Part shown: piece after piece, positions 1 through 64,000 of the stretch | Numbering within the stretch: position 1 is the first letter of the stretch | How the letters are laid out: every line of letters begins with the position of its first letter | Assembly: GCA_019637335.1 (NCBI GenBank) | Contig: JAHBVV010000035.1 | Coordinates: forward strand, 1-64,000 | Length of the DNA stretch: 64,000 nucleotides | Direction: 5' to 3' | From: Candidatus Hydrogenedentota bacterium | GTDB lineage: Bacteria > Hydrogenedentota > Hydrogenedentia > Hydrogenedentales > JAEUWI01 | Notes under the pieces: model-generated | What the model was told of the DNA's origin: nothing | Seen by the model: only the letters and a program-made list of their open reading frames with translations | The model's database searches: none | Position numbers and translations under genes: made by a program

Positions 1-281
1 GAGTGCGTTGGCATCCAGTTCTTCTTCCGAATATATGGTCTGCACTACCGACAAGGCTCAAGGAATCTCGCATCCGCTCATAGCGTCGCCGCCCAGAAGT
101 GAGAACCGAGCAATCGACTCCTATTTGCCGTCATTGTTGCCGATGTACCTGCAAACCGGATGAGCCGCTTATGCGATTGCCCCGCCGCGCCAGCACGTTC
201 TCGCTAAAGCCTCCCCGCCGTGATGCCGATAAAGCCGTTGCGACGGATTCTGAACAGACGACAACCGGGGAGTGCGCTGCC
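1..281. other. Left edge, no supported gene
   Basis: The frame of the next gene stays open upstream to an ATG at 99, but the residues it would add are Cys/Arg/Pro-rich and have no recognisable domain or signal peptide. A better start with a ribosome-binding site lies at 282. I see no RNA gene or clear repeat here. Confidence 0.5.
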
Positions 282-1517
282 ATGGGAATTCTGGCGATTT
301 CTGGCGGGCTGCCGCCGCTCGGCATGCCCAATACGATACCTTCACGCTTGTTCGCGGGCGCCCAGGCCGCCAAAGGGGCCCCGCCACCCTCCGGACGCCC
401 CCAACCCGAGCGCGCCGCGGTCAACCTTCCCGATCTGGCCTACTCCGCCCGAGAGACCCGCCAGCGCTTGAGCGCCAGCCTTTCCGCGACCACGTTGGCC
501 GGCGATGCCGCCGGAAACGCCGAGTTTACCTCGCTGCAGCTCGAATTCGATTTTTTCCGGGAGACCCGCGCCGAGGAGCTCGCGTACTTCCGGCGCCGGA
601 CCGACGCCGCGGGCGATCGGCTGGAGGCGGGGCAGCGGGCGGACTTCTTCGCCGCGCGCGAGGAGATTTCGGCGCGATTCTCGTTCTCGATCGGCCTGTC
701 CGGCGCCGCGCTGAACGGTTTCGCCGGGGCGGCGGAAGGCGCGGTGGACGCCCGGGAAATCATCGAAAGGCTCCTTGAAATCGCGCGGGGCCTGCTTGAA
801 AAGGCGGACGAACTGTTCGAAAAGTTCTTCGCGCCGTTGGACGGCGGCGATCCGGCCTATGCGGCGCGATCTCTGGATGCGCTGTTCAGCGCGTTCGCCT
901 CGGAGATCCAGGCAATCTTCTCGGGTGAACGCGGATTGCCGTTCGCCGGCGCGCGCCAACTCGAGTTCCGGTTCGAGTTCAGCGCCTCGGTCACGGTCAC
1001 CCAGGCCACCGTGCAACAGGGCGACCCCATCGTGCTCGACCTCGATGGAGACGGTATTGAGCTGACCACCTACCAGCAGGGGGCGCGCTTCGACCTGATC
1101 GGCTCCGGCCGCGCGCAGCAGGTGGCCTTCGTCCACGGCGGGGACGCCTTTCTCGCGCTTGACCGGAACGGCGACGGCGTCATCAACAGCGGCCTGGAGC
1201 TCTTCGGCGAACAGCACGGCGCCCGCAATGGGTTCGAGGAACTCCGGCGCTTCGATGACAACGGCGACGGGGTCATCGACCGCCGGGACGCGGTATTCGA
1301 TTCGCTGCTGCTGTTCCGAGACAACGGCAATGGCGTCACCGAGCCGGGAGAGTTGTTGTCGCTTGCCGAGGCCGGAATCGTCTCGATCAGCCTCGACTAC
1401 GCGGAGGTGGACAAACGCGCCGCCGGGGGCAACCGGATCACCCAGATCGCGTCCTTCGCGCGCGCGGACGGCAGCCGGGGCGTCGCCGCGGACGCACTGC
1501 TGAATTATATCGTCTGA
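282..1517 (+). CDS. Calcium-loop (RTX-associated type) protein
   Basis: This is a 411-residue protein of unknown precise role. The C-terminal half has three to four Asp/Asn-rich loops typical of EF-hand or RTX-toxin-associated calcium-binding domains: VLDLDGDGIELT, LDRNGDGVINSGLELFG, FDDNGDGVID and RDNGNGVTEPGEL, followed by LAEAGIVSIS. The same order occurs at the C-terminus of many haemolysin-type proteins. The N-terminal half is Ala/Arg/Glu-rich and probably helical, with repeated Phe-Phe and Glu-Arg pairs. I chose ATG 282 because GGGGAG lies about 9 bases upstream; the upstream extension to 99 does not look coding. No signal peptide is obvious, so export (if any) could be by a type I or other leaderless route. 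The calcium loops are seen in the sequence; the function is not known. Confidence 0.75.
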   Translation: MGILAISGGLPPLGMPNTIPSRLFAGAQAAKGAPPPSGRPQPERAAVNLPDLAYSARETRQRLSASLSATTLAGDAAGNAEFTSLQLEFDFFRETRAEELAYFRRRTDAAGDRLEAGQRADFFAAREEISARFSFSIGLSGAALNGFAGAAEGAVDAREIIERLLEIARGLLEKADELFEKFFAPLDGGDPAYAARSLDALFSAFASEIQAIFSGERGLPFAGARQLEFRFEFSASVTVTQATVQQGDPIVLDLDGDGIELTTYQQGARFDLIGSGRAQQVAFVHGGDAFLALDRNGDGVINSGLELFGEQHGARNGFEELRRFDDNGDGVIDRRDAVFDSLLLFRDNGNGVTEPGELLSLAEAGIVSISLDYAEVDKRAAGGNRITQIASFARADGSRGVAADALLNYIV

Positions 1518-1540
1518 TCGAGACGCTTTTCCGGAAAGCG

Positions 1541-1569
1541 TGGGGATCCTTCGCCATTTCCTGTATAAT
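1541..1569 (+). promoter_or_regulatory. Possible sigma70 promoter for the BFN gene
   Basis: A perfect TATAAT lies at 1564-1569, 22 bases before the start of the BFN gene and in the gap after the previous stop. The -35 side (about 1541-1546) is poor, so this is a suggestion based mainly on the -10 box. Confidence 0.35.
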
Positions 1570-1591
1570 CAGGTGAACGAAGGAGGTCCGT

Positions 1592-2059
1592 ATGCTCGAA
1601 GTCGAGATCCTGGGGGTCAGCCAGGCCGAGGAACACCAATACCCGCTCGTATTGCTGCGCCACGAAAACAAGGTGCTGCCGATACTGGTGGGGCTTCCGG
1701 AGGCCAGCGCAATCCAGATTGGCCTCCTGGGGGAAAAGACCGCCCGCCCCATGACGCACGACCTCATCTGCAACCTTCTCGTCGGGTTGCGCGGTGAGGT
1801 GACGTCGGTCAACATCTACAAGCTCGAAAACGAAACCTTCCTCGCCCACCTGAACGTCGAGCAAAAGGACGCGGACGGCCAGGTCGAGCAGATCCTTCGC
1901 GTCGACACCCGCCCGAGCGACGGAATCGCCATTGCGGTGCGGGTCGGCTGCCCCATCATGGTGGCTGAGGAAGTTATGGAAAGCGCGGCCCAGGACGCCT
2001 CCATCCTCGGCGACGCCGACGACGACGACACCGACAGCGACGACGACAGCCCCTTCTGA
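1592..2059 (+). CDS. Bifunctional nuclease (BFN/DUF151) domain protein
   Basis: This is a 155-residue cytosolic protein made almost entirely of a BFN domain (residues about 1-130), with an acidic Asp-rich tail (residues about 138-152). Family hallmarks visible are LPILVGLPEASAI near residue 30, RPMTHDLICNLL near residue 55, and the RPSDGIAIAVRVGCPI segment near residue 110. Related plant and bacterial proteins have RNase and DNase activity; the physiological role in bacteria is unclear. The start is secure: AAGGAGG at 1580-1586 sits 5 bases before ATG 1592. It appears monocistronic, with a TATAAT box directly upstream. Codon use matches its neighbours. Confidence 0.9.
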   Translation: MLEVEILGVSQAEEHQYPLVLLRHENKVLPILVGLPEASAIQIGLLGEKTARPMTHDLICNLLVGLRGEVTSVNIYKLENETFLAHLNVEQKDADGQVEQILRVDTRPSDGIAIAVRVGCPIMVAEEVMESAAQDASILGDADDDDTDSDDDSPF

Positions 2060-2665
2060 CGCGCCCGAAGAAAGCGGTATTCGGCGGCTCGCCTCCGGCG
2101 CGTTGCGGGCGGGCCGTCCGCCCGCATCGCGCCGAAGGCGCGAATCGTATAAACGGCGGTGATCCGGGTTCAGTCGTCTCCCCGCTCTAAGGCGCCGATA
2201 TCGCAAACACGCCATGCACCTCCGGTGCATTGCAGGCGGGGACGCCTGCGCTCCCAGCCTGGCGCGCTCTCGTCGTAGTATCTCGGCATGACAAGAATGG
2301 GCTGGCGCTACTTCAGACCGCTAAAGTGTTACCAATCCGCCAAAGTCTTTCACGGCTTGCAACGTCGCCCGAGGCAGAATCACCCTGTGAATCAAGCGTA
2401 ATCTGCCGGTAATCCTCCTGCGACCGATATCAATTTCTCTCCGGTTGCGGCCGAATGCCGCCCGGCGCCAATTCGAGGTTCACACCCTCATGCGCCGCCA
2501 CCGGTTGCGTCTGGAACCAGTCGCCCGCGCGCGAACACCGAGCGCGCTTGCTTTATTCCCGCCAAAGCGCTACATTTAAGGCGGGGAACGGGGAAGGGGA
2601 ATGTCCGCGTCCAAGTTGAATTCGTCGGGCTCGAATACCACACAACGTATTGCCGGAGGTGTATT
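2060..2665. other. Intergenic region with GC hairpins and two dispersed repeats
   Basis: No gene is supported. A GC-rich hairpin (2105-2112 pairing with 2118-2125) follows the BFN gene but lacks a T-run. Positions 2232-2260 carry the GCAGGCGGGGACGCCTGCGC element also found at 19679, 19852 and (variant) near 55725. Positions 2309-2333 carry a copy of the CTTCAGACGGCTAAAG dispersed repeat. Confidence 0.6.
2309..2333 (+). repeat. Dispersed short repeat, CTTCAGACGGCTAAAG family
   Basis: Reads TACTTCAGACCGCTAAAGTG followed by TTACC. It is one of about eight intergenic copies in this window (others near 12499, 13038, 14455, 14768, 40721, 41023 and 41503), in both orientations. Confidence 0.7.
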
Positions 2666-3838
2666 ATGGCAAAGAAAAAAGAAGTGAATGTGGCGGTTGT
2701 CGGCGCAAGTTTTATGGGGAAAGCCCATAGCAATGGCTGGCGCAAGGTCGATATGTTTTTTGACGCGCCGGTGAAACCCGTCATGAAGGTGCTCTGCGAC
2801 AAGGAGCAGAGCCTGCTCGACGCCAACGCGGAGAAGTGGGGCTGGCAGGAAACCGCCACGGACTGGAAGGCCCTGCTGGAGCGCGACGACATCGACATCA
2901 TCGATATCTGCACGCCCAACTTCCTGCATCCGGAAATCGCGGTCGCCGCGGCAAAGGCCGGCAAGCATATTGTCTGTGAGAAGCCCCTGGCGAGTTCGCT
3001 GAAGGAAGCCGAGGCCATGCAGAAGGCCGTGGACGCCGCCGGCGTCAAAAACATGTGCGCATTCAGCTACCGCTTCGTGCCCGCCATCCAGACCATCAAG
3101 AACCTGATCGACAAGAACCAGCTCGGCGAGATCTTTCACTTCCGCGCGGCCTACCAGCAGGACTGGATCGTCGATCCCGAGTTCCCGATGGTGTGGCGCC
3201 TGAAGAAGAAGCACACGGGTTCCGGCGCCCTGGGCGATATCGGCGCCCACATCACCGATCTCTGCCAGTTCCTCGTCGGCGATATTGCCGAAGTGACTTC
3301 CGCGCTCGAAACCTTCATCAAGAAGCGTGTGGTCGCGGAGAGCGACACCGGCGCCTGGGAAGCCAAGGGCAGCAAGAAGTCGAAGCAGTACGACACGGTG
3401 GACGTGGACGATGCCGCCATTTTCCTCGCCCGGATCAAGAACGCCAATACCCTCGCCACCTTCGAAGCCACGCGCTTCGCGCCGGGCCGCCGCAACTACA
3501 ACAACATCGAGATTTACGGCAGCAAGGGCTCGGTGATCTGGAATCTGGAGGACATCAACTACTTCCAGTATTTCAATCGGAGCGACCCCGATCTGCTCCA
3601 GGGCTTCCGCCGCGTCTCGGCCTGCGATATCGGCCATCCCTTCACGGCCGCCTGGTGGCCCCCGGGACACACGATCGGCTACGAGCACCTTTTCGTTCAC
3701 GAGTTGTATGAGTTCGTCTGCGGCCTGAACAAGAAGAAACCCAACTTCCCGACCTTCGAGGATGGGGTGAAGTGCCAGCGGGTTCTCGAGACCGTCGAGA
3801 AAGCCGCCAAGACCCGGAAATGGGAGAAAGTGGAATAA
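2666..3838 (+). CDS. Gfo/Idh/MocA family NAD(P)-dependent oxidoreductase
   Basis: This is a 390-residue sugar or cyclitol dehydrogenase-type enzyme. The N-terminal Rossmann domain starts VAVVGASFMGKAHSNGW (residues about 8-24), which binds NAD(P). The Gfo/Idh/MocA catalytic motif CEKPLASS with its Lys is near residue 110, and GSGALGDIGAHITDLCQFL (about 185-205) supplies the Gly-Asp-x3-His catalytic pair. The length is normal for the family. The start has GGAGG 8 bases upstream. An ATG-initiated TIM-barrel isomerase follows 151 bases downstream on the same strand, an arrangement common in planctomycete-like sugar catabolic operons where a keto-sugar is oxidised and then epimerised. No signal peptide is visible, so it should be cytosolic. 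The substrate cannot be read from the sequence. Confidence 0.9.
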   Translation: MAKKKEVNVAVVGASFMGKAHSNGWRKVDMFFDAPVKPVMKVLCDKEQSLLDANAEKWGWQETATDWKALLERDDIDIIDICTPNFLHPEIAVAAAKAGKHIVCEKPLASSLKEAEAMQKAVDAAGVKNMCAFSYRFVPAIQTIKNLIDKNQLGEIFHFRAAYQQDWIVDPEFPMVWRLKKKHTGSGALGDIGAHITDLCQFLVGDIAEVTSALETFIKKRVVAESDTGAWEAKGSKKSKQYDTVDVDDAAIFLARIKNANTLATFEATRFAPGRRNYNNIEIYGSKGSVIWNLEDINYFQYFNRSDPDLLQGFRRVSACDIGHPFTAAWWPPGHTIGYEHLFVHELYEFVCGLNKKKPNFPTFEDGVKCQRVLETVEKAAKTRKWEKVE

Positions 3839-3989
3839 CGTTGCCCCGGGGCGCTACCTTGGAGAGCCCGCCGTTTCCAGGGACACGAGAGACGGTGGAG
3901 ACGCCGGCGTGGGTGCGCTGGTTGTCTCCGCTGTCGCTGCAATAACGCGCCACGGCGACGGCCCAAATCTAACCGAAGGAGAAAACACG

Positions 3990-4955
3990 ATGAAACTCGG
4001 ACTGCTGACCGTCATGTTCGGGAAGGAGCCCCTCGAGAAGGTGCTGGAAATCATCCGGCCCCTGAACCTCGACACCGTGGAGCTCGGCACCGGAAATTAC
4101 CCGGGTGACGCCCACGCGCCCCTTCAGGAACTCCTGAAATCCAAGCCGAAGCGCGACGCGCTGCTCGATCTGCTCAAGCGCGAAGGCAAGGAAATCAGCG
4201 CGCTGAGCTGCCACGGCAACTGCCTCCACCCCAACAAGGCGTTTGCGAAAAAGTGCCAGCAGGTCCAGACGGACACCATCAAGCTCGCCGAAAAGCTCGG
4301 CGTCAAGACCGTCAACGACTTCTCCGGCTGCCCCGGCTCCGATCCGAAGGCGCAGCAGCCCAACTGGGTCACCTGTGCCTGGCCGCCGGAATACCTGGAC
4401 ATCCTCGATTACCAGTGGAACCAAATCGTCATCCCTTACTGGAAGAAGCAGGCGAAGTTCGCGAAGGACCACGGCGTGCGCATCGCCTTTGAGGCCCATC
4501 CCGGCTTCGTGGTCTACAACACCGAGACCCTGCTTCGCATCCGCAAGGAATGCGGGAACAACCTCGGCGCCAACTTCGACCCGAGCCACTTCTTCTGGCA
4601 GGGTATGGAGCCCATCGAGGCCGTCAAGGCGCTCGGCGGAAGCGCCATATTCCATGTCCACGCCAAGGACACCAAGGTGGATCCCGCCAACGCCGCCGTC
4701 AACGGCACGCTCGACACCAAGCACTACGGCCTCGAGGCGCAGCGCAGCTGGCTCTTCCGCACCTGCGGCTATGGCCACGGCCACGAATGGTGGAAGGCCT
4801 TCTTCTCCGCCCTCCGCGTCGCCGGCTACGACGGCCCCGTCAGCATCGAGCACGAAGACAGCCTCATGTCCAGCATGGAAGGCCTCACCAAGGCCGTCAC
4901 CTTCCTGAACGAGTGCCTGATCCGCGAGAAACCCGGCGCCATGCACTGGGCCTGA
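3990..4955 (+). CDS. Sugar phosphate isomerase/epimerase (xylose isomerase-like TIM barrel)
   Basis: This 321-residue AP-endonuclease-2-type TIM barrel probably interconverts keto-sugars or inosose-like compounds. Metal-site segments are visible: FEAHPGFVVYN with its Glu (near residue 168), NFDPSHFFWQG (near 198), HVHAKDTK (near 222) and SIEHEDS (near 287). ATG 3990 is chosen because AAGGAG lies 8 bases upstream; the frame is open to 3909, but that part is poor. It lies downstream of the Gfo/Idh/MocA gene on the same strand and is followed at once by a strong terminator, so the two probably form one unit. No export signal is visible. The family call is firm; the substrate is unknown. Confidence 0.9.
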   Translation: MKLGLLTVMFGKEPLEKVLEIIRPLNLDTVELGTGNYPGDAHAPLQELLKSKPKRDALLDLLKREGKEISALSCHGNCLHPNKAFAKKCQQVQTDTIKLAEKLGVKTVNDFSGCPGSDPKAQQPNWVTCAWPPEYLDILDYQWNQIVIPYWKKQAKFAKDHGVRIAFEAHPGFVVYNTETLLRIRKECGNNLGANFDPSHFFWQGMEPIEAVKALGGSAIFHVHAKDTKVDPANAAVNGTLDTKHYGLEAQRSWLFRTCGYGHGHEWWKAFFSALRVAGYDGPVSIEHEDSLMSSMEGLTKAVTFLNECLIREKPGAMHWA

Positions 4956-4978
4956 GGTCGCCAATGGATACACGATAC

Positions 4979-5011
4979 GGGGAGCGCCGAGTTATGGGCG
5001 CTCCCCATTTT
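4979..5011 (+). terminator. Rho-independent terminator
   Basis: A perfect 10-bp stem (GGGGAGCGCC at 4979-4988 pairing with GGCGCTCCCC at 4997-5006) with an 8-base loop is followed by ATTTT. It ends the plus-strand oxidoreductase/isomerase unit and overlaps the last codons of the convergent receiver gene. Confidence 0.85.
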
Positions 5012-5642
5012 CGTCATCCAGCCTCGCTTGGTCTTCCTGCGCGAACTTTTCCAACTCTATGTCCAGGCACGACGGGCACAGTCCGTGTGTGAAACGGGCG
5101 CCGGTGTGCTGGCTCACATAGGCTTCGATTGAGTGCCAGCAACCTGTGCGATCACGAACTTTCCTGCAATAGGCGCAGATCGGGATGATGCCGCGTAGAG
5201 CCTCATTGTTACTCAGTGCCGTCCGCAAGAGTCGGCTCAATGATTCCGATTCCGACACCTTCAACCTCAATTGAGTCCGCAGCTGGGACTGCTTGATCGC
5301 GCAGCGGACCGCCCGCCGCAGTTCCCGCCTGCCGAGACCTCGCTTCACCAGGTAGTCTTCCGCACCGGCTTTTATCGCCTTGACAGCCAGTGCTTCGCTG
5401 CCGTGAGCCGTGCACAGGATCACCGGGACTTCCGCATTCACCGGTTGCGGGAGAAAATCGATCCCGTTCCCATCGGGAAGCCGATGATCGAGCAGGATAC
5501 AATCGGGAATGTGTGATTGAAGCATCTCGGCGGCGCCCCGGAGCGAATCCGTGAATACGAGCATATAGGCATCCCCGAGATGCCTCTCCACAAGCTCCCG
5601 GTAAATCTCATCGTCTTCGACAACCAGAACCGTATTCTGCAT
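4992..5642 (-). CDS. Response regulator with C-terminal Cys-rich ICAYC domain
   Basis: This is a 216-residue receiver protein without a DNA-binding domain. The receiver (residues 1-120) has the acidic pair Asp10/Asp11, phospho-acceptor Asp52 in LLDHRLPDG, and the conserved Lys in DYLVKRG near residue 100. After a helical linker, the C-terminal 60 residues carry PICAYCRKVRDRTGCW and GLCPSC, a motif found at the C-terminus of some PAS and hybrid kinases. Its function is not established; two CxxC-like pairs suggest metal or redox chemistry. The gene is last in a minus-strand row of kinase, small receiver and this receiver, with a 10-base gap to the receiver before it. It probably acts downstream of the adjacent ethylene-receptor-like kinases. 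Confidence 0.85.
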   Translation of the reverse strand: MQNTVLVVEDDEIYRELVERHLGDAYMLVFTDSLRGAAEMLQSHIPDCILLDHRLPDGNGIDFLPQPVNAEVPVILCTAHGSEALAVKAIKAGAEDYLVKRGLGRRELRRAVRCAIKQSQLRTQLRLKVSESESLSRLLRTALSNNEALRGIIPICAYCRKVRDRTGCWHSIEAYVSQHTGARFTHGLCPSCLDIELEKFAQEDQARLDDENGERP

Positions 5643-5652
5643 GTCTTAACTC

Positions 5653-6099
5653 CTACGCTAGTTCCACAACGTCGATATATCGGCTGAGCATCTGGATAAC
5701 CGGGCCGAAATCGCCGCCAGATTGATATTTCGGTATGTATCCCGCGACAAACTTATCATAGGCCGCGCGCCGGTCCTCGTCACTGTGCGACGTAGTCATT
5801 ACGAAGACTACGATACCGCGGAACGCGCCGTCCTTCCGGAGTTCCCCGAGGAATTGCAGGCCGCCCATCTGCGGCATTCTCAGGTCCAGCAGCACAATAA
5901 GCGGGGGCGTTATAACGGGCGGAATCTCGCCCCGCAGCACGGCAAGCGCTTCCACGCCATTGCTGGCGCGACGTATGATGAAGGGGGCTCCGGCCCGCTG
6001 CGCCGCACGGATTACACGTTCCGCATCCACATCGTCATCCTCCACCAAAAGCAGGGTTGGCGTTGCCTTCTTGTCCACTTCTATTTCTCCGCTGGCCAT
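5653..6099 (-). CDS. Rcp1-type single-domain response regulator
   Basis: This is a single receiver of about 148 residues, with LLLVEDDDVDAERV at the N-terminus, phospho-acceptor Asp in VLLDLRMPQMGG and Lys in YIPKYQ. The insertion between strand 3 and helix 3 and the ending SRYIDVVELA are typical of Rcp1-like regulators that pair with PAS-type membrane or phytochrome kinases. An alternative ATG at 6144 would overlap the kinase gene by 25 bases; I prefer 6099, which leaves a 20-base gap and the usual short N-terminus. The Shine-Dalgarno signal is weak for both starts. It follows the kinase gene directly, so the pair is very probably cognate. Confidence 0.8.
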   Translation of the reverse strand: MASGEIEVDKKATPTLLLVEDDDVDAERVIRAAQRAGAPFIIRRASNGVEALAVLRGEIPPVITPPLIVLLDLRMPQMGGLQFLGELRKDGAFRGIVVFVMTTSHSDEDRRAAYDKFVAGYIPKYQSGGDFGPVIQMLSRYIDVVELA

Positions 6100-6119
6100 G
6101 CCCGTGTTCGGCGCGACAC

Positions 6120-7631
6120 CTAAACGCCGCCCGTCCTGGGCCATTCAACTTCGAATGCCGCACCCGCGCCGGGGACCGACTCGAGGTGTATGCTACCGCC
6201 AAAGGTGTCCAGAATCTTCTTGACGATGGCCAGGCCCATACCGCTGCCCTCCACCTGATCGCGCGACCGCAACGTTTCGAACATCATAAACACACGGTCG
6301 TGAAAGGCCGGGTCAATGCCCGGCCCGTCATCCGCCACCGTAAAACGGTAGCAGTTCTCTTCCTCAACGCAGAGGACCCGAATAAGTCCGCCGGCTCGAT
6401 TGTGGTGCTTGATTGCGTTGCCAATAAGGTTTTGGAGAATGTGTCGCAGCGGAGTTTTGAGCGTATAAAACACAGGCAGATCCGGGTCGTACTCGACCCG
6501 GAAGCCGGGTGGTGCGTTTAAATCCGTGACGATCTCGGCGATGAGTTGGCTCGTGGAAACTTGCTCCGCGTCCTCCAGCTTTCGGCCTGCCCGGGAGTAT
6601 TGCAGCAAGTCGTCCAGCAGCGTCCGCAGCCGCGCCGCCCGCTGCTGGATCTGGGTCAGGTGGCGCAGCGAATCCTCGGGCAGGTACGGGGCCGCGTCCT
6701 CCACAACCCACGCGGCCAGCTGCTCGATCCCCTCCAGCGGGGACCGCAAGTCATGCGATGCTACATACGCAAACTCGTCCAACTCACGGTTGCTCCGTTC
6801 CAGGTCCGCCGAGTAGCGCACCAGCGTTTCCTCGGCGCGCTTCCGCTCCGTGATATCCATGATCGATGCCAGCACCAGCAAGCCGTCATCGGTTTCGATC
6901 GGGCTCAGCCCGATTTCGATTGGGATTTCCGTGCCATCTTTGCGCAGGCCATGGAGATCCCGGCCCTGGCCCATGGGCCGCGTTTCCGGATCCCGCTGGA
7001 ATAACTCCCGAAAGCCAGAGTGCGCATCCCGCAAACGCTCTGGCGCCAGCGCATCGATGTACTGGCCAATGAGTTCGTCCAAGCGATAGCCGAAGATCGT
7101 CGCACACGCGGTATTCGCTAGCAGGATTTTGCCACCGGTGTCCACCATCACTATGCCGTTCGGCGCCGCTTCGATCACCTGGCGGAACCGCGCCTCCGAA
7201 CGGGACTTGGCATTCAGCGCACGGTTCAACTCGGCGTTTACCGTACTCAGCCCCGGCAGGGCCAGGGCCCTCGGCAACACCGGCAGCAGCGCGAACACCG
7301 TCGCCCACGAGACCGTCGCCGTGATGAATTTGACGGTCCCCGAGAGCCGGTAGGCGGGCCACCAGAATATCACCGCATCTAGCAGGTGCGTGGCGCCGCA
7401 GGAGAAGATGAATGCCGCGAAAAGCCAGAAGATGGGGAGAAACGGAACGTCCTTGCGCCGGAGGATGAAATAGGCCAGTGTGGCCGGGATGGCCATGTAG
7501 GCGCCCCAGATCGCGATATCCGACCCGATGTGCAGCCAGCCGTGGCCCGATGTCCACGTGCCACAGGTCCAGCGCGCCGGGAAATCCGACGTCTCGAAGA
7601 CATTCCAAAGGAAATCGAGCATGGCCCTCAC
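6120..7631 (-). CDS. Ethylene-receptor-like PAS histidine kinase
   Basis: This is a 503-residue membrane sensor kinase. Residues about 35-125 form three hydrophobic helices that match the plant and cyanobacterial ethylene-binding domain. Asp38, Tyr45 and Pro49 have the spacing of ETR1 Asp25, Tyr32 and Pro36, and CGATH gives Cys78 and His82, equivalent to the copper ligands Cys65 and His69. A PAS domain follows (about 145-262), then a HisKA domain with His293 in ASHDLRSP, and an HATPase with HILQNLIGNAIKHH, DDGPGID and GSGMGLAIVKKI. Two receivers lie downstream and a close paralogue lies upstream. It is predicted to be an inner-membrane sensor for a small hydrophobic ligand; ethylene is a hypothesis. 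The start has no strong ribosome-binding site. Confidence 0.88.
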   Translation of the reverse strand: MRAMLDFLWNVFETSDFPARWTCGTWTSGHGWLHIGSDIAIWGAYMAIPATLAYFILRRKDVPFLPIFWLFAAFIFSCGATHLLDAVIFWWPAYRLSGTVKFITATVSWATVFALLPVLPRALALPGLSTVNAELNRALNAKSRSEARFRQVIEAAPNGIVMVDTGGKILLANTACATIFGYRLDELIGQYIDALAPERLRDAHSGFRELFQRDPETRPMGQGRDLHGLRKDGTEIPIEIGLSPIETDDGLLVLASIMDITERKRAEETLVRYSADLERSNRELDEFAYVASHDLRSPLEGIEQLAAWVVEDAAPYLPEDSLRHLTQIQQRAARLRTLLDDLLQYSRAGRKLEDAEQVSTSQLIAEIVTDLNAPPGFRVEYDPDLPVFYTLKTPLRHILQNLIGNAIKHHNRAGGLIRVLCVEEENCYRFTVADDGPGIDPAFHDRVFMMFETLRSRDQVEGSGMGLAIVKKILDTFGGSIHLESVPGAGAAFEVEWPRTGGV

Positions 7632-8170
7632 TCCCTGGCCTCAATCTGCACGTCCCGCGACTGCTGCCTGCGCTGTGAGGAACGGCTTTAACGCCAACCA
7701 AGGCCTTATTCTGCACGAAATCGGCGGTCGATTCCAGCACGCAAGCTCCCGGCCGGGACGGCCGTAAAGTCAATGCGTTCCACACAATCGTCTTGCAGGG
7801 TATCACACCGCTGGACGAGTAGGTCTGGGATTCCCTGCGGAAAAGAGCACGATGACAGCCTTGTGCCCAATCAGAGCGCGAATCGAGGTCCACATCCTGA
7901 TGTGCCACGCCCCGCCGTACAGACAGATAGCCGGAATTAGTCATTCCCGCGATCGGGTGTATCAGGAAACGCGATCGCGCAAGACTCCAGATCCCGCTAC
8001 ATTCCCGGATGCGCCGGAATGGCGCTATGGGACCGAACCACAGAAATGAAGTAAAGATATGAATTGTGCAATCGAGATCAACAGTTCCGTGTGTGAATAC
8101 GTCGCCGTGGAAAAGCGTTATGAAACCGTAGAGTTTTGCATTTCCCTTGGATACTGAGTTCACAGCACCG
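7632..8170. other. Intergenic gap between paralogous kinases
   Basis: No gene is supported; the short ORF at 7852-8049 has no family features. Positions about 7939-8030 (TCATTCCCGCGATCGGG, then GCGATCGCGCAA and CCAGATCCCGC) look like a decayed copy of the dRS3-like element seen at 12634. The rest should hold the promoter of the downstream minus-strand kinase, which I could not place. Confidence 0.45.
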
Positions 8171-9673
8171 CTATTTGGAAATCCGCCGCGGCCACCGGAA
8201 CCGGAACGTGGATCCCGCGCCGGGGGCCGACTCGAGTGTGATATCGCCGCCATAGGCGCCCGCTAGTTTTTTGATGATGGCGAGCCCCATGCCGCTACCC
8301 TCCACCTCGTCTCGCGGGCGGAGCGTCTCGAACATCCCGAAAATGCGATCATGGTACGCGGGATCGATCCCCGGCCCATCGTCGCGCACCGAGAATGTGT
8401 AGTAATCCGCCTCCTCGGAGTAACCTATCTCGATGCGGCCGTTCGTACGCTCATGGTGCTTGATCGCGTTGCCAATCAAGTTCTGGAAGATGTGCCGCAG
8501 CGGGGTCCGCAATGTATCGAACACGGGCATCCCATCCGCCACCGCAATTTCAAATTCCGGCGGCGGATTCAGATCCGACACGATCTGCGCCACCAGATCG
8601 CCGGTATCGACCAGGCCCGACTCTCCGCCCTGCCGGCCCGCCCGCGAGTATTGCAGGAGGTCGTCCAGCAGGTTCTTCAGGCGTTGCGCCCGCTGTCCGA
8701 TGAGCTCCAGATGGCGGCGCGATCCCTCGGGCAGGTGTTCCGCGGCGTCCTCGGTGATCCACACCGCGAGCTTCTGAATCGCCTCCAGGGGCGATCGCAA
8801 ATCGTGCGACGCCACATAGGCGAACTGGTCCAGATCCCGGTTGCGCAGCTCCAGCTCCCCGGTGTAGCCCGCGAGCATCTCCTCCGACAGCTTCCGCTCG
8901 GTGATATCGACCACCGAGGCGAGCACCAGCTGGTCGTCGTCGTAGGCGAGCGGGTTCAGGCCAATTTCGACCGGCACCTCCCGCCCGTCCCGGTGGCGTC
9001 CGTACAGATCGCGCCCGTGGCCCATGGGGCGCGCTTCGGGCTGTTGCATGTAGGCCGCCCGATGGTCCGGGTGCCCGCCCTGGAAGCGCTCCGGCACCAG
9101 CAGCTCGATCGACTGCCCAACCAATTCCTCGCGCGCGTAGCCGAATATCTCCGTGGCCGCCGTGTTGGCCAGCACGATCGTGCCGCGTTCGTCCACCATG
9201 ATCATGCCGTTGGGCGCCGCCTCGATCACCTGGCGCAGCCGCGCTTCCGACTGCTGCGCGCTTTCCAGCGCCTGCTGTAGTTCGTTGTTCACCGCGCCGA
9301 GGCCCGGCAGCGCCAGGGCGCGGGGCAGCACCGGAATCAGCGCGAACACGGTCGCCCACGACACCGCCGCCGTCGCCAGTTTCACCGCTCCGGAAAGCCG
9401 GTAGGCCGGCCACCAGAAGATACCCGCCTCCACCAGGTGGCTCGTGCCGCAGGAAAAGATGAAGGCCACGAACAGCCAGAAGATCGGGAGGAAGGGGATG
9501 TCCCGGCGCTTCAGGATGAAGAACGCCAGGGTCGCGGGGATGGCCATGTAGGCGCCCCAAATCGCCACGTCCGAAACCACATGCAGCCACCCGTGCGGGG
9601 CGGTCCAGTTCCCGCAATGCCACCGCGCGGGAAAATCCGACGTGTCAAACAAATCGCGAAAGAAACCGATCAC
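8171..9673 (-). CDS. Ethylene-receptor-like PAS histidine kinase (paralogue 2)
   Basis: This 500-residue paralogue of the kinase at 6120-7631 has the same domain order. The N-terminal membrane domain keeps Asp35, Tyr42, Pro46 and the CGTSH motif (Cys75, His79), all expected for copper-dependent ethylene binding. PAS covers residues about 143-260, phospho-acceptor His290 is in ASHDLRSP, the N-box is IFQNLIGNAIKHH, and the G-boxes are DDGPGID and GSGMGLAIIKKL. No receiver gene is directly attached, so it may share the two receivers downstream of its paralogue, 540 bases away. The membrane domain and catalytic core are conserved between the two while the linker and PAS regions vary, which suggests a functional duplication. 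Confidence 0.88.
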   Translation of the reverse strand: MIGFFRDLFDTSDFPARWHCGNWTAPHGWLHVVSDVAIWGAYMAIPATLAFFILKRRDIPFLPIFWLFVAFIFSCGTSHLVEAGIFWWPAYRLSGAVKLATAAVSWATVFALIPVLPRALALPGLGAVNNELQQALESAQQSEARLRQVIEAAPNGMIMVDERGTIVLANTAATEIFGYAREELVGQSIELLVPERFQGGHPDHRAAYMQQPEARPMGHGRDLYGRHRDGREVPVEIGLNPLAYDDDQLVLASVVDITERKLSEEMLAGYTGELELRNRDLDQFAYVASHDLRSPLEAIQKLAVWITEDAAEHLPEGSRRHLELIGQRAQRLKNLLDDLLQYSRAGRQGGESGLVDTGDLVAQIVSDLNPPPEFEIAVADGMPVFDTLRTPLRHIFQNLIGNAIKHHERTNGRIEIGYSEEADYYTFSVRDDGPGIDPAYHDRIFGMFETLRPRDEVEGSGMGLAIIKKLAGAYGGDITLESAPGAGSTFRFRWPRRISK

Positions 9674-9804
9674 GGCGCTGCCCTCCTGGGAATACGTTCA
9701 GCCGGGCTCTCGGCGGGACTGCCCTCCCGGCCGGCACTGCACTATGACAATACACCCGACAGCCGCAATTTGTCCAGCGCCGCCACAGGGCGCGCCGCGC
9801 GCCA

Positions 9805-9840
9805 ATAAAAAGGGCCCCGGCGGTCGCCCGCCGGGGCCCT
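9805..9840 (-). terminator. Rho-independent terminator of yebC
   Basis: A 13-bp perfect stem (9811-9823 pairing with 9828-9840) has a TCGC loop. Read on the minus strand it is followed by TTTTTATT. It lies 27 bases past the yebC stop codon. Confidence 0.88.
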
Positions 9841-9866
9841 GTCGCGTGTCGTAGTCCGCCGCGCCG

Positions 9867-10619
9867 CTACTCGGCCATCGCTGCTTCCATCGCCTCGTCC
9901 GAAAGCTCCACATTGTTGAACACTTCCTGGACGTCGTCATCGTCGTCCAGCATTTCCATCAGCGAAAGCAGCGACTTCAGGGCCTTCCCCTCCAGCTCGA
10001 TCGTCGTCTTCGGGACCATCGTCAGCCGCGCTTCCTTCGGTGTGATCCCCATGCCCTCCAGCGCCGAGGAAACCGCGTGCAGATCGGCGAAGGCGGTGTA
10101 GATCTCGTAGTCGTCCCCCTCCATATCCACGTCCTCCGCACCCGCCTCCGTCGCCTTCTCGAAGATCGCGTCGTCGTCCAGGCCTTCCTTGCCTACCGTA
10201 ATCAGCCCCTTCTGCTCGAAGTTCCAGCTGACCGCGTTCGTTTCCGCCATGCTGCCGCCATACTTGCTCACGGCGTGGCGCACATTCGCCACCGTGCGGT
10301 TTTTGTTGTCGGTCAGCGTGTCGATAATCAGGCCCGCGCCCGACGGGCCGTACGCCTCGTAGCGCTGCGACTCGTAGGTCACGCCCTCAATGTCGCCCGT
10401 GCCCTTCGCAATCGCGCGCGCGATATTGTCCTTCGGCATGTTCTCCGCCTTCGCCGCCAGCAGCACGGTCCGGAGGCGCGGATTCATGTCGGGTTCGCCG
10501 CCGCCCAGCCGCGCGGCGACCGTGATTTCCTTCGCGAGCTTGGAGAATATCTTGCCCCGCTTCGCGTCGGCCGCGCCTTTCTTGCGCTTGATGGTGCTCC
10601 ATTTAGAGTGACCGGACAT
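9867..10619 (-). CDS. yebC: YebC/PmpR family DNA-binding protein
   Basis: This 250-residue TACO1/YebC protein begins with the family signature MSGHSKWSTIKRKKGAADAK, followed by the conserved RGKIFSKLAKEI and MPKDNIARAIAKG segments. Family members are transcriptional regulators or, as shown for some, act in translation of difficult proline stretches. The length is normal. It ends in an acidic segment (about residues 225-240) before a strong terminator, and no ruvC neighbour is present, although ruvAB lie 28 kb away. The start follows GGAG-like sequence and coincides with the universal N-terminus. Confidence 0.95.
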   Translation of the reverse strand: MSGHSKWSTIKRKKGAADAKRGKIFSKLAKEITVAARLGGGEPDMNPRLRTVLLAAKAENMPKDNIARAIAKGTGDIEGVTYESQRYEAYGPSGAGLIIDTLTDNKNRTVANVRHAVSKYGGSMAETNAVSWNFEQKGLITVGKEGLDDDAIFEKATEAGAEDVDMEGDDYEIYTAFADLHAVSSALEGMGITPKEARLTMVPKTTIELEGKALKSLLSLMEMLDDDDDVQEVFNNVELSDEAMEAAMAE

Positions 10620-10786
10620 GCACTACAATCTCCATATGAAGTTGGGGTTAGGGGGATTAGACCGCCGGGAAGTATAGCAAACCGGACCGAATTCCCGCAA
10701 TGACAAGGCGCCCGCGCTCCCGGGGGAACCGCACGGTGTTCCAGTGCGGCGCACCCCGAACGCGGGCGATCAACTTCCCGCGGCTT

Positions 10787-12355
10787 TTATCGCGGCGGAC
10801 GGCCCGGGGCCCGGACAGCCGCCAGCACCAGCAGGGCGAGCCCGACCAGGAACGCATCGGCAAGATAATCCTTCAGGCCGTCGAGAGCGCCCTTGAACGC
10901 AACGCTGCATCCAGGCCGCGGCTGGGGCCGTTGCGTTTCGCCCTCGCCCTCGCCCTCGCCCTCGCCTTCTCCTTCTCCTTCTCCTTCACCCTCACCCTCA
11001 CCTTCACCCTCACCCTCGCCCTCACCCTCGCCTTCTCCTTCTCCTTCTCCTTCTCCTTCTCCTTCTCCTTCTCCTTCACCTTCACCTTCGCCTTCGCCTT
11101 CGCCTTCGCCTTCGCCTTCGCCTTCGCCCTCGCCTTCACCCTCGCCTTCCGCGCCGCCATGCACAAACGCATTCAGCTCCGACAGGCTCAGGAAGCCGTC
11201 GTCATTCAGGTCCAGCTGCTGGAACTGCGCCAGTGAAAGGCCAAAGGTCGGATCCAGCGCTTCCACCGAATCGAGAAGCCCGTTGTTGTCCGCATCCAGG
11301 CCGGCGAAATCCACGATGATCAGGGGAACGACCACCTCCAGGTCCGCCCCCGCGCCCGGGTCCACCGCGTCGATCGCGACCACCTCATACGCCACGGGGA
11401 CCGGCTCGCCCGCAACCGTCATCCCGTCAATTTCGATGCGGTACACCACATCCGCCCCCGGCGGCGGCCCGCCAATCACCGGGTCCCACACCAGCGTATT
11501 GTCCCCGAAGCCAGACTGGAGCGGGTGCTGCGTCAGCGCCTTCTCCTCGCCGTCCTGAAACATCCGCACCGTGGCCCCCGAAAAATTGGCCTGCGGGTGT
11601 GAATACGACCACCGCGCGATGATGAACCGCTTCGGCACGAAGCCCATCGGCGGCCAGGCCGCGGGCATCGAGGCGCCGCTCGCCGGCCCCCCGTTGATCA
11701 CCCAGAGCGCGTTTGCCGCGCGCTTCCCGCCCGCGCTCGCGCCCACCGATCCGCTTCCCATCACCGTCTGCCGCGGAAACAGGATCCAGCGCCGGTGCCC
11801 CGCGCCGATATTGCCCGCGCCGCGATCCTCCATGTATTGATCGATTGCCGCCGGTCCCGCCGACGCCAGCACCAGGTTGGATTTCGACGCCGCGTTCCGC
11901 CCGTTCTCCGTGTAGCAGGCAAAGGTGTTCGGCGGGTTGTGGCTGAGCTGGTTCTGCGCCGACATCATGATCGCGGCTTCCTGGCACAGCGCGTTCAGGC
12001 CCGGATCCAGCGTGATGTTCCCCGGCACCCCCGCCATCGCGCGGAAATAGTTGATGCGATCCGCCGTCGCCTGCACATACGCCGCCGAAGTCGTCCCCGG
12101 CGTGCACGTGTTCGCGTCGCCATTCCAACCCATCGCCACCTCCCCCGACGGCACGTACACATCGAAGTAAAAATCCAGCACCGACGCCCGGTCAAAGGGA
12201 TCCACGCTCAGGCCCTTCGGCGCCGCCGGCGCCGGCTTCGTCCCGGGCCCCGGCGCCCCGACCGGCGGTTCCCCAAGCAACACCGGCCCGCCCAGCGCCG
12301 CCTGGGCAATCACGCCTACAAAAAAATACACGATCCCGTTCCTCGGCATACGCAT
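10787..12355 (-). CDS. Secreted CAP-domain protein with Gly-Glu repeat tail and C-terminal anchor
   Basis: This is a 522-residue exported protein. The N-terminus [20 protein letters not shown] is a signal peptide. Residues about 60-215 form a CAP/SCP-like domain ([38 protein letters not shown]). A region of beta character follows, then an EF-hand-like [14 protein letters not shown] near residue 400, then about 70 residues of Glu-Gly repeats. The C-terminus has a lone Cys (PGCSV), a hydrophobic helix ([13 protein letters not shown]) and an Arg tail, the layout of a sorting or anchor signal. ATG 12355 is chosen because GAGGAG lies about 8 bases upstream; the frame is open to 12496, but the signal peptide starts here. 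Its ligand is unknown. Confidence 0.85.
10938..11148. repeat. Hexanucleotide repeat encoding Glu-Gly
   Basis: About 35 copies of a six-base unit (CTCGCC, TTCTCC, TTCACC or TTCGCC variants on the plus strand) encode the EGEGEG linker of the CAP protein. All changes fall at synonymous positions, so the dipeptide is kept while the DNA drifts. Unit-number change would alter linker length without a frameshift. Confidence 0.9.
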
Positions 12356-12498
12356 CGCGCAACTCCTCGATAACCCTGCTTCGCTGCACTTCACAAAATT
12401 GGCCGATCCAGCCCAATCATACCACATTCCCGGCAAAGCCCACGGCCCGCCGCGCCAGGACCCGTGCCACGTGATGGCGCCCCGGCGCCTTCGCAATT

Positions 12499-12517
12499 CT
12501 TTAGCCGTCTGAAGTAG
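12499..12517 (-). repeat. Dispersed short repeat, CTTCAGACGGCTAAAG family
   Basis: Minus strand reads CTACTTCAGACGGCTAAAG. It lies 143 bases upstream of the CAP gene start and just outside the block of longer repeats. Confidence 0.7.
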
Positions 12518-12633
12518 TCACCCACGTCGCACCCAACGGTGGCGGCTCACCGTGAACGAACACCGTCATCCCCACGAAAGTGGCTGTCGGTTTACTTAAC
12601 TCACCCTACACTATGGAAGGAAGGAGCAGATTC

Positions 12634-13000
12634 GTCATCCTCGCGAACGCGGGGATCCAGCGACGCGATCGCGCAAACCTCCGAATCCCACTGGATTCCC
12701 GCTTTCGCGGGAATGACGCCATAGGGCGTTAGCACAAACTTGTAGGTTTTGACGCGTCCGCACCAGTTAAATCGACAGTCCCGAAAGTGGGGATCCAGAG
12801 ACCGTGCAACGCTAACCTCCGAATCCCACTGGATTCCCGCTTTCGCGGGAATGACGCCATAGGGCGTTAACACAAACTTGTAGGTTTTGACGCGTCCGCA
12901 CCAGTTAAATCGACAGTCCCGAAAGTGGGGATCCAGAGACCGTGCAACGCTAACCTCGGAAACCCTCTGGATTGCCGCCTTCGCGGGAATGACGAATACT
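12634..13000. repeat. 138-bp tandem repeat built on a dRS3-like inverted repeat
   Basis: Two full copies of a 138-bp unit start at 12681 and 12819, and a partial third starts at 12957. Each holds ATTCCCGCTTTCGCGGGAAT, which fits the ATTCCC-N8-GGGAAT form of Neisseria dRS3 elements, next to CTGGATTCCC and GGGGATCCAG arms. The first arm at 12634 pairs with the second at about 12691-12718, giving a long imperfect palindrome. The block is non-coding. Confidence 0.85.
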
Positions 13001-13037
13001 TCCAGTGTGACTAAAGCGTCTCGTATCGGCGAACGCC

Positions 13038-13063
13038 TTACTTCAGACGTCTAAAGTATTACG
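13038..13063 (+). repeat. Dispersed short repeat, CTTCAGACGGCTAAAG family
   Basis: Reads TTACTTCAGACGTCTAAAGT then ATTACGC. It closes the block of dRS3-like repeats on the right, as the minus-strand copy at 12499 closes it on the left. Confidence 0.7.
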
Positions 13064-13271
13064 CGCCTTCGTGTGCCTGGAGCAGTAGTTACCCAACGTC
13101 ACCAGCGCCACCCCACCCGAGCGGCTCCCAGGGACTCACGCATTCCTGCCTCAGAAACCCAACGCCTCCCCCCGATCCTCTCTAAACCCACCAGGCCATC
13201 TCACTCACACAGACACAATCTCTCACCCAAAGCCCGCAGCCCCCCACCCATTCCCCACCACAAATTAGTCC
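13064..13271. other. C-rich, G-poor intergenic stretch
   Basis: No gene is supported. The plus strand is strikingly rich in C and poor in G (runs such as CCTCCCCCCGATCCTCTC), unlike the rest of the window, and it precedes a probable promoter. Confidence 0.4.
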
Positions 13272-13300
13272 TTGACAAATCCAGCCGTCTGTGCCATAAC
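13272..13300 (+). promoter_or_regulatory. Probable sigma70 promoter
   Basis: TTGACA at 13272-13277 is followed after 17 bases by CATAAC at 13295-13300. It lies about 200 bases before the secreted protein gene at 13498 and is the best -35/-10 pair seen in this gap. Confidence 0.4.
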
Positions 13301-13497
13301 AGCACCAAGGCGGTAGTTCTACGCGGCACACGAAAACTCCCCCAGGCGCTTGAAACGTTGGAAAGGGCAACCAATGATCACGCAATCCCCCAGCCCGCCT
13401 GTGCTACGCTCCCGCCTCCGCGCGCACCCGGCGCCGCGCCCCGTACCGTCGGCCACCCCCCAAACACCATCCCACATCCCCCGAAGGGAGCCGTAAC

Positions 13498-14448
13498 ATG
13501 CTGTCAGCACTGCTCGTAGCCGCCGCCGCACTCACCGCCGCCGGCGACTCGCCCGATTGGGCCTTCGCAAACACCCTCCTCGCCGAGCACGAGCGCAACG
13601 CCGCCTTGTCGGCCGACTGCGCCTTTACGTTCAAGGAGTTCCGGTCGCAGATCTTCTTTAAAGGAAAAGTCAAAACGGAAGCGGACATTGAGGCGGTGGT
13701 CGAAGTGGCGCGTCGTGGAGAAGACTTGCTGGTGAAGCGCAATGAAACCACCAATGTGAAACGCGAAGACGGGTCGTTAGACACGCTGCGGCTGGATCTC
13801 GTCAAGAACGGGGACTACATTGCGCATTCCACCTCTCCGGGAACGCATATCGAGTTGTTCTACCATGATCGCCCCGGCCCCGCCTTTGACCCGAATCGCG
13901 GTGCAAACGCCATCCCGCGGGCGCTTGGCGTGGGCCCCCACAAGTGCGGTTTTGGCGATGGCCATTCGCCCCTGGCCGGCATCCTGTGGGCCGCCCGCGA
14001 AGCCGCCTCGGAACTCACCTGCAAGCCGGTCCGGGAAGGAGAGCCTCTCTACGCCCTCGAAATCACCCGGCCCAGCGGGGTGTTCAGCCGGATTATCGTG
14101 GACGCATCGAAGGGAGCCCTGATCGTTTCGGCCGTTAAACTGCAAGACGATCGGAAGCTATCCGAGCTGGAAGTGGTTCCAGGCAGATTTCAGGATCTCT
14201 GGTTTCCGAAATCCTGGAAACGGACCAAGTACGACAAGGCCGGGAATGTATTGGTGTATTCTTCGTCGGAATTGACGGATTTTTCGAATAGCGCGAGCAG
14301 TATAGACTTTACGTATGCAAGTATACTACCCTCGGAGGAAACGCCGGTCATCGTTTTTGATAACGCGGGCGAAATGGTCCATATGTACAGCGTGGACGGC
14401 GTATTGGTTGACCGGGCGTTGGCGGGCGTCGCGCGCCAGAGCAGATAA
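13498..14448 (+). CDS. Secreted protein of unknown function, LolA-like fold possible
   Basis: This is a 316-residue protein with a short signal peptide (MLSALLVAAAALTAAGDS). I recognise no family with confidence. It alternates beta-strand-like segments such as FTFKEFRSQIFFKGKV, LLVKRNETTNVKRED and ALEITRPSGVFSRIIVDASK, as in outer-membrane lipoprotein carrier-like proteins and the planctomycete DUF1571 group; that is a resemblance, not an assignment. The start at ATG 13498 has GAAGGGAGC 6 to 8 bases upstream. It stands alone between two repeat blocks, with a probable promoter at 13272. It probably acts in the cell envelope. Confidence 0.75.
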   Translation: MLSALLVAAAALTAAGDSPDWAFANTLLAEHERNAALSADCAFTFKEFRSQIFFKGKVKTEADIEAVVEVARRGEDLLVKRNETTNVKREDGSLDTLRLDLVKNGDYIAHSTSPGTHIELFYHDRPGPAFDPNRGANAIPRALGVGPHKCGFGDGHSPLAGILWAAREAASELTCKPVREGEPLYALEITRPSGVFSRIIVDASKGALIVSAVKLQDDRKLSELEVVPGRFQDLWFPKSWKRTKYDKAGNVLVYSSSELTDFSNSASSIDFTYASILPSEETPVIVFDNAGEMVHMYSVDGVLVDRALAGVARQSR

Positions 14449-14454
14449 TCCGAT

Positions 14455-14483
14455 ACTATAACGCTTTAGCGGTCTGTAGTGCG
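14455..14483 (-). repeat. Dispersed short repeat, CTTCAGACGGCTAAAG family
   Basis: Minus strand reads CTACAGACCGCTAAAGCGTT. It begins 6 bases after the stop codon of the secreted protein gene and borders the tandem repeat that follows. Confidence 0.65.
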
Positions 14484-14533
14484 GAACAGTATGTGTTTTT
14501 GCCAATGGAGCCGGAGTGCATGGAGGGCCGGCG

Positions 14534-14721
14534 GCGCAATCTGCCGGCGGGCCGCCGGCGCTCCATAGCTGAATTGCGCCGGGGGCGCAATCTGCCGGCG
14601 GGCCGCCGGCGCTCCATAGCTGAATTCGCCGGGGGCGCAATCTGCCGGCGGGCCGCCGGCGCTCCATAGCTGTATTGCGCCGGGGGCGCAATCTGCCGGC
14701 GGGCCGCCGGCGCTCCATAGT
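14534..14721. repeat. 50-51 bp tandem repeat, four copies
   Basis: Units start at 14534, 14585, 14635 and 14686. Each carries the hairpin-forming GCCGGCGGGCCGCCGGCG followed by CTCCATAG. The 50/51 period breaks any reading frame, so the open minus-strand frames here are not real genes. Confidence 0.9.
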
Positions 14722-14767
14722 TGCACGTAGCCTTTATTCGGCAAGTCGCTCTCGATTGGCCACGGTG

Positions 14768-14790
14768 CTTCGCTCGGCTAAAGTGTTACC
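14768..14790 (+). repeat. Dispersed short repeat, CGGCTAAAGTGTTACC variant
   Basis: Reads CTTCGCTCGGCTAAAGTG then TTACC. It shares GGTGCTTCG...GCTAAAGTG with the copy at 41023 (minus strand), forming a sub-family. It ends about 40 bases before the next gene. Confidence 0.6.
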
Positions 14791-14831
14791 GGATATTAAG
14801 TTCGGTCGTTGATGAACATCGAGGATGGACC

Positions 14832-17732
14832 ATGTCGTTGCGTAGCTCCCGTTTCACCCTGTTGGTGCTCTCGATACCCATCGTGGTCGCCGCGCTTGTC
14901 GGGTTTTGGATGTGCCTCAGGGATACAGCGCCGCCGCAGACCGCCGACACGGAGAGCGAACCGGGCGCACTGGGCGAACCGGCCCCGGAGCCGCAGCCCG
15001 CGCAGGCGCCGTTGCCCACCGTCCCGATGCCCGGTCCCGTGGCGACGCCCGGGCAGTTTGCGGGACAGCTCTACGCCGACACCGGAAAGCCGCTGGCCGG
15101 CGCCGAGGTGAACATCCTTCTGCTGTCGCCGGCGGCGGGCGCGCCGCCGAATACGCCGGCCGAGCCGTTCCGCGTGGATCTGGACGAAGGCGGGCGCTTT
15201 TCCGCCGCCCTGCCCTTCGGCGCGTTCAGGGCGACCGTCGAGACCGGCGATCGCTTCGCCGAACACCGCTTTGAATTGTCCGCCGCGCGCCCGTCGGAAT
15301 ACTGGACGCAGATCGTGGGGTCCGCGGGCTGGATATCGGGCCGGGTGGTCGGCGCGGACGGCCAGGGCAAAGCCGATGTCCCCCTGGCCGCCATGCGCGA
15401 CCGGACGGACTATGCCTACGAAAAACTGCGGATCCCCGCGGATGGCGGGGCCGTCAGCGATGAGACCGGCGCCTTTCAGATCCGCGTGCCCGCCTCGGCG
15501 CCGCACCTGTGGCAGATCGCGGCGCTCCGGCACGGCGCCGTCGCGGCGCTGTCGCCTTCGGTCACGCCCGGCGCGGACGGCGTCGTGCTGCGCCTGCCGG
15601 AGGACGTCACGCTCCGGGGCCGCGTCCTGGCGGCGGGCACGGAGGACCCCGTTGCGGGGTTCACGTTGCTTCTGGAATCGCGCCCCTTCTTTGCGGGCGC
15701 GCTGGAAGTGACGACCGGGGACGATGGCGGCTTCACCCTGGAGGCGCTGCCGCAGGGGCGCTACGCCATTGCGCCCGCGGAGGGGTCGGTTTTGCTCACC
15801 GGCGACACCGACATCGACACGTGGGGCATGGCCGAGATGGATCTCGCCCTGTTCACGAGTTTGGGCAGTACGGTGGAGGGGCGGGTCCTCAGCGCAGACG
15901 GCGAGGCCATGCCGGGCATTGAGGTGCGCGTCATGCGCAAACGGGATACGTGGCGAGGGGAAAGCGGGGACGGCGGCGCCTACCGCGTCACCGGCCTGCC
16001 GCCCGGCGAACTCGATATCCGGGCCTGGTCGGAAAGTGGCCTGTTGACGGAGCCCGCCACCATCGTGTTTGGCGAAGCCCCGGAGACCATCCAGAAGGAC
16101 CTCATCGTCGCCTGTAATCCTGTGCGCGGGCGCGTCCTCCTGCCGGACGGCGCCCCGGTGGAGGGCGCGGTGGTGCAAGCGCGGAGCGAAGGCGCGCTCG
16201 TGCGCGCGACGTCGGGCGCGGATGGCGCCTTCGATCTACCCTGCGTGCCGGGCCACGAACTCTACCTGATCGCGAAGGCGGACGGGCGGGAAAGCGCCGA
16301 GTACGGCCCGATCCCGCCGGCGGAAGCGGCGGAGGGCGGCGTCGAATTGGTACTCGATTTCGCGTGGGACGGTTTCATCGCCGGGCGGGTGGTGGATGGC
16401 GGCGGCCGCCCGCTGCCCTTTGCGAAAGTCGCGCTGAACCCGGTCTCCGGCCAGCGGGTCCAGTTTTCCGCTTCCACAACCACCGACCGCAACGGCCTCT
16501 TCGCCCTCGTCGCCGGTACGCCGGAGGAGTATGAGATCAAGGTCAGTCCGCAAGTGTCCGGCTTTGGGGAACTCGTTGTAAAGGGCTGCGCGCTGCCGGT
16601 TACGCTGGGTCCCGGCGAGCGGCGCACGGGGCTTGTAGTGGAGTGTTCGTACCCGCGGGGCGCCATCGAGGGCACGGTAACCGATGCGTCGGGCCGGCCC
16701 GTCGGCGGGGCCACGGTCAACGCGCTGGGATCGGGCTCGAACGGCGTGGCCACCAGCCGGGGCGACGGCGCCTTCGGCATCGCCGGGCTCGAAGAACTCC
16801 CGCACATCGTCGTGGTCCAGCATCCCGATTTCGTCCTCGCGCGGCAGGACGACATCATCCCCGACGCGCGCGGCCTGCAATTCAGGCTGCAGCCCCGGCC
16901 CCTGCTGCGCGTGATCGCGGCGGACGCGAAAAGCAACGCGCCCGTGGAGCGGTTCAGCGCCGCCCTGCTGTCAACGGCCCAGCGATACCCGGTCTTCGGC
17001 CCCGCCGCGGTGTCCAGCCCCGAGGGCATCCTGGAGGCGCGGGTGGATACCGGGGCCCTGGAATCGAGCGTGACGCTTCAGGTGGTAAGCGAGGGCTATA
17101 TGACGTACGAGGAGCCGGTGCGCTTGGATTCAAGCGCGCCGGAGCACGAGTTCCGCGTCGCCCTGGCGAAGGCGGAATTCACGCTGCACGGCGTAGTACG
17201 CGATCTCGGCGGCGCGCCCCTGCCCGGCGCCGCCATCCACCTCGACGCGCTGCCGCGCAACCTCGCCATGACCGTGGTTGGCGGCCCCCCCGGCTCGCCC
17301 GTTGGCGGCGCGGTTCCCGGCGCGATGCCCGGGTCGGAACCCGACGCCGTGGCGGATGCCGAGGGCCGCTTTGAACTCAGCCTCGCGGACGGTGAGCCGC
17401 GCACGGTCTTCGCCGCGTTGGACGGCTATGCGCCCGACTCCGCGACCGGCGTCCCCGGCGAGTCGCTGGTGCTTGAACTGCCCGAAGCGGGCGCCGTGGT
17501 GGTGTATGTGCTCAAGGGCGGCGAACCGCTCATGGGCGCGCGGCTCTCGCTCGCGCCCGACGGCCTCCGCGGCGGGACCCATCACAACGGCGCCCTGCAA
17601 TGGACCGCCGTACGGCCCGGCCCCGCCACCCTCGAAGTCACCGAGAGCCGAGAGCCCGACGCCCCCGTTCAAACCGTGGAGATCGACGTGCAGGCGGGCC
17701 AGGTAACCGAAGTCACGGTGACGTTTCCGTAG
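14832..17732 (+). CDS. Large membrane-anchored protein with carboxypeptidase regulatory-like repeats
   Basis: This is a 966-residue envelope protein. One N-terminal membrane segment (FTLLVLSIPIVVAALVGFW, residues about 7-26) is followed by an acidic Pro/Glu linker. The rest is about eight consecutive CarboxypepD_reg-like/transthyretin-type beta domains, recognised by repeated G-x-V-x-[DG]-x-x-G-x-P-[LVI] starts such as GRVVDGGGRPLPFAKVAL, GTVTDASGRPVGGATVNA and GVVRDLGGAPLPGAAIHL. Such repeats usually act as extracellular spacers or binding modules. ATG 14832 has GAGG 7 bases upstream; the open frame back to 14721 runs into repeat DNA. The 3' end is directly followed by a 291-bp repeat array. 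The ligand is unknown. Confidence 0.85.
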   Translation: MSLRSSRFTLLVLSIPIVVAALVGFWMCLRDTAPPQTADTESEPGALGEPAPEPQPAQAPLPTVPMPGPVATPGQFAGQLYADTGKPLAGAEVNILLLSPAAGAPPNTPAEPFRVDLDEGGRFSAALPFGAFRATVETGDRFAEHRFELSAARPSEYWTQIVGSAGWISGRVVGADGQGKADVPLAAMRDRTDYAYEKLRIPADGGAVSDETGAFQIRVPASAPHLWQIAALRHGAVAALSPSVTPGADGVVLRLPEDVTLRGRVLAAGTEDPVAGFTLLLESRPFFAGALEVTTGDDGGFTLEALPQGRYAIAPAEGSVLLTGDTDIDTWGMAEMDLALFTSLGSTVEGRVLSADGEAMPGIEVRVMRKRDTWRGESGDGGAYRVTGLPPGELDIRAWSESGLLTEPATIVFGEAPETIQKDLIVACNPVRGRVLLPDGAPVEGAVVQARSEGALVRATSGADGAFDLPCVPGHELYLIAKADGRESAEYGPIPPAEAAEGGVELVLDFAWDGFIAGRVVDGGGRPLPFAKVALNPVSGQRVQFSASTTTDRNGLFALVAGTPEEYEIKVSPQVSGFGELVVKGCALPVTLGPGERRTGLVVECSYPRGAIEGTVTDASGRPVGGATVNALGSGSNGVATSRGDGAFGIAGLEELPHIVVVQHPDFVLARQDDIIPDARGLQFRLQPRPLLRVIAADAKSNAPVERFSAALLSTAQRYPVFGPAAVSSPEGILEARVDTGALESSVTLQVVSEGYMTYEEPVRLDSSAPEHEFRVALAKAEFTLHGVVRDLGGAPLPGAAIHLDALPRNLAMTVVGGPPGSPVGGAVPGAMPGSEPDAVADAEGRFELSLADGEPRTVFAALDGYAPDSATGVPGESLVLELPEAGAVVVYVLKGGEPLMGARLSLAPDGLRGGTHHNGALQWTAVRPGPATLEVTESREPDAPVQTVEIDVQAGQVTEVTVTFP

Positions 17733-17744
17733 CAAACCAACCAG

Positions 17745-18605
17745 GGGACGTACCGCCGCACAAACGCCCGAGCTCGCGACGCATACCTTCGCGTAATCCA
17801 GATCCCGCCTACCCGAGCGGCAGACGCCCCAACGCGGGGGTATGTCCCGGCCGGGGTAGCAGAAGACCAGCTGCGATTATCCGCCGACCCCATCCGGGAT
17901 AGCCGCAAACCGCCGTCGACCCCATCCGGGACGGGCACGCGCCCTGGCGCTTTCGCGGAAGACACCCGCGCCCCTTGCTGGACGCCAGCCCACCCTGCGA
18001 ACTGCCGGTTGCGAGCGCGAGTCCGTCCCTTGCGAGGGACGTACCGCCGCACAATCGCCGAACCCGGCGAGGCGCACCCACGCGTAATCCGGAACCCGCC
18101 TACCCGGGCGGCAGACGCCCCAACGCGGGGGTATGTCCCGGCCGGGGTAGCAGAAGACCAGCTGCGATTATCCGCCGACCCCATCCGGGATAGCCGCAAA
18201 CCGCCGCCGACCCCATCCGGGACGGGCACGCGCCCTGGCGCTTTCGTGGATGACACCCGCGCCCATTGCTGGACGCCAGCCCACCCTGCGAACTTCCGGT
18301 TGCGAGCGCGAGTTCGTCCCTTGCGAGGGACGTACCGCCGCACAAACGCCCAAGCTCGCGACGCACCCACGCGTAATCCAAATCCCGCTTACCCGAGCGG
18401 CACACGCCCCAACGCGGGGGTATGTCCCGGTCCGGGGTAGCAGTAGACCGCCGTCGACCGCATCCGGGATGGCCGTAAACCGCCGTCGACCCCATCCGGG
18501 ACGGGCACGCGCCCTGGCGCTTTCGTGGATGACACCCGCGCCCCTTGCTGGACGCCAGCCCACCCTGCGAACATCCGGTCGTGAGCGCGAGTTCGTCCCT
18601 TGCGA
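17745..18605. repeat. 291-bp tandem repeat, three copies
   Basis: The start motif GGGACGTACCGCCGCA occurs at 17745, 18036 and 18327, and GGGACGTACC again at 18606, giving periods of 291, 291 and 279. The block fills the whole gap between two convergent genes and holds many GC hairpins. No coding potential is convincing, since frames are open merely because the unit is long and GC-rich. Confidence 0.9.
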
Positions 18606-18630
18606 GGGACGTACCCGCTCCCCGCCAAGC

Positions 18631-19530
18631 TCACTCCAGCAGCCCGCGGACGCGCAGCCACGCAATCAGATGCCCCGGCCAGGTCGCGAAGGCGGCGTCG
18701 CCCCCGCCGAGCCCGAGTCCGTGGCGGCCCTTTTCGTAGATGTGCATCTCGGCGGGCACGCCGGCCTGGTGCAGCGCCAGGTAAAGCTGGACCGCATTCT
18801 CCACCGGCACCGCCTGATCCTCCGAGGTGTGCACGAGGAAGGCCGGCGGCGTGTCGGCGGTCACTTGCCGCTCCAGCGAATACCGCTCCACCAGCGCCGG
18901 ATCGGGGTTCTCGCCCAGCAGGTTCTTCCGCGATCCCCGGTGGGTGAAATCGTCCCGCATCGTGATCACCGGATACACCGGAACCATGAAGTCCGGGCGC
19001 GCCGATTCCCGATCCGCCGGATCCGCCGCGCTGGGGTCGCCCGCCGCGTGCAGAATGCCCGTGCTCGCGGTCAGGTGGCCGCCCGCGGAAAACCCGAGGA
19101 TGCCAATGCGATCCGGTCGCACGCCCCATTCCGCCGCGCGATGCCGCACCGTGCGAACGGCCCGCTGCGCGTCCTGAAGCGGAATCGGATGCCCGTAGTC
19201 CGGCGCATGGCGGTACTGCAACACAAACGCGGCAATCCCCTCGCCAATCAGCCACTGCGCCACCTGTTCGCCCTCGTGATCGATCGCCAGGTGGCCGTAG
19301 CCCCCGCCGGGGCACACCACAATCCCCGTCCCCGTCGCCTTCCCCGAAGCCGGCAGGTACACCGTGATGGACGGCTCGTGGCCGGCGCCGGTTCCGACCG
19401 CGCCCGGCGCGCCCGCTGGCCAGAGCAGCAACTTTTCACCCGTCAGCACCGGCGGATCCGCCGCAAGCACCGGCATCGCCACTGCAATCAGCATGGGAGC
19501 AATAATAATTGAAAACAGCCGACGCAACAT
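18631..19530 (-). CDS. Secreted alpha/beta hydrolase (carbohydrate esterase-like)
   Basis: This is a 299-residue serine esterase with a signal peptide ending near LAADPP (residue about 24). Catalytic features are the oxyanion motif CPGGGYGHLA (near residue 73), the nucleophile elbow GFSAGGH (Ser near residue 149), the Asp in HTSEDQAVP (near 243) and the His in KGRHGLG (near 271). This is the layout of BD-FAE/acetyl-xylan-esterase-type hydrolases that remove acyl groups from plant polysaccharides. AAGGA lies about 9 bases upstream of ATG 19530. It is monocistronic between repeat blocks. Export to the periplasm or outside is predicted; the exact ester substrate is not visible. Confidence 0.85.
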   Translation of the reverse strand: MLRRLFSIIIAPMLIAVAMPVLAADPPVLTGEKLLLWPAGAPGAVGTGAGHEPSITVYLPASGKATGTGIVVCPGGGYGHLAIDHEGEQVAQWLIGEGIAAFVLQYRHAPDYGHPIPLQDAQRAVRTVRHRAAEWGVRPDRIGILGFSAGGHLTASTGILHAAGDPSAADPADRESARPDFMVPVYPVITMRDDFTHRGSRKNLLGENPDPALVERYSLERQVTADTPPAFLVHTSEDQAVPVENAVQLYLALHQAGVPAEMHIYEKGRHGLGLGGGDAAFATWPGHLIAWLRVRGLLE

Positions 19531-19619
19531 GGAAAGCCATCCTTTCGTATCCGTTTATTCGTTGTACGTGCACCCCGGTCCATGTTGTGGACCGGCACAT
19601 CCGAAGTAACCGTGCAGTC

Positions 19620-19965
19620 GATCATGACGCGATGCGTCACCCATTGAGGATGAAAATGGTCGGCGGCTTCGCCGCCTGGCAGGCGGGGACGCCTGCGCTC
19701 CCAGCCTTTGCCGCTTCCTTCTTTGGGATTCTGTAATCTGGTTTGTATGAGGCAGTTGTGGTGATGCTGAGGCGCTTTTGTTCGGAGCAGCCGATCATGA
19801 CGCGATGCGTCACCTATTGAGGATGAAAATGGACGGCGGCTTCGCCGCCTGGCAGGCGGGGACGCCTGCGCTCCCAGCCTTTGCCGCTTCCTTCTTTGGG
19901 ATACTGTAATCTGGTTTGTATGAGGCAGTTGTGGTGATGCTGAGGCGCTTTTGTTCGGAGCAGGC
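19620..19965. repeat. 173-bp repeat in tandem, two copies
   Basis: Copies start at 19620 and 19793 (period 173). Each contains GGCGGCTTCGCCGCC and GCAGGCGGGGACGCCTGCGC hairpins and the segment TGTAATCTGGTTTGTATGAG. A third copy lies at 55665-55860 with a 25-base insertion, and a fragment is at 2232-2260. No gene is supported in 19531-20034. Confidence 0.88.
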
Positions 19966-20034
19966 GTCCCGCGTGTACTCAGCGCCGGGCGCAACGGGAT
20001 CGCGTACCTCGAGGCCCGATACACACCAAACCGC

Positions 20035-20832
20035 CTACCGGAGCCCGAGCACATCCTGCATGTCATACAGCCCCGGCTTCGCCTTCAACGCAAAGCGCGC
20101 CGCCGACAGCGCGCCATTCGCGTAGTGGTCCCGCGTGGCCGAGCGGTGCGACAATTCGATCCGCTCGCCCTGGCCAATGAAAAACACCGTGTGATCCCCG
20201 ATCACGTCGCCGCCGCGCAGCGCGTGCACGCCGATCTCATCCCGGGGCCGCTCGCCGATCAGGCCCTCGCGCCCATGCACCACGTTTTCGTCGTAGCGCA
20301 GGCCCAGCGCCTCCGCCGCGTTCTCCGCCAGCCGCACCGCCGTGCCGCTCGGGCTGTCCTTCTTCAGGTTATGGTGGATCTCCATCACCTCGCAGTTATA
20401 ATCCAGGCCCAGTTTCTCCGCCGCCACCGTCGTCAGGTAGAACAGCAGGTTCACGCCCCGGCTCATGTTCGGCGCATATACGATCGCCCGCTTCTCCGAG
20501 AGCCCGCGCAGTTCCTCCACCTGCGCCGCCGAAAGTCCCGTCGTCCCGATGACGGACGGGATCCCCGCCGCCGCCGCCGCGCGCACATGATCCAGGCACA
20601 CCCCCGCATACGTGAAGTCGATCATGACGTCCGCCTTCGCCACCGCCTCCGCCGCGTCACCGCCCACCACCACGTCCTGGGGCCGCCCCGACTCCGCGCC
20701 CACATGCAGAATTGCGCCCGCGTTCCCCGGCGCGTCGAACGCGCTCCCAATCTCCGCGCCGTCCGCCGCCACGGTCATCTCCAGGATGCGGCGGCCCATC
20801 CGGCCCATCGCGCCCGCCATGCAAATCTTCAT
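20035..20832 (-). CDS. dapB: 4-hydroxy-tetrahydrodipicolinate reductase DapB
   Basis: This 265-residue cytosolic enzyme of lysine and diaminopimelate biosynthesis reduces hydroxytetrahydrodipicolinate with NAD(P)H. The N-terminal Rossmann motif is CMAGAMGRMGRRI. The catalytic segment EIHHNLKKDSPSGTA (near residue 140) has the paired His, the Lys and the SGTA substrate loop. The ending FALKAKPGLYDMQDVLGL is the standard DapB C-terminus. ATG 20832 is chosen because GGAGAA lies about 8 bases upstream and it gives the normal N-terminus; the frame is open to 20892. No other lysine genes are adjacent, so it is a lone housekeeping gene. Confidence 0.95.
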   Translation of the reverse strand: MKICMAGAMGRMGRRILEMTVAADGAEIGSAFDAPGNAGAILHVGAESGRPQDVVVGGDAAEAVAKADVMIDFTYAGVCLDHVRAAAAAGIPSVIGTTGLSAAQVEELRGLSEKRAIVYAPNMSRGVNLLFYLTTVAAEKLGLDYNCEVMEIHHNLKKDSPSGTAVRLAENAAEALGLRYDENVVHGREGLIGERPRDEIGVHALRGGDVIGDHTVFFIGQGERIELSHRSATRDHYANGALSAARFALKAKPGLYDMQDVLGLR

Positions 20833-21082
20833 CAAAGCTGTTCTCCGGTGTCGTGGAATCCGCGCCCAGCCCGGCAAGCTATCCAAAGCCACACGCGGCA
20901 GGCAAACGCCGATTATACCCGCTGCCGCCCGCCCCGGGAAAACGCCGGCATCCGCAACGCCGAGAAGCAGGCCAGGCGTCCCGCCCTTCGCTTCCCGCCA
21001 TATACTCGAATAAATGATGTACGATAAAGGTACTCAACCCAGGTTGCCGCCGCGTCGTGGGGACGCCGAGGAGGACGATTTC

Positions 21083-21790
21083 ATGGACCAGGAAAAGGAC
21101 ACGCCGGAACGCATGCCCCGCCTTGGACTGCTGCGCGGGACCTTCTACGCCCTGTTCGGCGTGCTGCGCGCCGCCGCGATACTCGCCGCCATCGCGCTCG
21201 CCGGGGCCGGCCTCTTCATCGCCTACGACGTCTACCTCTTCCTCCGGCACATCGTCGAAGAGCCCCAGGGTATCGTGCGCGAGTGGCAGGTCGTCGTACA
21301 GGCCGATCGCGCCCCGGCGGCCGCGCCCTTCGAGCCCATTCCCGAGGCCGCCGCGCCTCCGGCGGCAAGCATGCCCGAAGCGCCCGAAGCGCCGGATGCT
21401 CCGGCGCCCGCCGAAGTGGGAGAAGCGAGTCCCGACGCGCCCGCCCCGGCGTCGCAGCCGGAGGAGGTCCCGGACGCCGCCGCCACCACGGAACCGCCCT
21501 CGGAGCCGGACGCCATCGGCGAGGCCGCGGACGCGGAGGACTGGCGCGAGGAACGCGGTCTCCGGCGCCCCGGATTGCCCGCGCCCCGCGCGCCGGAACC
21601 CCAGGTGTCCTGGATCGCCCTCGCGGAACGGGCCCTCGATTCGCTCGAAGCCGGAAACGTCAACTGGCTCCTGGGGCTCGCCCTGCTGGTCGCCTTCTGC
21701 TGGATCATTGGCAAGATCCCCGGCATGTTGGTGCTTGCGGGCACGCGGCTGCTGGTGGAACTGTTCAAATCGCTCCGCGACGCGCCATAG
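21083..21790 (+). CDS. Membrane protein of unknown function with Pro/Ala/Glu-rich linker
   Basis: This is a 235-residue protein with two hydrophobic segments: residues about 17-48 (FYALFGVLRAAAILAAIALA onward) and about 192-215 (NWLLGLALLVAFCWIIGKIP). Between them lies a long Pro/Ala/Glu/Asp-rich low-complexity stretch (about 75-165) likely to be an extended periplasmic or cytosolic linker. ATG 21083 is chosen because GAGGAGG lies 8 bases upstream; the frame opens at 21014. I do not recognise the family. It is single, on the plus strand, divergent from dapB. Confidence 0.7.
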   Translation: MDQEKDTPERMPRLGLLRGTFYALFGVLRAAAILAAIALAGAGLFIAYDVYLFLRHIVEEPQGIVREWQVVVQADRAPAAAPFEPIPEAAAPPAASMPEAPEAPDAPAPAEVGEASPDAPAPASQPEEVPDAAATTEPPSEPDAIGEAADAEDWREERGLRRPGLPAPRAPEPQVSWIALAERALDSLEAGNVNWLLGLALLVAFCWIIGKIPGMLVLAGTRLLVELFKSLRDAP

Positions 21791-21886
21791 CGGACGCCCC
21801 CAGTGCAATCGCATTTAAACGCGATCTCGGTATATGGGCGTAAACTTGAGTCGATTTGGAACCTTGATTCAACGATAGTGAGCGTT

Positions 21887-21952
21887 TTGGAGCGCCGGCA
21901 TCGGTGCCGGCAAGGTCAAGGATTCGCCGCAGGCGAAATGCCGGCGCTCCAA
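21887..21952. repeat. Perfect 15-bp inverted repeat in the gap before the radical SAM gene
   Basis: TTGGAGCGCCGGCAT at 21887-21901 is the exact reverse complement of ATGCCGGCGCTCCAA at 21938-21952, with a second small hairpin inside. The GCCGGCGCTCC core is shared with the 50-bp repeat at 14534. It lies in the 345-base gap 21791-22135, where I see no gene. Confidence 0.75.
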
Positions 21953-22135
21953 TACGCGCCCTTTCTAACACTGAAGGTGGTTCATGTGGCGCTCGGCTCG
22001 AGTTGGAAGTTTAAATGCGATTGCCCTGGGACGCCACCGTCCGGCCCTTTCATGCGCCGCCGTCATGCGTTATACTGCGCGGGCAGCACGGGCCCGGCGC
22101 ACTGGCCGCGGGCCCCAACCAGGAATACCGGATTC

Positions 22136-23074
22136 ATGCCCGACACCACGGCCTCACCGACGCTCCATCCAAACGATTCCGATTGGCTGTACACGCCGGA
22201 CGGTACGCCCCGGGGCTACATCCAGCCCGCGCTCCTGCGCGAGCTCTGGTTTCACACGGGAACGGCCTGCAACCTCGCGTGCCCCTTCTGCCTTGAAGGC
22301 TCGGCGCCCGGCAACCACCGGCTCCAGCAGGTGACCCTGGCGGAGGTGCGCCCGTTGATTGATGAAGCAACCGAACTGGGCGTCGAGCAGTTCTCCTTCA
22401 CCGGCGGCGAGCCCTTCATCAACCGGGAAATCTTCGAAATTCTCCACTACGCGCTGGAGCGACGCCCCGGCATGGTACTGACCAATGGCACGCGGCCCGT
22501 CCAGAAGCGCTGGGACGATATTCTCGCCCTGCGCGGCGCCCGGCATCCGCTGCGCTTTCGGATCAGCCTCGATTACCCCGATCGCGATCGGCACGACGCC
22601 GGGCGCGGCGCGGGAAACTTCGCGCTCGCGCTCGATACCCTCGCGCGCCTGCACCAGGCCGGATTCACCGTCTCCATCGCCCGGCAAATGGACCAGGGCG
22701 AGGACACGCCCGCCGTTGAAGCCGCCTTCCGCGCGCATTTCCGCGCCGCCGGCCTCCCGGAGGACATCAATCAGGTCGCCTTCCCGGATTTCTACCTGCC
22801 CAGCAGCCACCCGTCCGGCGTGCCCCACATCACCACCGACTGCATGACCCGCTACCACACCGAAGCCTCCCGCGCGAACTTCATGTGTAATTTCAGCAAG
22901 ATGATCGTGAAAGTGAATGGCAAAATGCGCGTCTACGCCTGCACCCTGGTGGACGACGACCCGGACTACGACCTCGGCGGGACCCTGGAGGAGGCCATGC
23001 CGCGCCGGGTCATGCTGCGGCATCACCGCTGCTTCTCCTGTTTCCGCTACGGCGCCAGCTGCAGCGAATCGTGA
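22136..23074 (+). CDS. Radical SAM protein
   Basis: This is a 312-residue radical S-adenosylmethionine enzyme. The cluster motif is TACNLACPFC (Cys45, Cys49, Cys52), followed by the SAM-binding FSFTGGEPFINREI (near residue 84) and NGTRP (near 119). Cysteines near the C-terminus (CNFSK, YACTLVDDD and CFSCFRYGASC) form a shortened SPASM/twitch-like auxiliary cluster region. ATG 22136 has AGGA upstream; the open frame to 21803 passes through an inverted repeat and is not coding. It overlaps by GTGA with the iron-type alcohol dehydrogenase gene that follows, so the two are probably co-translated and work on one pathway. The substrate is unknown. Confidence 0.88.
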   Translation: MPDTTASPTLHPNDSDWLYTPDGTPRGYIQPALLRELWFHTGTACNLACPFCLEGSAPGNHRLQQVTLAEVRPLIDEATELGVEQFSFTGGEPFINREIFEILHYALERRPGMVLTNGTRPVQKRWDDILALRGARHPLRFRISLDYPDRDRHDAGRGAGNFALALDTLARLHQAGFTVSIARQMDQGEDTPAVEAAFRAHFRAAGLPEDINQVAFPDFYLPSSHPSGVPHITTDCMTRYHTEASRANFMCNFSKMIVKVNGKMRVYACTLVDDDPDYDLGGTLEEAMPRRVMLRHHRCFSCFRYGASCSES

Positions 23075-24249
23075 GCCCGCCGCCGGATAATCCCATGGAT
23101 TCGTTCTCGTACCACATGCCGGCGGAGGTGGTTTTCGGCGCGGATGCCCTCGACCGTCTCCCGAAACTCCTGGCGCCGTACCAGCGCCCCGCCATCGTGT
23201 GCGGCCGCGCGTCCGCCCGCCGGAGCGGCGCCCTCGATGCCGTCCTGGCGCGGGCCCCGGGCGCGATTATCCTGGATGGCGTCGCGGAGAACCCCGAGAC
23301 GGAAGCCTGCGACGAACTGGCCAGCGCATGCCGCGAGGCTCGGGCGGATGTTCTCGTCGCGCTCGGCGGCGGTAGCGTGCTCGATGCGGCCAAGGCCGTC
23401 GCGCTTCTGGCCCCCAACGGCGGGCGTTGCACAGACTACTTCGATCCGCCAGCGGACCCGATCAACCCCCTGCCGCTCATCGCCATACCAACCACCGCCG
23501 GCACGGGCAGCGAAGTGACGCCCTACGCCGTGCTGGTCGATTCGCACGCGCGGCGCAAAAAGACACTCAAACACCCCGGCCTCTTCCCCGCGGCGGCCCT
23601 GCTCGATCCCGCCCTGACCTTGTCGATGCCGCGCGATGTGACGCTCGCGACCGGCCTCGACGCCCTCAGCCAGGGGATGGAAGGTTTCGTGTCCCGGCGC
23701 GCCACGCCCATCACCGATCTCCTCGCGCTCGATGTCTGCCGGCGCGTCGCCGCCGCGCTGCCCTTGGCCTGCGCCGAGCCGGACAACCTCGGCGCACGCG
23801 GCGAACTCCTCTACGCCGCCATGCTCTCGGGCGTCGTCATCGCCCAGACCGGCACCACGTTGGTCCACGGCATGGGCTACTACTACACGCTCGAACACGG
23901 TATCGCGCACGGGGCCGCCAACGCGCTCCTGCTGCCCCCGGTGTTTCAATGGAACGCCGAGCACCTGCCCGGGAAGGTGGCCGCACTCGCCGAAGCCCTC
24001 GGAAACCCCTGCGCATCCAAGCCAGAATCCGCTGCAAAGGCAATCGCGACAGCGCTTTACCGCCTCTACGAAGCCCTCGAATTCGCGCCCGCGGCCCGGG
24101 ACCACGGCGTATCGCGTGACGCCGCGATCCAGTACGCCGCCGACATCGTCCAGGATCCCTACCGATTCAAGAATCAGGTCGGAAATCCCGATAAAGAATC
24201 GGTCCGATGGATATTTCTGGCGTCCTGGGCGGGCGAATCCGCATCATAG
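23071..24249 (+). CDS. Iron-containing alcohol dehydrogenase family protein with altered metal site
   Basis: This is a group III (Fe-ADH/dehydroquinate synthase-like) enzyme of about 390 residues. Family features are FSYHMPAEVVFGADAL at the N-terminus, the nucleotide loop ALGGGSVLDAAKAVALL, and PTTAGTGSEVTPYAV. The metal site normally has Asp-x3-His and two later His. Here TGLDALSQGMEGF has Gln where the His is expected, whereas LVHGMGYYY and EHGIAHGAAN keep both later His, 14 residues apart; the usual His of HAMAH is Tyr. The metal or activity may therefore differ. Translation may start at GTG 23071, overlapping the radical SAM stop codon, or at ATG 23095, which gives the usual short N-terminus; neither has a clear ribosome-binding site. 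Confidence 0.85.
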   Translation: MSPPPDNPMDSFSYHMPAEVVFGADALDRLPKLLAPYQRPAIVCGRASARRSGALDAVLARAPGAIILDGVAENPETEACDELASACREARADVLVALGGGSVLDAAKAVALLAPNGGRCTDYFDPPADPINPLPLIAIPTTAGTGSEVTPYAVLVDSHARRKKTLKHPGLFPAAALLDPALTLSMPRDVTLATGLDALSQGMEGFVSRRATPITDLLALDVCRRVAAALPLACAEPDNLGARGELLYAAMLSGVVIAQTGTTLVHGMGYYYTLEHGIAHGAANALLLPPVFQWNAEHLPGKVAALAEALGNPCASKPESAAKAIATALYRLYEALEFAPAARDHGVSRDAAIQYAADIVQDPYRFKNQVGNPDKESVRWIFLASWAGESAS

Positions 24250-24385
24250 TGGAACGGTTGCGGCCCGTGACGCCGATCAGACCAACTTTTTTCGCAATCG
24301 CGCTAAAGTCTGGCGTATGATTGCCGATAAGCAGAATGTGATGATCAGGTAAGTGCCCCGGGTGGGCGCCTGAGGAGTAAGTAAC

Positions 24386-24712
24386 ATGGTTGGTATACAA
24401 GGACTTGGAGGCCCCCCAGAGCCGAAGTCTGGTGGACCGGCCAAAGTACGCGGTGATCGCGACACGGCCACCACGGCCACCCCGACAAGCGGTGGCGCGA
24501 CGCCGGCTTCCCCTGGCGAGGATAAAATTCGCATCAGTTCCGAGGCGCAGGCCGCAGCGGAAGTTTCCCGGCTCGTCCAGGCGAGCGTTGTGCAATCCGA
24601 CATCCGCAGCGAGCGGGTGGAAGCGGCCCGGGCCCGGCTGGAGCAGGGCTCCTACAAGGATCCCGCCGTCGTAAGCCAGGTGGCGGACAAGATCCTCAAG
24701 TACCTCGGCTGA
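24386..24712 (+). CDS. flgM: FlgM-like anti-sigma-28 factor
   Basis: This is a small protein of 108 residues. The first 45 are low-complexity and disordered. The C-terminal half matches the FlgM sigma-binding helices: EDKIRISSEAQAAAEVSRL, then SDIRSERVEAARARLEQGSY and VVSQVADKILKYL. FlgM holds sigma-28 (FliA) inactive until the flagellar hook is complete and it is exported. GAGGAG lies 8 bases before ATG 24386. No other flagellar gene is in the window, but the next gene belongs to an MptE/MAF-like group, some of which glycosylate flagellin. The assignment rests on the C-terminal pattern; a similar role with another sigma factor is possible. Confidence 0.8.
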   Translation: MVGIQGLGGPPEPKSGGPAKVRGDRDTATTATPTSGGATPASPGEDKIRISSEAQAAAEVSRLVQASVVQSDIRSERVEAARARLEQGSYKDPAVVSQVADKILKYLG

Positions 24713-24908
24713 CGGGTACCCAGACAAAACAGCGATTCTCAGGCGTGTCCCGCGTGGATGCGCCTGTTCCATTTTCGGGCGCGCCCGCGTCTTGAGGAAC
24801 GCCGCCCCGAACCTGCTACCATCGGGACAGGGCGGAACTGTGTGCGCCCGAGGAGGGTTCCATGATCCCACACCATACCCGGAGCAGCGGGCCGGATGCG
24901 GAGCGCCC

Positions 24909-26126
24909 ATGAAGCCCGAACTCGTCTGGCTGCCAGACATTGAATCCGAATACCTGCTGGCCTGCCTGCTGCGCCGGTTGCGGCCCGATGCTCCGGTCAC
25001 GGTCCTGGCGGCGCCCGCCCTCGCCCACATCGTAGAGCGCGCCGCCGCGGGCGTATCGCGCCCCAACGTTAGGCCCGTCGCGGTGACGCCCGGCGATCCG
25101 CTGCCCGACGCGGTCGCCGCGATACGTGCGCCGGATTGCGTCCCGCGGGTGATGGTCCCGGCGTCGCTGGATCAGGTTCCCATGCGCTACCGGCCCGCGC
25201 TCATGCCGGAAGTCGCCACGCACTATCCATGGATTCGCCAGTTGTGGTCCTGGGGCTTTCGCGAGATAGCCTTTGTGGGGCATGGGGAAGAGCACGTGTT
25301 GTCTGTGCCCTTTCTGCTGGACGCTTTCCGCGATCGCCATGAGGGCCAGCGCTGTTTTGTCCTCGGAAATGGCCCCAGCCTTAACGCGATCGACATGGCC
25401 CGGCTGAAAAACGAGATCACGCTGGGATCCAACCGCTGCTTTCTCGGTTACGAGCAGTGGGGATTCCCCTGCACCTACTGGGGCGTCTACGACAAGTACC
25501 AGATCGAGCAGTACCACCTGGAATACGAGGCCGGCGTTCCCCACGACACCATCAAGTTCTTTCCGGCGGAATACCTGCCGGTGCTGCGCATAGCGAACGG
25601 CTGCCCGGTCAACAGCGTCTGGCCGACCGGCGTGCCGCGCGCGTTTTCCGCGGATCCGGCGCAGACCTTCGTCGGGTTTACCGTTTCCTACATGCTGATC
25701 CAGATCGCCGCGTGCATGGGTTGCGATCCGATCATCCTGGTCGGCATGGACCACCGCTACGAGCTCGACCGGCGCGGCTATGTCCGCGCCCTGCGATCGG
25801 CACGTCGCGCGGCGGCCCGGCAGTTGCGCGGCGGTCGGGTGTATGGCGTGGCCAACGCGGCCTGGCGCGCCTGGCGCAAGGGCGGCGGCCCCGCGCCGGA
25901 CCCCGCGCTGTGGTCCACCGAAAACGCATCCGCGCCCACGCACTTTACGGAGCGCTACACTGCGGGGGGAAAGAACCGGTTCCTGCCGCCCGAGCCGGAA
26001 GAAGCCGAACGGGACTTTGACTGCGCCCAGGCCTGGGCCGCCTCCAACGGGCGCCGGATCCTGAACGCCACGCCCGGCACCGCGCTGGAAAGCTTCCCGA
26101 AAGCCGACTTTGATTCCTTGTTCTGA
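24909..26126 (+). CDS. 6-hydroxymethylpterin diphosphokinase MptE-like (DUF115) protein
   Basis: This is a 405-residue protein. The central domain has the family motif CFVLGNGPSLNAIDMARL (near residue 152), then TLGSNRCFLGYEQWGF, and a later IILVGMDHRYE (near 278). The GNGPSL loop binds a nucleotide, and the fold is shared by MptE pterin kinases, motility-associated (MAF) glycosyltransferase-like proteins and CstII-type sialyltransferases. In bacteria such proteins usually serve surface or flagellin glycosylation, and an flgM-like gene lies 196 bases upstream. ATG 24909 has GGAG 6 bases upstream. The N-terminal 140 residues are less conserved. Fold assignment is good; the reaction is inferred only broadly. 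Confidence 0.75.
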   Translation: MKPELVWLPDIESEYLLACLLRRLRPDAPVTVLAAPALAHIVERAAAGVSRPNVRPVAVTPGDPLPDAVAAIRAPDCVPRVMVPASLDQVPMRYRPALMPEVATHYPWIRQLWSWGFREIAFVGHGEEHVLSVPFLLDAFRDRHEGQRCFVLGNGPSLNAIDMARLKNEITLGSNRCFLGYEQWGFPCTYWGVYDKYQIEQYHLEYEAGVPHDTIKFFPAEYLPVLRIANGCPVNSVWPTGVPRAFSADPAQTFVGFTVSYMLIQIAACMGCDPIILVGMDHRYELDRRGYVRALRSARRAAARQLRGGRVYGVANAAWRAWRKGGGPAPDPALWSTENASAPTHFTERYTAGGKNRFLPPEPEEAERDFDCAQAWAASNGRRILNATPGTALESFPKADFDSLF

Positions 26127-26153
26127 AGCGAATCGCGCGGTTAGAGCGGCGGG

Positions 26154-27395
26154 CTAAACCGCGGACGGCTTGCAGCAATCCTGCCACGTGTCAATGCGAT
26201 CGGCGAAACCCAGGCGCTCCAGATACGCGGAGTCCGGCGCGACTTTCACCGCAATGGAAGCGTCGGAGTCCTCGCAGAAACAGTTGGCCATGTGGACGGC
26301 TGTGAGCGCGGTGAACGGGGCCGCCTCGTCCAGGGCGCGGCCCGGCTCCAGCAGGCTGTAGTCTTCCGGCGGCGCGCCCGACGGACCCAGGTGGAAGGCG
26401 ATGGCCTCGATCACGGGATCCGGCAGGCCCCAGAGTTCGAGGAGATAGCTCCCAATCTGGGCGTGCGTAACCCCCAGGACTTCCCGCTCCGCGTCGGCGA
26501 GCGCCATGGGCCGCTCGTCGGCCAACTGGATTGCGCGGCCGAACGCGTCCGTGAGCTGGGTGGCCAGAATTAACTGGCCCACTTCGTGGAGCAGGCCGGC
26601 GGTGAAGGCGCGATCGATGATCTGGCGATCGCTCGTCTCCTCCCGCGCGATGTTCCGCGCGGCCTCCCCCACGGCGAGGCAGTGGGACCAGAGGCTCTCC
26701 AGGCTGAAGCCGGGGGGCAGTTTTTTGCCCACCGGCATATCAAAGACTTCCGCCATCAGGACGACGTTCTTGAGGTTCGCCAGCCCGAGCATGGAACAGG
26801 CCTGGAGCAGATTCGAAATCGGATTCCGCAGCCCCATATAGGCCGAATTCACAATCTGCAACACCTTCGCGCTGATGGCCGCGTCCTGTTCGATGAGCTT
26901 GCCGATCTCGCTCACCGACGCGTCCTCCCGCACCATTTCCTGGAGGACCCGCTGGTAGATCACGGGCAACGCCGGCAAGCGCCCCATCTGGTGCAGCGTC
27001 TCCTTCATCGGGCCCGCGTTCAACTGGTTGCGCAGCGCAAACGCGCGCGACACCGCGTTGTACAGGCGCTGCGGCTCGCACGGTTTGCCCAGGATCTGGT
27101 GCGCCACGTTCGAAACCTTGAGGATGAGCTGGCTGTCGGTCGTGCCCGTGAGCACGAAACGGACCGTGCTCGGGAACTCGTCGCGCACGGTCAGCAGGAA
27201 GTCCGCCCCGTTCATCCCGGCCATATTCAGGTCGGTCACAACCACGTCAAAATCCGGGAATTTCCGCATGGCCTCCAGCGCTTCGTCCGCGGACTGCGAG
27301 AAGCTCATGCTCCAATCGCGGGCGACCGTGCGCAGCATGCGCTTGAGCCCGTTCAGGACGTTTATTTCGTCGTCAACGAATAGAACTCGTTTCAT
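26154..27395 (-). CDS. Response regulator with HDOD output domain
   Basis: This is a 413-residue protein with an N-terminal receiver (VLFVDDE, phospho-acceptor Asp55 in VVTDLNMAGMNG, Lys in LGKPCEP) and a C-terminal HDOD domain (residues about 135-335). The HDOD has LPALPVIYQRVLQEM, the ISAKVLQIVNSAYMG helix and the AGLLHEVGQLIL segment, but not a full HD-GYP phosphodiesterase site. HDOD proteins act in signalling, often with c-di-GMP enzymes. ATG 27395 gives the normal receiver start and overlaps the end of the HD-GYP gene by 23 bases, so the genes are translationally linked. It is third in an operon after the PAS kinase and the HD-GYP regulator. Confidence 0.88.
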   Translation of the reverse strand: MKRVLFVDDEINVLNGLKRMLRTVARDWSMSFSQSADEALEAMRKFPDFDVVVTDLNMAGMNGADFLLTVRDEFPSTVRFVLTGTTDSQLILKVSNVAHQILGKPCEPQRLYNAVSRAFALRNQLNAGPMKETLHQMGRLPALPVIYQRVLQEMVREDASVSEIGKLIEQDAAISAKVLQIVNSAYMGLRNPISNLLQACSMLGLANLKNVVLMAEVFDMPVGKKLPPGFSLESLWSHCLAVGEAARNIAREETSDRQIIDRAFTAGLLHEVGQLILATQLTDAFGRAIQLADERPMALADAEREVLGVTHAQIGSYLLELWGLPDPVIEAIAFHLGPSGAPPEDYSLLEPGRALDEAAPFTALTAVHMANCFCEDSDASIAVKVAPDSAYLERLGFADRIDTWQDCCKPSAV

Positions 27396-28485
27396 CGGGT
27401 CCCACCATAGTTTCCGTTTCCGCGTGCGCCTGCCGTATCGCTTCGAATTCCTCCACAATGCGCTCGAACGCGTCGAAGACATCCGGTGCGAAGTGCGTTC
27501 CGCGCGCTTGCCGCATAATATCCAGGGTCTGCGCCACGCTGAAGGCGGGCTTGTAGGCGCGTACCGAGCGGAGCGCGTCGTAGACATCCGCGATGGCCAC
27601 GATCTGGCCGGAAATCGGGATTTCATCGCGTGCAAGGCCGCGGGGATAGCCCTCGCCGTCCCAGCGTTCGTGATGGGTCATGGCAATTTCCGCGGCCAGT
27701 TGGCGGAGCCCGTTGTCCTGTTGCTCTGTGTCCCCGTCGGGGGCATCGCCCGCGCCGCCGTTGGCCCCAAAGTGCGCATGCGGCTCTTCCAGCAGGATGG
27801 CGGCCCCGATCTCGCAGTGCCGCTGCATGATCGATCGCTCGTCCGGCGTCAAGCGGCCCGGCTTGAAGAGTATCCCGTCCGGTACGCCAATCTTGCCGAT
27901 ATCGTGCAGCGGGCTCGTGATAGAAAGGGCTTCGCGGTAGGCCGGGGAAAGCGCCAGCGCCCGCGCCAGGGCACAACTGCAATCCGCCACGCGCAGCACG
28001 TGCGCGGCGGTGCGCTCGCGGACCTTCTGCTCGAGGATGGCGTTCTGGTTCCGAAGCCGGTCCCCGTACTCCTTGATCCGTAAAGCGCTGCGGACGCGCG
28101 CCGTGAGATCGTCGAGATTCACCGGCTTATTCAGGAGGTCCGTGGCGCCGAGGTCAAGGCCGCGCCGTTTCAGGTGGCTCTCGGCGTTCCCCGTCAGGAT
28201 AATCACCGGGATGTCCCGTGTCGATTCGTCCGCCTGAAGCTCCTGAAGCAGGTCGAAGCCCGTCTTGCGGGGCATGCTCACGTCCGTCACGATCGTGTCG
28301 ATACGCTGCCGGCGCGTCAGTTCGATGGCCTCGTCCGCGCCCCCCGCGAAGAAGAGTTCCCAGGGCTCTCGCTGGCCGCGCAACAGCCGCCGGAGCCCCG
28401 CCAGGAAATTGGGCTCGTCGTCCACGAACAGAACATGCTTCTTTCGCGCTGTTGCTTCCGTTGTGCTCGTCTCGTTGCCAGACAA
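27373..28485 (-). CDS. Response regulator with HD-GYP c-di-GMP phosphodiesterase domain
   Basis: This is a 370-residue regulator. The receiver covers residues 15-135 with Asp22/Asp23 and phospho-acceptor Asp68 in TIVTDVSMPRKTG. The HD-GYP domain follows a short helix: AAHVLRVADCSCALA, PLHDIGKIGVPDGIL (HD pair), KPGRLTPDE, HCEIG and HHERWDGEGYPRGL (GYP motif), then IADVYDALRS. All catalytic residues for c-di-GMP hydrolysis appear present. A short insertion (HAHFGANGGAGDAPDGDTEQ) lies between the halves. The gene is 13 bases downstream of the PAS kinase and overlaps the HDOD regulator, so phosphorylation by the kinase is likely to control c-di-GMP turnover. Confidence 0.92.
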   Translation of the reverse strand: MSGNETSTTEATARKKHVLFVDDEPNFLAGLRRLLRGQREPWELFFAGGADEAIELTRRQRIDTIVTDVSMPRKTGFDLLQELQADESTRDIPVIILTGNAESHLKRRGLDLGATDLLNKPVNLDDLTARVRSALRIKEYGDRLRNQNAILEQKVRERTAAHVLRVADCSCALARALALSPAYREALSITSPLHDIGKIGVPDGILFKPGRLTPDERSIMQRHCEIGAAILLEEPHAHFGANGGAGDAPDGDTEQQDNGLRQLAAEIAMTHHERWDGEGYPRGLARDEIPISGQIVAIADVYDALRSVRAYKPAFSVAQTLDIMRQARGTHFAPDVFDAFERIVEEFEAIRQAHAETETMVGPDETSSIR

Positions 28486-28498
28486 ACGTGGTCCTCGC

Positions 28499-29752
28499 TC
28501 AGCCCGCGCCCGCGGCCTGCTTGCCCTGAAGCGGAAGGCTCAGGGTGAATAGTGTACCTTTTCCCGGAGCGGAATCCACGCCAATCGATCCGCCCAGGCG
28601 ATCCACCACGACCGCGTGCACGAGCGCGAGGCCCTGGCCGGTTCCCTTGCCGATATCCTTCGTCGTGAAAAACGGCTCAAAGATGCGTTGCAGGTTCTCC
28701 GGCGGGATCCCGCAGCCGTTGTCGCCAATGCCGATTTCAACGCGATCGCCCGCCTCGCGAGTGAAGATCCGGATCACCCCGGGTTCCCGCTTGCCGCCGC
28801 CCGCCGCCGCTTCCTGGATCGCGTGCGAAGCGTTCACGACCAGATTCAAGAGCACCTGATTGAATGATCCGGGATAGCACGGTACGGGCGGCAGGTCGGA
28901 GGCCAATTCCAATTCGACCGTGGCCGCGTGCTTCCATTCTCCGCGCGAAACCGCCAGCGTGTTCTCGATGGCGCGATTGACGTCAATCGAGGACCAGTCC
29001 TCGTCGCCCGGGTGGGCAAATTCCTTCATGGCCCGAACGATCGCGGCTACCCGGTCGCGCCCTTCGATCGATTGATCGATGGCCAGGGGTAGCTCATCGC
29101 GCAGGAAGTCCAGGTCGATTTCCTCGCGAAGCCGCTGAAGCGCGTCCCGGTCCGGATCCGTAAGCCCGGCCCGCGCGCACGCCGCTTCCAGCGCATCCAC
29201 CAGGCGAAGCAGGCCCGAAACCCCATCCTTGAGGAACTGGATATTGTCGCCCACATACTGGATGGGCGTGTTAATCTCGTGCGCGATGCCCGCGGCGAGC
29301 TCGCCGATGGCCTCCATCTTCTGGAGATGCCCGAGCTGCGCCTCAAGCCGCGCCTCTTCCGTCGTGTCGCGGATGCAAAGGCAGTACCCCACCAGGCCAC
29401 CGGTATCGTCGCGCACCGCCGTGGTCACCCCGCGCGCCCAGCGGTCCACGCCATCGCGATGCCCTATGGCAATGCGCCCGGACCAGCGACCGTCCGTCTT
29501 GAGCGCCGCGCGGATCTCGTCGCAGAGCGCGCGGTCGTGCGCCTGCGCGCGCAGCACTTCGATCGAGCGGCCAAGGAGATCGTCCGCCGCGCGGCCCGTC
29601 AAGTGGACGAGGGCGGAATTCACCCACGTAAACGTCCCATCGATGTCTGTCAAACCCACGGCGACATCGGACTGCCCTATCGCAAGCAGTAACTGCGATT
29701 CCAATTCCGCGGAGAGGGCTCCCCCACCCTGACCATTGTTCGCGTGTTCCAT
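28499..29752 (-). CDS. PAS-domain sensor histidine kinase
   Basis: This is a 417-residue soluble kinase with no membrane segment. A PAS domain (residues about 20-140; VGLTDIDGTFTWVNSALVHL) is followed by a NtrB-like dimerisation helix with phospho-acceptor His158 in AAGIAHEINTPIQYV, and an HATPase with FNQVLLNLVVNASHAI, GDNGCGIP, FEPFFTTK and GTGQGLALVHAVV. A 60-residue insertion between H-box and N-box is typical of this subgroup. It heads a minus-strand operon with the HD-GYP and HDOD regulators, which are its probable phosphorelay targets. It is divergent from the radical SAM gene at 29959. Confidence 0.9.
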   Translation of the reverse strand: MEHANNGQGGGALSAELESQLLLAIGQSDVAVGLTDIDGTFTWVNSALVHLTGRAADDLLGRSIEVLRAQAHDRALCDEIRAALKTDGRWSGRIAIGHRDGVDRWARGVTTAVRDDTGGLVGYCLCIRDTTEEARLEAQLGHLQKMEAIGELAAGIAHEINTPIQYVGDNIQFLKDGVSGLLRLVDALEAACARAGLTDPDRDALQRLREEIDLDFLRDELPLAIDQSIEGRDRVAAIVRAMKEFAHPGDEDWSSIDVNRAIENTLAVSRGEWKHAATVELELASDLPPVPCYPGSFNQVLLNLVVNASHAIQEAAAGGGKREPGVIRIFTREAGDRVEIGIGDNGCGIPPENLQRIFEPFFTTKDIGKGTGQGLALVHAVVVDRLGGSIGVDSAPGKGTLFTLSLPLQGKQAAGAG

Positions 29753-29958
29753 AGCTGGCTCCCTGCATTCACGTAGCGGCGGTCCATGACCGCCCGCTTC
29801 CCCTCGTGTAACGCACCCAAACCCGTATCAAGCATACCACACCACGCCGCCGGGAGGTAATTAATTGACAGGCGATTTTTTCTGTTCGTAACAGCCCGCC
29901 GGTCGGTGTTAAAATGGCGGGCGTACACCCGCGGAATGCCGTCCCTGAAAGGAAAGCC

Positions 29959-31134
29959 ATGCGCGACAGCAGCGAAAGCAGCCGGTTTCGTCTCGCGCGG
30001 CTCTATGACGCCGCGCAGCGCATGTACAGCGAGGCTCCCTACCGGTATATGCGCTCCGGCTACGCCTTTCCGGCCTGGCACTACTTCATCGAAGTCACCC
30101 GCCGCTGCAATCTCCGCTGCAAGATGTGCCAGTACATCGACTGGCTCGAAAACGTGCCCGTTAAGGAGCAGAAGCGGGGCGAGTTGAGCACAGAGGAGTG
30201 GCTGGAGGTCCTCGGCCAGATTCAGCGCTTCAGCCTCGTCACCTTTACGGGCGGCGAGGTCTTTGTCCGCAGCGATTTCATGGAACTGCTGGCCTTCGCC
30301 AGCCGCCGTTCGCGCACCCACTTCATTTCCAACACCACCATGCTTCCCGAGGAACGCGCCGAGGCCATCGTCGCGCTTGCGCCGCGCCGGACCGGGGCCG
30401 CCGGATTCAATTTTGCCGGCACGTCCATCGAGGGCCCCGGCGACCGGCACGACGAAATCCGGAAAATGCGCGGCGCCTGGGATCGCAGCATGGCCGGGAT
30501 CCGCGAATTGCGGCGCTGCAGAGAAGCCAGCCGGAAATCCTGCCCGCACATTCATGTGACCACCGTCATCCAGCAGGACAATGTGGACGTGCTCCATTTC
30601 ATGCCGCGCCTGGTCGCCGAGGCGGGCGCCGATGTGCTCAACCTGGTCACCGAAACGCGCATGCACGACCTGCCCGGTTTTGGCGAAGTCGACCCGTCGA
30701 TCTACCGCCACGAAGACGTCCAGTGGCCCCACATTGACCGTTCGCTGCTCGCCGCGGCGCTCAACCGGACCCTGGACGAAGCCCGGGCCGCCGGTATTGA
30801 GGTGCGGCTTCCGCGGATGCCGCGCGAGGACTTGCTGAGTTACTACGATGGTTCCGGAATCGACCTGAAAGCCTACGAGTGCCGGAACGCCTGGAATACC
30901 CTGATCATCGGACGGACCGGCGACGCCTATCCCTGCTGGATGCAGTGCGTCGGCAATGTTCGCGAAAGCACGCTCAAGGAATTGTGGAACAACGCCGCTA
31001 TGCGCTCGTTCCGGCAGACCTGCCAGCAGAAGCTCTTTGCGCCCTGCCCGGGCTGTTGCTTCCTGGAGCACCGTGGCGGACTCCAAACCGTGCGCGTCCC
31101 GTCTTCCGAAACGGCCACGCTGCGCGCGACCTGA
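29959..31134 (+). CDS. Radical SAM/SPASM domain protein
   Basis: This is a 391-residue enzyme with cluster motif TRRCNLRCKMC (Cys50, Cys54, Cys57) and SAM-binding VTFTGGEVFVRSD (near residue 96). A C-terminal SPASM region with CRNAWNTLIIGRTGDAYPCW, MQCVG and APCPGCCFLEH probably binds one or two extra iron-sulfur clusters. Such enzymes modify peptides, lipids or cofactors; the substrate is unknown, and no precursor peptide is evident beside it. ATG 29959 has AAAGGAAAG upstream; the frame is open to 29914. It starts a plus-strand run with ribokinase 44 bases later. A TTGACA at 29865 may belong to its promoter. Confidence 0.88.
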   Translation: MRDSSESSRFRLARLYDAAQRMYSEAPYRYMRSGYAFPAWHYFIEVTRRCNLRCKMCQYIDWLENVPVKEQKRGELSTEEWLEVLGQIQRFSLVTFTGGEVFVRSDFMELLAFASRRSRTHFISNTTMLPEERAEAIVALAPRRTGAAGFNFAGTSIEGPGDRHDEIRKMRGAWDRSMAGIRELRRCREASRKSCPHIHVTTVIQQDNVDVLHFMPRLVAEAGADVLNLVTETRMHDLPGFGEVDPSIYRHEDVQWPHIDRSLLAAALNRTLDEARAAGIEVRLPRMPREDLLSYYDGSGIDLKAYECRNAWNTLIIGRTGDAYPCWMQCVGNVRESTLKELWNNAAMRSFRQTCQQKLFAPCPGCCFLEHRGGLQTVRVPSSETATLRAT

Positions 31135-31178
31135 GGCCCGTGATCGATTCATTATGCAAGCAAAGGAGAGGTTGAGGA

Positions 31179-32105
31179 ATGGCCCGGAGGAACATCCTGG
31201 TGCTGGGAAGCGCCAATATCGATCTGGTCGCGCGCGTTTCGCGCATACCTCGGCCGGGCGAGACCCTCATCGGACAATCCTTCGCCACCATCTGCGGGGG
31301 CAAAGGGGCCAACCAGGCCGTCGCGGCGGCCCGCCTCGGGGCGGGCGTCACGTTTCTGGGCTGTGTCGGCGCCGACGCCTTCGGCGATCAGCAGAAGGCG
31401 AGCCTGAATGCCGCCGGCGTCGATCTGTCCCTGCTGAGGACCACCGGCGATGCGCCCACCGGCACCGCGATCATTGAAGTGAGCGACGCCGGCGAGAACT
31501 CGATTGTGGTTGTCCCCGGCGCGAACTTCGCCCTCACCCCGGCGGATGTCGAAGCGAGCCGCGCCGCCTTCGAAGCGGCGGACGCCGTGCTCATGCAGCT
31601 CGAAGTGCCCGTTGCTGTCGTCGAAGCCGCGCTGGAACTCGCGCGGCGGACCAACACGCTCTCCATACTGGATATCGGATCGGATCAACCCATTACCCCG
31701 GAGATTCTCGGGAAGGCCGACGTAATCAGCCCGAATACCAGCGAGGCCGAGCGCCTCACCGGGCGCACCATCGATACGCCCGACGCCATCCGGGAGGCCG
31801 CCCGCGCGATGATCGGCTATGGCGCGCGCCATGTCGTCATGAAACTCGGCGATCGCGGTTCGCAGGCCTTTGGGCCGGGAGGGGAGTGCGCCGTTCCCGC
31901 GTTTACTGTGGATGTCGTGGATACCACCGCCGCGGGCGATGCGTTCACGGCCGCCCTCGGCGTCGCCTGGGATCCCCGCGACCTGAATTCAACCCTGCGT
32001 TTTGCGAACGCCGCCGGCGGCCTCGCCGCCACCCGCGCCGGCGCCCAGCCCAGCCTCCCGGACCGGGCCGCCGTCATTGCCTTGCTGGAGCGCGCCTCGG
32101 ACTGA
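31179..32105 (+). CDS. rbsK: Ribokinase (PfkB family)
   Basis: This 308-residue sugar kinase phosphorylates D-ribose (or a related pentose) at O5 with ATP. The N-terminal signature GSANIDLVARVSRIPRPGET and CGGKGANQAVAAARLGA are of RbsK type. The catalytic and anion-hole motif VVDTTAAGDAFTAALGV is near residue 247, and NAAGGLAATRAGAQPSLP ends the protein. An AAAGGAGAGG sequence precedes ATG 31179. It is the second gene of the plus-strand unit, 18 bases before the DUF1501 gene, and is cytosolic. Ribokinase is the best call; other PfkB sugar specificities cannot be excluded. Confidence 0.9.
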   Translation: MARRNILVLGSANIDLVARVSRIPRPGETLIGQSFATICGGKGANQAVAAARLGAGVTFLGCVGADAFGDQQKASLNAAGVDLSLLRTTGDAPTGTAIIEVSDAGENSIVVVPGANFALTPADVEASRAAFEAADAVLMQLEVPVAVVEAALELARRTNTLSILDIGSDQPITPEILGKADVISPNTSEAERLTGRTIDTPDAIREAARAMIGYGARHVVMKLGDRGSQAFGPGGECAVPAFTVDVVDTTAAGDAFTAALGVAWDPRDLNSTLRFANAAGGLAATRAGAQPSLPDRAAVIALLERASD

Positions 32106-32123
32106 GGCGAAAAGGAGAACGCG

Positions 32124-33557
<1,434 letters not shown>

Positions 33558-33636
33558 ATTGGGGGCATCTTTCGATTCAGATTTACGGTGGCGCTGGATG
33601 GCCACCTCAACACTCCAACATGTCGGGAATCATGTC

Positions 33637-35787
33637 ATGAAACAGAAGTACGTGCGTCTCCATGTCCTGTTCGCCGCCCTGTGCCTGCCGCTGCTGCTGT
33701 TGGCGGCGGGCGCCGCCACCGCGGCCACCCCCTTCGGCGATCCGGGGACTATTACCGAATACGAAATCGCCGCCCCGCACCCGGAGGCCGATTCCACCGT
33801 CGCGCGGGTGGTCCTGACAGCCGGCACGGTGGATGCCTGGGATGGCGCGCCCGGCCAGTGGCTGCGGATAGAAACGACGTCGTACAACGGCGGCAGCCTG
33901 CGGTTCTGGTTGCTCAGCGCGGAATGGCCCTCCGAAAACCTGGGCGAGGCGCGGGCGCAAGTTCTCCGTTACATCGTACAGCAAGGGGATCAATCCCCGG
34001 TGGAGTATCGCCACGCGGTGTCGAAACGCGCGGTGCTCCCGTCCAACGGGGCCTGGGCGTATCTGCTTCCGCGCCCGGCTGGGGAAGACGCCGTGGCCCT
34101 TCTCGGCCACCGCTACGCCCGGAGCGCCTCCAGCGCCGGATCGCCCGCCGCGCCGCCCGCCGATCCCAAACTCCACCTGCTCCGGCCCGATGTGCTGACC
34201 GGCGTGCCCCACAACACCCGCCAGGCCGATGAAACCCGCCGCTACGACGACTCCGAATACGAGTACATCCCGCTCGTTCAGGACGATTTCGACACCATGG
34301 CGGATACGGGCCTGAACTGTTACCGGGCCGAACCCGACCTCGTTCCCTGGTATGAGGAGCGCGGGCTCTTTTACTACGGCGGGCTGGATCTCCCCTATCC
34401 CGGCCTCCTCTACAACCCCCTCTACCTCGGCCCGGGCCTCTTCCTTGACGAGCCCGCCGTCGTAACCCGCGACTACGCCATCCGCCCCCGCCTGCGCGAG
34501 GATCCCGCGTTCCGGCGCGACATTAACCCGCAGGCCGCCATGGAGGCCTTCGAGGAGCACTTCACCAAAGTCATGACCGAGGGCGCGCCCATACAGTACA
34601 TGAAGCGCCTCGCCGATCGCCCGGATATCGACACGGGCGACATGCAGTTCCTCCAGGCCAGCCTCTACACCTGGGAAACCATGGTCAGCTCCGCGGCCTA
34701 CCAGCTGCTCTACGACCCCGTCTCGCCCGGCGCCATCGTGTTCGAGCCGCCGGGACACATCGGTGTCCGCCGCACCACGCCCGCCTGGAATATGAGCTAC
34801 GGCTGTGAAATTCCGATCACCGGCCGCGACCATTTCATCGACGTCATCATCGGTTTCGTACGGGGCGCCGCGCGGGCCAGCGACAAAGAGTGGGGAATCA
34901 GCATCTACGGCAGCGTGGACCATGCCGACGCCGGCGCTTTTATTTCGCGCGCCTACGAACTCGGCGCCACGCGGTTCTTCTACTGGGACAGCGCCCGCCT
35001 CGCCTGCGTGCCCTTCGGCGAAGTGCTCGACCACACGCGCCATCTCACGCGCCAGGCGACGATCTACCCCAACCGCGATCTGGACCGCCTCAAGCACGCC
35101 GCCGAAGTCGCCATCCTCTTTCCCGCCGGCTACAATCTCGGGCACGTCTTCATGGGCAAGGGGATGCTCTGGGGCGTCAGCGAATTGAACCTGGAGCGGA
35201 AAAACCGCGCGGGCGTCACGTACCGCACTGTGATGGGCAACCTGTTCACCGAGATCGAGCGGTGCCTGCGCATGGGCATCGCCTTCGACCTCCTGTGGGA
35301 CCTGCCCGCCGTGAGGCCGCGGGGCTATCGCGAGGTCGTGCGTATTCGGGAGGAGGGCGCCGTGGAAGTCACGGTGAACGGCGTTGTCGAAGTGCTTCCC
35401 GGACCCCGGACCCCCGAGCGCGCCGGCGGCGCGGGGCCAGGTCTGGAGATTGACGCCCCCGAGACCGCCCAGGCCCCCGCTGCCATCACCGTCACCGCGC
35501 GCGTCGTCGAGGGCGATGCGCCGGTCTACTATTCCCCAATTCCGGATCTATCCGGCGTCCACCACAACGAGCGCGTTCTGTGGGAGGTCTACGGCCCCGA
35601 AGAAGAGGATCACTTCCACCGCGTTCCGGTCATCGAAGCGGGAGATGTCACGCAAACCGGCCCGAACACGCACGACGTGGAGGCGACCCTCAACATCGAG
35701 AAGCCCGGCCGCTACCGGATTCGCGCCGCCACAACCGATCTCGCGGGCCGCTCCGCCGTCGTCTGGCGCGACCTCGAAGTCCAGTGA
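33637..35787 (+). CDS. Large secreted protein of unknown function, TIM-barrel-like centre
   Basis: This is a 716-residue exported protein with signal peptide about 1-31 (FAALCLPLLLLAAGAATAAT). An N-terminal beta-rich domain (about 32-180) is followed by a long region with glycosidase-like features, including DDFDTMADTGLNCYRAEPDL, GLFYYGGLD, WNMSYGCEIP, ISIYGSVDHADAG and LGATRFFYWDS, which resembles a TIM barrel with aromatic and acidic residues. The C-terminal 110 residues are Ig-like (ITVTARVVEGDAPVYYSP onward). I do not recognise the family. ATG 33637 is chosen for the signal peptide; the ribosome-binding site is weak. It lies 79 bases after the DUF1501 gene and is probably in the same unit. 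Confidence 0.75.
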   Translation: MKQKYVRLHVLFAALCLPLLLLAAGAATAATPFGDPGTITEYEIAAPHPEADSTVARVVLTAGTVDAWDGAPGQWLRIETTSYNGGSLRFWLLSAEWPSENLGEARAQVLRYIVQQGDQSPVEYRHAVSKRAVLPSNGAWAYLLPRPAGEDAVALLGHRYARSASSAGSPAAPPADPKLHLLRPDVLTGVPHNTRQADETRRYDDSEYEYIPLVQDDFDTMADTGLNCYRAEPDLVPWYEERGLFYYGGLDLPYPGLLYNPLYLGPGLFLDEPAVVTRDYAIRPRLREDPAFRRDINPQAAMEAFEEHFTKVMTEGAPIQYMKRLADRPDIDTGDMQFLQASLYTWETMVSSAAYQLLYDPVSPGAIVFEPPGHIGVRRTTPAWNMSYGCEIPITGRDHFIDVIIGFVRGAARASDKEWGISIYGSVDHADAGAFISRAYELGATRFFYWDSARLACVPFGEVLDHTRHLTRQATIYPNRDLDRLKHAAEVAILFPAGYNLGHVFMGKGMLWGVSELNLERKNRAGVTYRTVMGNLFTEIERCLRMGIAFDLLWDLPAVRPRGYREVVRIREEGAVEVTVNGVVEVLPGPRTPERAGGAGPGLEIDAPETAQAPAAITVTARVVEGDAPVYYSPIPDLSGVHHNERVLWEVYGPEEEDHFHRVPVIEAGDVTQTGPNTHDVEATLNIEKPGRYRIRAATTDLAGRSAVVWRDLEVQ

Positions 35788-35939
35788 TGCCCCCAAGAAT
35801 GGAGAGGGTGCGCGGCGCGGTGGTGTGAGCCGCGCCACGCACCAGAGGGGGGGTGCCTGGAATGGTCCGCCTTGGGAAGCGGACTTGGAGGCGCCGGAAT
35901 TGGACTGTCTGCGGGCGGCTGTTCCACCGCGCGCGAACC

Positions 35940-36134
35940 TCAGAAGAGCTGGAGCACCGCCGCGGGCTGATCCGCGTGGACCAATACCCAGCTTTGCTGG
36001 TAGATCACGAATCCAAAGACGCAGAGCGTCGGCTGGCTGATCCGCGTGAAAACCTTCATCCCGCGAAACCTCGCCAGATACCACGCCATGATCGGGGACT
36101 GTGTACGTACGGCCTGCGTCGCTGTCGGATTCAT
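35940..36134 (-). CDS. Possible 64-residue membrane microprotein
   Basis: This is a short ORF with a strong GAGGAGGG ribosome-binding site about 10 bases before ATG 36134. The protein ends with a hydrophobic stretch (TLCVFGFVIYQQSWVLV) preceded by a basic segment (YLARFRGMKVFTR), the layout of a single-pass protein. I do not recognise a family. It lies alone in the gap between convergent or unrelated genes. The reading is weakened by a nearby imperfect duplication (GCTGATCCGCGTG at about 35967 and 36038) that also affects its sequence. Confidence 0.4.
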   Translation of the reverse strand: MNPTATQAVRTQSPIMAWYLARFRGMKVFTRISQPTLCVFGFVIYQQSWVLVHADQPAAVLQLF

Positions 36135-36497
36135 CTTTTTCTACCCTCCTCATCGGTTCCGCGCTCACCCGCGGGTTGGTTTCTGTCAACAATTTCCTAT
36201 AGGCAAATTCCATGCCAATCAGAATAAAGAAACCCATAAACCTTTAATATATAGTGATTTATACGCATTGCATTGTGGGTGGGGCCTTGGCGGGAGCAGA
36301 AAACACGTCCGAACAGGGTCCAAAATTGTACGAAATATGCACCCGAGATTTCCGGCCGTACAAATTTGTGGCCCCCGCCTCACTCCCCCGCGTCACGCGG
36401 GCGCCGCGCCGCCGTCGCCCGGAGCCAGCGGTTGCTTGAAAGCGCTGCGTATTGCGGGGCGTGGCGTGCGCGGGAGGCGGTCCGCTATGCTGTGCTC
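36135..36497. other. AT-rich intergenic stretch
   Basis: No gene is supported. Positions about 36180-36270 are markedly AT-rich for this genome (CCTTTAATATATAGTGATTT). This could be a promoter or a recently acquired fragment, but no clear -35/-10 pair could be fixed. Confidence 0.4.
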
Positions 36498-36854
36498 ATG
36501 CGAAACTTCTATGACGCGGTGTATACGCTGGTCCGCGACATTCCGCCGGGGCGGGTGATGACGTATGGCCAGATAGCGACGATCCTGGGCGCTCCGCGGG
36601 CGGCGCGGGCGGTGGGGTACGCCTTGCGCGCGCTTCCGGAAGGAACCGATGTGCCGTGGCAGCGGGTGATCAATCACCGGGGCGGGATCAGCGCGCGGGG
36701 AGAGGCGGCGCGGCCGACGTTGCAGTATGAATTGCTGGCGGAGGAGGGGGTGGCCTTCGGGGCGGACGAGACGTGCGATCTGCGGGTGTACCGCTGGGAG
36801 CCGGCGGACCCGGAGGCGTATCACTTCACGCCGTCGGACGAATTGCCGTTTTAG
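36498..36854 (+). CDS. Alkyltransferase-like protein (ATL, MGMT family, Trp for Cys)
   Basis: This is a 118-residue DNA-binding protein of the O6-alkylguanine alkyltransferase family. The active site of true MGMT is PCHRV; here PWQRVINHRGGIS has Trp54 in place of the reactive Cys, as in ATL proteins (E. coli YbaZ group). These bind and flip alkylated guanine and recruit nucleotide excision repair instead of accepting the alkyl group. The helix-turn-helix segment VMTYGQIATILGAPRAARAV with its arginine finger is intact. The start at ATG 36498 fits the family, but no Shine-Dalgarno is visible. It is followed by a convergent gene 12 bases downstream. Confidence 0.88.
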   Translation: MRNFYDAVYTLVRDIPPGRVMTYGQIATILGAPRAARAVGYALRALPEGTDVPWQRVINHRGGISARGEAARPTLQYELLAEEGVAFGADETCDLRVYRWEPADPEAYHFTPSDELPF

Positions 36855-36866
36855 GAGGGCGCCGCG

Positions 36867-38273
36867 TTATTCGGAGTCGAAGTTAAACAGGCGCCGCTTG
36901 ATGATCGTATCGTAGACCACCTCGGGAACGCTCTCCTTCCAGTCGCGGCGCCCCTGGCGGATCTGCTTGAGTATATCGCGCGACTGTATGCGGAGAACGC
37001 ACTCGTCGGCGCCGTCCAGCGGAACGATGTGGCCGTTTTCCATGAGGTGGCGCAGCAGGAGGCGCACCTTGTTGGCCACGCGGAGGTTTTCCAGGGTGAC
37101 CATCTCGCCGTCTTCGCCCAGGACGGGATAGACGTAGAGGCGGATGTTGCCGGAGAAGAGCTTGCCGAAGGCCTCGAGGATGCCGCCTTCGAGATCGGTG
37201 TAGTACTTCTCGTTGAAGATGTCCTGGATGTTGGGCACGCCCAGGACGATGCCGATCTTGCGCTTGGTGAATTCGTTGAGGTAGCTGCGGAGGCGGAAGA
37301 AGCGCAGGTAGTTGGAAATGAGGACGGTGAAGCCGAGGGCGCCGAGCATGTCGACGCGGGCGAGGAAATCCTGGGTATCGATCTCGCCTTCGTTCATGAG
37401 GCTGGCCATGGTCAGCTCGGCGAGCACGATGGTGCAGTTTTCGTCGGTGCCATCCTCGTTGATGAACTGTTGCCTGCCGCAGCGCGCCATGTCCATATTG
37501 ACGTTGGTGACGGGGCGGAAGCTGCCGCGCAAGACGAGGCAGTTCATTTTGTAGAGGGTGTCCGTGGGGGTGGAGACCTCGCCGTGCGGCGAGAACATGA
37601 CGGCGTTGGTCATGCCGGACTTGACGAGGTGGAGCGCCATGAGGCGGTTGTCGACATCGTCAAAATAGGGCCCGCGGAAATCGACGGAATTGATTTCGAT
37701 GCGGCCGGGCTCGAGATTGTCGACGAGCGATTCAATCAGCCGGGTGGGCGTCCGGTAGTGGTAGAACATGCCGTAGAGCAGGTTTACCCCGAGGACGCCC
37801 AGCGCATACTGCTGCTGGCGGTTGGCGGAGTCGAGCATGCGCACGTGCAGGATCAGATCGCTCGGGGGGGCGCCCGGATAGAGTTGCGCGCGCACGCCCA
37901 TCCAGCCGTGGCACGGGCCGCGGGTCTTGTAGCCGGCGGCCTTGACGGTGTCGGCGATGGCGAAGAAGCAGCTGTTCTTCGGGCGGGTGTCTTTCAGGCG
38001 CTCGGTCAGGAGGTTGAACTCCTTGTCGAGCATTTTTTCGAGGCGGCTGCGGCTGACGTAGCGGCCGCGCTCCTCCTCGCCGTAGATGGCGTCGCTGAAC
38101 TGCATGTCGTAGGCGGACATGGTCTTGGCGAGGGTGCCGGCGGCGCCGCCGGCCTGGAAGAAGAAGCGTGCGATTTCCTGGCCCGCGCCGATTTCGGCGA
38201 TGGTGCCGTATTTGTGGGGGTCGAGATTGATCTCCAGCGCCTTCTGCAAGGTGCTGTTGATATCTTCTCCCAT
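36867..38273 (-). CDS. Conserved cytosolic protein of unknown function (468 residues)
   Basis: This protein has a well-conserved N-terminus (LQKALEINLDPHKYGTIAEI, then GAGQEIARFFFQAGGAAGTL and AKTMSAYDMQFSDAIYG) that I recall from large, unannotated or inconsistently annotated proteins in several phyla. Later segments include GYKTRGPCHGWMGVRAQLYP, LGVLGVNLLYGMFYHY and IEINSVDFRGPYFDDVDNRL. No signal peptide or membrane helix is present. ATG 38273 has AAAGGAG 8 bases upstream; the open frame to 38360 lacks one. It lies next to ruvBA on the same strand, 197 bases downstream, but is not obviously in their operon. I can assign no enzymatic function. Confidence 0.8.
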   Translation of the reverse strand: MGEDINSTLQKALEINLDPHKYGTIAEIGAGQEIARFFFQAGGAAGTLAKTMSAYDMQFSDAIYGEEERGRYVSRSRLEKMLDKEFNLLTERLKDTRPKNSCFFAIADTVKAAGYKTRGPCHGWMGVRAQLYPGAPPSDLILHVRMLDSANRQQQYALGVLGVNLLYGMFYHYRTPTRLIESLVDNLEPGRIEINSVDFRGPYFDDVDNRLMALHLVKSGMTNAVMFSPHGEVSTPTDTLYKMNCLVLRGSFRPVTNVNMDMARCGRQQFINEDGTDENCTIVLAELTMASLMNEGEIDTQDFLARVDMLGALGFTVLISNYLRFFRLRSYLNEFTKRKIGIVLGVPNIQDIFNEKYYTDLEGGILEAFGKLFSGNIRLYVYPVLGEDGEMVTLENLRVANKVRLLLRHLMENGHIVPLDGADECVLRIQSRDILKQIRQGRRDWKESVPEVVYDTIIKRRLFNFDSE

Positions 38274-38469
38274 TTGCGTGCTCCTTTCCTGTACTGGGGC
38301 GGAAGGGGGTGACCCGGGGAGGGTTGGATGCGATTGTACTTCGCCGGTGGCGGGTATCATTGTCCAGCCTTGCGGGCGGGCGCCCGCGATCGAAACTGAC
38401 CAAGCAGCGTGTCCCCGACGAACACCCTGAAGCTACAAACAGGGCGCCATTATGCGGCAGGGGCGTCGG

Positions 38470-39495
38470 CTAAAACAACTCGGGCGATTCGTGGCGGGGC
38501 GGCGGGGTGCGTCCCAGGTGCTTCCAGGCCAGGGGGGTGGCGACGCGGCCCTGGGGGGTGCGCTTGAGGAAGCCGAGCTGGATCAGGAAGGGCTCGTGGA
38601 CCTCCTCGAGGGTCTGGCGCTCCTCCCCCACGGCGACGGCGAGCGAGGCCAGTCCGACGGGACCGCCGCCGAACTTTTCGATGGCGGTGCGCAGGATGCT
38701 CCGGTCCATGTCATCGAGGCCGAGGCTGTCGATCCGCAGCAGTTCGAGCGCGGCGTCGGCCATGGGGCGCGTGACGACGCCGTCGCCCTTGACCTGGGCG
38801 TAGTCGCGTACGCGGCGGAGGAGGCGGTTGGCGACGCGGGCGGTGCCGCGGGAGCGCGTGGCGATTTCGAGGGCGCCGTCCTCCTCGATGGGGACTTCGA
38901 GAATGCGCGCGGCGCGGAGCACGATGTGCTTCAGCTCCTCGGGCGAATAGAACTCGAAGCGGCAGGTGTCGCCGAAGCGGGCGCGCAGGGGCGGGGTCAG
39001 GAGGCCCGCGCGGGTGGTCGCGCCGATGAGGGTAAAGGGTTTGAGGCCGATCTTCATCGAGCGCGCCGTGGGGCCCTTGCCCAGCATGATGTCCACCTCG
39101 AAATCTTCCATGGCGGAGTACAGCGTCTCCTCGACGGCATGGTTAAGGCGGTGGATCTCGTCGATGAAGAGGACGTCGAAGGCTTCGAGGCTGGTGAGGA
39201 TGGCGGAGAGGTCCGCCTGGCGCTCGATGACGGGGCCGGAGCTCTGCTTGATGTCGACGCCCATTTCGTTGGCCAGGATCCGCGCCAGGGTGGTCTTTCC
39301 GAGGCCCGGCGGCCCGCTCAGAAGCAGGTGGTCGAGCGGCTCGTTGCGCCCCTTGGCGGCGGCGATGGCGATGGCCAGCTTATCCTTGATGGGCTCCTGG
39401 CCGGGAAACTCGCTCAGGCGCTGCGGGCGGATCTGATCCTCGGCGATGGTGTCCTCGCCCTGGGCGGCCGGGTTGATGATTTCGTCGTGCGCCAT
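38470..39495 (-). CDS. ruvB: Holliday junction branch migration ATPase RuvB
   Basis: This is a 341-residue AAA+ motor of the RuvAB complex, which moves Holliday junctions during recombination and repair. Walker A is [19 protein letters not shown] (near residue 58), Walker B is [10 protein letters not shown], sensor 1 is [11 protein letters not shown], and the C-terminal winged-helix has [20 protein letters not shown] and [17 protein letters not shown]. The length and start ([12 protein letters not shown]) are normal. It begins 6 bases after ruvA, so the two are co-transcribed. ruvC is not in the window. Confidence 0.97.
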
Positions 39496-39501
39496 GGCCG
39501 G

Positions 39502-40107
39502 TTACACCTTCGCCAGCGACCGGAGCGCGGCCCGGACCACGTCCTCGTCGGTCGCGCCTTCGCCGAGCTGCTTGCGGGCGGCGGCGGTGGCCTTTTTCGC
39601 CTCGGCGGGCGTGCACCCGAGCGAGATGAGGGCCTCGTAGGCGTCGTCGCCCTCCGGTGCGGCCTCCGCCTTTTCGGGCTCACCGATAATCGCGTTGAGG
39701 TCGGGGTTCTGCTTCAGTTTGGTCTTCATTTCGAGGACGATGCGCTGCGCCATGGCCTGGCCGACGCCGGGGATCTTCGTGAAGGCCTTCACATCGTTCT
39801 CCAGCACGGCCTGGCCGAAGGCCTGGACGGAGAGTCCCGAGAGGACGTTGAGCGCGACCTTCGGGCCGACCTTGTTGATGGAGAGCAGCGTGGTGAAGAG
39901 GGTTTTCTCCTCTTCCTTCAGAAAGCCGAAGATCTGGAAGGCGTCCTCGCGGATATGGCAGTAGGTCAGGAGCGTGACTTCCTGGTGGACGGCGAGCTTG
40001 CGGTAGACCGTTTCGGGCACGGCAATCTCGTAGCCGGCGCCGCCCACATCCAGGGCGATGTGATCCAGGGATTTTATTGCGACCGTGCCGCGTAAGAAGG
40101 CGAACAT
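39502..40107 (-). CDS. ruvA: Holliday junction DNA helicase subunit RuvA
   Basis: This 201-residue protein forms the tetrameric Holliday-junction-binding platform for RuvB. The N-terminal OB domain starts MFAFLRGTVAIKSLDHIALD, and the helix-hairpin-helix part has INKVGPKVALNVLSG and IPGVGQAMAQRIVLEMK. The flexible acidic linker and domain III (DAYEALISLGCTPAEAKKA) are present, as needed to contact RuvB. ATG 40107 gives the usual N-terminus; the frame is open to 40176, but that part is not family-like. It is the first gene of the ruvAB unit. Confidence 0.96.
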   Translation of the reverse strand: MFAFLRGTVAIKSLDHIALDVGGAGYEIAVPETVYRKLAVHQEVTLLTYCHIREDAFQIFGFLKEEEKTLFTTLLSINKVGPKVALNVLSGLSVQAFGQAVLENDVKAFTKIPGVGQAMAQRIVLEMKTKLKQNPDLNAIIGEPEKAEAAPEGDDAYEALISLGCTPAEAKKATAAARKQLGEGATDEDVVRAALRSLAKV

Positions 40108-40212
40108 GGGTTGGTTGGGCCTCGGTAATGTGGTTTCCTGCGGCCTACTGTACTGAATATAAATACAGATTTTCAATTCACATCGGCTACCGAGGGAAAA
40201 CAGCCCGGGAGT

Positions 40213-40464
40213 TCAGCGGGTCGCTTCGACGGTGGCCTCCAGCAAGGCCCGCAGAAATTCGGGCGCGAAGTCTGCGCCGTTCTCCCACGCGAGGGTATGT
40301 CCCGCAAGGTGGAAGTTGCGGAAGTACGCTGGATTGTTGAGTGGCTCGAATATCTCTCCGTCCAGTTCTCCCGCCAGATCGACCTCGCCGGAGGCGCCGT
40401 CGTTAAACGTCAGGTGGACGCGAAAGTCCCCAAGGTAGGATGCATCAATAACCCAAGGTATCAT
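40213..40464 (-). CDS. DUF2442 domain protein, probable partner of DUF4160
   Basis: This is an 83-residue protein. The DUF2442 pattern is visible: IDASYLGDFRVHLTFNDGAS, EVDLAGELDGEIFEPLNN and FRNFHLAGHTLAWENGADF. In many genomes this family is encoded directly after a DUF4160 gene, and the two are treated as a putative toxin-antitoxin-like module, though the biochemistry is unproven. ATG 40464 has GGAG 9 bases upstream and starts 5 bases after the DUF4160 stop codon. Because the DUF4160 gene has lost its start, this gene may now be an orphan. Confidence 0.8.
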   Translation of the reverse strand: MIPWVIDASYLGDFRVHLTFNDGASGEVDLAGELDGEIFEPLNNPAYFRNFHLAGHTLAWENGADFAPEFLRALLEATVEATR

Positions 40465-40469
40465 CAGAT

Positions 40470-40718
40470 TCACTCCAGTGGCGCTATCTTCTTTAAAGGC
40501 CGGCGTTGCTGCGCCAGGACCCAGTTGTCGCGCAATTCGTCCTGCCTTGCAGCATACCACTCCAAAACCAGGTTAAGCGCGCGACGTGGGAACCTGCCCG
40601 AGACAATCCCAGTTTCGATTTCCACCGTAATCGTATACTCGCCATACTCCGCGTGGAAGTGGGCAGGCGGATGGTCTTTGTAATAGAGGTAGATGGTGAT
40701 TCGATGAAATCTACATAT
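40470..40718 (-). pseudogene. DUF4160 gene lacking a start codon
   Basis: On the minus strand an open frame gives ICRFHRITIYLYYKDHPPAH, then FHAEYGEYTITVEI, GRFPRRALNLVLEWYAARQD and ELRDNWVLAQQRRPLKKIAP, ending at 40470. This is a nearly complete DUF4160 protein (usual start Met-Pro-x-Ile-x-x-Phe). The codon before Ile is TAA at 40719-40721, exactly where a dispersed repeat (40721-40750) begins, so the first codons appear replaced by the repeat. Only a rare ATA start would allow translation. The family is small (about 80 residues), and the coding part is otherwise undamaged, which suggests a recent event. Confidence 0.8.
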
Positions 40719-40720
40719 TT

Positions 40721-40750
40721 ATAACAGTTTTGCCGTCTGAAGCAAAGTAG
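40721..40750 (-). repeat. Dispersed short repeat, CTTCAGACGGCTAAAG family
   Basis: Minus strand reads TGCTTCAGACGGCAAAACTG then TTAT. It abuts the first surviving codon of the DUF4160 gene. Confidence 0.7.
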
Positions 40751-41502
40751 AACTTCAACCACGAAGGTCACGAAGAAAAGCAGAGAAGAGCTTTGACCGC
40801 AGAGAGCGCAGAGGGTGTTGTTGTGCGCGTACGGACTGGTGCGGTTGGTTGAATGAGGGCGAGTTTTTAACCACGAATGGACACCAATGCACACGAATGC
40901 GCCGGGAGCAGCGGCTGGCCGCGATCAGGAGCTGTGACCACGGATTACACAGCGCAGCCTCTGGCCGCAACCAAAGTAATGATCACCACGAAGTGCGCGA
41001 AGGTCACGAAGAGAAAGAGAGACGGTAGCACTTTAGCGGAACGAAGCACCCAACGCCTTGGAGGCGATTTTCGGTCAAGACGGGCGTGAATAGCAGGATC
41101 GCGGACATTTTCGCCTCGGCGGACCTTCGGCACGTCCGCGGCAACGGGAGCTCGGGAAATAAAGTGAGGTAAGTGGTTTGGAATGGAATCCCGGCGTCCC
41201 AAGGAGCGGAAAGCATTGGGGACCCGCGCCTCTTCAAGTACACATCGACCACGAAATGTCTTGCGCTCGTCCCGCCGCGGAGATGAATGTCCGCGATCCT
41301 TTGCGCCTTTCGGCGCTGAACACAGCCGGGACGCCCGCCTCCGGCGCGTCATGGAGCTGTGCCACTTTCCTTGCGAGGTGGTTTTGCTGGGGTGAGGGGA
41401 ACTTTTTGGAGGTGGGCTCACGTTGCCGCAGGCAAGAATGCCCGCGATCCTTTAGCCGTGCATCCTCTCAAATTGCCGGAGTGCCTGGGACTATATATGC
41501 TC
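40751..41502. other. Repeat-derived intergenic region
   Basis: No gene is supported. It holds decayed copies of the ACCACGAAGGTCACGAAG type (about 40758 and 40984), a CCACGAATGGACACCAATGC stretch (about 40872), an ATGTCCGCGATCCTTT element in opposite orientations near 41093 and 41285 with a further partial copy near 41443, and a second copy of the short dispersed repeat at 41023. Such strings are common in GC-rich planctomycete- and verrucomicrobia-like genomes. Confidence 0.55.
41023..41047 (-). repeat. Dispersed short repeat, CGGCTAAAGTG variant
   Basis: Minus strand reads TGCTTCGTTCCGCTAAAGTG, closest to the copy at 14768. Confidence 0.55.
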
Positions 41503-41532
41503 GCTACTTCAGACGGCTAAACTGTTACGAAT
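41503..41532 (+). repeat. Dispersed short repeat, CTTCAGACGGCTAAAG family
   Basis: Reads GCTACTTCAGACGGCTAAAC then TGTTACGAAT. It is the most complete plus-strand member in this part of the window. Confidence 0.7.
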
Positions 41533-41775
41533 ATCGTTTCTTCAGCGCCGGAGGCGCCGATCATACCAGCCTGTTCCGCAGGGCCAGGAAGAATGCCGAC
41601 TTCCCCACAGACTTTCAAGACGCGTTGCGTCACCCATTACGGATGAAATCGTGCCCCTGACTCTTGGCGCTGTTCTGGAGTCTCGCACGCTCAAGCCTTC
41701 GCGGCGGAGCCGCGGAGCTTGAACGTGGCGCCCGTGGCTCCCTTTGAAATTTCAGCAGAAACCCCCATAAAAAAA

Positions 41776-42105
41776 GGGCGCCGCCGGGACCAAGGGGGGA
41801 TCGTGCTTCAGGTCGCCGGCGGCATGCAGGGGGTTGAGGAAGATCGTTCAAATGTCGTTTTTGGGACCCCTTGCATCCGGTTAAGGAGGGCGCCGCCGGG
41901 ACCCAGGGGGATCGTGCTTCGGGTCACCGGCGGCATGCAGGGGGTTGAGGAAGATTGTTCAACTGTTGGGCCGGGCTCCCTCGCTCCAGGTTAAGGAGGG
42001 CGCCGCCGGGACCCAGGGGGGATCGTGCTTCGGGTCGCCGGCGGCATGCAGGGGGTTGAGGAAGCTCTTTCAACTATTAGTTCGGGCTAAACCACCCGTT
42101 CTGGT
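41776..42105. repeat. 110-bp tandem repeat, three copies
   Basis: GGGCGCCGCCGGGACC starts copies at 41776, 41888 and 41998 (periods 112 and 110). Each contains GATCGTGCTTC, GGTCGCCGGCGGCATGCAGG and GGTTGAGGAAG. The last copy overlaps the 3' end of the small acidic gene on the minus strand. Confidence 0.9.
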
Positions 42106-42301
42106 TAAAGGGTATGTGGGCGTATTCGCGCCGGAACTGGCGGGCCTGTTTGGCCAGAGCCAGCCCCAGCTTCCAGAGGCTGTGGTTATTCGACAACCAC
42201 GCCTCCAGCGCCTCATTGTCCAGACTGTCGACGGAGTTCGCGTCCTCTTGGCTTTCCTCGCGGTAGTCCGCGTCCCAGCTTCCGAAGTCGTCGAAGTCCA
42301 T
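42077..42301 (-). CDS. Small acidic protein of unknown function (74 residues)
   Basis: This is a short acidic protein (MDFDDFGSWDADYREESQED, later LEAWLSNNHSLWKLGLALAK) with a likely helical centre and no signal peptide. AAGGACGG lies about 8 bases before ATG 42301, which supports translation. Its last codons overlap the third copy of a 110-bp tandem repeat, so the 3' end may have been altered by repeat expansion. I recognise no family. Confidence 0.6.
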   Translation of the reverse strand: MDFDDFGSWDADYREESQEDANSVDSLDNEALEAWLSNNHSLWKLGLALAKQARQFRREYAHIPFNQNGWFSPN

Positions 42302-42554
42302 TGGTCACCGTCCTTGTGTCGTCTTTCGGCTGCTCTGTCCGCCGTTGACAAGCGAATTATGCCCTGAAAATCATGAAGAAAGATTAACAAAACGGGAACA
42401 ATTAAATAAAACCTGCACGGAGCGGTGAGTAATTCAATTAAATCGATTATATTGGAGTGTGTCTAAGTCGAACTTTTGCGCAAAAACCGGCTTCTTGCCT
42501 TGGGAAGGGTGCGAATCAGCACATGCGGCAGGTTCCGGGGGATCGTCGGGCGGG

Positions 42555-43538
42555 TCAGGCGTTCCGGGCATGGTGGAGGGTGTGGATCGTGACCTCGGGC
42601 GGACAGAAGAAGCGTACGGGGACCATGCTGCAACCGGCGCCGGCGGAGGTGTAGCCCTGGAGCTGGTGGTAGGTCCAGGGGCCGCTGTCCATGGCGCGGG
42701 GATGCTGGGCGTTGCGGAGCGGGGCGAAGCCGCCGGGCAGGCAGATCTGCCCGGCGTGGGTGTGGCCGCAGAGGACGTAGTCGATGCCGCAGGCGAGGGC
42801 TTTGCGGTAGGTTTCGGCGGTGTGGGAGAGGAGGATGGTGGTTGCTTCCTGGGGGATGCCTTCCAGGGCCCTTTCGAGGTTTTCCGTTTCGTAGTAGTGG
42901 GGGTCGTCGATTCCGGCGAGGTAAATCCGGTCGCCGCCGCGATCAATGGTTGCGTGCTCGTTGAGGAGCATGCGCAGGCCCATGGCCTCGAGTGGGGACG
43001 CCATGCGGAGGCTGTCGTGGTTGCCGAGAATGCCGTAGGCCGGCGCTTTCAGGACTTTTACCACGCGGGCGGTCTCTTCCATGGCGCGGTCGATCGGTCC
43101 GAAGGTCTCCGCGCGGTAGTCGCCGGTGATGACACAGAGATCGTATTCGAGCGTTTCGAGGAGACTGCAGAGCGCGGCGGTGATCCCGGGGTCGATATCG
43201 AGGTGGAGGTCGCTGAGGTGGAGGATGCGAAAGCCCTCGAAGGCCGGGGGGAGGCGGCGGAGGAGGATTTCGCGTTCGACGAGGCGATGGCGCCGCGCGT
43301 TCCAGTTGCCCCACCAGTAGGTGAGGCTGGCGCGCAGGATAAGCTGAAGGGTGATGCGCAGCACGGGGAAGTTTTCGGGGTGGAACCGTGTCCGGCCCCC
43401 CCCGAAAACTTCCGCGGCGTGGAAATGCTCGACGTTCATGCGTTGGCGGTAGTGGTGCGCGCCGAGGCGATCGCGCAGGCGCGGGAATTCCAGGGGAATG
43501 CTTTCACCACCGTCAGGGATGGTGGGCTGCTGATTCAT
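42555..43538 (-). CDS. Calcineurin-like metallophosphoesterase
   Basis: This is a 327-residue dinuclear metal phosphohydrolase. All motifs are present: [40 protein letters not shown] and [17 protein letters not shown]. This order matches the YkuE/UDP-diacylglucosamine-hydrolase-like group. The N-terminal 100 residues include a basic segment but no clear transmembrane helix. Its ATG overlaps the stop of the upstream isomerase gene by one base (TGATG), so the two are translationally coupled. Substrate unknown; phospholipid- or nucleotide-type phosphodiesters are usual for the group. Confidence 0.88.
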
Positions 43539-44440
43539 CAGGCCGTGGCCGCCCCCTCGGCGAAAAGCGTCATGCGCCGGGACAATTCGCGCAGCCAGGC
43601 ATCGTCGCCCCGCCCGAATTCCTCGGTCACCCAGCCGGTATAGCCGATATCGGCCAGGGCCTGGCGGACAACGGGCCAATTCACGTCGCCCTCGTAGGGG
43701 AGGTTGCTCCACTCATAGGACTTGCGGGTGAAGTCCTTGACGTGGATGCGGCGGATGCGCTTTCCGAGGGTGCGGATCCAGTCCTCGGGATAGCCGAAGA
43801 TAACGACATTACCGATATCGAAGTAGGCGTGCACCCAGGGGGATTCAAACTGGTCGACATAGGTGGCGAATTCGAGGGGGCTGAGGAGGAACTTATTCCA
43901 GACGTTTTCGACCGCGATGACGACGCCGAGTTCCTCGGCGAGGGGGATCATGGGGCGGATGTTTTTCTGGGAGTTCTCCCAGGCCTGGGCGTAGCCGACT
44001 TCCTCGTTCACCACGGCGGGGACGAGCAGCACCGTGTCGCATCCCATGGCGTGCGCGGTCCGGAGGGCCTGGGCGATTTCGGCCTGGCCCTTTTTGATGA
44101 CCTCGGGGTCGGGGCTGGACATGGGCGCGCCCCAGCCGCCGTAGGTGATGGAATGTACGGGCACACCCGCTTCCCGCGCCTGATCACCGCGGATTTTGGC
44201 GGCGTCGAGGTCGTCCATGGGGTAGGCCTCGATGCCGTCGAAACCGGCGTCCTTCGCCAGGGCGAATTTTTCCGGATCGGTGGGGAGATCCGGAAGTTTG
44301 TTGTATTGGAGAGCCTTCTGGAGGGGCGGGAAGCTGGCTTCTGCCGCGGCGCGGCTTGCGGAAGCGGCCAGGGCGATGCCGGCGCCGGCCGCGGCGGTGT
44401 GCTGGAGGAAGCCGCGCCGGTTCATGGCGTAGGGGGACAT
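43538..44440 (-). CDS. Tat-exported sugar phosphate isomerase/epimerase
   Basis: This is a 300-residue xylose-isomerase-like TIM barrel with a twin-arginine signal [20 protein letters not shown]. Barrel and metal-site segments include [63 protein letters not shown] and [12 protein letters not shown]. Several ATG codons lie close together (44449, 44446, 44440 and 44425); 44440 is preferred because AAAGG sits about 8 bases upstream. Export of a sugar isomerase is typical of planctomycete-like bacteria. It is coupled to the metallophosphoesterase gene downstream. The physiological substrate is unknown. Confidence 0.88.
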
Positions 44441-44638
44441 AGTCATCATCCTTTTCTTGGAGAGTCGTGTGGAGCGGGCGCCCGGAATGACGCCCGGGGC
44501 CGCGCGCGCTGGCCCACAGTCTGCGATGATCGGGCTTTGGATTGCAAGGTTTCGCGCGGGCGCGGGCGGATGCACTACAATAGCGGGCGGTTGCCGCGCC
44601 TGGTGGTGAGAGCGCGGCCAAGCACGCTGGAGCCCGCC

Positions 44639-45919
44639 ATGGAATACACCGCACCCGGGGAAACTTCGATTAATCAGGCCTATACGATTGCCCGCGAGCG
44701 CTATGCGGCGCTGGGCGTGGACACGGACGCCGCGCTGGAACGGCTGGCCGGGATACCGATTTCGCTGCACTGCTGGCAGGGCGACGACGTGGGCGGCTTC
44801 GAGCGGGTGGAGGCGGCGAGCGGCGGGGGGATTCAGGCGACGGGCAATTACCCCGGGAAGGCGCGTACGGCGGAGGAGCTCCGGCGGGACGTGGAGCAGG
44901 TATTGCGGCTGCTGCCGGGGAAACACCGGTTCAACCTGCACGCGATGTATGCGGAGACGGGCGGACGGGCGGTGGCGCGGAACGCGATCGGGCCGGAGCA
45001 TTTTGCGGGCTGGATCGCCTGGGCGAAGGAACTCGGGCTGGGGATGGACTTCAACCCGTCCTGTTTCGCGCACCCGATGGCGGACACGGGCTTCACGCTT
45101 TCGAGCGCGGATCCGGGCATTCGCGATTTCTGGATCGAGCATTGCATCGCCTGCCGCACGATCGGCGCGGCGATCGGGGCGTCGCTCGGCAGCGCGTGCG
45201 TGACGAATGTGTGGATCCCGGACGGGTTCAAGGACATTCCCGTGGATCGGAACGCGCCCCGCGAGCGATTGCGCGCGGCGCTCGACCGCGTGTTTGCCGA
45301 GAAGCTGAATTCCGCGCACCATTTGGACGCGGTGGAGGCGAAGCTCTTCGGGATCGGGTCCGAAAGCTACGTGGTGGGGTCGCACGAGTTTTACCTGGGC
45401 TACGCGATCACCCGGGGGACGTTGCTCTGCCTGGACGCGGGGCATTTTCACCCGACGGAGACGATCGCGGACAAGCTGACGTCGGTGCTGGGGTACCTGG
45501 ACGAGGTGCTGCTGCACGTGAGCCGCGGGGTGCGGTGGGACAGCGATCACGTGGTGCTGTTCAACGACGACACGCGGGCGATTGCGGAAGAGATCATCCG
45601 GCACGGTTTCGAGAAGCGCGTGCACATCGGGCTGGATTTCTTCGACGCGAGCATCAACCGGATCGCGGCGTGGACGATCGGCACGCGATCGACGATCAAG
45701 TCGCTGCTGGCGGCGCTGCTGGAGCCCACGCCGGCGCTTCGCGGGCTGGAGGACGCGGGGGACTACAGCGCGCGCCTGGCGATGCTCGAAGAGATCAAGA
45801 CGCTGCCCTTCGGCGCGGTGTGGGACTACTACTGCTTGTCGAAGGACGCGCCGGTTGGGGCGTCGTGGATGGCGGAGGTGAAGCGTTACGAGCGCGAGGT
45901 GCTTTCCGCGCGATCGTAG
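44639..45919 (+). CDS. rhaA: L-rhamnose isomerase
   Basis: This 426-residue enzyme converts L-rhamnose to L-rhamnulose, the first step of rhamnose use. Family marks are [20 protein letters not shown] (near residue 42), [28 protein letters not shown] with metal-binding Asp and His (near 265), and [20 protein letters not shown]. The length matches E. coli RhaA (419). ATG 44639 has GGAG 8 bases upstream; the long open frame back to 43388 is the shadow of the opposite-strand gene. It is convergent with galactokinase 9 bases downstream. No rhaB or rhaD is present nearby. Confidence 0.95.
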
Positions 45920-45928
45920 CGTTCACGG

Positions 45929-47056
45929 TTATCCGGACCCCTGCGCGGGCGGGCTGGCGAAGCTGGAAGGCGCGCGGCCGAAGGCGTGCTGGAAATCGGC
46001 TTCGAGCCGGGCGCGGACGGTGTCCAGCTGCGCCCGCCGCACGAGGGTTACGGTGGACCCGCCGAAGCCGCCGCCGGTCATGCGCGCGCCGATGACGCCG
46101 CCGTCCATGCCGATGCGCCGGGCGGAATCCACGAGGCAATCGAGTTCGGGGCAGCTGACGGCGTAGTCGTTCGCGAGGGAATCGTGGCTGGCGTACATGG
46201 CCTCGCCGAGTGCGGGCCAGTCGCCGGATTCGAGGGCGGTTGCGGCGGCGCGTGTGCGGGCGATTTCCGAGATGACGTGGCGCGCGCGTGGGTAGTGGAT
46301 GGCGCCGAGGCGATCGCGCGCGGCTTCCAGGATTTCGGTTGTAACACCCCGCCAGGAGGTTGCGCCCAGTGCTTTCAGCGCTTCCGCGCATTGTGCGCGC
46401 CGGGCGGCGTATTCGCCATCGGCGAGGGCGTGGGACACGCCGGTGTTGGTCACGAGCACGACGACATCCGGGTGGGCGAGGGGGATGTGGCGTGTCTCGT
46501 GGCTAACGCAGTCGATGAGGAGGAAGCATCCCGCGCGGCAGAGGACGGAGGCCATCTGATCCATGAGGCCGCAGGGCACGCCGGCGTAGCGGTGCTCCAC
46601 TTCGCGGCACAGGAGTGCCTTGTCGAGGGGCGGCAGGCGGCAGCCGGTGATCGTCTCGAGGAGGGTCATCGCGGCGACTTCGAGGGCCGCGCTGCTGCTG
46701 AGCCCGGCGCCGGCGGGGAGGGTGGAGTCAATGCGGGCCTCGAAGCCTGGAAGGGCCGCGCCGGTTTCACGGCGGAAGACTTCGATCGCGCCGAAGAGGT
46801 AGCGGCCCCAGTGCGGCAGGCTTTCGCGGGTGGAGAGGCCGGGTTCGATGCGCACGGTTTCGTTCGGCTGACTGGCGCTTGTGAAGACGCAGGCCCCGTC
46901 CGCGCGCGGCTCGGCGCGCATGGTGATGGCGCGATCCAGGGCCATCGGCAGCACCCAGCCGTCGTTGTAGTCGATGTGCTCGCCGATCAGGTTGACGCGG
47001 CCGGGCGCGCGCGCGGCCCAGGTTGCGTCGGTATGCGTCTCGGGGTCGGGATTCAC
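45929..47056 (-). CDS. galK: Galactokinase
   Basis: This is a 375-residue GHMP kinase that phosphorylates alpha-D-galactose at C1 in the Leloir pathway. The signature APGRVNLIGEHIDYNDGWVL is near residue 16, the ATP loop LPAGAGLSSSAALEVA near residue 120, and the C-terminal motif ARMTGGGFGGSTVTLV near residue 325. I place the start at GTG 47056, which gives the normal GalK length; an ATG exists at 47194, but the extra residues are not family-like. It converges with rhaA, so the two sugar genes abut tail to tail. It is divergent from the DUF4838 gene and could share a control region with it. Confidence 0.92.
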   Translation of the reverse strand: MNPDPETHTDATWAARAPGRVNLIGEHIDYNDGWVLPMALDRAITMRAEPRADGACVFTSASQPNETVRIEPGLSTRESLPHWGRYLFGAIEVFRRETGAALPGFEARIDSTLPAGAGLSSSAALEVAAMTLLETITGCRLPPLDKALLCREVEHRYAGVPCGLMDQMASVLCRAGCFLLIDCVSHETRHIPLAHPDVVVLVTNTGVSHALADGEYAARRAQCAEALKALGATSWRGVTTEILEAARDRLGAIHYPRARHVISEIARTRAAATALESGDWPALGEAMYASHDSLANDYAVSCPELDCLVDSARRIGMDGGVIGARMTGGGFGGSTVTLVRRAQLDTVRARLEADFQHAFGRAPSSFASPPAQGSG

Positions 47057-47226
47057 GGGGCGGTTCCATCCGGCGGGATTGCCGGGCCCCTGTAGTGCCA
47101 CGCGGGTTGTGCGGATGTCAACAGGCGCGGCGCGCTTGTGCCTGTCGCTCGGAATGTGCGCGCGCGAGCCCGCGTAGGGCAGAATAGGGGCCATGCAACC
47201 GCGCTGTGTTGCGAAAGGAAGTCACC

Positions 47227-49527
47227 ATGCGATTCAACGTACCCCGATTGTTCCCGTGCGCCCTGCTGGCCGCGCTGTTCCTGCTGCTTTCCCCCGCTGC
47301 TCTGGCCGGGCCCGCCATTGTGGTGGGCGCGGATGCCTCTCCGTCGACCCGCTACGCGGCGGAGGAGCTCCAGCGCTTTTTGGGGCAGATGTCCGGCGAA
47401 ACACTGCCGCTGCTTACCGACGCCGAGCCGCTGCCCGAGGCGGCATTTATCGTGGGCGTCAACGCGCATACCCAGGCGATTTTGAAGCGGGAAGGCGCGG
47501 GGGCGGAGCTGGCGCGCGCAATGGCGGGGCTGGGGGTCGAAGGGTATGTCTTGCAGACGGTGGGCCCGCACCTGGTCATCGCGGGCAGCGACGTGCGGGG
47601 CGCACTCTACGGGGTCTACGACCTGCTGGAGGAGCATTATGGGTGCCGCTGGTTCACGCCGACGGTTTCGCACATCCCGTCGATTGACGGGGTGACGATC
47701 CCGACGCTCAGCAAGCGGGTGGTTCCGATCCTTGAGTCGCGCGAGCCCTTCACCGCCGACTGCCAGGACGGCGACTGGGCTGCGCGCAACCGTATGAACA
47801 GCAGCGCGGCCCGGCTGGAGGAGAAGCACGGGGGCAAGGTGCGCTTCGGCAACGGGCTCTTTGTGCACACCTTCGATGTGCTTATGCCGCCGGATGAATT
47901 CTTCGACGAACACCCCGAGTACTATTCGCTGGTGGGCGGCGAACGTCTCAAGGACCGGACCCAACTCTGCTGCACGAACGAGGACGTGATCCGGATCTGC
48001 ACGGAGCGGATGCTGGAACGCATTGCCGCCGACCCGGACGCCTTTGTCTACTCGCTGTCGCAGAACGATTGGCTCAACTGGTGCGAGTGCGCGGAGTGCA
48101 CAGCGGTTGCCGAGCGGGAGGGCTCCCAGATGGGGCCGGTGCTTCACCTGGTGAACCGGGTGGCCGATGCGGTGGCGGAGCGGTTCCCGGACAAGGCCAT
48201 TGAGACCCTGGCGTACCAGTACACGCGCAAGCCCCCGGTCCATATGCGGCCGCGCCCCAATGTGATCATCCGCCTGTGCAGCATCGAGTGCGACTTCATG
48301 CAACCGCTCGCCACGAGCGACTTTCCGGATAACGGCGCGTTCGTGCGCGATTTGGAGGGGTGGTCCCAGGTGTCGGAGCGGCTGTGGATCTGGGACTATG
48401 TCACGAGTTTTCGCAGCTATTTGTGCCCGTATCCGAATTTGCGGGTGCGGGACGACAACATCCAGCTGTTCATCGCGAACAACGTGAAGGGGATCTTCGA
48501 GCAGGACGTCTACAACACCCTCGGCGGCGAGTTCTCCGCCCTGAGCGGTTATCTCAACGCCAAGCTGCTGTGGGACCCGCAGTACGGCGAGGACCGGGCC
48601 ATCAACGAATTCCTGGAAGGCGTCTACGGCGCGGCGGCGGGGCCGATTCGCGCCTATATCGACCTGTTGCACGACCATGTGGCGGAGAATAACATCCATG
48701 CGGACATCTGGGTTGACGCGCGCACCGCGCCCTTCCTCAACGACGAGATCCTGGCGCAGTCCAGCGCCTTGTGGGACGAGGCCGAGCTGAAGGTGCGGGA
48801 CACGCCGGAAGTTCTTGCGCGCGTTCAGGAGGCGCGGCTTCCGGTGGAGTACGCCATCCTCGATCGGGCCAACGCGTCGGGGATGGCCGGGGTGCGGGTG
48901 GACCACGACAATTTTACCGCGTCGGTGGACCCGGCGTTCAGCGAGCGCGTGCGCCATTTCTTCGCGGTGGCGGAGCGGGCCGGGGTGACCCGTATGGACG
49001 AGAACCAGACGACGCTGGCCGATTTCCAGAAGACCTTCGACAAGACGCTGCAAGGCGATACGCTACAGTTTGAACCCAATCCCGCCGTCGCGATTGAATC
49101 GGCGGCGCCCGGCATTCGCTATGGATACTACGAGGGTTCCTGGGATGTATTGCCCGATTTCGCGGCGCTGACGCCCGCGGCGGAAGGCGTCGCGCCCGTT
49201 ATTTCCATGGACATGCGCCAGCGGGACGAGGAGTATGCGCTCCGCTTCAGTGGGCTGGTCGAGGCGCCGCGGGACGGCATGTATACCTTCTACACGGAGT
49301 CCAACGACGGCAGCCGGCTGTATATCGACGGGGTCGAGGTGGTGGACAACGATGGCCTGCACCGCGCCGAAACCCGGGCGGGCACGGTGGCGCTGAAGCA
49401 GGGCTTGCATCGCATTGAAGTGGGCTACTTCCAGGCCGGCATGCGCTACGCGTTTGACGTGTACTGGTCGGGGCCGGGATTCGAGCGGGAGCGGATCCCC
49501 GCCGCGCGGCTGTTTCACGAGGAGTAG
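47227..49527 (+). CDS. Secreted DUF4838 protein with C-terminal PA14 domain
   Basis: This is a 766-residue exported protein with signal peptide FPCALLAALFLLLSPAALAG. The N-terminal part (about 28-130) is the alpha-glucuronidase-like domain that often precedes DUF4838 (STRYAAEELQRFLGQMSG, GALYGVYDLLEEHYGCRWFT). The DUF4838 catalytic-like region (about 170-500) has SLSQNDWLNWCECAECTAVA and IRLCSIECDFMQPL. A PA14 carbohydrate-binding domain (about 620-760) has SGLVEAPRDGMYTFYTESND and SRLYIDGVEVVDNDG. ATG 47227 has AAAGGAAG 7 bases upstream. The family occurs in polysaccharide-degrading bacteria; the exact bond cleaved is unknown. Confidence 0.9.
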   Translation: MRFNVPRLFPCALLAALFLLLSPAALAGPAIVVGADASPSTRYAAEELQRFLGQMSGETLPLLTDAEPLPEAAFIVGVNAHTQAILKREGAGAELARAMAGLGVEGYVLQTVGPHLVIAGSDVRGALYGVYDLLEEHYGCRWFTPTVSHIPSIDGVTIPTLSKRVVPILESREPFTADCQDGDWAARNRMNSSAARLEEKHGGKVRFGNGLFVHTFDVLMPPDEFFDEHPEYYSLVGGERLKDRTQLCCTNEDVIRICTERMLERIAADPDAFVYSLSQNDWLNWCECAECTAVAEREGSQMGPVLHLVNRVADAVAERFPDKAIETLAYQYTRKPPVHMRPRPNVIIRLCSIECDFMQPLATSDFPDNGAFVRDLEGWSQVSERLWIWDYVTSFRSYLCPYPNLRVRDDNIQLFIANNVKGIFEQDVYNTLGGEFSALSGYLNAKLLWDPQYGEDRAINEFLEGVYGAAAGPIRAYIDLLHDHVAENNIHADIWVDARTAPFLNDEILAQSSALWDEAELKVRDTPEVLARVQEARLPVEYAILDRANASGMAGVRVDHDNFTASVDPAFSERVRHFFAVAERAGVTRMDENQTTLADFQKTFDKTLQGDTLQFEPNPAVAIESAAPGIRYGYYEGSWDVLPDFAALTPAAEGVAPVISMDMRQRDEEYALRFSGLVEAPRDGMYTFYTESNDGSRLYIDGVEVVDNDGLHRAETRAGTVALKQGLHRIEVGYFQAGMRYAFDVYWSGPGFERERIPAARLFHEE

Positions 49528-49580
49528 GCCCGGCTGGCGAGAATGGGCGCGCGCCCGGTGAGAAGCGCCGGCGCGTGGCC

Positions 49581-51494
49581 CTACCGCGCCAGGGCCGCGG
49601 CGCTACCGAGTTCTTTCAGCAGGTAGAACGGGGTCTCGTTGCCGCCCTGCTGGCGCGCGAAGAAATTGAAGACCATGATGCCGTCGGCGCCGTCGAGGTA
49701 GCTCTGCCGGGCGTAGTCGCGGTAGGGCTGATCTTCCCGTTCGTACTCGATGGAGGCGTAGATGGGCATTTCGGGCGGCAAGAGGTCACGGTAGGCGCGG
49801 ATGGGGAGGGGGTAGTCGTTGCGCAGGTAGTGGCTGACAATGACGAAGTCGACGAGGCCCTCGCGGGCCCACGTGACCGGGTCGAGGCCGATGGCAAGAT
49901 TCTGTTCGGGCCGGGCCATGATGCGCGCGGACAGGAGCAACGGGCGTCCCCGTTTTTCGCCGGCGGCTTTGATCAGGGCGGCGACTTCGCGCATCCACTG
50001 GGTCATTTTTTCGACGTGCTGCTGTTCTTCGCCCTGCGGGAAGTAGAGGGGGAAGCGCTGGAAGTCGAGTTCGATTCCGTCGGCGTCGTAGTCTTCCGCC
50101 AGTTCCTTGAGCTCGGCGAGTTTCTGGGCGCGGACTTCGGGGATGGCGAAGTTCAGGCCGGAGGGGAGCCACGTGCCGACGATGGGGTTGACGCGCGGTC
50201 CGAGGATCTCTTCGTAGATGGGCAGGAGGGGGTCGCCCACCTTGCCATTGCGCCACTCGGGATGTTCTTTCCAGAACGTGGAGAGAATCATGCTGTCTTC
50301 ATCCTCTGTGGAGTGGACATCGTTGAGGCGGTAGGAGATGAAGGTTTCCATGCCCTTTTCCTTCGCGCGATCGAGGACGAGCTTCAGGGGGTCGTGGCCG
50401 GCGTCCATGAGGGCGCGAAGGTTCTGCACGCCCAGTTCGGAAGTAACCAATTTGTTCTCGGTTTCCGGCGCGATCTTCCTGGCGATGGCCTCGCTGATCT
50501 CCTCGCCGACCATCTGGGAGACCTTGGTCGGGTAGTTGAGGACCATGCCGAAATTGGGCGAGTAGGAATACGTGGTGGCCCCGTTTTCCGCGACTTGGTC
50601 GATATATTTGTAGACGTCCTCGGCGGACATGGGGTAGGGATCATAGATGATGAGGTTGTTGCCGTCGCTGTTGTAGATGAGCCGTTGTTGGCGGATGGGG
50701 TGGATCGGCGCGATGGGCTCCAGGGCGATGCGGCGGAACCAGACTTCGCCGCCTTCGATCTGGATCTGGATTTGTCCCGCGCGGGGGCGCACGTCGTAGA
50801 CCTTGTTTACGATTACGCCGTTCAGCACGAGCGTGAGCGTGTCGCCATCGGCAATGACCTCGAACTGGTTCCACTCGCCCCGGGGGCGTTCGAGGTCGCG
50901 CGCGCCCCGGTAGCCCGCTTCATCCTTCCAGTCTGGATCGCGGCCCCACCAGTTGATGCGGCCAAAGGTGACCACCTGCATGCGGCCATCGGGCTGAAAA
51001 AGCCAGTTCCCGCCCTGTTTTTCCTCGGCGACGGGGACGGTGGCGCGGTAGCTGTCGGAGCCATCGCCCAGGACGAGAATGTCGCCCGTGCCGCCTTCAA
51101 TCATCTGGGCGGCGTGGGCGTATTTCCACAGGCCTCGGAAGCCGCCGTCCTCGCCGCGGGCGTGTATCTGAAAGCCGCAGTCCAGGGCCTTGCCCTCGCG
51201 ATCGCCGTAGCCCGTTTCGCCCCATTTGAACTCGGCGATGAGGCGGTAATTGGCGTAGGCCTTCTCCGTGCTCAGGCAGCCGCGCTCGTCACCCGCGATG
51301 TGGAGCAGGCCATCTTCCACGCGCACGACATTGCCCGGGTTCTCGCCCACGTCATGGCCCTTGAGCGCGGGGTACCAGTTGGTGAGATCGCGGCCGTTGA
51401 AGAGTTCGAGCGTCTCGGTGGGGACGATGGGCTCGATGGCGGTTGCGGCGGCGGAGGCGAGCGACAAACAGAGGGCCAACAGGCGAATCGGCAT
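49581..51494 (-). CDS. Secreted DUF1080 (3-keto-disaccharide hydrolase-like) fused to a glycosidase-like TIM barrel
   Basis: This is a 637-residue exported protein with signal peptide about 1-18. Residues about 25-235 are a DUF1080/LamG-like domain (LELFNGRDLTNWYPALKGHD, LDCGFQIHARGEDG, EWNQFEVIADGDTLTLVLNG). Residues about 245-620 resemble GHL-type glycosidase barrels: LIIYDPYPMSAEDVYKYIDQ, DADGIELDFQRFPLYFPQGE with two acidic candidates, and RPLLLSARIMARPEQNLAIG. DUF1080 enzymes act on 3-keto-glycosides made by Gfo/Idh-type oxidoreductases. ATG 51494 has AAGGAAG 8 bases upstream. The upstream side of the gene abuts the first 169-bp repeat array, so its promoter must lie within or before that array. 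Confidence 0.88.
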   Translation of the reverse strand: MPIRLLALCLSLASAAATAIEPIVPTETLELFNGRDLTNWYPALKGHDVGENPGNVVRVEDGLLHIAGDERGCLSTEKAYANYRLIAEFKWGETGYGDREGKALDCGFQIHARGEDGGFRGLWKYAHAAQMIEGGTGDILVLGDGSDSYRATVPVAEEKQGGNWLFQPDGRMQVVTFGRINWWGRDPDWKDEAGYRGARDLERPRGEWNQFEVIADGDTLTLVLNGVIVNKVYDVRPRAGQIQIQIEGGEVWFRRIALEPIAPIHPIRQQRLIYNSDGNNLIIYDPYPMSAEDVYKYIDQVAENGATTYSYSPNFGMVLNYPTKVSQMVGEEISEAIARKIAPETENKLVTSELGVQNLRALMDAGHDPLKLVLDRAKEKGMETFISYRLNDVHSTEDEDSMILSTFWKEHPEWRNGKVGDPLLPIYEEILGPRVNPIVGTWLPSGLNFAIPEVRAQKLAELKELAEDYDADGIELDFQRFPLYFPQGEEQQHVEKMTQWMREVAALIKAAGEKRGRPLLLSARIMARPEQNLAIGLDPVTWAREGLVDFVIVSHYLRNDYPLPIRAYRDLLPPEMPIYASIEYEREDQPYRDYARQSYLDGADGIMVFNFFARQQGGNETPFYLLKELGSAAALAR

Positions 51495-51555
51495 GGTGTT
51501 TCTTCCTTCGGTTGCTGTGTCTTTTCCAGCATGACGCATGGCGTGCGGGGTTCGC

Positions 51556-52760
51556 AAGGGGGCGGGTACCCCTTGGGGACTGCCTCTGGCTGGCACGCGG
51601 GCTATCGTATTGTCCAATGGCGCCAATCCAGCCGGTGGCTGTACCCGCAGAGCCCGGGTCAGCGACGGGACAGCCGCGCCGGTTGTTGGTGTTGTGGGTT
51701 GGTTGGGCTCGCTATGGGTCGCGCGCGGGCTGTTGGTATCGGAGGTGATGGGGTGCCGCAGTCCCTGGGGGGCGCCTGGGGTGGTTTTTGTCGCGGGCTC
51801 CAGTTCCCTTGGGGACTGCCTCTGGATGGCAAGTGGGCCAACGCAATGTCCAATGGCGCCAGTCCAGCCGGTGGCTGTACCCCCAAAAACCCCAGGGCGG
51901 ATGGGGCTTTACGGTGCGGGGGTACGGTGCTATTATGGAGGCCGGGAGAGGTGAGCGAGGAGGATGATGCGGATGGGCGGGTACAGGCCCCCGCGAATTG
52001 GGGGTGGTGTTGGGCGCATTCGCGGCGTGGGTGGCTTTTGTCGCGGGCTCCAGTCCCCTTGGGGACTGCCTCTGGCTGGCACGTGGGCCAACGAAATGTC
52101 CAATGGCGCCAATCCAGCCAGTGGCTGTACCCGCAGAGTCTTTCGGCGGGTACAGTCCCCCGCGATTTGGGGGTGGTGTTGGGCGCTTTCGCGGCTTGGG
52201 TGGTTTTTGTCGCGGGCTCCAGTCCCCCTGGGGACTGCCTCTGGCTGGCACGTGGGCTATCGTATTGTCCAATGGCGCCAATCCAGCCGGTGGCTGTACC
52301 CCCAAAAACCCCAGGGCGGATGGGGCTTTACGGCGCGGGGGAACGGTGCTATTATGGACGCCGGGAGAGGTGAGCGAGGAGGATGATGCGGATGGGCGGG
52401 TACAGGCCCCCGCGAATTGGGGGTGGTATTGGGCGCTTTCGCGGCGTGGGTGGTTTTTGTCGCGGACTCCAGTCCCCTTGGGGACTGCCTCTGGCTGGCA
52501 CGTGGGCCAACGTATTGTCCAATGGCGCCAATCCAGCCAGTGGCTGTACCCCCAGAGCTTTTCGGCGGGTACAGTCCCCCGCGATTTGGGGGTGGTGTTG
52601 GGCGCTTTCGCGGCTTGGGTGGTTTTTGTCGCGGGCTCCAGTCCCCTTGGGTCAGCGACGGGACAGCCGCGCCGGTTGTTGGTGTTGTGGGTTGGTTGGG
52701 CTCGCTATGGGTCGCGCGCGGGCTGTTGGTACGTGGGGTGATGGGGCGCCGCAGTCCCTG
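51556..52760. repeat. Repeat array 1: 169-bp hairpin-rich unit and a 250-bp variant
   Basis: The core GGGGACTGCCTCTGGCTGGC recurs near 51573, 51809, 52059, 52228 and 52478, with spacings of 236, 250, 169 and 250, then a truncated copy near 52647 joins a second module (CAGCCGCGCCGGTTGTTGG) that also occurs near 51665. The 250 units are the 169 unit plus an 81-base insertion. Each unit holds CTGTACCCGC facing GCGGGTACAG (52125-52134 with 52146-52155 as the perfect example), a CCCCC/GGGGG hairpin and GTCCCCTTGGGGAC. Frames are open by composition only. No gene is supported. Confidence 0.9.
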
Positions 52761-52820
52761 GATTTGGGCGCTGTCGCGGCCATGATGATTCAGTCGCAAG
52801 CGGGATGAAAGGGTGGAACA

Positions 52821-54047
52821 GTGCGGAGATCCATTGGCGTTTTTGGTATTGCATGCGCCTGGGCAGTGGCGCTGTGTGGATGCCCTTTCTCTGAAAGCGA
52901 ACCATGTCAGGACACAATCCCCGCCGTCTCTGAAGTCCCAATCGGGGTCGACATGTTTGCCAGCGCCTGGGATATTCAGTCTGCGGACGACGGAGGATTT
53001 GTCATTGCCGGCAGAGCGTATGAGGAGGGCGTGGCCAACGCTCGTGCCTATATTATGAAGGTGGACGGAACGGGAGTTCTTCAATGGGCGACGGGCTTCG
53101 GGGAGGACGGAAACTACGATGGGCTTGCCGTTCAACCGGCAGGAGACGGCGGGTATCTTCTGGCTGGCATGGTCAATGGACTTCTCGGCTTCGGAAAGGA
53201 ACCCATCGGCGACCCAGGTATTTTGATTGCGAAAGCGGATGCGGCGGGGAATGCGGTGTGGTCGAGGGCCATCGAGATTAGTGGGTTCGACGTGGCCTAC
53301 GGATTGTGCGTGAATCCGGATGGCAGTTTCCTGGTGGCCGGCCTCACCGAGGGACGGGGGCTCAACTTCGCCGATGCATTCCTGATGAAATTTGATGCGG
53401 GCGGCTCGGAAATATGGCGACGTCAATTCACCCAGGATGACGGTTTGAGCTCAGCGCTGGATGTCATTGCAACTCACGATGGCGGATATGCCTTCGTTGG
53501 CGAAGCCATCGGAAGCCTATCCCTCTATGTCGTTAAGACCGATGCATCCGGGAACGAAGCGTGGAGTTATAAGGGATTCGATTCGGGCCCACTACTAGGG
53601 AGCGGAGAAGGGATCGTGCAGACCCGAGACGGCGGATATGCCGTGGCGGGCAGAAGAATAGATGCCTGCTTCGTAGCGAAACTGGATGCTGATGGGAACC
53701 TGCTCTGGGCCGCCGATGTGCCCGGGGCTCCTTACGCCGAGGGCTTCGACATCGTGGAACTCGCGGACGGTAGTCTCGTTGTCGCGGGCAGAAGCCATTC
53801 GAGAGGTGCGTTTGCCGGCGCGCGCGCGTGCATTCGCTACTTCGCGGCGCGGCTCAGCGAGGAGGGGGAGGTGCGATGGACCGGTCGGCTCGGGCGGAAC
53901 ATTGACAGTGGCACGGCCTACGCGGTGGCGGTCGGCGCCGATGGCAATGTGGCCCTGGTGGGGGACAATGCCGCCCGTGGCTTCTACTTGATAACCACGG
54001 ACGCCGGCCAGTTCACGGGGAACGGTGGCGAGGGCGCGGGAGAGTAG
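52821..54047 (+). CDS. Beta-propeller lipoprotein, paralogue A
   Basis: This is a 408-residue lipoprotein. The signal peptide ends in a lipobox-like ALCGC (lipidated Cys near residue 21). The mature part is seven or so repeats of about 50 residues with the pattern [DG]GG[YF]-[VA]-x-[AV]-G ... A-[KR]-x-D-x-x-G-x-x-x-W, e.g. DDGGFVIAGRAYEEG, AKADAAGNAVWSRAIEI and TRDGGYAVAGRRIDACFVAK, typical of delta-60/NHL-like beta-propellers. The start is GTG 52821 with AAAGGGTGG upstream. The gene begins 60 bases after array 1 and is the first of three paralogues. It sits on the outer face of an envelope membrane by prediction; function unknown. Confidence 0.85.
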   Translation: MRRSIGVFGIACAWAVALCGCPFSESEPCQDTIPAVSEVPIGVDMFASAWDIQSADDGGFVIAGRAYEEGVANARAYIMKVDGTGVLQWATGFGEDGNYDGLAVQPAGDGGYLLAGMVNGLLGFGKEPIGDPGILIAKADAAGNAVWSRAIEISGFDVAYGLCVNPDGSFLVAGLTEGRGLNFADAFLMKFDAGGSEIWRRQFTQDDGLSSALDVIATHDGGYAFVGEAIGSLSLYVVKTDASGNEAWSYKGFDSGPLLGSGEGIVQTRDGGYAVAGRRIDACFVAKLDADGNLLWAADVPGAPYAEGFDIVELADGSLVVAGRSHSRGAFAGARACIRYFAARLSEEGEVRWTGRLGRNIDSGTAYAVAVGADGNVALVGDNAARGFYLITTDAGQFTGNGGEGAGE

Positions 54048-54163
54048 GTATCCGAATAAGGACTAGCGTGGCGACGTGACGCGGTGCGCCCGTATGGAAT
54101 TGCCGGCTGGTACGCAGTCCGTTCGAACGCATATGCGCCGGAAGAAAAACAGGGAGAGTCTCC

Positions 54164-54301
54164 ATGCAGGATTCCGATTTTGAACTTATTCCACTTGTCT
54201 TCTTCTATCTTGTGCAGGGCATATTGTTTCTTGCCTTCCTGCCTGTCAACATAATGAACTTCATTTGGGATACGATAGTCGCCAGTCTTGGACTCCCTTA
54301 A
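54164..54301 (+). CDS. 45-residue hydrophobic microprotein (cassette B)
   Basis: This ORF starts at ATG 54164 with GGGAGAG 6-8 bases upstream and ends at TAA 54299-54301. The protein (MQDSDFELIPLVFFYLVQGI, then LFLAFLPVNIMNFIWDTIVA, ending SLGLP) is a single hydrophobic helix or hairpin with an acidic N-terminus. It lies 116 bases after paralogue A and 94 bases before paralogue B. An equivalent but different hydrophobic microprotein precedes paralogue C, which argues that this is a real part of the cassette and not chance. A role as membrane partner or toxin-like peptide is only a guess. Confidence 0.6.
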   Translation: MQDSDFELIPLVFFYLVQGILFLAFLPVNIMNFIWDTIVASLGLP

Positions 54302-54395
54302 GCGATTTGGGAGTGACCGTGTTTGCAACACCGGTGGGGCCCCAGCGCTGCGGCTTGCGCGGCCTGGCGGCGCGGGCCAGCCCGGAGGGAATTCT

Positions 54396-55648
54396 ATGCG
54401 GCGTTACCTGGGAATCTGGATGACGGGTGCGGTGGCCGCGGTCCTCTTGGGCGGATGCGAGGAGACGTGTGAGAACACGATTTCTCCCATCGCCGAGGTG
54501 TATATAGCTTCGGATTTGGGCTATGTCGCGCGGGATATCCAGCCTGTGGAAGGGGATGGCCATATTATCGCGGGCTTCTTGGCGGTGGATAGCACAAGGA
54601 GGCCCTATGAAGACGCGCTGCTGATTAGGACAGGCGCGGATGGGGCCCTCCAGTGGACGCGGAGCTACGCTGTGCCGGGGGCGGACGCGTTGGAAGAGGC
54701 GCGCAGCGTCCATCTCGCGGGCGATGGCGGCTATGTTGTGGTGGGGAATTCGGGTGGCCCGGTGTGGGAGCCAGAGGGGCTGTTTCAGCTTCCAATCCAA
54801 ATTCTCGCGTTCAAGGTCGACGGCCTGGGCGAGGAACTTTGGATGCGGACGGTGAGAGCTGCCAGATTAACCATCGCGTATGGTTCATGTATGAATGCCG
54901 ATGGGAGCTTTGCAATTGCAGGATGCTCCGGGGAGCAGATCCCTGGTGACAGGGGCGCACTGTTGATCAAGATGAACCCCTACGGCCGCGAGTTGTGGAG
55001 GCGAACGTTCCTTGCTGGCCCGGCGCTTTCCGCGACGGACGTCATTTCCACCACCGACGGCGGGTACGCTATTGTGGGTTTCGTGGAGTACTTTTCCAGA
55101 CACCCGCGGAGATGGGACCTTTATGTTGCCAAATTGGACGAGGAGGGCAATCGGGAATGGGACTTCCTGGGTGGCGACAGGTTGGGGATTGCCCGTAATT
55201 GGTTTGGAGAGAGCATCGTTCAAACGAACGACGGGGGCTACGCCGTGACGGGAAGGACTTACGATGTCAATGATCGCTTTGGGGCTACCAGCAACCTATT
55301 CGCGGCCAAGTTCGATTCCGGCGGCGATCTCGTTTGGACATCGACCGCGCCGGGCCCGTTAACCACCGCCGGTTATGCGCTGATTGAGGATACTGACGAC
55401 AGCCTGGTGGCGCGGGGCATGCCTACTCCTTTGGTTCTTTCAATGGCTGTCTGAGATTCTACGGAATCCGGTTTGACAACGACGGAAACGTGGTGTGGTC
55501 TGGGCGTTTCGGAGGCCTCGACGGCGAATCCGCGTATGCGATAACCCGGAATGCCGACGGAGACTTCGTTCTAACCGGTGGGCGTGGGCCCCACGACTCT
55601 ACCGACCGTTCACGTATTCACCTTGTAACAACCAATGCCCGGGAGTAG
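54396..55648 (+). pseudogene. Beta-propeller lipoprotein, paralogue B, with frameshift
   Basis: This is related to paralogues A and C. GGAGGG lies 6 bases before ATG 54396, and the signal peptide ends AVLLGGCEETC (lipobox). The frame runs to 55454, but homology continues in another frame from about 55412: SLV then AGHAYSFGSFNGCLRFYGIR and FDNDGNVVWSGRFGG, ending at TAG 55646-55648. The total length is one base short of a multiple of three, so a single-base deletion near 55411 (in GGTGGCGCGGGG) fits. The first 70 bases and leader are nearly identical to paralogue C. It could be a pseudogene, a sequencing error or a slippage-controlled gene. Confidence 0.85.
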
Positions 55649-55664
55649 CTTTGACGGGTACAGG

Positions 55665-55860
55665 CTTTCATGACGCTTCGCATCCCGCATTAAGGATGAA
55701 AATGGACGGCGGCTTCGCCGCCTGTCAGGCGGGGACGCCCTCCACGGCTCGTCTTCGACCTGCGCTCCCAGCTATTGCCGCTCCCTTGGGAGAGATGCTG
55801 TAATCTGGTTTGTATGAGGCAGTTGTGGTGATGCTGAGACGTGTTTTTTCGGAGCAGCCG
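55665..55860. repeat. Third copy of the 173-bp dispersed repeat
   Basis: It matches the pair at 19620-19965 (AAGGATGAAAATGGACGGCG, TGTAATCTGGTTTGTATGAG, TGGTGATGCTGAG) with an insertion (CCCTCCACGGCTCGTCTTCG onward) inside the second hairpin. It lies directly after paralogue B and before cassette C. Confidence 0.85.
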
Positions 55861-55962
55861 ATGCGTGTGATCGCTACACTCTCGGGTTCAGAAGGAGCGG
55901 CGGAGGCGCCGTGATGACGTTGGCCACGATACTGCGGGCAACGTGAAGAAAGGTATGGTACT

Positions 55963-56061
55963 ATGATTCCGCTGTTTCTATATGAAGTGCTTGAACTGAT
56001 CTACCTGATCATCTACCTGTACTTAATAAACTTCCCACTGCTAGGCCTGCTGTTCGGCTGA
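55963..56061 (+). CDS. 32-residue hydrophobic microprotein (cassette C)
   Basis: ATG 55963 to TGA 56061 encodes MIPLFLYEVLELIYLIIYLY then LINFPLLGLLFG, almost entirely Leu/Ile/Tyr/Phe with two Glu, as a membrane helix. AAAGG lies about 10 bases upstream. It precedes paralogue C by 32 bases, like the microprotein before paralogue B. A 30-base remnant of the same type (FPLLRLLFG) lies at 57355-57384. Very short and unlikely to be predicted by standard gene finders; the call rests on context and composition. Confidence 0.55.
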   Translation: MIPLFLYEVLELIYLIIYLYLINFPLLGLLFG

Positions 56062-56093
56062 ACGGCGGGGCGGGCCAGCCCGGAGGGAATTCT

Positions 56094-57320
56094 ATGCGGC
56101 GTTACATGGGAATCTGGATGACGGGTGCGGTGGCCGCGGTCGCGGTCGCCCTGGGCGGATGCGCGAAGCCATGTGTCAATACGGTTCCGGCACTGCTTGA
56201 ACGGCAGGTGGTTGCCCCGACTGGTGGTGGGGCGTGGGCCATTTCTCCGAGCAACGATGGCGGCTTTATCGTTGCGGGTTTCCGGGTATCCCAGATTTCG
56301 TCTGCGGGTGACGCGCTGGACAACCCGTATCTTGTCAAGGTGGCCGATGATCTCAGCGTGCAGTGGGAATCGGTGCTAAGTTCGAATGAGGACGCCCATA
56401 TCTTAGGTGTACAACCTACCAGCGACGGGGGGTACGTTTACGCCGGGCTTACCGGGAGTAGCGTGATAGCGGGAAGAGTCGTTACGGATTTGCCGCGAAT
56501 TCTGGTCGGAAAAGTCGATGGACTTGGCAACGAGTTATTCAGGCGGGTCGTTGAAGAAGGTCTCACGAGCGTGGCCCACAGCGTTCAAGTGAATTCGGAT
56601 GATAGCTTCATTGTCGCGGGCGAAAGTGGTGAACAGGCCCTGAGCCATCGGAGTAACACGGGGATTGTAATAAAATTCGACAACAACGGCGATGAGATTT
56701 GGACGCGCCGATACGCTCGGGGATCGGCGTCAGGGATCGTGTCCGCCTGCCTTACACCGGGTGGCGGCTATGTGCTGGCCGGAGTCGCCGACCAGGCCGC
56801 ATATGTTTTTGAAGTGGATGCCGACGGCGTGGTTTTGTGGGAATTCTTGTCAAGTGAGGAGGATGGCTTCGAGGACTTGTATATTGCAAGGAGTATTATT
56901 CAAACCCGTGATGGCGGTTACGCCCTCGTATGTGATGTCTTTAATCACGAGGATCGGATTGCCGTATTGAGACTTGACTCCATTGGGGAACCCGTCTGGG
57001 CGACCCGGGCGTCCGTGGAGACATTTGCCCGGGGGTATGACCTGGCTGAGGCAGGAAACGGGGATCTGCTTGTGGTTGGCGAGGCATCCCCCAATGCGCC
57101 TCCGATTGATGTGCGCAATTGTGCGCGGTCCCTGGTCGTGCAAATGGACCATTCAGGGCGCGTTCGTCAGACGAAACTACTGGGCATCAACTCATCAAGC
57201 GCCGCTATGGCGATCGCCGCTGAAGGAAGCAATAATGTTGTCTTGGCTGGATATACGCTCTCGAATCGGAGCTACACGCCTCGGTCTGTTTATCTGATGG
57301 TCACTGGCGTAGGGCCGTGA
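56094..57320 (+). CDS. Beta-propeller lipoprotein, paralogue C
   Basis: This is a 408-residue lipoprotein with signal peptide MRRYMGIWMTGAVAAVAVAL and lipobox ALGGC (Cys near residue 23). The repeats follow the same pattern as in A and B, e.g. NDGGFIVAGFRVSQ, GKVDGLGNELFRRVVEEG and TRDGGYALVCDVFNHEDRIA. The leader, including CCCGGAGGGAATTCT just before the ATG, is identical to that of paralogue B, so the two arose by recent duplication while their bodies diverged. By eye its GC content is lower than the flanking genes. It is followed by a microprotein remnant and array 2. Function unknown. Confidence 0.85.
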   Translation: MRRYMGIWMTGAVAAVAVALGGCAKPCVNTVPALLERQVVAPTGGGAWAISPSNDGGFIVAGFRVSQISSAGDALDNPYLVKVADDLSVQWESVLSSNEDAHILGVQPTSDGGYVYAGLTGSSVIAGRVVTDLPRILVGKVDGLGNELFRRVVEEGLTSVAHSVQVNSDDSFIVAGESGEQALSHRSNTGIVIKFDNNGDEIWTRRYARGSASGIVSACLTPGGGYVLAGVADQAAYVFEVDADGVVLWEFLSSEEDGFEDLYIARSIIQTRDGGYALVCDVFNHEDRIAVLRLDSIGEPVWATRASVETFARGYDLAEAGNGDLLVVGEASPNAPPIDVRNCARSLVVQMDHSGRVRQTKLLGINSSSAAMAIAAEGSNNVVLAGYTLSNRSYTPRSVYLMVTGVGP

Positions 57321-57354
57321 ATTCCTCGACCGGGTATCTTGCTCATGGTATGCG

Positions 57355-57384
57355 TTCCCCCTGCTCCGCCTCTTGTTCGGCTGA
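57355..57384 (+). pseudogene. Remnant of a third hydrophobic microprotein gene
   Basis: TTCCCCCTGCTCCGCCTCTT then GTTCGGCTGA (Phe-Pro-Leu-Leu-Arg-Leu-Leu-Phe-Gly-stop) matches the last nine codons and stop of the cassette C microprotein. The 169-bp array starts in the next bases, as though the array replaced a fourth propeller gene. Confidence 0.6.
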
Positions 57385-58110
57385 GTTCCTCGGCGGGTAC
57401 AGTCCCCCGCGATTTGGGGGTGGTGTTGGGCGCTTTCGCGGCGTGGGTGGTTTTTGTCGCGGGCTCCAGTCCCCTTGGGGACTACCTCTGGCTGGCACGT
57501 GGGCCAACGCAATGTCCAATGGCGCCAGTCCAGTTAGTGGCTGTACCCCCAGAACCTATCGGCGGGTACAGTCCCCCGCGAGTTGGGGGTGGTTTTGGGC
57601 GCTTTCGCGGGTTGGGTGGCTTTTGTCGCGGGCTCCAGTCCCCTTGGGGACTTCCTCTGGCTGGTACGTGGGCCAACGTAATGTCCAATGGCGCCAATCC
57701 AGCCGGTGGCTGTACCCCCAAGAGCCTTTCGGCGGGTACAGGCCCCCGCGAATTGGGGGTGGTATTGGGCGCATTCGCGGCGTGGGTGGTTTTAGTCGCG
57801 GGCTCCAGTCCCCATGGGGACTGCCTCTGGCTGGTACGTGGGCCAACGTAATGTCCAATGGCGTCAATCCAGCCGGTGGCTGTACCCCCAGAACCTTTCG
57901 GCGGGTACAGTCCCCCGCGATTTGGGGGTGGTCTTGGGCGCTTGCGCGGCTTGGGTGGTTTTTGTCGCGGGCTCCAGTCCCCTTGGGGCGACGGGACAGC
58001 CGCGCCGGTTGTTGGTGTTGTGGGTTGGTTGGGATTGCTTTGGGTCGCGCGCGGGCTGTTGGTACGTGGGGTGATGGGGCGCCGCAGTCCCTGGGGGGCG
58101 GCGCTTGGTT
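57385..58110. repeat. Repeat array 2: 169-170 bp hairpin-rich unit
   Basis: The unit shared with array 1 recurs with starts near 57475, 57644, 57814 and 57983 (periods 169, 170, 169); the last copy is truncated and joins the CAGCCGCGCCGGTTGTTGG module exactly as in array 1. The block ends about 50 bases before the pectate lyase stop codon. Together the arrays bracket the lipoprotein cassettes. Confidence 0.9.
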
Positions 58111-58162
58111 GGGGTATTGTTGGCGGTGTAGGGCGGGTGATGCTCCGGGCACACGAACGCGC

Positions 58163-59752
58163 CTAAGGCGCGATCGCGTTCAGGTATTCTTCGAGGTTTG
58201 TGTAGCCATCGCCGTCGCGATCCATTGCGCCATCCGCGGGATCATCCGGGTTCAGGCCCCGTTCCCGCTCCCAGGCGTCGGGCATGCCGTCGCGATCGCG
58301 GTCCTCCGGCGCGGGCGCGGATTTCAGTTCGGGCCAGCCGCCGACGTCCTTCTGCGAATCGATGATGCCGTTGCCGCCGCCATCGAAGCTGTTGCCGTAT
58401 TGCGCCGTGCCCGTACGGATTTCCTCGATGATGCGCGCATCCACCGCATCGCGCGCCAGGGACGCGCCGACGCCCGCCAGCACGCGATTGAAGGCCACTT
58501 CCGCAGTGTCGGTCGTGACGGGCGCGACGACAAACTCCTGATCCGCGCGCAAGGTTGCTTCGCTGGCCTCGCCCTCGGGATGGAAGTCGATGCCCTTGCC
58601 CCAGTTGTCGGCTGTTACATCGGGGAATCCGTGCATCACGTTGCCCGCCGCGTACATCTTGCCCCGCGGGTCTTTCTGCACGAAGATGCGCCGCTTCACG
58701 CTGTCGCGTGTCGCCGGACCGGGCTTGTAGTAGTTGTTCACCCAGTTGCGGGGCCAGAGCTCGCCGCCGTAGGCGCTGTTGAAGCCCCAGTTGTAGGTCA
58801 CGTTGTTGCGGAAGTCGAGGAGGCCGGAATTTTCATTGCCCGAAGCGCGGGGGTTGCGGCTGGAGTGGTGCACGAGGGCGTTGTGGTGGAAGGAGCCGCC
58901 GGGGCCGCCCCAGAGCCCGCCGTAGCCGTGGTCGCCTTTCTTGTGGACGGATCGGTAGAGGCTCTCGCTCACCAGGCACCATTGCACCGTGAGGTTGGAG
59001 GCTTTGTTGAAGGAGAGGGTCTCGTCGACGCCCCAGCTTACGGAGCAATGGTCGATGATGATGTGGTCCCCCTCGCCGCCGAAGGCGTCCTGCTCGATGC
59101 CGCGCTCGTCGCCCGGACGGAAACGCATGTAGCGGATGATTACGTGGTCCGTGTCGACCTTGACCTGATAGTTCTTCACGCAGATGCCGTCGCCCGGCGC
59201 CGTCTGGCCGGCAATGGTGATCCAGGGGTGTTCGATCTCGATCTCAGATTCCAGGGGGATCGTTCCCGAGACGCGGAACACGACGGTGCGTGGACCTTCG
59301 GCTTCGCATGCCGCGCGAAAGCTGCCGGGGCCGCTGTCGTTGAGGTTGGTGACTTCGATAACCCGCCCGCCGCGCCCGCCGATGGTGTACTTGCCGAAGC
59401 CCTCGGCCGTGGGGAAGGCCGGGGCGCGATCCGGGCGGAAGTTGGCGAGTGAAATCAAATTGGATTCTTCGTTCACGGCGATATCGTACAACCAGCCTTC
59501 GGGGAGATCGAGGCCCTTCAAAGCGCCCGTCCAGGGTTTACCCTCGGAGGTGAGCAGGGGAACGCGGGTGTTTTCATGGGGCGCGATGCGGCCCTCGAAG
59601 CGCACTTCCAGCACGCCGGATTCGACGTCAACCGGCGTGGCGACTGCGCCGTCGGTGATGGTGATGGAGCCAGCGGCGCCGGCAACGCCAGCCCAGATCG
59701 AACAGAACGCGCAAAGCGCGGCGCGGCCAGGTGGGCGTAGATATCGATACAT
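58163..59752 (-). CDS. Secreted pectate lyase-like protein with C-terminal calcium repeats
   Basis: This is a 529-residue exported protein (signal peptide about 1-27). The parallel beta-helix region has PAFPTAEGFGKYTIGGRGGR, VIEVTNLNDSGPGSFRAACE, ITIAGQTAPGDGICVKNYQV, HVIIRYMRFRPGD, HIIIDHCSVSWGVDETLS and GGSFHHNALVHHSSRNPRAS, typical of polysaccharide lyase family 1-like proteins. The C-terminus has thrombospondin-3-like calcium loops (DRDRDGMPDAWERERGLNPD, MDRDGDGYTNLEEYLNAI). ATG 59752 has GGAGAGAAG upstream. It is 46 bases downstream of the DUF4276 gene but has its own signal. It probably cleaves pectin-like polyuronates outside the cell. Confidence 0.9.
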   Translation of the reverse strand: MYRYLRPPGRAALCAFCSIWAGVAGAAGSITITDGAVATPVDVESGVLEVRFEGRIAPHENTRVPLLTSEGKPWTGALKGLDLPEGWLYDIAVNEESNLISLANFRPDRAPAFPTAEGFGKYTIGGRGGRVIEVTNLNDSGPGSFRAACEAEGPRTVVFRVSGTIPLESEIEIEHPWITIAGQTAPGDGICVKNYQVKVDTDHVIIRYMRFRPGDERGIEQDAFGGEGDHIIIDHCSVSWGVDETLSFNKASNLTVQWCLVSESLYRSVHKKGDHGYGGLWGGPGGSFHHNALVHHSSRNPRASGNENSGLLDFRNNVTYNWGFNSAYGGELWPRNWVNNYYKPGPATRDSVKRRIFVQKDPRGKMYAAGNVMHGFPDVTADNWGKGIDFHPEGEASEATLRADQEFVVAPVTTDTAEVAFNRVLAGVGASLARDAVDARIIEEIRTGTAQYGNSFDGGGNGIIDSQKDVGGWPELKSAPAPEDRDRDGMPDAWERERGLNPDDPADGAMDRDGDGYTNLEEYLNAIAP

Positions 59753-59798
59753 GGCTTCTCTCCATATCGCGGCGGGAAAGCCACCGCGAATTGCGCCA

Positions 59799-60413
59799 TC
59801 AAGGAATGGGCGGGGCGCCACAAATGGTCAGGATAGTGTTGACGAGGGATTTCAGTTCGGGGCATTGGTCGATGGCGACGTCCAGGCCGTTCTTTCGAAA
59901 TATGCGATCCGCGTCGCGGGGTTTTGAGTAGGCGCCGCGAAATGTTCCGACTTGAAAGAGGGCCTTGAGCCTCTTTGAAGGCGGGTTATCGTGATTGATA
60001 GATTCCGGGTCGGCGCCCGGCCGCGCCTGATTGTGTCCGGCGATCCGCCGGAGATCGTCCCAATAGGGGATAAGCCAGGCCTCGAAGTCGTATTGCGCCG
60101 CGTGCGGGTGAAAGCGGGGATCTTGACCGACCCATTCGCGCATTTTGGCTCTGGCGTCGTCAGCGCTCTTGAACATTGGCGGAGCGGTTCCGGTGTAGAC
60201 GTCGGTCAGGGCAATGACATGATCGACCGGACGTTGCCGACGGCGCAACAGATCCCGCACCGCCTCCTGGAGCATCGGCCCAGCGGGTATGCGCCCATTG
60301 TAGGGCCGCGCCTCCATCTTCGGCATGGGCGAAAGGTGGCGGGAAAGATACTGGCGGAGATGGTGCAGGAAAGCCTGCTCCGTGCGCCCTTCAACCAGCA
60401 ACACTATCCTCAT
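59799..60413 (-). CDS. DUF4276 (TOPRIM-like) protein, partner of AAA ATPase
   Basis: This is a 204-residue protein. The N-terminus MRIVLLVEGRTEQAFLHHLR has the Glu of a TOPRIM-type metal site, followed by VIALTDVYTG with an Asp and the QYDFEAWLIPYWDD segment characteristic of DUF4276. The family is thought to be nuclease-like. Its ATG overlaps the stop codon of the AAA ATPase gene (ATGA, 60410-60413), so the two are made together. AAA_21 ATPase plus TOPRIM partner is the architecture of OLD/PARIS-type defence modules; this exact pair is seen in many genomes but its activity is not established. The length is normal for the family. Confidence 0.88.
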   Translation of the reverse strand: MRIVLLVEGRTEQAFLHHLRQYLSRHLSPMPKMEARPYNGRIPAGPMLQEAVRDLLRRRQRPVDHVIALTDVYTGTAPPMFKSADDARAKMREWVGQDPRFHPHAAQYDFEAWLIPYWDDLRRIAGHNQARPGADPESINHDNPPSKRLKALFQVGTFRGAYSKPRDADRIFRKNGLDVAIDQCPELKSLVNTILTICGAPPIP

Positions 60414-61564
60414 GCGCGGGCGCCCAACTGCCCCATGCGCCAGATTTCGTCGAGGCCGTGCTTTTCCAGCCAGATGTTGACATCCAGCGAATCTGCCCAA
60501 ACCGCTTCGGCAAAGCCGTCCTCCCCCAGATCCATAGCGACAATCTCGGTGGGCGACAGGTAGCGAAGCAAGCGGTCCGAATGGGTCGCCACGACCAACT
60601 GCGTGCGCTGGGCCGCCTCGCGAAAGAGATCGACGAGCAAGTTCAACACGTCGGGGTGGATGCTTACCTCGGGCTCGTCGATCATGGTGATATTGGGCAG
60701 GTACGGGCTGTGTAGCAAAGCGACCAACCAGATAAACCGAAGCAGCCCTTCGGAAAGCTCTCCCTGATAGAGCGGTGCGGACAGGGTGCTGTCCCTCCAG
60801 GTCAGCACAAACATGCCGGCCGCAACGCTCGGATATCCGAGGCTGTCGAAGCTCTTGAACGCCACGTGCAGCGTATCAAGAAACGACTCGTAGTTGTGGG
60901 GGTATTCCTCCCGCAGAAAGTGGAGGTAGGAGACCAGATCTTCCCCGTTGGCCCCCGGCAGCGGGGCCGGACGCAGCTTCTGAGGGATACGTATCGGTGC
61001 GCGCGTGCCGATGTCCAACGTGTGGTACCGGAGCGAGGAGGCCAGGTAGTCTCTAAATTCATCCGCCATGCGGAATTGCCTGGGGACCTGGGCCAGCGAG
61101 GTTTCGTGCGTGCCGGAAGTCCAATTGGGCTGGATCATGGCGTCCATTTCCGCATTCAAGTAGTGGATGTCGTCGAACCGGGCTTGTATATGAGGCGTGA
61201 CAACACCGGATTTCCCGTCGCAATGGGACAGTTCTTCACGCGCGATGGCGTACCCCCCTCCCCTCCCGGGTTGAATCGCGAGATCGTAGCGCCACTTCGC
61301 GTTGTCCGGCATGGCGGATTGGATCCCGAAAGCGATCTCCCCTTTGGGCTCCACACGGGTGACCACGCTGTCCGGGCCGCCGAATTCATTCAGTGTGTCC
61401 GCGAGCTTTCCCTGAGCGGAGCGGGACAACAACTCCAACGCCTCCATCAAGGATGTTTTCCCCACGCCGTTTGCCCCGATCAAGATCATGAGCGGGCGCA
61501 TTTCGAGCGACAAAGCGCGGATCCGCTTGTAGTTGAGTATTTCCAATTGGGTCAACTGAGACAT
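60410..61564 (-). CDS. AAA family ATPase (AAA_21, OLD/RecF-like)
   Basis: This is a 384-residue ABC-type ATPase of the AAA_21 group. Walker A is LIGANGVGKTSLMEAL (residues about 28-43), the signature region is YQGELSEGLLRFIWLVALL, Walker B is ITMIDEPEVSIHP, and the H-loop is LVVATHSDRLLRYL. The middle (about 60-270) is the family insertion that replaces the Rad50/SMC coiled coil. It starts at ATG 61564 and overlaps the DUF4276 gene by ATGA. It is probably the sensor or motor of a two-gene phage- or plasmid-defence system whose effector is the TOPRIM protein. No restriction or methylase gene is nearby. Confidence 0.9.
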   Translation of the reverse strand: MSQLTQLEILNYKRIRALSLEMRPLMILIGANGVGKTSLMEALELLSRSAQGKLADTLNEFGGPDSVVTRVEPKGEIAFGIQSAMPDNAKWRYDLAIQPGRGGGYAIAREELSHCDGKSGVVTPHIQARFDDIHYLNAEMDAMIQPNWTSGTHETSLAQVPRQFRMADEFRDYLASSLRYHTLDIGTRAPIRIPQKLRPAPLPGANGEDLVSYLHFLREEYPHNYESFLDTLHVAFKSFDSLGYPSVAAGMFVLTWRDSTLSAPLYQGELSEGLLRFIWLVALLHSPYLPNITMIDEPEVSIHPDVLNLLVDLFREAAQRTQLVVATHSDRLLRYLSPTEIVAMDLGEDGFAEAVWADSLDVNIWLEKHGLDEIWRMGQLGARA

Positions 61565-61695
61565 AGTATAGTATGCTCCGGCCTGGGTGGTGAGGCGGCG
61601 CGCCGGAGGGAAAAAGGACGAATCTCCGGCCCTGGCCCGCGCTTCACGGCCCCATCATAGCGGCGAACCGAGAATTACTTCCAGTTCCCCGGCGT

Positions 61696-64000
61696 CTACT
61701 TCCTTTTCAGCAGCGCGACCCAGTCTTCTTCCGGTTCGCCGGGCGGTGGGCCGAGGTCGGCCGGGGCGCCGCCGGTGATTTTGCGGGGATCGCCGGTGTA
61801 TTCGCCGGTTCGCGGGTTGAACCATTGGAGCGTGAAGGCGCCGGGGGCGGCGGTGAGGTCGAGCGCGCCGGTTTGCGTGGCGACTGGGAGGTAGACGGCG
61901 TAAATCTCGCCGGGTTTTGCGAAGACCTGGCCGGGGAGTTTGTTGTTTTCGCCCTCAAAGACGGCGGAGCCGGTGAGGAGGGCGTCCGACGGGCGCATTT
62001 CGTGGAAGGGTAGGGACTCCATGAAGCGCCGCGCAATGGCCATGTAGCGCCAGAGGTCTTCGTAGACCCGGAAGTCGTCGGTGCGGAGGAGCGTGTCCAG
62101 GATAAACTCGATATTGCCGCCGGAGAAGTAGATGGGCCAGAGGTATTCCTTCCGGTGGCGCGGGGTGTTTTCCGGGGTGGTCTTGTCGGGGAAGAATTCG
62201 TCCATCCCGATGACGAGCGGGACGCCGGCGGCGGCGGACCTCTCGCGCCAGATCTCGACCAGGCCGACGTCATTTACCTGGAAGGAGCCCACGGTGAAGC
62301 GGTCGTCGCCGAGGAATTCGGTCCAGGTGCGGTCGAGGGTGCTGGAGTGGTGGACGGTGATGGGGTTGTTGTAGGGGTCCACGTCCCGCAGGTACTCTGC
62401 GAAGTCCTTGATTCGCGCGGGCGTCAGGTCGAACTTGAGGTTGTACTCCTCGCACAGGTTCCACTGCAACGCGGGGAGGTGCGCGAAGCGCGCGACGATC
62501 TCCCGGTAGTAGAGCTTGCGCTCCACGCCCAGCTCGCCATCGTCCAGCTCGCGCTTGTTCCGCTCTTCGCCCTCGCTCAGCACGAAGTGCAGCATGAGGC
62601 CGCGTCGCTGCGCGTGCTCCAGGACGATGCCCCACTGGTGGAGTTTGGTCAAGTCGAAGTGGAGGTTGTCGTTCTCGGGGGCGCCGTTCAGGTTGATGGG
62701 GGGCAGCCAGGGGTGCACGTTTTTGCCATCGCCGCCGATGTTCATGGTGAGGAAGTAGAGGCTGTTCACCTGCTGATCGGCGAGGTAGTTGATGGCGCCG
62801 ATGATGTTCCTGCCTTTGCCGCCGCCCCAGTCGGGGTCGCCCTCGCGCCAGTCCTGTGCGTGGTTCGCGTACTTGTGGCCGCCGAACTTGCCGGGCTCCG
62901 TGTTGACGAAACCCTCGTAGCCCAGGAAGTCCTCGGGGCTGTCCGTGCCGCCCTTGAGCCAGTAGCCGCCGTCGCGGAACTTGAGGTAGTGGCCGCCGGC
63001 GTATTCCAGGCGGCCCCAGCGGTAGAAGGCGGGGGCATCGTCCGGTGCGGGGGCTATGGCAAAATCACCCGATTGCCCGTCGAAGCCGGTCGGCTCCCCC
63101 GCGGCCGGGTCGAGGTCGATGGCGATATCCTTTCCTTTGCGGAATGAGGCCACATGGCGCCAGGCGCCCGTCTCGTCTGGCGAGAATCGCGCGCGCCACA
63201 CGCCGCCGCGGAGACCGCCCTCGCCATCGCCATCGAAATAGCCGGGCACAGCGTATTCCTTCCCCGATGGCGCGGTGAAGGTGACGGTCAGGCGGTAGTC
63301 CAGGAAGGGGTTCGGATCATTGTCCGCGGCGTGCATTTCAGGCCCCGAGAAATGGAGGGTCAGGGGATGCCATTTATAGAATGCGGCGAGCGGCGCTTCC
63401 TCCGCTTCCGCCGAGGCCGCCTGGGCCCGCGGACTATTCGCCGCCACCAGCAGCTTCAGCAGTTGGTTCTGCTTCGCGTCCGGATCGCCGCCTTTAATGG
63501 CGCCCCAGTCCCCCTGCGCGCACACCAGCGCGAGATTCAGGCTGGGGATGAATACGCTGTTGTTTCCCCCCGCGCCGATGGACATCACGGTATCCGCGGG
63601 CGCGTCGGGCCACGTGATGGCGTCTGGGTGCAGCCGGCCGGTGTCGTTGAACCACCAGTTGAAGCCGTAGATGCCGGGGCCCTGCTGCGTGAAGTGGTCC
63701 GAGCCGCCGCCGTAGGAGCCGATGCCGAGGTAGTCGTCGTCCTGGTTGTCTTTCGCGGTCTGGGGGAGGTCCTTCGCGGTCTGGGGCGTCATGTAGTCGT
63801 CGAAATAGCGGCGGGGGAGGAGCTGTTGTCCGTTCCAGTGGCCCTTCTGGGTCCAGAACCAGACGATGCGGGCGAAATCGCGGACGGAGGCCTTGAGGCG
63901 GTGCTTGTCGGAGAAACGGAGGCCGTCCTCGAAGCCCAGCGGGCCCAGGCGTCCGGGCGCGTCGGCGACGTCGTTGCCGTGGGCCTGAAAGACCTTGTCG
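61696..64000 (-). CDS. Serine hydrolase/DUF5060/glycosidase-like fusion, 5' part outside window
   Basis: The open frame continues past the right edge, so the start is not in the window; an internal ATG at 63792 is not the true start. The upstream 69 codons (FARIVWFWTQKGHWNGQQLL, then PRRYFDDYMTP) and YGFNWWFND are the C-terminal part of a beta-lactamase-type serine hydrolase. Then comes a DUF5060 Ig-like domain (FSGPEMHAADNDPNPFLDYR, RFSPDETGAWRH), a TIM-barrel-like region (LQWNLCEEYNLKFDL, VIGMDEFFPDK, GGNIEFILDT) and a C-terminal collagen-binding-type domain (GAFTLQWFNPRTGEYTGDPR). Such multi-enzyme fusions are uncommon. It is probably secreted; substrate unknown. Confidence 0.85.
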   Translation of the reverse strand, partial: DKVFQAHGNDVADAPGRLGPLGFEDGLRFSDKHRLKASVRDFARIVWFWTQKGHWNGQQLLPRRYFDDYMTPQTAKDLPQTAKDNQDDDYLGIGSYGGGSDHFTQQGPGIYGFNWWFNDTGRLHPDAITWPDAPADTVMSIGAGGNNSVFIPSLNLALVCAQGDWGAIKGGDPDAKQNQLLKLLVAANSPRAQAASAEAEEAPLAAFYKWHPLTLHFSGPEMHAADNDPNPFLDYRLTVTFTAPSGKEYAVPGYFDGDGEGGLRGGVWRARFSPDETGAWRHVASFRKGKDIAIDLDPAAGEPTGFDGQSGDFAIAPAPDDAPAFYRWGRLEYAGGHYLKFRDGGYWLKGGTDSPEDFLGYEGFVNTEPGKFGGHKYANHAQDWREGDPDWGGGKGRNIIGAINYLADQQVNSLYFLTMNIGGDGKNVHPWLPPINLNGAPENDNLHFDLTKLHQWGIVLEHAQRRGLMLHFVLSEGEERNKRELDDGELGVERKLYYREIVARFAHLPALQWNLCEEYNLKFDLTPARIKDFAEYLRDVDPYNNPITVHHSSTLDRTWTEFLGDDRFTVGSFQVNDVGLVEIWRERSAAAGVPLVIGMDEFFPDKTTPENTPRHRKEYLWPIYFSGGNIEFILDTLLRTDDFRVYEDLWRYMAIARRFMESLPFHEMRPSDALLTGSAVFEGENNKLPGQVFAKPGEIYAVYLPVATQTGALDLTAAPGAFTLQWFNPRTGEYTGDPRKITGGAPADLGPPPGEPEEDWVALLKRK

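What the first reader, a model, noticed from the sequence alone, without database searches (positions are those of the whole stretch)
6120..9673. Tandem ethylene-receptor-like histidine kinases with intact copper-site residues
Two paralogous kinases carry an N-terminal three-helix membrane domain matching plant ETR1: Asp, Tyr and Pro at ETR1 spacing (25/32/36) and CGATH or CGTSH giving the Cys-x3-His copper ligands (65/69). Ethylene-binding domains are sparse outside plants and cyanobacteria. The residue matches are seen here; ethylene or another small hydrophobic ligand as signal is inference.
Basis: partly seen in the sequence, partly recalled or inferred. Interest (0 to 1): 0.8.

Follow-up and report, generated by a model that had tools for sequence, protein, structure and literature searches.

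The report
Paired bacterial ethylene-receptor-like sensor kinases
An uncultured bacterium carries two side-by-side sensor kinases whose membrane part is the same copper-and-ethylene-binding domain that plants use to sense the hormone ethylene, joined to a domain that resembles known haem-based oxygen sensors; such receptors are already known in bacteria, but this branch and this combination have apparently not been tested.

Summary
Two adjacent minus-strand genes (6120-7631 and 8171-9673) encode histidine kinases whose N-termini match Pfam ETR1_N (PF25487) at E 5e-36 and 4e-34. All seven residues that ETR1 needs to bind ethylene are present at ETR1 spacing, and AlphaFold2 gives a confident three-helix fold (pLDDT 96.6). 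The genome is Candidatus Hydrogenedentota. Two response regulators follow, so the likely mechanism is Cu(I)-ethylene sensing with His-Asp phosphorelay, as shown for AzoEtr1 and SynEtr1. Such kinases are established in bacteria; I found the domain in 4-13% of sampled genomes of four other phyla and 37% of Cyanobacteria, so "sparse" is only partly right. Ethylene, copper and haem binding are untested. Verdict: a real new variant of a known kind, of moderate interest.

The parts
8171..9673 (-). HK2, sensor histidine kinase: ETR1_N (residues 27-122), PAS (about 141-265), HisKA (H290), HATPase_c (N402)
   Evidence: Pfam scan; coordinates
9308..9595 (-). Ethylene-binding domain of HK2; D35, Y42, I45, P46, I72, C75, H79, K98
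   Evidence: PF25487 121 bits; residues
6120..7631 (-). HK1, sensor histidine kinase: ETR1_N (residues 30-125), PAS (about 144-268), HisKA (H293), HATPase_c (N405)
   Evidence: Pfam scan; coordinates
7257..7544 (-). Ethylene-binding domain of HK1; D38, Y45, I48, P49, I75, C78, H82, K101; model helices 28-58, 65-87, 94-124
   Evidence: PF25487 127 bits; AlphaFold2 pLDDT 96.6; residues
6828..7202 (-). FixL/DosP-class PAS of HK1: H204 (proximal), R218 (propionate), R224 (distal) equivalents
8879..9253 (-). FixL/DosP-class PAS of HK2: H201, R215, R221 equivalents
5653..6144 (-). RR1, single-domain response regulator (163 aa, phospho-Asp D87), overlaps the 3' end of HK1 by 25 nt
   Evidence: PF00072
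4992..5642 (-). RR2, response regulator (216 aa, D52) with an unclassified C-terminal CxxC...CPxC region
   Evidence: PF00072; no family covers the C-terminus in Pfam or NCBIfam
9811..9840 (-). 13-pair G+C-rich terminator-like hairpin between YebC and HK2: probable upstream edge of the unit
   Evidence: consensus scan, (weak evidence)
4979..5006 (.). 10-pair G+C-rich hairpin at the 3' end of RR2: probable downstream edge of the unit
   Evidence: consensus scan, (weak evidence)

Best explanation
The locus is a two-component signalling unit (HK2-HK1-RR1-RR2) with two ETR1-type receptor kinases. Each dimeric kinase is proposed to hold Cu(I) in a three-helix membrane domain through Cys78/His82 (HK1) or Cys75/His79 (HK2), with the conserved Asp and Tyr shaping the site, and to bind ethylene there. 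Binding would change the signal passed through the PAS domain to the kinase, and so phosphate flow from His293/His290 to RR1 (Asp87) and RR2 (Asp52). Shown: domain membership, residues, fold model, intact kinase and receiver residues, gene order kept in relatives. Inferred from tested relatives: copper, ethylene and phosphorelay (about 0.7 that the domain binds Cu(I) and ethylene). Inferred more weakly: the PAS binds haem (about 0.45), which would make each kinase a combined ethylene and O2/redox sensor.
For: Pfam ETR1_N E 5e-36 and 4e-34. All seven ethylene-binding residues plus K91 present. C65, H69, Y32 and P36 equivalents invariant in 92 relatives across several phyla, as expected under selection for a metal site. 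AlphaFold2 three-helix model, pLDDT 96.6. The same EBD-PAS-kinase layout with an overlapping response-regulator gene was shown to bind ethylene and signal in Azospirillum (PMC11819568; sequence L011). HK1 overlaps RR1, and HK-RR1-RR2 order recurs in G035 and G037. 30 of 70 relatives with enough flank have a receiver within 400 nt downstream and others have fused receivers. For the PAS: every one of the top 31 Foldseek hits is a haem PAS (FixL, DosP or FG214); VIA-align best Z 18.4 to FixL and 17.9 to FG214; H200, R214 and R220 equivalents in all four receptors of the genus. FG214, the best sequence match (E 1e-18), is an experimentally shown haem protein whose proximal ligand H156 aligns with H204 (PMC13060918).
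Against: No binding data exist for this protein, and I found none for any member of its branch. The branch differs from the tested one at near-fixed positions (G, W, A, F, R, W, V against mostly V, A, I, L, W, L/V, A), so the ligand could differ. Some branch members have lost D25 (N or S), which ETR1 needs. For haem: R206 of FixL is Leu or Ala here and I215 is Pro or Ala; the PAS model is weak around the haem-side region (pLDDT about 60); a PAS fold match does not prove a cofactor. The tandem pair was seen in one genome only.
Confidence: 0.68

Rival explanations
1. The domain is a true Cu(I) site but in this branch it reads another ligand or the metal itself, for example another pi-acceptor gas or copper status, rather than ethylene.
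For: Well-supported split from the branch holding the tested AzoEtr1 (100/98), with seven near-fixed differing positions, one of them on helix 1 between the D25 and Y32 equivalents (W in place of A at position 29); D25 lost in some members while Cys and His stay.
Against: All seven residues that ETR1 needs are kept in HK1 and HK2; the tested proteins of the other branch already span cyanobacteria and a proteobacterium (PMC6682694, PMC11819568) and bind ethylene.
Confidence: 0.2
2. The PAS domain carries the main signal (O2 or redox through haem) and the ETR1-like domain serves mainly as membrane anchor and dimerisation unit.
For: FixL is itself a membrane kinase with a haem PAS (established knowledge); the PAS matches haem PAS domains best in sequence and fold.
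Against: The metal-site residues are nearly invariant, which a mere anchor would not need; the ethylene domains of HK1 and HK2 are more alike (81%) than their PAS (59%) or kinase parts (62%); relatives without any PAS keep the ethylene domain.
Confidence: 0.07
3. The PAS domain is an ordinary cofactor-free or otherwise liganded PAS and only the ethylene domain senses. (This rivals only the haem step of the best explanation.)
For: The proximal-type His is also present in PAS domains whose cofactor is unknown (L087, L039, L095); FixL R206 and I215 are not kept; in AzoEtr1 the PAS lacks the FixL motif (sequence) yet the receptor works.
Against: FG214, a member of this wider class and the best sequence match, binds haem; H200, R214 and R220 equivalents occur together in all four receptors of the genus.
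Confidence: 0.45

Closest known systems
AzoEtr1 / AzoRR-etr1 of Azospirillum brasilense (PMC11819568)
   Same: EBD-PAS-histidine kinase, about 500-525 aa, with a response regulator gene overlapping the kinase's stop; seven ethylene residues kept; EBD 47% identical to HK1's.
   Different: One receptor, not two in tandem; PAS without the FixL motif and a different kinase sequence type; EBD in the other branch; no RR2.
SynEtr1 (slr1212) of Synechocystis and other cyanobacterial ethylene receptors (PMC6682694)
   Same: EBD at the N-terminus, histidine kinase output, a second sensory module in the same protein (light), a response regulator downstream in the pathway.
   Different: The second module is a cyanobacteriochrome, not a FixL-type PAS; cyanobacterial EBDs sampled here fall mostly in the other branch.
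Plant ETR1/ERS1 ethylene receptors
   Same: Three-helix domain, D25/Y32/I35/P36/I62/C65/H69/K91 equivalents, an N-terminal Cys that may serve dimerisation.
   Different: PAS in place of GAF; separate receiver proteins; complete kinase with linked phosphorelay partners.
FixL and DosP haem-PAS oxygen sensors; FG214 haem-PAS one-component switch (PDB 10jx, PMC13060918)
   Same: PAS fold and class, proximal His, propionate Arg; distal Arg as in FixL and DosP.
   Different: FixL R206 and I215 not kept; FG214's distal His175 absent; joined here to an ethylene domain; haem not shown.

Membership tests
ETR1-type ethylene receptor (ethylene-binding domain) | Match to the ETR1_N profile above its curated cut-off | tested here: met
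   123 and 117 bits against 27
ETR1-type ethylene receptor (ethylene-binding domain) | Seven residues required for ethylene binding in ETR1 (D25 Y32 I35 P36 I62 C65 H69) | tested here: met
   all seven in HK1 and HK2
ETR1-type ethylene receptor (ethylene-binding domain) | Three transmembrane helices with metal ligands on helix 2 | tested here: met
   AlphaFold2 helices 28-58, 65-87, 94-124; C78 and H82 on the second. Model only; no solved relative in the PDB by sequence and no clear fold match
ETR1-type ethylene receptor (ethylene-binding domain) | Cu(I) cofactor and saturable ethylene binding | not testable with these tools
   needs radioligand binding; known only for members outside this branch (PMC11819568, PMC6682694)
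Bacterial ethylene-receptor two-component system (SynEtr1/AzoEtr1 kind) | Intact histidine kinase plus linked response regulator | tested here: met
   HisKA, HATPase_c and two Response_reg proteins; H293/H290, N405/N402, D87, D52
Plant ETR1 subfamily | GAF domain between ethylene domain and kinase | tested here: not met
   PAS families only, no GAF
FixL/DosP haem PAS | PAS domain whose nearest solved relatives are haem PAS domains | tested here: met
   sequence; top 31 Foldseek hits; Z 18.4
FixL/DosP haem PAS | Proximal His (BjFixL H200) and distal Arg (R220) | tested here: met
   H204/R224 in HK1, H201/R221 in HK2, also in G035 and G037
FixL/DosP haem PAS | BjFixL R206 and hydrophobic distal residues I215, L236, I238 | tested here: inconclusive
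   R206 is Leu or Ala and I215 is Pro or Ala; L236 and I238 are Ile and Leu. FG214 also lacks R206 yet binds haem
FixL/DosP haem PAS | Bound haem | not testable with these tools
   needs purified protein

The most novel reading that the evidence does not exclude
A two-gas receptor: one membrane kinase that reads ethylene through a Cu(I) site and O2 (or redox) through a FixL-like haem PAS, present as a diverged tandem pair that could form mixed dimers, in a branch of the ethylene-receptor family whose ligand has not been tested.
Probability: 0.3. Interest if true: 0.65.

Novelty: new variant of a known kind. Interest (0 to 1): 0.47.

Why it matters
Functional work on bacterial ethylene receptors found here covers cyanobacteria and one plant-associated proteobacterium. 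If this branch binds ethylene, ethylene sensing reaches uncultured bacteria with no evident plant partner; if it does not, it would show what else this copper domain can read. A haem PAS behind the ethylene domain would give a compact receptor that combines ethylene with oxygen. The isolated 135-residue domain models very confidently and can be tested with the standard Pichia binding assay.

Tried and rejected
Unrelated membrane family for the N-terminus: rejected, since ETR1_N is the only Pfam match there. Solved structure of the domain: none by single sequence, by profile or by fold; the best viral-model hit was weak (E 7.6e-3, unnamed). Recent tandem duplication: not supported; HK1 and HK2 are about as far from each other (64%) as from the single copies in G035 and G037 (62-66%), and the four-way branching order is unresolved. 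Branch split as an artefact of picking the 80 nearest relatives: retested with 39 domains drawn by Pfam profile from four phyla; the split held (99), though one Planctomycetota sequence was intermediate. Widespread EBD + FixL-type PAS: among 80 relatives the His+Arg combination was found only in this genus, while His without Arg occurs in several Bacteroidota. Searches for papers on ethylene receptors in Hydrogenedentota, Planctomycetes or Verrucomicrobia found none in the library; the library lacks most subscription papers; Lacey and Binder 2016 is not held, and the review of non-plant receptors (Carlew 2019) was seen only as a citation.
Full report
OBSERVATION. Pfam ETR1_N (PF25487) matches residues 30-125 of HK1 (E 5.2e-36) and 27-122 of HK2 (E 4.4e-34), 117-123 bits against a cut-off of 27. 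The genome has no other copy and 14 control genomes have none. Downstream each protein has one PAS, a HisKA and a HATPase_c domain. The seven residues that alanine scanning of ETR1 found necessary for ethylene binding (their number and role from PMC11819568; the individual names from my own knowledge of Wang et al. 2006) are all present: HK1 D38, Y45, I48, P49, I75, C78, H82; HK2 D35, Y42, I45, P46, I72, C75, H79; plus the K91 equivalent K101/K98. The 40-residue spacing from Asp to Cys equals ETR1's.

ORGANISM. Contigs of two relatives reached by the genome search (G037:C77, 4165 bases; G034:C129, 67516 bases) have the same lengths as, and the same kinases as, records titled Candidatus Hydrogenedentota (L019, L033). 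G037 is of the window's genus and G034 of its family, so the window is taken to be Hydrogenedentota.

ANATOMY OF THE UNIT. HK1 overlaps RR1 (5653-6144) by 25 nt, RR2 (4992-5642) follows after 10 nt, and HK2 lies 539 nt upstream of HK1. All four face the same way; terminator-like hairpins lie at 9840-9811 and 4979-5006 (consensus matches only). RR1 is a single receiver; RR2 has a receiver and a C-terminal Cys-rich region in no Pfam or NCBIfam model. Flanking genes are a YebC homologue, an oxidoreductase and a TIM-barrel protein, with no evident tie to ethylene. In G037 and G035 the order HK-RR1-RR2 recurs; in G034 a PAS-less EBD kinase is followed by an RR2-type protein; a second G037 locus has EBD-kinase, receiver and a receiver-sensor protein. 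The tandem pair was seen only in the window: G035 has one kinase at the equivalent place, the G037 contig ends inside the kinase, and in the sampled genomes of the other phyla no two full-length EBD matches lay within 4 kb. G036, of the same genus, has no EBD.

DISTRIBUTION. Sampled whole genomes with a match: Hydrogenedentota 4 of 68, all in the window's family; Planctomycetota 15 of 118; Verrucomicrobiota 7 of 115; Bacteroidota 9 of 148; Cyanobacteria 29 of 78. That is about 6, 13, 6, 6 and 37%. Each sample includes the genome used as its centre, which carries the domain by choice, so the true shares are slightly lower. The domain is a minority feature but not a rarity. Earlier papers already state that putative receptors occur in many bacteria (PMC11819568, PMC6682694).

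CONSERVATION AND TREE. In 92 aligned domains Y32, P36, C65 and H69 equivalents are invariant, I62 91/92, I35 90/92, D25 88/92, K91 54/92 with Arg in 28. The window's four-member genus group is supported (95-98 by SH-aLRT). The domains split into two branches: one with cyanobacteria, proteobacteria and AzoEtr1, the other with the window and most Planctomycetota, Bacteroidota and some Verrucomicrobiota of the nearest set (100/98). Seven positions separate them almost cleanly. I retested with 39 domains picked by Pfam profile rather than by similarity to HK1: the first branch, now with some Planctomycetota, Verrucomicrobiota and Bacteroidota, is again one side of a branch (99), so the branches do not follow phylum strictly. 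With 97 columns the inner order is not resolved. Plant sequences were not in these trees.

STRUCTURE. AlphaFold2 on a 60-row alignment gives pLDDT 96.6 with helices 28-58, 65-87 and 94-124; the putative metal ligands lie one turn apart on the second helix. C23 and W26 ahead of helix 1 are also invariant in the alignment; a single N-terminal Cys is noted in cyanobacterial receptors as a possible dimer disulfide (PMC6682694).

THE PAS DOMAIN. The best solved sequence relatives of the HK1 PAS are haem PAS domains: FG214 (PDB 10jx, E 1e-18), RmFixL, BjFixL and DosP. The AlphaFold2 model (pLDDT 84, weak at residues 60-90) gives FixL, FG214 and DosP as all of the first 31 Foldseek hits, ahead of LOV, NifL and other PAS domains, and VIA-align Z 18.4 for FixL and 17.9 for FG214. 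BjFixL H200, H214 (Arg in RmFixL) and R220 are matched by H204, R218 and R224 in HK1 and by the same letters in HK2, G035 and G037. FG214's proximal ligand was assigned as H156 by mutagenesis and seen in the crystal (PMC13060918) and aligns with H204. Against: FixL R206 and I215 are not kept, and His alone also occurs in relatives with unknown cofactor. In the 80 nearest EBD kinases the His+Arg pair occurs only in this genus. The same genome has two more PAS domains with the classic FixL pattern (L101, L102). I put haem binding at 0.45.

MECHANISM. Most likely: a dimeric receptor kinase with a Cu(I)-ethylene site in the membrane, signalling through PAS to the kinase and by phosphotransfer to RR1 and RR2. 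Domain, residues, fold model, kinase and receiver residues and gene order are shown here; copper, ethylene and phosphotransfer are inferred from SynEtr1 and AzoEtr1; haem is a weaker inference. Relatives fit the two-component picture: 30 of 70 have a receiver gene within 400 nt and others carry fused receivers.

NOVELTY. Bacterial ethylene-receptor kinases are known, so this is not a new kind. New as far as I could find: the phylum, the diverged tandem pair, the pairing with a FixL-class PAS, and the branch with no tested member. The literature search is limited to open papers.

Noticed in passing
window 4992-5642 (RR2 C-terminus), L160-L162: About 75 residues with a CAYCxKVRDxxGxW...THGxCPxC pattern, in no Pfam or NCBIfam family; three further good copies in the genome and one in related EBD units of G034, G035 and G037. 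Possibly a small zinc-binding output module.
   Followed up: partly
L150, L152, L153, L154, L156: Some cyanobacterial ETR1_N-like domains have Gly or Tyr at the C65 position while keeping H69, so they may not bind copper.
   Followed up: no
L032, L051, L061, L073, L145: Several Bacteroidota EBD kinases have Asn or Ser at the D25 position with Cys and His kept.
   Followed up: no
L101, L102: Two more PAS domains with the classic FixL motif (proximal His, distal Arg) elsewhere in the same genome.
   Followed up: no
window 10787-12496: CAP-domain protein with an EF-hand-like stretch and a long Gly-Glu repeat tract before a hydrophobic C-terminus.
   Followed up: no
L039: A Bacteroidales EBD kinase whose PAS is 52% identical to HK1's but has Met at the distal Arg position.
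   Followed up: no

What the first reader, a model, noticed from the sequence alone, without database searches (positions are those of the whole stretch)
40470..40750. Dispersed repeat has replaced the start of a DUF4160 toxin-antitoxin-like gene
The DUF4160 reading frame is complete from its fourth or so residue to the stop, but the codon upstream is TAA inside the dispersed repeat whose end abuts the gene. The partner DUF2442 gene is intact 5 bases downstream. This is a snapshot of repeat insertion or recombination silencing one half of a module, and it gives the element's exact end.
Basis: seen in the sequence. Interest (0 to 1): 0.6.

Follow-up and report, generated by a model that had tools for sequence, protein, structure and literature searches.

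The report
Jumping-DNA composite beheads bacterial toxin gene
A piece of non-coding jumping DNA, of a kind scattered through this bacterium's genome, has landed in the first codons of a gene for a self-poisoning protein and, after a rearrangement, left it without a start while its antidote gene stayed intact; this is an informative but ordinary kind of gene damage.

Summary
The DUF4160 frame (40470-40718, minus) is open for 82 codons, lacks any start, and meets an in-frame TAA at once; DUF2442 is intact 5 bases on. The stop straddles the junction: its T is the repeat's last base, its AA lies outside. The "dispersed repeat" is a bounded mobile element, 40721-41528: 21-bp inverted ends (167 matches genome-wide, 0 in the reversed control), 8-bp target duplications in 37 of 63 adjacent end pairs, and the same ends flanking a one-ORF IS66 transposase elsewhere. 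It is therefore a non-autonomous composite of IS66 type (ISBst12-like). Homologues place the start exactly three codons upstream (77 of 79), so the element cut the third codon. It is more than a simple insertion: the flanking 8-mers match at only 4 of 8, whereas five other nested copies match at 7-8 of 8, and three congeners keep the distal genes beside PilZ/glycosyltransferase genes, far from ruvA or DUF4160. Insertion followed by recombination or adjacent deletion fits best. Published work makes DUF4160 the toxin and DUF2442 the antitoxin, so the toxin half was lost, the survivable direction. Known kind of event; modest interest.

The parts
40213..40464 (-). DUF2442 gene, intact; antitoxin half (DhiA-like), ATG at 40464
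   Evidence: Pfam PF10387 E 4.4e-12; antitoxin role from PMC8198452 and PMC12724237
40470..40718 (-). DUF4160 remnant, 82 codons plus stop, no start codon; toxin half (DhiT-like)
   Evidence: homologues start three codons further upstream in 77 of 79 readable loci
40713..40720 (.). gene-side 8-bp target-site sequence next to the element; its last six bases on the gene strand are the first two codons of the remnant
   Evidence: position fixed by the GTAAC...GTTAC termini and 8-bp duplications of other copies; reads as the family's E-I-C context
40721..41528 (.). IS66-type non-autonomous composite element, 808 bp
40722..40742 (+). outer terminal inverted repeat next to the toxin gene
41507..41527 (-). 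outer terminal inverted repeat at the far end
41025..41528 (.). inner element: internal end at 41026 paired with the far end; colinear over its full length with a separate TIR-to-TIR element in L006 (76%)
41529..41536 (.). far-side 8-mer, only 4 of 8 like the gene-side one: no target duplication
41607..41758 (.). second, unrelated dispersed repeat (about 150 bp) in the far flank
   Evidence: 48 matches in the genome
42077..42301 (-). 74-aa ORF conserved next to the phosphoesterase in three congeners; no Pfam match
42555..43712 (-). calcineurin-like phosphoesterase gene, marker of the far-side neighbourhood
39502..40107 (-). ruvA, marker of the gene-side neighbourhood (ruvB follows at 38470-39495)

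Best explanation
An IS66-family (ISBst12-like) non-autonomous composite element, moved in trans by a transposase such as the one on contig C4, inserted into codon 3 of a DUF4160 toxin gene in a DUF4160-DUF2442 (DhiTA-type) operon upstream of ruvAB. A second event, either recombination with another copy of the dispersed ends or an element-adjacent deletion, then replaced everything beyond the far end with DNA from the orf74/phosphoesterase neighbourhood. This removed the promoter, the start codon and the second target duplicate. The toxin can no longer be started; the antitoxin frame survives. Shown: the element's identity, its ends, the missing start, the mismatched flanks and the broken synteny. 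Inferred: the order of events, the transposase that acted, and loss of toxin activity.
For: Inverted ends: 167 genome matches against 0 in the reversed control. Duplications: 37 of 63 adjacent end pairs match at 7-8 of 8 positions, against about 0.8 in 1000 shuffles. The same ends flank a 493-codon frame with DDE_Tnp_IS66 and zf-IS66 domains. Five other nested copies (L005, L006, L007, L008, L034) carry outer duplications of 7-8 of 8, so such composites move as units; L034 has the same end pair as this copy. This copy scores 4 of 8. The homologue start lies three codons upstream in 77 of 79 loci. Far-side genes sit beside PilZ/glycosyltransferase in G001, G002 and G003, with no DUF4160 or ruvA within the stretches read; in this genome the PilZ gene is on another contig. 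The longest exact run shared with 116 other fetched own-genome loci is 69 bp, which argues against misassembly. DUF4160 is the toxin and DUF2442 the antitoxin in two experimental papers.
Against: The predicted lost junction was not found, so the rearrangement is inferred only from mismatch and synteny. The PilZ contig ends about 0.8 kb past that gene without a matching repeat. 26 of 63 adjacent pairs also lack a good duplication, some of them simple elements, so a 4 of 8 score is not unique. The IS66 copy itself lacks a matching duplication (3 of 8). A 1-base difference at the element's last position (A for G) leaves its end slightly atypical.
Confidence: 0.75

Rival explanations
1. Simple old insertion: the element went into the gene once, and mutation has since blurred the target duplication and the far-side codons.
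For: The central four positions of the two 8-mers agree. A glycine invariant in 80 of 80 homologues is arginine here, which suggests some relaxation.
Against: 4 of 8 duplication bases differ while 82 codons stay open and the best copies of the element parts are 92-94% alike. The far-side genes belong elsewhere in three congeners.
Confidence: 0.12
2. Assembly artefact: two unlinked loci were joined through a repeat.
For: The element family is repeated and the expected neighbour (PilZ) sits near a contig end.
Against: The 851-base query has no second copy of its full length; the best other match is 80% over 61-617. The longest exact run shared with 116 other loci is 69 bp. The genome has only 55 contigs for 7.16 Mb.
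Confidence: 0.08
3. The DUF4160 protein is still made, by initiation at AUA or an internal codon, or by re-initiation after the junction stop.
For: The frame is open and 25 of 28 strongly conserved columns are kept. A few homologues have CTG, ATT or ATA at the usual start position.
Against: No visible ribosome-binding site by eye; no sigma-70-like promoter within 40400-41600 (a crude scan); the next standard start leaves 51 aa; the invariant glycine is lost.
Confidence: 0.05

Closest known systems
IS66 family, ISBst12 group (for example ISDge4, PMC12898284, passages read)
   Same: Ends begin GTAAC, 8-bp direct repeats, single transposase ORF; here GTAAC ends, 8-bp duplications and a 493-codon single ORF on the C4 copy
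   Different: The element in the window carries no transposase gene; it is a mosaic of non-coding modules with an internal end
MITEs and other non-autonomous IS derivatives (defined in passing in PMC3281130)
   Same: Short, non-coding, TIR-bounded, duplicating the target, many copies
   Different: Variable length (150 to 1,615 bp for pairs with good duplications), several unrelated interiors on the same ends, nested composites; not found described for IS66 with my searches
DhiTA (DUF4160/DUF2442) type II toxin-antitoxin, Dickeya dadantii (PMC8198452) and Thermus plasmids (PMC12724237)
   Same: Domain pair, toxin-first order, gap of a few bases
   Different: The toxin gene here has no start codon

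Membership tests
IS66 family (ISBst12 group) derived element | terminal inverted repeats beginning GTAA(C) | tested here: met
   Other copies begin GTAAC; this copy has A for G at the gene-side outermost base
IS66 family (ISBst12 group) derived element | 8-bp target-site duplication | tested here: not met
   Met by the repeat family as a whole (37 of 63 adjacent pairs at 7-8 of 8) but not by this copy (4 of 8); attributed to rearrangement. So membership is claimed for the repeat family by its ends and duplications, and for this copy by its ends and interior only
IS66 family (ISBst12 group) derived element | IS66 transposase with the same ends in the same genome | tested here: met
   C4:200944-201738 PF03050 E 2e-38 inside ends 1523 bp apart
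IS66 family (ISBst12 group) derived element | mobilisation by that transposase | not testable with these tools
   needs a transposition assay
DhiTA toxin-antitoxin (DUF4160/DUF2442) | adjacent DUF4160 then DUF2442, same strand, few bases apart | tested here: met
   same in 74 of 80 fetched loci
DhiTA toxin-antitoxin (DUF4160/DUF2442) | complete toxin frame with start | tested here: not met
   a broken remnant of such a module, not a working member
DhiTA toxin-antitoxin (DUF4160/DUF2442) | toxicity and neutralisation | not testable with these tools
   shown for other members only (PMC8198452, PMC12724237)

The most novel reading that the evidence does not exclude
One genome uses IS66-type ends as a shared chassis for a large, mosaic set of non-coding elements (about 167 ends, at least eight kinds of interior) whose nested composites transpose as units and also act as crossover points that rearrange the chromosome. 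Here such an event disarmed a toxin-antitoxin module on the toxin side, leaving an antitoxin that could protect against incoming DhiTA plasmids.
Probability: 0.25. Interest if true: 0.45.

Novelty: new member of a known kind. Interest (0 to 1): 0.27.

Why it matters
It fixes the exact ends, target duplication and likely transposase family of an abundant repeat that annotation would leave unnamed. It also gives a clear natural case of a DUF4160/DUF2442 module broken on the toxin side, as expected if DUF4160 is the toxin. The general biology, a mobile element disrupting a gene, is well known.

Tried and rejected
Reciprocal junction search in the own genome: 3 matches within 3 mismatches, none kept as the lost junction. 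The best (C14:86409) lacks the element end and lies, by eye, in what looks like a kinase gene on the other strand, so it is taken as chance; the other two have 3 mismatches and were not read further. Plasmid collection search with the element region: no match. Element search in 68 relatives (the own genome counted): 17 have matches; outside the own genome only to short pieces at E about 1e-10 or weaker, so no ortholog of this insertion was found. The idea that the inner D-to-far-end arrangement is itself a local chimera was dropped, because L106 and L054 show a similar end combination with perfect duplications. Literature searches for IS66 MITEs, orphan antitoxins with IS and MITEs in Hydrogenedentes returned nothing relevant apart from one Pseudomonas paper (PMC12888890, passages), which concerns a different MITE with 4-bp repeats. 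Other papers (PMC8198452, PMC12724237, PMC12654330, PMC3281130, PMC12898284) were read as passages only.

Full report
What is in the sequence. On the minus strand a DUF4160 frame runs from 40718 to 40470, open for 82 codons and preceded at once by an in-frame TAA. Pfam gives DUF4160 at E 5.3e-19 and, 5 bases on, DUF2442 at E 4.4e-12. No ATG, GTG or TTG precedes the domain in frame; the next standard start in frame is a GTG at 40625, leaving 51 residues. One detail changes: the stop straddles the junction, its T being the element's last base and its AA belonging to the flank.

What the repeat is. Inverted arms of 28 nt at 89% lie at 40715-40742 and 41507-41534. The 21-base core has 4 matches in the window, 0.00 expected, and 167 in the genome (103 forward, 64 reverse), with 0 for the reversed pattern. 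One search listed only about 100 of the 167 places; I had loci for 30 of these and fetched 40 more regions, so the structural counts cover part of the set. In those loci, together with the loci, 63 distinct adjacent end pairs were found. With the termini set at GTAAC...GTTAC, the 8-mers on the two sides match at 8 of 8 in 26 pairs and 7 of 8 in 11. Shuffling partners gives about 0.8 pairs at 7-8. The remaining 26 pairs score 6 or less. The elements are therefore mobile, with 8-bp target duplications.

Which family. PF03050 (IS66 transposase) has four matches in the genome. The best, C4:200944-201738 at E 2e-38, lies in a 493-codon frame bounded by the same ends 1523 bp apart. A rescan finds DDE_Tnp_IS66 at E 4e-38 and zf-IS66 at E 3.5e-9. 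A 2026 paper describes ISDge4 of the ISBst12 group of IS66 with ends starting GTAAC/GTGAC, an 8-bp repeat and one 449-aa transposase (PMC12898284, passages); PMC3281130 lists 8-bp repeats for two IS66 elements (passages). Against this, the C4 copy's own flanks match at only 3 of 8.

Anatomy of this copy. The 808-bp element carries no transposase. It has an internal end at 41026, and 41025-41528 is colinear over its full length with a separate end-to-end element in L006 at 76%. Five other loci with an internal end (L005, L006, L007, L008, L034) have outer duplications of 7-8 of 8, as do L054 and L148, where simple elements lie in series. L034 shares both outer end types with this copy, 93-94% over the end pieces. 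So nested composites of this sort move as units. Other pairs with inner ends (14 of 21) score 6 or less; most of these combine ends of different elements.

Where it hit. In 80 DUF4160 loci from named genomes (the best 80 of 549), one is cut by the contig end. Of the other 79, 76 have ATG, GTG or TTG followed by a proline codon exactly three codons before the residue aligned to the remnant's first, and L196 has ATG there without proline: 77 of 79. The exceptions are L209 and L233. In the 30 whole-genome loci, one is the window itself and two align only partly; of the other 27, 25 have ATG, GTG or TTG at that place, and L067 and L092 have CTG and ATT. The gene-side 8-mer fits the coding context of close relatives, E-I-C. 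The insertion point is therefore in codon 3.

Why not a simple insertion. The gene-side and far-side 8-mers match at 4 of 8, within chance (the shuffle gives about 14 of 63 pairs at 4 or more). A search for the expected lost junction found no copy. In G001, G002 and G003, all same genus, the phosphoesterase and the 74-aa ORF of the far side are followed by the same short repeat, then a PilZ gene and a family-9 glycosyltransferase (G001 genes by Pfam, the others by nucleotide similarity). DUF4160, DUF2442 and ruvA are absent from the 5.2-5.5 kb read there. In this genome the PilZ gene is on contig C50, which ends about 0.8 kb beyond it without a recognisable repeat. ruvA in the congeners lies on other contigs; in G002 a DUF2442 whose similarity is split over two frames stands upstream of ruvC-ruvA with no DUF4160 in the 531 bases before it, which hints that the module is old at the ruv locus and decaying there too. 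The chance that the junction is a misassembly is small: the longest exact run of 40700-41760 shared with 116 other fetched loci is 69 bases, though this does not cover the whole genome.

Consequence. In Dickeya, overproduction of any of the three toxins tested, DhiT (DUF4160) included, reduces growth and the pair autoregulates like a type II system (PMC8198452, passages). In Thermus, a plasmid lacking the DUF2442 gene could not be introduced, while one lacking the DUF4160 gene could (PMC12724237, passages). The order toxin-antitoxin is conserved: 74 of 80 loci have DUF2442 within 300 bp downstream. So the half lost here is the toxin, the direction a cell survives. The remnant keeps 25 of 28 strongly conserved columns but has arginine where 80 of 80 homologues have glycine; 15 of the 81 sequences compared, the window included, depart at 3 or more such columns, so overall decay is mild. 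The native promoter side is gone and a crude scan finds no sigma-70-like promoter in 40400-41600, so DUF2442 expression is open.

Verdict. The event is a mobile-element disruption followed by rearrangement. The element family is an unlabelled but recognisable IS66 derivative, and the gene pair is known.

Noticed in passing
window 41607-41758: A second, unrelated dispersed repeat of about 150 bp, 48 matches in the genome, in the far flank next to the element.
   Followed up: partly
window 41770-42075: Tandem copies of a roughly 111-bp unit between the second repeat and the 74-aa ORF; congeners carry related sequence at the same place.
   Followed up: partly
L209, L092, L067: DUF4160 homologues with ATA, ATT or CTG at the position where others have the start codon: other start losses or non-standard starts.
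   Followed up: no
L176 (G002:C569): Same-genus genome with an apparently frameshifted DUF2442 upstream of ruvC-ruvA and no DUF4160 in the 531 bases before it.
   Followed up: partly
G000 genome-wide: Elements with the same IS66-type ends have at least eight different interior kinds, some of near-fixed length (223 bp, 287 bp, 305-306 bp), most of these with perfect or near-perfect 8-bp duplications.
   Followed up: partly
window 40108-40212: ruvC is not beside ruvA in this genome; RuvC matches lie on C24 and C7, unlike G002 where ruvC adjoins ruvA.
   Followed up: partly
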